From positions 1-9,271 of the forward strand of contig CANPYU010000188.1 in assembly GCA_947588665.1 (NCBI GenBank): a DNA stretch of 9,271 bases, written 5' to 3'. Of the stretch, positions 1 to 9,271 are shown piece after piece. Source of the stretch: an uncultured Bacilli bacterium. GTDB lineage: Bacteria > Bacillota_I > Bacilli_A > RF39 > UBA660. The translations under genes were made by a program, and so were the position numbers. A model generated the notes under the pieces. It did not search any database and was not told where the DNA came from. It saw only the letters and a list, made by a program, of their open reading frames with translations. Numbering within the stretch: the first letter of the stretch is position 1; every line of letters begins with the position of its first letter.

Positions 1-16
1 ATATAAAATAAATTTT

Positions 17-49
17 GTTCAAGATTTCATGACAATGTGTGCCTTGAAC
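17..49 (+). promoter_or_regulatory. Leader inverted repeat upstream of the DUF378 gene
   Basis: GTTCAAG (17-23) and CTTGAAC (43-49) form a perfect 7-bp inverted repeat with a 19-nt loop, ending 15 nt before the GTGAGG ribosome binding site of the next gene. I see no T-run and no recognisable riboswitch core. It may be a leader hairpin or the tail of something cut by the window edge. Confidence 0.3.
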
Positions 50-74
50 GTAGTGAAAGGAATGTGAGGTTTAA

Positions 75-281
75 ATGGAAACTGTACAAAAGATAGCTTT
101 AATTTTTACAATTATTGGAGCAATTAACTGGGGATTAATTGGGTTCTTTGATTTCAATTTAGTTGCTAGTTTATTTGAGGAAGCTTCAATAGTTTCAAGA
201 ATTATCTATGCTATTGTAGGTGTATGTGGTATTATTAATATAATGTTATTATTTTATCATATAGAAAAAGACCCTAGATAG
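75..281 (+). CDS. DUF378 family small membrane protein
   Basis: A 68-residue protein with two predicted membrane segments, roughly residues 7-25 and 41-61. The first carries GAINWGLIG, the hallmark stretch of the DUF378 (YuzA-like) family; length and topology are normal for that family. Its biochemical role is unknown; it is a small inner-membrane protein found widely in Firmicutes. The ATG at 75 is supported by GTGAGG at 64-69 with 5 nt spacing. The C-terminus is basic and cytoplasmic in style (EKDPR). It stands alone on the + strand and converges on the 173-residue gene, the two separated by back-to-back hairpins. Family call is from motif recognition; no function is claimed. Confidence 0.85.
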   Translation: METVQKIALIFTIIGAINWGLIGFFDFNLVASLFEEASIVSRIIYAIVGVCGIINIMLLFYHIEKDPR

Positions 282-286
282 GTCTT
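265..286 (-). terminator. Intrinsic terminator of the minus-strand operon
   Basis: Read on the minus strand, AAGACC (286-281) and GGTCTT (273-268) form a 6-bp stem with a 7-nt loop, followed by a T-run (the A-run 265-269 on +). It lies just past the stop of the 173-residue gene and inside the 3' end of the DUF378 gene. Confidence 0.6.
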
Positions 287-291
287 AAAGT

Positions 292-312
292 GATGCTTAG
301 GCATCTTTTTTT
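292..312 (+). terminator. Intrinsic terminator of the DUF378 gene
   Basis: GATGC (292-296), loop TTAG, GCATC (301-305), then seven T residues (306-312). It sits 10 nt past the DUF378 stop and overlaps the last codons of the convergent gene. Confidence 0.7.
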
Positions 313-818
313 CTGAGTAAAATTGTAGATTGAGGAAATTTAATTATAATATTTGAAATTAAATAGTTGTTTATTTCAGAGCTAAAGTCATAGCCTAATT
401 GTTTTAATGAGGTGACAAATTCTTTTTCATCAACAAAAAATAAAGGAGAGGTGTATTTTTTTTCTTCTTGATTATTTGTTGAAAAATCCATGATTATTGG
501 TAAAATATCTTTAAAAATGTGGATTGTTTTATTTTCTTTGGCATTTTCTAGATCTTCTTCTGGTATTATTATTAATGGTTGAAAATTAACAGTTAGAGTA
601 TCAAAATTATGATTGTTTTCTAAATTATTTTGAACTATTTTGGCTAATGTATTTTCAAAATAATTAACTGCGGATACAGTATTTAATTCATTAATTATTG
701 TTCTTTTATTATAACAATGATTTTTTAATATTTCTTTACTTTCTGTATTAATAATAACATATCTTATTTTTAGAGTAGCAAGCTCATTATATAAGGCAAT
801 TAATTCTTCTTTTTTCAT
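297..818 (-). CDS. Unrecognised 173-residue protein downstream of the DGR reverse transcriptase
   Basis: I do not recognise this family. It is soluble in character, with no signal peptide or membrane segment and a rich Asn/Glu/Lys/Ile content. It begins with an amphipathic helix (MKKEELIALYNELATLK), has a hydrophobic IIIP stretch mid-protein, and ends in a basic LRKKDA tail. The ATG at 818 has an AGAGGA ribosome binding site about 6 nt upstream. It begins 54 nt after the reverse transcriptase stop on the same strand with no terminator between, so it can be read as the last gene of that operon. A good promoter (TTGCTC, 17 nt, TATAAT) in the gap also allows separate expression. Position makes it a candidate accessory gene of the retroelement, but nothing in the protein itself shows this. 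Confidence 0.75.
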   Translation of the reverse strand: MKKEELIALYNELATLKIRYVIINTESKEILKNHCYNKRTIINELNTVSAVNYFENTLAKIVQNNLENNHNFDTLTVNFQPLIIIPEEDLENAKENKTIHIFKDILPIIMDFSTNNQEEKKYTSPLFFVDEKEFVTSLKQLGYDFSSEINNYLISNIIIKFPQSTILLRKKDA

Positions 819-842
819 TTATAGTCCTCTTTTCTAGAACAT

Positions 843-871
843 ATTATATATTAGTTTTTAGTTAGGAGCAA
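843..871 (-). promoter_or_regulatory. Sigma-A-type promoter for the 173-residue gene
   Basis: On the minus strand: -35 TTGCTC (871-866), 17-nt spacer, -10 TATAAT (848-843). The -35 starts one base past the reverse transcriptase stop codon (873-875), so the gene can be uncoupled from the retroelement operon. Confidence 0.6.
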
Positions 872-872
872 G

Positions 873-1985
873 TTATAAATTCATTTTTTTTATTAAATTT
901 TTGCTATGAGCTATTTTTAGATAACCCATATAACTTGCTTTTACTTGATTATAGTTTGGTGCGTTTATTTTTTTTAATTTACGCATTTTCTTTTTAATAC
1001 GTCTTTTAGTTTGGGGATTTATTTTAATAATTAAACGTTTTCCTTTTAATAAAAATTGATAACCAAGGAAATTAAAACCATGATTTAAATCATAAATGTT
1101 AGTTTTTTTATTAAGTTCGAGTTTAAATTCTTGGAGTTTTACTTCTATTAGTTTCTTTATTTGCTTTAGTTTTTCTTTTTCAGGATGAAATATTATAAAA
1201 TCGTCCATATATCTTACATAATATTTACAATGAAGTTTTTCTTTAATATAATGATCTAAATCATTTAGAAAAAAAATAGCTAATAATTGGGATGTCATAT
1301 TGCCAATAGGCAAGCCTTTTCCTTTAGGATATGTGGGGATACGATTAAGTTCGGCAATTTTTGCTTCTTTATCTAAAATATTGAGACTTTTTATGCGAGT
1401 TATTTCTTTATTGACCACTTGTTTAATTCCTTTATTTATATAATCTTCGTCTGTTGAATTTATAATGTTAATAACTAGATTTAATATATCTGGATCTTTA
1501 ATAAATCTTTTTATTTTTTCTAAAATTAATTCATGGTCGATACTATAAAAATATTTTTTAATATCACATTTTAAAACATAGACTTTATCATAATTTAATT
1601 TAAGTTTGTTTATATATAATTTAACATATCTAAGTCCTTCTTTAGTCCCCTTTCCTTTTCTGGTTGCTACATTTTGAGGAAGAAGATAGGGAGTTATGCC
1701 TGGGGATAATACATATTTACTTATCAAATGATTAATAACTTTGTCACTCATTATTTCACTCATAATAATGCGATATTTAGGTTCATGAACTAAAAAAATG
1801 TTATAATGACTATGTTTATAATTTTTATTTTTTAATACTGTTAAAATACTAATAATATTAGCAGAATAGAATAATTCAAATTTATGAAGTTTACCTCGGT
1901 TTTTGGTATTAGAACGTATTATATTATACATCTCTTTTATTTTATCGATGTCTATTAAATCATCATATTTAACATTTAAGGCCAT
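873..1985 (-). CDS. DGR-type reverse transcriptase
   Basis: A 370-residue RNA-directed DNA polymerase with the ordered RT motifs: RIIMSEIMSDKVINHLI (72-88), ATRKGKGT (107-114), motif A LKCDIKKYFYSID with D141, the motif GLPIGNMTSQ (224-233), motif C YMDD (259-262, D261/D262), LELNKKTNIY (289-298) and FNFLGYQF (304-311). The IGNxTSQ form in place of the QGxxxSP of group II introns and retrons is typical of diversity-generating retroelement RTs. There is no maturase or endonuclease domain, as expected for this class. The three catalytic Asp residues are intact. The ATG at 1985 overlaps the Avd gene by 17 nt and has only a weak ribosome binding site (GTGAAAA), which suggests translational coupling. 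The expected job is cDNA synthesis on a template-repeat RNA with errors at adenines; the template repeat itself was not found nearby. Confidence 0.93.
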   Translation of the reverse strand: MALNVKYDDLIDIDKIKEMYNIIRSNTKNRGKLHKFELFYSANIISILTVLKNKNYKHSHYNIFLVHEPKYRIIMSEIMSDKVINHLISKYVLSPGITPYLLPQNVATRKGKGTKEGLRYVKLYINKLKLNYDKVYVLKCDIKKYFYSIDHELILEKIKRFIKDPDILNLVINIINSTDEDYINKGIKQVVNKEITRIKSLNILDKEAKIAELNRIPTYPKGKGLPIGNMTSQLLAIFFLNDLDHYIKEKLHCKYYVRYMDDFIIFHPEKEKLKQIKKLIEVKLQEFKLELNKKTNIYDLNHGFNFLGYQFLLKGKRLIIKINPQTKRRIKKKMRKLKKINAPNYNQVKASYMGYLKIAHSKNLIKKMNL

Positions 1986-2316
1986 TTTTCACTAGTCCAT
2001 ATGTAATCTTGCGAATTTCAATTATAAATAAAGATATAGATTCAAATTTTTTCTTACTAATAATTCTTTTTTCAAATGAAGTTGCGATATAATAATCTAA
2101 CATCGATAATTTAATAATTAAATCTTTTAAATATTTCATTTTAATACGTTCAATATCATTTATGCTATAAGAAAATATAAGTTCAATAATTTCATACATG
2201 GTTCTTTCAATATTTTGTTTTAAAACTACTTCACTTCGAGGATAGTTTATTAATTGCTTGTTAATATAATTAATAGTTTTTTTACTATTATTTAAAAGAG
2301 CAAAATTAGAGTTCAT
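1969..2316 (-). CDS. avd: Avd-like four-helix-bundle DGR accessory protein
   Basis: A 115-residue, basic, all-helical protein of the Avd / 23S rRNA intervening-protein-like four-helix-bundle family. Family features are the middle IKMKYLKDLIIKLSMLDYYI, then FEKRIISKKKFESIS, then a final helix IIEIRKITYGLVK. In characterised DGRs, Avd forms a pentamer that binds the RT and template RNA and is needed for mutagenic homing. I chose the ATG at 2316 because AAGGAG lies 7 nt upstream; a TTG two codons earlier is too close to that site. It overlaps the MSL gene by 11 nt and the RT gene by 17 nt, the tight coupling expected for subunits of one complex. The family call rests on size, composition and position next to a DGR RT. 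Confidence 0.85.
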   Translation of the reverse strand: MNSNFALLNNSKKTINYINKQLINYPRSEVVLKQNIERTMYEIIELIFSYSINDIERIKMKYLKDLIIKLSMLDYYIATSFEKRIISKKKFESISLFIIEIRKITYGLVKNGLKC

Positions 2317-2713
2317 CGACAAACTCCTTAATTAAACGATAATTTGCTTCTTCTTTTTTTACTTTTAATTCTATTGAAGACATAAGATTATTTAACTTAT
2401 TTGTAATTAACATACTATTTTTAGCTTCTATAAGTTTTTCTTGGTATTGATTTGAATTTTTTGATTCTAAAATATAAGCATAGTCATCTATTATTTCAAT
2501 TAGATTAACATTATTACGATTTAAAACACTTTTAACTTTAGCTTTGGCAGTAATGGGAAAGCCAACTTTATTTTCTCTTATTTGATAATTAAAGAGATAT
2601 TTTAGAATATAGGCATCTTCTTCAAAAGTGTAATAAAAATTACCAGATTTAACAAGTATTACATAATCTTGATATTTACTTTTAAATTTTACATATTTAT
2701 CAACTGTTTTCAT
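2306..2713 (-). CDS. Solitary MutS domain-I-like protein (DGR accessory MSL)
   Basis: A 135-residue protein resembling only the N-terminal mismatch-binding domain of MutS. YVKFKSKYQDYVILVKSG, then NFYYTFEEDA (25-34), then VGFPITAKAKVKSVL follow the order of MutS domain I: LK..yPd.iLlfr.GdFYE.F..DA, then GxPxha...yl..L. The connector, clamp and ATPase domains are absent. The wedge Phe is kept (F26), but the Glu of the Phe-X-Glu mismatch motif is Tyr (Y28). The C-terminal 50 residues are a charged helical tail. MutS-like (MSL) proteins are a described accessory gene of some Firmicutes DGRs. I chose the ATG at 2713 because GGGAGGG lies just upstream; an in-frame extension to 2803 would run through the promoter leader. 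It is first in the operon. Confidence 0.82.
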   Translation of the reverse strand: MKTVDKYVKFKSKYQDYVILVKSGNFYYTFEEDAYILKYLFNYQIRENKVGFPITAKAKVKSVLNRNNVNLIEIIDDYAYILESKNSNQYQEKLIEAKNSMLITNKLNNLMSSIELKVKKEEANYRLIKEFVDEL

Positions 2714-2725
2714 ATTAATCCCTCC

Positions 2726-2810
2726 CACAATTTTGTAGTTAAGATAAATACTGCTAATCATAACTAGATAAATATATGATAAAATTAACTTTATGTTTAT
2801 CATAATTGTG
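2726..2810 (-). ncRNA. Foldable 5' leader of the DGR operon (possible three-way junction)
   Basis: Three nested perfect inverted repeats lie in the leader. P1 is CACAATT/AATTGTG (2810-2804 with 2732-2726). P2 is ATGATAAA/TTTATCAT (2803-2796 with 2783-2776). P3 is TAGTTA/TAACTA (2766-2761 with 2741-2736). P1 and P2 abut with no gap, and P1 closes directly against the GGGAGGG ribosome binding site of the MSL gene. The region is AT-rich, so chance pairing is a real alternative. It could be a regulatory leader or an RNA part of the retroelement; no known riboswitch is recognised. Confidence 0.35.
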
Positions 2811-2819
2811 TATACTATA

Positions 2820-2848
2820 AATATATATTAGAAGTCGTTTTTTGTCAA
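2820..2848 (-). promoter_or_regulatory. Consensus promoter of the DGR MSL-Avd-RT operon
   Basis: On the minus strand: perfect -35 TTGACA (2848-2843), 17-nt spacer, -10 TATATT (2825-2820). The predicted start near 2813 gives an untranslated leader of about 100 nt before the ATG at 2713. The quality suggests constitutive sigma-A transcription, leaving control to the leader. Confidence 0.75.
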
Positions 2849-2923
2849 CTAAATTGTTTCCTTTTAGTAAACTTTTTAGGGCTATTATCAAGCATATTTA
2901 TTGGTTATTAATATTGTTGATAA

Positions 2924-3817
2924 TTATTTATTTTTATAATTTATTTTACTATATTCTATACCTTTTAAAGCGTCTTCTAAAGTATCAGATGTAAACAAAA
3001 ATAAATTATTATGACAGAAGTGAGCCGTTTTAATACCACTTATTTTTTGTAATTCTTGATTTCTTAGACCTGCCCAGTTTTTATTAAATGGTATTTTGGA
3101 TTGAAAGCCTTTATAGTGCGTAGGAATTGTATGTGCAGCATAACAATCACGATGGGATGGATATATGACAAAATCAACATTTAAATTAAGATAAAAGATT
3201 GCAAATTCATATGGAATGTAAGTATCTAAAATTAAGATATTATCCTTTATCTCAGGTATTTTCTTTTTTATTATTTCTATTGCTTCTACTTTTTTTATAC
3301 TATTTTTAATAATTAAATCAAATAGAGTAGATGCATATTTAACTGCATTTTTGAAGCATGAATCTTCATCTTCATTATCTTCAGGACGAAATAATTCGAT
3401 AATATCTGATATAGTATAAATATTAAAAGCACTTTCAAGATTAAATTCACCATTATCGATTGCATCTATTTGATTTATGAGTAAATAATCTATAACTTTA
3501 AATGTTTCTTCAGGGTTTGGTACTTGTATTTTATTTAGGTATTTTAAGCCAGATTCTTGCCATAAAAGGCCAAAACTACAGTAATGGATACCATTAGGCC
3601 TTTTTTCGTTATAGCCAGCTTCATGATGATCAAATTTGCCTAATCCTATATCGTAGGCTAGTTTAGTTTTATCATCTTGATATTCTTTTAGACGAATTAG
3701 AGTAATATTGTCATATAGTTTTTCTAAAAATACTGTTGAAAAAACATCATCAGCATGGAAGTTGCCAGCATGAGTAACAAAGTTTGCTTTATTTAAATCT
3801 TTAGTTATAGTTAACAT
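2924..3817 (-). CDS. MYG1-family (UPF0160) DHH-type metal-dependent hydrolase
   Basis: A 297-residue protein with the signature of the MYG1/UPF0160 family: HAGNFHADDVFS (residues 16-27) and GKFDHHEAGYNEKRPNG with the DHH motif near residue 63. Length matches the family. Members are predicted metal-dependent phosphoesterases of the DHH superfamily; eukaryotic MYG1 is a 3'-5' RNA exonuclease, while the bacterial role is not settled. No signal peptide is seen, so it is cytoplasmic. The ATG at 3817 follows an AAAGGA site and lies about 13 nt from the predicted transcription start. It has its own strong promoter and sits between the surface protein and the DGR operon, but it is not a known DGR component and looks like a resident gene. 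Confidence 0.88.
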   Translation of the reverse strand: MLTITKDLNKANFVTHAGNFHADDVFSTVFLEKLYDNITLIRLKEYQDDKTKLAYDIGLGKFDHHEAGYNEKRPNGIHYCSFGLLWQESGLKYLNKIQVPNPEETFKVIDYLLINQIDAIDNGEFNLESAFNIYTISDIIELFRPEDNEDEDSCFKNAVKYASTLFDLIIKNSIKKVEAIEIIKKKIPEIKDNILILDTYIPYEFAIFYLNLNVDFVIYPSHRDCYAAHTIPTHYKGFQSKIPFNKNWAGLRNQELQKISGIKTAHFCHNNLFLFTSDTLEDALKGIEYSKINYKNK

Positions 3818-3836
3818 ATTATCATTCCTTTAGTTT

Positions 3837-3865
3837 ATTATATAAAACTTTGTTATAATTAACAA
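3837..3865 (-). promoter_or_regulatory. Promoter of the MYG1-family gene
   Basis: On the minus strand: -35 TTGTTA (3865-3860), 17-nt spacer, -10 TATAAT (3842-3837), ending 20 nt before the ATG at 3817. It lies just downstream of the surface-protein terminator, so the two genes are independent units. Confidence 0.7.
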
Positions 3866-3883
3866 GAGATATTTTGGCAATTT

Positions 3884-3906
3884 AAAATACGAGGAGAGAC
3901 CTCGCA
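3884..3906 (-). terminator. Likely intrinsic terminator of the surface-protein gene
   Basis: On the minus strand CGAGG (3904-3900), loop TCTCT, CCTCG (3894-3890), extendable by two pairs to a 7-bp stem, followed by TTTT (3887-3884). The stem is short but is one of the most GC-rich segments in the area. Confidence 0.5.
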
Positions 3907-3917
3907 TGGAATTTAAT

Positions 3918-3954
3918 CTTGCCTAAATATATAAGTTAGAGCAACTTAGGCAAG
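3918..3954 (-). repeat. Inverted repeat just downstream of the surface-protein stop
   Basis: CTTGCCTAA (3918-3926) and TTAGGCAAG (3946-3954) form a perfect 9-bp inverted repeat with a 19-nt loop that holds a further AAGTT/AACTT pairing. No T-run follows on the minus strand, so it is not a classic terminator. It lies 7 nt after the stop codon and about 86 bp past the candidate variable region. DGR targets often carry a hairpin downstream of the variable region that aids homing; that role here is inference. Confidence 0.55.
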
Positions 3955-3961
3955 TAATTGT

Positions 3962-5434
3962 TTATTGGACTATGTATGGATTTTCTATAGTTCCCCATTC
4001 AGCTTGTTCATTACTTTTTTCAAATAAAATATTAGCTTGCAAATTAATCACAGGCTTAATAGTATTACTAACATTTACACTATTACCCCCAATTCTTCCT
4101 TTAGAGTTTATTATAAATACTCCAGCATATAAAGTATTTTTACTAACTATAAATGGAGACATGGTCCAGTAAGCATTTCCTGAATATAACCAATATCCAT
4201 AGTTATCTACTCCACCAAATCCTCCTGCAAGTATTGCTTCATCACTTGTTATTAACCCAATCGGATATATTAATTTTCCATTTCCATTTTCATTTTCTTC
4301 TTCATATTTTGTAAACAAATCTCTTCCTTTATTTGCACACTTTAATGTTACTTCTTGCTTCTGAATGTTATAATTATCAGTTCTTCCCCCAGGAGCATAA
4401 AATACAGCATTTTTACCGTATGCATTTTTTCCATATCCTTCAAATGATTTGGAAGCTATAGTTCTATCATTACAAAAACCAGTCGTATTGTCTAAATACT
4501 TCTCGTAATTTTTTAAATTACTATTACTATACCATTTTTCTAAAGATAACAATATATCACTTTTTATATTATTTTCATGGGCTTGTTCATAACTTGTTGT
4601 TATTCCTGGTAAAGTTTCATTATTCCAACTTCCACTTTTAGCAATTCCATACATAAATCCAACATATTTATTATCATTAACATATGAATTATATGCTCCT
4701 TTTAAATCATTATCTGACATCCACCTACCATCATTTGGTAAGTTTATACCATTATAAATTAATCTAATTGTTCCATTTCCATTTATTCGGATGATGCGCC
4801 AATATTCCGTACCTATTTTAACCCAATTATTATTTACTGTTCCTCTATAATAATAGCTTATCCCATCATCATCTTCAATCTCATATATTCCATTGTTGAA
4901 ATCGCTACAATTTGCACCATCTATATTATGATTTTCAGCATTTGTCTTTTCATCACAACTTGTGCCATAAAATGTATCTCCTAATGAACCATTTGATTTT
5001 AATCCTAAATATTTTAGTGTTAAAGTAGATTGTCCTTCATCAAAATATAAATAACATTTAGTCCCTCTTTTAGTTATATCTATACTTACTTTACCATTTT
5101 TATAAAGCATATTATTTTTTAATTTCTGTTCATTATTGGGTTCAGTGCAATAACTTTTTTCTGTATTTAATGAATAACCACTTTTAGGAACACTACTAAT
5201 TTGTTCATAGTTATTATCAGAAATATTATCTACTTGTTGATACATAGCAATTACATTTAAATCTGCTAAACTATAATTTACTTTCCCATTAACTATTTGT
5301 ACACTCTCTGTTACCTGATACTTCGCTTTAGTCATAAATAAATTAATGGTTATTATCAGCAATATGGCTATAATAAATCCTGATATAAATATTATTTTAT
5401 TATTGTTATATCCATTTAACTTTTCGAATTTCAT
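3962..5434 (-). CDS. Membrane-anchored surface protein with a C-terminal DGR-target-like domain
   Basis: A 490-residue protein. A short cytoplasmic N-terminus is followed by one membrane segment (about 14-33) with no lipobox, then an extracellular region. The linker includes VNYSLADLNVIAMY (52-65). Six Cys (96, 127, 160, 176, 321, 366) allow three disulfides. The C-terminal domain starts near VKIGTEYWRIIRING (205-219) and runs through GYWLYSG and YWTMSP (422-427) to KPVINL (460-465). This resembles DUF6273-like, C-type-lectin/FGE-like folds used as DGR targets. YGKNA is tandemly duplicated at 334-343. Likely role: a displayed ligand-binding protein. The ATG at 5434 has AAGGAG 7 nt upstream. 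Its promoter carries a palindrome and faces a divergent XRE gene. It lies upstream of the DGR operon on the same strand, beyond the MYG1 gene. Confidence 0.82.
   Translation of the reverse strand: MKFEKLNGYNNNKIIFISGFIIAILLIITINLFMTKAKYQVTESVQIVNGKVNYSLADLNVIAMYQQVDNISDNNYEQISSVPKSGYSLNTEKSYCTEPNNEQKLKNNMLYKNGKVSIDITKRGTKCYLYFDEGQSTLTLKYLGLKSNGSLGDTFYGTSCDEKTNAENHNIDGANCSDFNNGIYEIEDDDGISYYYRGTVNNNWVKIGTEYWRIIRINGNGTIRLIYNGINLPNDGRWMSDNDLKGAYNSYVNDNKYVGFMYGIAKSGSWNNETLPGITTSYEQAHENNIKSDILLSLEKWYSNSNLKNYEKYLDNTTGFCNDRTIASKSFEGYGKNAYGKNAVFYAPGGRTDNYNIQKQEVTLKCANKGRDLFTKYEEENENGNGKLIYPIGLITSDEAILAGGFGGVDNYGYWLYSGNAYWTMSPFIVSKNTLYAGVFIINSKGRIGGNSVNVSNTIKPVINLQANILFEKSNEQAEWGTIENPYIVQ
4040..4168 (-). 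other. Candidate DGR variable region (VR) in the surface protein
   Basis: Codons 423-465 (W423 to L465) have the layout of lectin-fold variable regions: fixed WTMSP, a patchy variable middle, and fixed PVINL. In codons 428-458, 19 of 31 end in T or C, with clusters of AAT, AGT, ACT, GTT and GGT. This is the expected result of AAT/AAC template codons mutated at their adenines. It is suggestive only, because AT-rich codon use also favours NNT, and no matching template repeat was seen. Confidence 0.5.
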
Positions 5435-5487
5435 TTTATACTCCTTCTAATTGTTAATTATATTGTATATTTCTAATGTATATTTGT

Positions 5488-5516
5488 ATTATAGCATACT
5501 ACCATTTGTTGTACAA
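5488..5516 (-). promoter_or_regulatory. Promoter of the surface-protein gene (extended -10)
   Basis: On the minus strand: -35 TTGTAC (5516-5511), 17-nt spacer, TGC-TATAAT with an extended -10 (TATAAT at 5493-5488). The -35 lies inside the palindrome at 5508-5517, so occupancy of that site would block this promoter. Confidence 0.7.
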
Positions 5517-5517
5517 C
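5508..5517. promoter_or_regulatory. Palindromic candidate operator
   Basis: GTTGTACAAC is a perfect 10-bp palindrome overlapping the -35 of the surface-protein promoter. By symmetry it offers a TTGTAC -35 to the + strand as well. It sits in the divergent intergenic region next to an XRE repressor gene, the usual place for an autoregulated operator. Binding is inferred. Confidence 0.5.
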
Positions 5518-5574
5518 TATTTAAAGTATATTATTTTAAAAAAATTATAGGATAATTATGGTGGTGGTATATTT

Positions 5575-5814
5575 ATGATTAATGATAAGAATAATAATGA
5601 TTATATATATTTTTGGATTGGTAAGAATATAGCTAAGCAAAGAAAGCTTAAAGGATGGACACAACGAGAGCTTGCAGAAAAATGTAATTTTACTACTACT
5701 TTTATTTCTAATATCGAAAATAATTCATTGCAAACTTTTTCTTTAAATACTTTTTATTATATAGCTAGAGTTTTAGAAGTTCATCCTAAAGTTCTATTAG
5801 AGGATTTAGACTAA
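5575..5814 (+). CDS. XRE-family (Cro/CI) helix-turn-helix regulator
   Basis: A 79-residue single-domain DNA-binding protein. The HTH_3 domain spans about residues 15-79: GKNIAKQRKLKGWTQRELAEKC, with the turn at NFTTTFISNIENN, then the closing helices YYIARVLEVHPKVLLEDL. There is no effector or protease-sensitive domain, so it would act as a simple dimeric repressor or activator. The ATG at 5575 has a GGTGGTGG stretch 8 nt upstream, a poor ribosome binding site, suggesting low expression. It is divergent from the surface-protein gene with 140 bp between, and a perfect palindrome overlaps the surface-protein -35. It therefore most likely controls that gene and possibly itself. Confidence 0.9.
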   Translation: MINDKNNNDYIYFWIGKNIAKQRKLKGWTQRELAEKCNFTTTFISNIENNSLQTFSLNTFYYIARVLEVHPKVLLEDLD

Positions 5815-5817
5815 TTT

Positions 5818-5845
5818 TTGGCGAATATTGCCGAACGATTTTTTT
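5818..5845 (+). terminator. Weak intrinsic terminator after the XRE gene
   Basis: TTGGC (5818-5822), 7-nt loop, GCCGA (5830-5834) with one wobble pair, then ACGA and seven T residues (5839-5845). It begins 4 nt after the stop. The stem is short; moderate support. Confidence 0.45.
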
Positions 5846-5871
5846 GACAAATTCTGTTTTTGGTTTAGAAT
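5844..5871 (+). promoter_or_regulatory. Promoter in front of the small-peptide gene
   Basis: -35 TTGACA (5844-5849), 16-nt spacer, -10 TAGAAT (5866-5871). The predicted start is near 5878, leaving a leader of about 80 nt before the peptide ATG. The -35 overlaps the end of the T-run of the preceding terminator. Confidence 0.6.
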
Positions 5872-5959
5872 AGAATTGAACATTTAATGCGGGTGTTTTT
5901 CCTTTTCATTTGTTCTTCCTTACTGTTAAGGGGGTTTTATGAATAGGAGGCATTAGGTC

Positions 5960-6064
5960 ATGATAGAAGAGATTTTATCTGTGATATTATTGTTTTTAAC
6001 TATAAAAAAGACACTTATCTTCATCAGTATTGATATAAAGATAAATGTCAATAAATTAAAATAA
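5960..6064 (+). CDS. Candidate 34-residue hydrophobic peptide with leader minicistron
   Basis: This lies in the 320-base stretch between the XRE and LysM genes. The ORF encodes a small peptide beginning MIEEILSVILLFLTIKK, with a hydrophobic helix (about 5-15), a KK break, a second hydrophobic patch (19-26) and a basic end. A perfect AGGAGG (5945-5950) lies 9 nt before the ATG. That site sits inside a six-codon in-frame minicistron (5939-5956, MNRRH-stop) which has its own AAGGGGG site at 5928-5934. A promoter (5844-5871) and a hairpin with T-rich tail (6068-6100) frame the unit. Size and layout resemble type I toxin or small membrane-peptide genes, but I do not recognise the family. The main doubt is that the 3' half overlaps a strong minus-strand terminator. 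Confidence 0.45.
   Translation: MIEEILSVILLFLTIKKTLIFISIDIKINVNKLK
6004..6049 (-). terminator. Strong intrinsic terminator of the LysM-end operon
   Basis: On the minus strand a 12-bp stem with one G-U pair joins GACATTTATCTT (6049-6038) to AAGATAAGTGTC (6021-6010), with further pairing inside, followed by TTTTTT (6009-6004). It lies 85 nt past the LysM gene stop and is antisense to the small-peptide ORF. Confidence 0.75.
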
Positions 6065-6067
6065 ATT

Positions 6068-6100
6068 TGTAGGCATTTGTTCTTAAATGTTCTACATTTT
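6068..6100 (+). terminator. Probable terminator of the small-peptide transcript
   Basis: TGTAG (6068-6072) pairs with CTACA (6092-6096), and inside it CATTT pairs with AAATG around a 6-nt loop. TTTT (6097-6100) and another T-tract follow. It starts 4 nt after the peptide stop codon. Confidence 0.45.
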
Positions 6101-6134
6101 GATTTTAACATAAAAATGGATATAAAGTAAATAT

Positions 6135-6443
6135 TTATCTATTATTTTTGTAAACTAATATTTGATCTGGTAATAAATAAATCGTTTTGTTATAATTAAG
6201 CATGCCATCGATGTCTGTTCTAAATGCATCTGTAACACCACTTAAAGTATCCCCTTCTCCAGTTATATAATAGCTATATCCACTTTTAGGGATCATTAAC
6301 TCTTGGCCTGGATATATATATTCATTATCTTTAATTCCATTGATGGTGGCTAGTAATTTGGGATTTATATTATATTTTCGAGATATTTCATATAAATTAT
6401 CTCCTTTTTCAATTGTATAATAAGTAAAATAAGTATCGTTCAA
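6135..6443 (-). CDS. Small protein with two LysM domains
   Basis: About 102 residues, almost entirely two LysM modules. The first begins YYTIEKGDNLYEISRKYNIN and ends PGQELMIP; the second begins YYITGEGDTLSGVTDAFRTD and ends LLPDQILVYK. LysM modules bind N-acetylglucosamine polymers such as peptidoglycan. No signal peptide is present, so it may be cytoplasmic, a spore-coat-type protein, or exported by another route. The start is most likely TTG at 6443, 8 nt after AGGAG; a GTG at 6452 overlaps that site and is too close. Last of four same-strand genes, 43 nt after the propeller-like protein, followed by a strong terminator. The second module is divergent (GEGDT, DIDGML). Confidence 0.85.
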   Translation of the reverse strand: MNDTYFTYYTIEKGDNLYEISRKYNINPKLLATINGIKDNEYIYPGQELMIPKSGYSYYITGEGDTLSGVTDAFRTDIDGMLNYNKTIYLLPDQILVYKNNR

Positions 6444-6486
6444 TTTTATCACTCCTAGTATAGGATATGATAAAAGTCTAATTTGG

Positions 6487-7578
6487 TTAATTAATATAAA
6501 TCATATTTTCATAATTAAAATTCCATTCGAAATATTTAAGTAATAAACTTTCTCCTTTTATTGGACTAAAATGATATAATGAATCTTCTTTTAAATAAAA
6601 TATATCTTCATTATTAATTTTAACTATACTCTTAACATTGGTCGCAATAAATGTTTTAATTTTTTTATTTTGATAGTTTAAATATAAATTAGTATTTTCT
6701 AAAGAGTAATTATAATTGGTATTATATGTAAATTCTTTTTTTTGGTTTATTAATGTTTTTATGTTGGCTTTTTCCCATTTTCCGGCATTTAAAAATTTGG
6801 CTTTTATTTTTTCTAAATTTCCATTCTTAGCATTAAATTCATACATACATTTTTCTTTAGGATCAACAATATATATTTTATTATTTTCATAACCTGGGAA
6901 ATAACTGTCAAAATAAATATCATGATCTAAAGAATGTTTTTTTAATTTGCCAGTTTTTAATTCTATAGTATAAAAATTATTAAAAGTATAGTTAGAGTCA
7001 TAATCCGCTATAACTAAATAGTCAGTAGTATAACCAATTAAATTAACTGTATATAGTTCTTTTTCTAAAATATTTATTTTAGTATTTTGGTTAGAGTTGA
7101 GATAATAAAATCCATCATAATTCCAAATATAATAATTATAATCATTACTATATATATCTATATCTTGATATGTTGTAATTTTTTTAGAGTTAGGGTAAAA
7201 CTTTGAGGCTATTTTTTCTTTTAAATTATTATTTACTAAAGAGAAGTGAGTATTTTTTTTATTATCATAACAAAGAGGCATAAATTCAAAACTATCGCCT
7301 TTAGGAATTAAACAAAAGTTATCATTATCTTCAATTATTTGAATATCTTTAATAAATTTGCGATGTTCTTTATAAGGCGAATTAAATAATAAATCTAAAT
7401 TAATATTTTTATAGCTAAAATTAAAGTAATAGCTTTTGGTTTTTTTGTTATAACTTTCTGTAATAGCTATTTTATTTATATTATATGTCTTGGTATAATT
7501 TTTTGGTTTTATTAAAAATATTAAAAAAAGAATAAATATTGCTACAATAATTAATTGAAAGACTTTAAGCTTTTTCAT
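6487..7578 (-). CDS. Membrane-anchored extracytoplasmic protein, possibly beta-propeller
   Basis: 363 residues, not confidently assigned to a family. A basic start (MKKLK) and a single hydrophobic anchor (about 6-23) are followed by a Tyr/Asn/Lys-rich extracytoplasmic region. That region contains repeated strand-turn units such as NFYTIELKTGKLKKHSL and KCMYEFNAKNGNLEKIK, each ending in a [KN]-x-G-x-L turn; these are reminiscent of beta-propeller blades (inference). Only three Cys occur. The ATG at 7578 is 3 nt after the stop of the PH-like gene and has a weak ribosome binding site within that gene's end, implying translational coupling. With LysM and PH-like neighbours it points to a cell-envelope function. 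Confidence 0.75.
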   Translation of the reverse strand: MKKLKVFQLIIVAIFILFLIFLIKPKNYTKTYNINKIAITESYNKKTKSYYFNFSYKNINLDLLFNSPYKEHRKFIKDIQIIEDNDNFCLIPKGDSFEFMPLCYDNKKNTHFSLVNNNLKEKIASKFYPNSKKITTYQDIDIYSNDYNYYIWNYDGFYYLNSNQNTKINILEKELYTVNLIGYTTDYLVIADYDSNYTFNNFYTIELKTGKLKKHSLDHDIYFDSYFPGYENNKIYIVDPKEKCMYEFNAKNGNLEKIKAKFLNAGKWEKANIKTLINQKKEFTYNTNYNYSLENTNLYLNYQNKKIKTFIATNVKSIVKINNEDIFYLKEDSLYHFSPIKGESLLLKYFEWNFNYENMIYIN

Positions 7579-7581
7579 AGA

Positions 7582-8031
7582 TTACATACTTTCTTCTAAT
7601 TTTTTAGCATACTTTTTCTTTTCTTCCATCATGAATTCGGTAATTTCAGTTTCTATTTCTCTTAAAGAATCTTTGGCAAGATTAGTAATTACCACCACTT
7701 CTTTTACTGTATCAATTGTAATTTTGCCCCATATTAAACCTTGATATACTTGCATATCGTTATATAAATCTGGCGTAATGCTACTTAAGAAATAACCCCA
7801 CACAACTCTTTTTTGGCCAATTAAAATTCGTTTATTGGTAAGAGCTATAACAGCGGTAGAAGTTAAATCATAGAATTTGTCATTTTTTTGACCGGCAAAA
7901 GCATATAAGACTTTTTCGCCAGGATTTAAGTGCTGTTCTATAACATCAGCATGTTTTTTTAGGCGCCACCAAGTGACTCCTCCAGGAAATTTTTTTTTGT
8001 ATAAAGTTACATGATCATATACTTGGCCCAT
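7582..8031 (-). CDS. Bacterial PH-domain-like protein
   Basis: 149 residues. A Lys/Trp-rich N-terminus (VTWWRLKKHADVIEQHLNPG) precedes a compact beta domain: EKVLYAFAGQ, then the family hallmark ALTNKRILIGQKR, then the SSITPDLYNDMQVY and WGKITIDTVKEVVVITNL strands. It closes with a charged coiled helix (EIETEITEFMMEEKKKYAKKL). The TNKRILIG stretch and alternating strands fit bacterial pleckstrin-homology-like (bPH) proteins. No membrane segment is seen. I prefer the ATG at 8031, 8 nt after GAAGTGG, over in-frame GTG codons at 8043 and 8040. A promoter lies just upstream (8050-8078). It is followed 3 nt later by the anchored protein, so these are probably functional partners. Confidence 0.75.
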   Translation of the reverse strand: MGQVYDHVTLYKKKFPGGVTWWRLKKHADVIEQHLNPGEKVLYAFAGQKNDKFYDLTSTAVIALTNKRILIGQKRVVWGYFLSSITPDLYNDMQVYQGLIWGKITIDTVKEVVVITNLAKDSLREIETEITEFMMEEKKKYAKKLEESM

Positions 8032-8049
8032 AATTATCACCACTTCTTT

Positions 8050-8078
8050 ATTTTATAATAAAATATATTATTTGACAA
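8050..8078 (-). promoter_or_regulatory. Promoter ahead of the PH-like / anchored / LysM genes
   Basis: On the minus strand: -35 TTGTCA (8078-8073), 17-nt spacer, -10 TAAAAT (8055-8050), in the 60-bp gap before the ATG at 8031. The three downstream genes can thus be transcribed without the 104-residue gene. Confidence 0.5.
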
Positions 8079-8091
8079 GATATTTTAAAAG

Positions 8092-8406
8092 TTATTTAAA
8101 GATGCGATCATATAATTTATACATATATTGAACAGAACTTTCTAAAAAGAAATAGTGAGGAATATAAAATAAAAGAAAAATGATACCAATAGTAAAAGGT
8201 ATTAAAAAATAATAACTAATCATGCCTAAACTAAAAAATATTAATGTATAAATAACATAAAATAAAGTTACTAGTAAATGGATTAAACGTTCATGGGCAA
8301 AATAAGTTATTTTATCTTTAAATATTAGTTGCTCTTCTTTTGTTAATTTTCCTTTTTCTAATTTGCTTTCTATTTCTTGAATATAGTCTTTTATATATTT
8401 TTTCAT
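8092..8406 (-). CDS. Two-TM membrane protein, unknown function
   Basis: 104 residues, family not recognised. The N-terminal 35 residues form a charged helix (ESKLEKGKLTKEEQLIFKDK). Two hydrophobic segments, about 42-62 (HLLVTLFYVIYTLIFFSLGM) and 66-88 (FLIPFTIGIIFLLFYIPHYF), make a hairpin, with a basic tail. The ATG at 8406 has a perfect GGAGG 6 nt upstream. It is first of four same-strand genes; the 60-bp gap to the PH-like gene holds a second promoter. Topology and neighbours suggest an envelope role, nothing firmer. Confidence 0.75.
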   Translation of the reverse strand: MKKYIKDYIQEIESKLEKGKLTKEEQLIFKDKITYFAHERLIHLLVTLFYVIYTLIFFSLGMISYYFLIPFTIGIIFLLFYIPHYFFLESSVQYMYKLYDRIFK

Positions 8407-8477
8407 ATAGCCTCCAATTATTATAAGTATATCACTTTTGTATCATTTTTTATAGATAAAATGTTAATATTTATATG

Positions 8478-8506
8478 TTGCTAAACTTTAGATTAAGAGT
8501 TATAAT
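8478..8506 (+). promoter_or_regulatory. tRNA-Gly promoter
   Basis: -35 TTGCTA (8478-8483), 17-nt spacer, perfect -10 TATAAT (8501-8506). The tRNA begins at 8515, so the primary transcript would carry only one or two extra 5' bases. Confidence 0.75.
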
Positions 8507-8514
8507 TAGGTTAT

Positions 8515-8589
8515 GCAGATATAGTTTAATGGTTAGAATATAAGCTTCCCAAGCTTAGGATACGAGTTCGATTCTCGCTATCTGCTCCA
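8515..8589 (+). tRNA. tRNA-Gly (anticodon CCC)
   Basis: The full cloverleaf can be drawn. The acceptor GCAGATA (8515-8521) pairs with TATCTGC (8579-8585). The D-arm region is GTTTAATGGTTAGAAT. The anticodon stem TAAGC/GCTTA encloses TTCCCAA with CCC at 8548-8550. The T-arm is ACGAG-TTCGATT-CTCGC with one mismatch at the outer pair. CCA is encoded (8587-8589). It decodes GGG, and is notable as a C-starting anticodon in such an AT-rich genome. Confidence 0.92.
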
Positions 8590-8600
8590 GTGACGAGTCT

Positions 8601-8622
8601 GTTCGAACTTTTAGGTTTGAAC
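8601..8622 (+). repeat. Hairpin downstream of tRNA-Gly
   Basis: GTTCGAACT (8601-8609) pairs with GGTTTGAAC (8614-8622) around a TTTA loop: 9 pairs including two G-U. There is no T-run of its own; it precedes the terminator at 8634-8659 and may serve 3' processing or boost termination. Confidence 0.45.
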
Positions 8623-8633
8623 TTAATATAAAT

Positions 8634-8659
8634 ATCAACTCTAAATGGGTTGATTTTTT
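8634..8659 (+). terminator. Terminator of the tRNA-Gly transcript
   Basis: ATCAACTC (8634-8641), loop TAAAT, GGGTTGAT (8647-8654) with one G-U pair, then TTTTT (8655-8659). Classic intrinsic terminator. Confidence 0.75.
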
Positions 8660-8673
8660 GTTTGTAGAAAAAT

Positions 8674-8692
8674 CATCCTTATAGAAAGGATG
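8674..8692 (+). promoter_or_regulatory. Hairpin that covers the ribosome binding site of the next gene
   Basis: CATCCTT (8674-8680), loop ATAGA, AAGGATG (8686-8692): a perfect 7-bp stem. The 3' arm contains the AAGG ribosome binding site of the gene that starts at 8699. Translation would be low unless the hairpin opens. No T-run follows, so it is not a terminator. Confidence 0.5.
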
Positions 8693-8698
8693 TGCTAT

Positions 8699-8974
8699 AT
8701 GTTTAATATTTCTACTAAAAAATTAGATATTGAGGAGAATTTAAAACAACGTATCATGTTTATTTGTGAGTTTTGTCATGTTAAGCCCCAAATCATAAAT
8801 GGTAATCTACACAGAATTGATAAAACTAACCTTTCATATGTTGAACCTCATAAAATAATTATTAAAAATAAAACATTTCTAATTTTCAATTATTCTACCG
8901 ATGTTTATATTAATAATTTAACTAACAAAATTAAACTTGTAGAATTAGAAGACTATATCAAAAATATGTCCTAA
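8699..8974 (+). CDS. Unrecognised 91-residue protein next to the recombinase
   Basis: Family not recognised. The protein is soluble, with no signal or membrane segment. It has a helical start (TKKLDIEENLKQRIMFICEF), a single CEFCH motif (a C-x-x-C pair too isolated to call a zinc site), a middle rich in short strands (HKIIIKNKTFLIFNYS) and an acidic end. I chose the ATG at 8699 because AGAAAGG is 9 nt upstream; the ATG at 8690 is embedded in that site. No clear promoter was seen, so readthrough from the tRNA promoter is possible. It lies between tRNA-Gly and a serine recombinase and may be the edge of an integrated element, or the last resident gene. Confidence 0.6.
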   Translation: MFNISTKKLDIEENLKQRIMFICEFCHVKPQIINGNLHRIDKTNLSYVEPHKIIIKNKTFLIFNYSTDVYINNLTNKIKLVELEDYIKNMS

Positions 8975-9017
8975 AATACTTTGCTAAAGCTTTAATTTTG
9001 TAATAATAAATTTAAAA

Positions 9018-9271
<254 letters not shown>

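Follow-up and report, generated by a model that had tools for sequence, protein, structure and literature searches.

The diversity-generating retroelement (DGR) of the Bordetella phage BPP-1 resembles the system described here in the family of its reverse transcriptase (RT), in its Avd protein and in the adenine mutagenesis that relates template repeat (TR) and variable repeat (VR). A structured spacer lies 3' of its TR, as it does in the TR units of the close relatives studied below (PMC12875486; this and the following papers are cited from their accessible portions). In BPP-1, however, TR, Avd and RT are found in one locus, whereas our system keeps the RT apart from the TRs, has numerous TRs and targets and includes an MSL gene as well. 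In Thiohalocapsa PB-PSB1 some targets are best explained by an RT and a TR that act in trans, but the loci presented in the accessible part of that paper are incomplete ones beside complete ones (PMC10907252), whereas here a family of stand-alone TR RNAs is combined with an enzyme locus without a TR. The remote variable proteins of cyanobacteria are lectin-fold paralogs dispersed over the genome, much as the lectin-like targets are here; in the accessible text they accompany complete cassettes, and it is targets, not templates, that are described there as dispersed (PMC7517822). The MetaCSST survey gives multiple VRs for 271 of 948 DGRs and presents examples with two and six TRs, but 216 of the 271 multi-VR DGRs have one TR, and the example with six, which shows few A-to-N changes, is termed atypical in the portion seen (PMC6642488). 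Targets of gut phage DGRs carry the VR in a DUF6273 domain (PMC11792537; PMC10743442), termed lectin-like in the latter paper; in the accessible portions they number one or two, whereas tens of matches are present per bacterial genome here. One large survey states, in the part available, that DGRs whose targets are remote would escape its own method (PMC8144416), and a system such as ours would go unnoticed by tools that require one contig to carry TR, VR and RT. In the accessible text of the openly licensed PMC papers searched, no description of a dispersed TR RNA gene architecture was found. The parts are of known kinds; an enzyme locus without a TR, combined genus-wide with dispersed template RNA genes and tens of dispersed target matches, is a new variation on them.

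The DNA analysed, a stretch of 9,271 nucleotides from a gut bacterium, is called the window. From sequence comparison it very probably carries the MSL-Avd-RT enzyme cassette of a trans-acting DGR, in which one enzyme would serve many templates and many targets and which would be kept across the genus.

The MSL-Avd-RT cassette

An earlier note on this DNA had proposed a DGR-type RT with IGNMTSQ and YMDD, a small Avd-like protein and a MutS-domain-I-like protein, encoded downstream of a consensus promoter by three co-oriented genes with overlaps of 11 and 17 nt. The coordinates (Table 1) confirm both overlaps exactly, 17 nt between RT and Avd and 11 nt between Avd and MSL, all genes lying on the minus strand. 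The RT matched Pfam RVT_1 (5.8e-21) and the PHROG reverse transcriptase profile (3.9e-85). The solved structure nearest to it was 8ub7 (7.2e-27), which we take to be the RT of the BPP-1 DGR; the first group II intron RT was found at 4e-13. Both the SQ motif and the YxDD expected of a DGR RT are present, and in the 21 close-clade RTs of the tree set (window included) YMDD is conserved in all and GLPIGNMTSQ in 20. Profiles, motifs and best structure back the DGR-type assignment.

The presence of an Avd accessory protein is indicated by matches to PF22296 bAvd (40.4 bits, barely above the cut-off of 40) and to phrog_3206 Avd (1.3e-12), with NCBIfam DivGenRetAVD at 37.7 bits lying under its cut-off of 80. 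MSL matched PF01624 MutS_I (5.5e-7, 30.2 bits against a cut-off of 20.6) over profile positions 5-47 of 113, as the note had expected. Placement of the RT with group II introns or retrons, and failure of the Avd or MSL models to match, were looked at as grounds for rejecting the assignment, and neither was found. The candidate promoter is TTGACA-17-TATATT read from 2848 to 2820 (11/12 consensus matches) in the conserved leader region; a scan of the window for promoter-like sites yields 28 hits against a shuffle mean of 20.7, with the cassette site among the two best. The MSL leader (window 2714-2848, minus strand) has a mean column identity of 85% over 10 sequences and could be a regulatory element. 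Possible hairpins were spotted by eye in the same stretch.

Table 1. Positions of the cassette and of the neighbouring target-family gene in the window
Feature	Position	Strand	Basis
RT, DGR-type reverse transcriptase, 370 aa	873..1985	-	Pfam, PHROG, structure match, motifs
Avd-like protein, 115 aa from its ATG	1969..2316	-	PF22296, phrog_3206
MSL, stand-alone MutS domain I plus C-terminal helix, 135 aa	2306..2713	-	PF01624, predicted fold
Leader, conserved, with ribosome-binding-like GGGAGGGATTAAT	2714..2819	-	Alignment of 10 sequences
Cassette promoter-like site TTGACA-N17-TATATT	2820..2848	-	Motif scan; inside conserved leader region
P490, target-protein family member, N-terminal membrane helix and lectin-like C-terminal domain	3962..5434	-	Homology to VR-bearing targets; model
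VR-equivalent stretch of P490, drifted from TR backbone	4051..4159	-	Alignment to G002 TR core

Conservation of the cassette locus

Relatives were sought in one genome per species, and the best 80 of 125 were used. The close relatives among these 80 are Bacilli assemblies in which the RT is 70-90% identical. They make up a close clade of 24 loci in 23 genomes (L001-L019, L021, L024, L025, L028 and L029, of which L021 and L028 belong to the same genome); L024 is Candidatus Caccenecus avistercoris, class Bacilli. In these fragmented assemblies MYG1 was found upstream of the cassette in 19 of the 24 loci and DUF378 after the RT in 22, several of the absences being contig ends. The cassette is a fixed feature of one chromosomal site in the close clade.

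The RT tree comprised 94 sequences, the close clade being represented by those RTs that have a long enough frame. Its 21 close-clade RTs (window included) formed one group with a support of 0.851, and the window RT clustered with those of L001 and L002 (support 0.889). In the relatives the parts of the system, their separation, the covariation of the RNA and the adenine-biased TR-to-VR differences were all observed. The TRs of the window's own species are deduced from these relatives, among which its RT nests, and the species would presumably work as they do.

Between the window and L001 and L002, dN amounted to 0.065-0.074 for RT, 0.035-0.038 for Avd and 0.053-0.057 for MSL. The values for P363 (0.13-0.14) and MYG1 (0.134, L001 only) were above all three; those for bPH153, LysM105 and DUF378 were equal to or below that of RT. 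The RT gene is frame-split in L018, L019, L024 and L029 and the Avd gene in L025, for which decay, assembly error and a programmed shift are candidates. An ORF of 173 aa (window 297-818, minus strand) gave a weak Pfam match to prok_STING (E 0.0097, below cut-off); among the cassette loci compared, it was matched downstream of the RT only in L001 and L002.

Search for templates beside the RT

A scan of the window for a TR/VR pair, in which all four bases were tried in turn as the free base within one strand and A and T also against the reverse complement, gave nothing above the AT-rich background. The TR RNA module as defined by model R1 (82 nt, built from 34 units, a module being called at E<=1e-3) occurred 0 times in the window together with 19 of the 24 close-clade RT loci (265,933 bases), some of these loci having flanks of up to 10 kb. 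A TR beside the RT, as in a classical cassette, is therefore missing from all of them. The earlier note had described the locus as a compact DGR operon. This stands as far as the DGR-type RT, Avd-like and MutS-domain-I genes are concerned, but the operon is not self-contained, since the window is without a TR.

A second TR/VR scan covered L001-L035 apart from rows about L020-L024. Among the matches listed, no cis pair with adenine-only differences was present in the close-clade rows. Cis pairs in which all differences fell at template A were seen in the more distant relatives L027 (19/19), L030 (22/22), L034 (15/15) and L035 (10/10). The window could accordingly be imagined as part of a classical cis DGR with its TR just beyond the ends of these 9,271 bases, as the cis TRs of distant relatives might suggest, but the absence of the module from 19 close-clade RT loci, flanks included, makes this exceedingly improbable. 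Several other repeats were rejected by eye as DGR pairs: Asp-rich repeat proteins (L008, L014, L015, L018, L019), duplicated target-family genes (L005, L013) and, in L003, a repeat of a small ORF, besides runs of N and some minor repeats.

Weaker module matches were observed in L248, L026, L020 (three) and L023, each on the contig that bears the RT concerned. Because these weak modules sit on RT contigs, the trans arrangement may have arisen from a cis one. In G073 one module lies on the RT contig at a distance of about 0.9 kb and four lie elsewhere, and all seven modules of G117 are on contigs other than the RT contig.

TR units resemble RNA genes

When the translated TR of L030 was used as query, many short N-rich stand-alone copies were found at a distance from the targets; tandem series with a period of about 300-350 nt are frequent among them. 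Four TR units with a spacing of 343-346 nt follow a target gene in L134, and an array in G010 (C20:22672-26018) contains, among the matches listed, 12 TR modules about 250-370 nt apart. The loci held 64 distinct TR units; 56 passed and, one being left out, 55 were aligned. The typical unit is laid out as a -10 box, the 5' arm GGGTTAATCT, a TR of about 100 nt, an ATATCC end, a structured 3' module, the 3' arm AGATTARTCC and a terminator.

RNAalifold applied to the 55 units predicted a closing helix of GGGTTAATCT with AGATTARTCC around the TR, together with an inner helix (TATCC : GGATA) and a hairpin at the apex. The helix cells were paired in 98.5% of cases and double changes occurred in 10 of 24 pairs. 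Double-change cells numbered 74 versus 20.9 after shuffling, and 0 of 500 shuffles reached the observed values, although relatedness can inflate this control. Slid versions of the structure paired in 28-45%; this control keeps relatedness but is biased towards the structure, which was itself obtained from these sequences. A -10-like box is present upstream of 50 of the 55 units (36 exact), mononucleotide shuffles giving a mean of 21 and a maximum of 29, and a terminator-like stem followed by T is found downstream of 54 of the 55 (a count made without shuffle comparison). By these features the TRs look like RNA genes. No Rfam family matched three TR loci at E 0.1. With regard to carriage by phages, the one IMG/VR match to the TR-end 17-mer is antisense within a phage gene and was taken as chance.

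Model R1 detected the module in 23 of 23 close-clade genomes, with 1-26 copies in each and 163 in total; 11 of these genomes had contributed units to the model, and the other 12 carry 46 of the 163 copies. The two genomes nearest to the window RT, L001 and L002, have 9 and 13 modules. Within the genus to which G002 belongs, 32 of 36 genomes had the module, leaving four without it, and it was found weakly in 1 of 12 other DGR-bearing relatives. Order-wide (193 genomes) it occurs in 7 genomes and the RT at E<=1e-100 in 12, with both present in 6. The seventh genome with the module, G162, carries 8 copies of it and 38 target matches, yet the RT found there is a diverged one (40%), which means either that the close RT is missing from the assembly or that another RT does the work. 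Extended to the whole clade, the latter would imply that some other diverged RT uses the TR RNAs and that MSL-Avd-RT has a different job. This finds some encouragement in G162 and in the additional, diverged RT of 5 of the 23 close-clade genomes; yet in 13 of the 23 just one RT match was found and in a further five only pieces of one RT, all of these genomes having TR modules, and we regard it as very unlikely.

Differences between TRs and VRs are concentrated at adenines

On the basis of frame length, 13 of the 51 matches listed for G002 were taken as TRs and 38 as VRs; 8 and 34 of these, respectively, were compared, the rest being without a clean core. In the 8 VRs with no more than 5 non-A differences, the bases that differ from the template were A 105/215, C 7/172, G 5/162 and T 4/172. 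In this freshest set, one row of which has 63 gap columns, 49% of A versus 3% of C/G/T had changed. When templates were assigned by plain identity instead, 9 VRs gave a similar series (A 111/240, C 8/194, G 4/183, T 9/201). The full set of 34 VRs was noisier (A 473/963, C 159/774, G 114/728, T 82/795), as expected from old copies or missing templates, and many VRs are distant from every TR or mosaic. A single TR on contig C1 was the best template for 23 of the 34 VRs, 20 of them on other contigs. Six other genomes provided 14 usable VRs, for which plain-identity templates gave A 184/406, C 54/321, G 55/299 and T 26/342; 8 of these VRs, drawn from five genomes, show no more than 6 non-A differences (A 119/248, C 13/180, G 15/167, T 7/195). 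Adenine-biased TR/VR pairs, as expected of a DGR, are thus present in close relatives. When the TRs of G002 were compared with each other, A differed at 44/229 and C/G/T at 45/552. The higher density at A hints that TRs are rewritten too.

As in other DGRs the 3' ends of TR and VR are different: the TR units end in CCAATATCC and, judged by eye, most G002 VRs in CCAGTAATAAA, which presumably correspond to IMH* and IMH.

The TR-like copies might alternatively be silent cassettes for homologous gene conversion between paralogs, without participation of the RT. Paralogs are indeed many, the cassettes are in tandem and many VRs are mosaic or far from all TRs. Gene conversion is nevertheless hard to reconcile with differences that cluster at template A, with TR units that resemble RNA genes with covarying helices and with the co-occurrence of module and RT, and we give it very little credence.

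The target proteins

P490 shares homology with those targets of L026, L027 and L030 that bear VRs. In a gapped alignment of its VR-equivalent stretch with a G002 TR core, C differed at 14/22, G at 12/19, A at 11/29 and T at 2/23. The stretch looks like an old, drifted VR because the differences are mostly non-A, and as such it neither supports nor refutes present activity. The dN of P490 versus L001 and L002 was 0.49-0.61, for a pair that may not be orthologous. Matches to the C-terminal domain of P490 number 10-89 per genome in 14 members of the close clade and 13-39 in the remaining nine; this copy number is not peculiar to the trans clade, as 12 other DGR-bearing relatives have 3-30 matches. 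Among the matches listed, PF19789, which we take to be DUF6273, was found in 11 of 120 relatives of P490.

The drifted VR of this neighbouring gene, the window without a TR and the split RT or Avd frames of some relatives would all suit an orphan cassette, left behind in a species that lost its TRs and whose RT no longer diversifies anything. Such a loss appears unlikely in view of the intact RT, Avd and MSL genes with their low dN and of the TR modules borne by both nearest genomes. The preferred reading is still that the cassette serves templates located elsewhere in the genome.

Proposed mechanism and the role of MSL

In a trans-acting system of this kind the cassette would have stayed at one chromosomal site, while the templates would have moved away from it and expanded into a family of small RNA genes. 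Any TR RNA would serve RT-Avd as template, the copying errors falling at A, and the resulting cDNA would overwrite the VR of many dispersed lectin-like proteins. VRs would be told from TRs by their end, CCAGTAATAAA versus CCAATATCC.

The name MSL and its earlier description reportedly come from a 2018 NAR survey. Structure prediction gives MSL the fold of MutS domain I. The mismatch motif of MutS domain I is F-x-E. It is absent from MSL. Across 23 sequences Phe 26 and Tyr 27 are invariant, and the position of the Glu is occupied by Tyr in 22 and by Val in one. As a speculative guess, MSL would bind mismatches between cDNA and target and so keep the host MutS off the mutated heteroduplex. A fuller picture can be put forward only tentatively, and is somewhat doubtful as a whole: a genus-wide chromosomal repertoire with one vertically inherited RT-Avd-MSL, template RNA genes that multiply in adenine-rewritten tandem arrays, tens of surface lectins in flux and MSL shielding the heteroduplex from host MutS.

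If true, a system with one enzyme and many templates, present in genomes of about 1.2 Mb, would represent a bacterial counterpart of antigen-variation repertoires, and RT cassettes without a TR should not be written off as dead. It would lend itself naturally to studying how template RNA is selected by a DGR RT, given the covarying closing helix, and how MutS-like accessory proteins function.

Other features of the window

A short hydrophobic peptide-like frame at 5960-6064 (plus strand) looks type I toxin-like by eye, and a repeat pair resembling it seems to be present in L003 (3918-4023 and 6323-6428). Towards the end of the window are a tRNA gene (8515-8586, plus strand), short TTCCAGT-type repeats (9013-9095) and the start of a recombinase-like ORF (9193-9271, plus strand), the last two recognized by eye. 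Together these three may be the edge of an integrated element.
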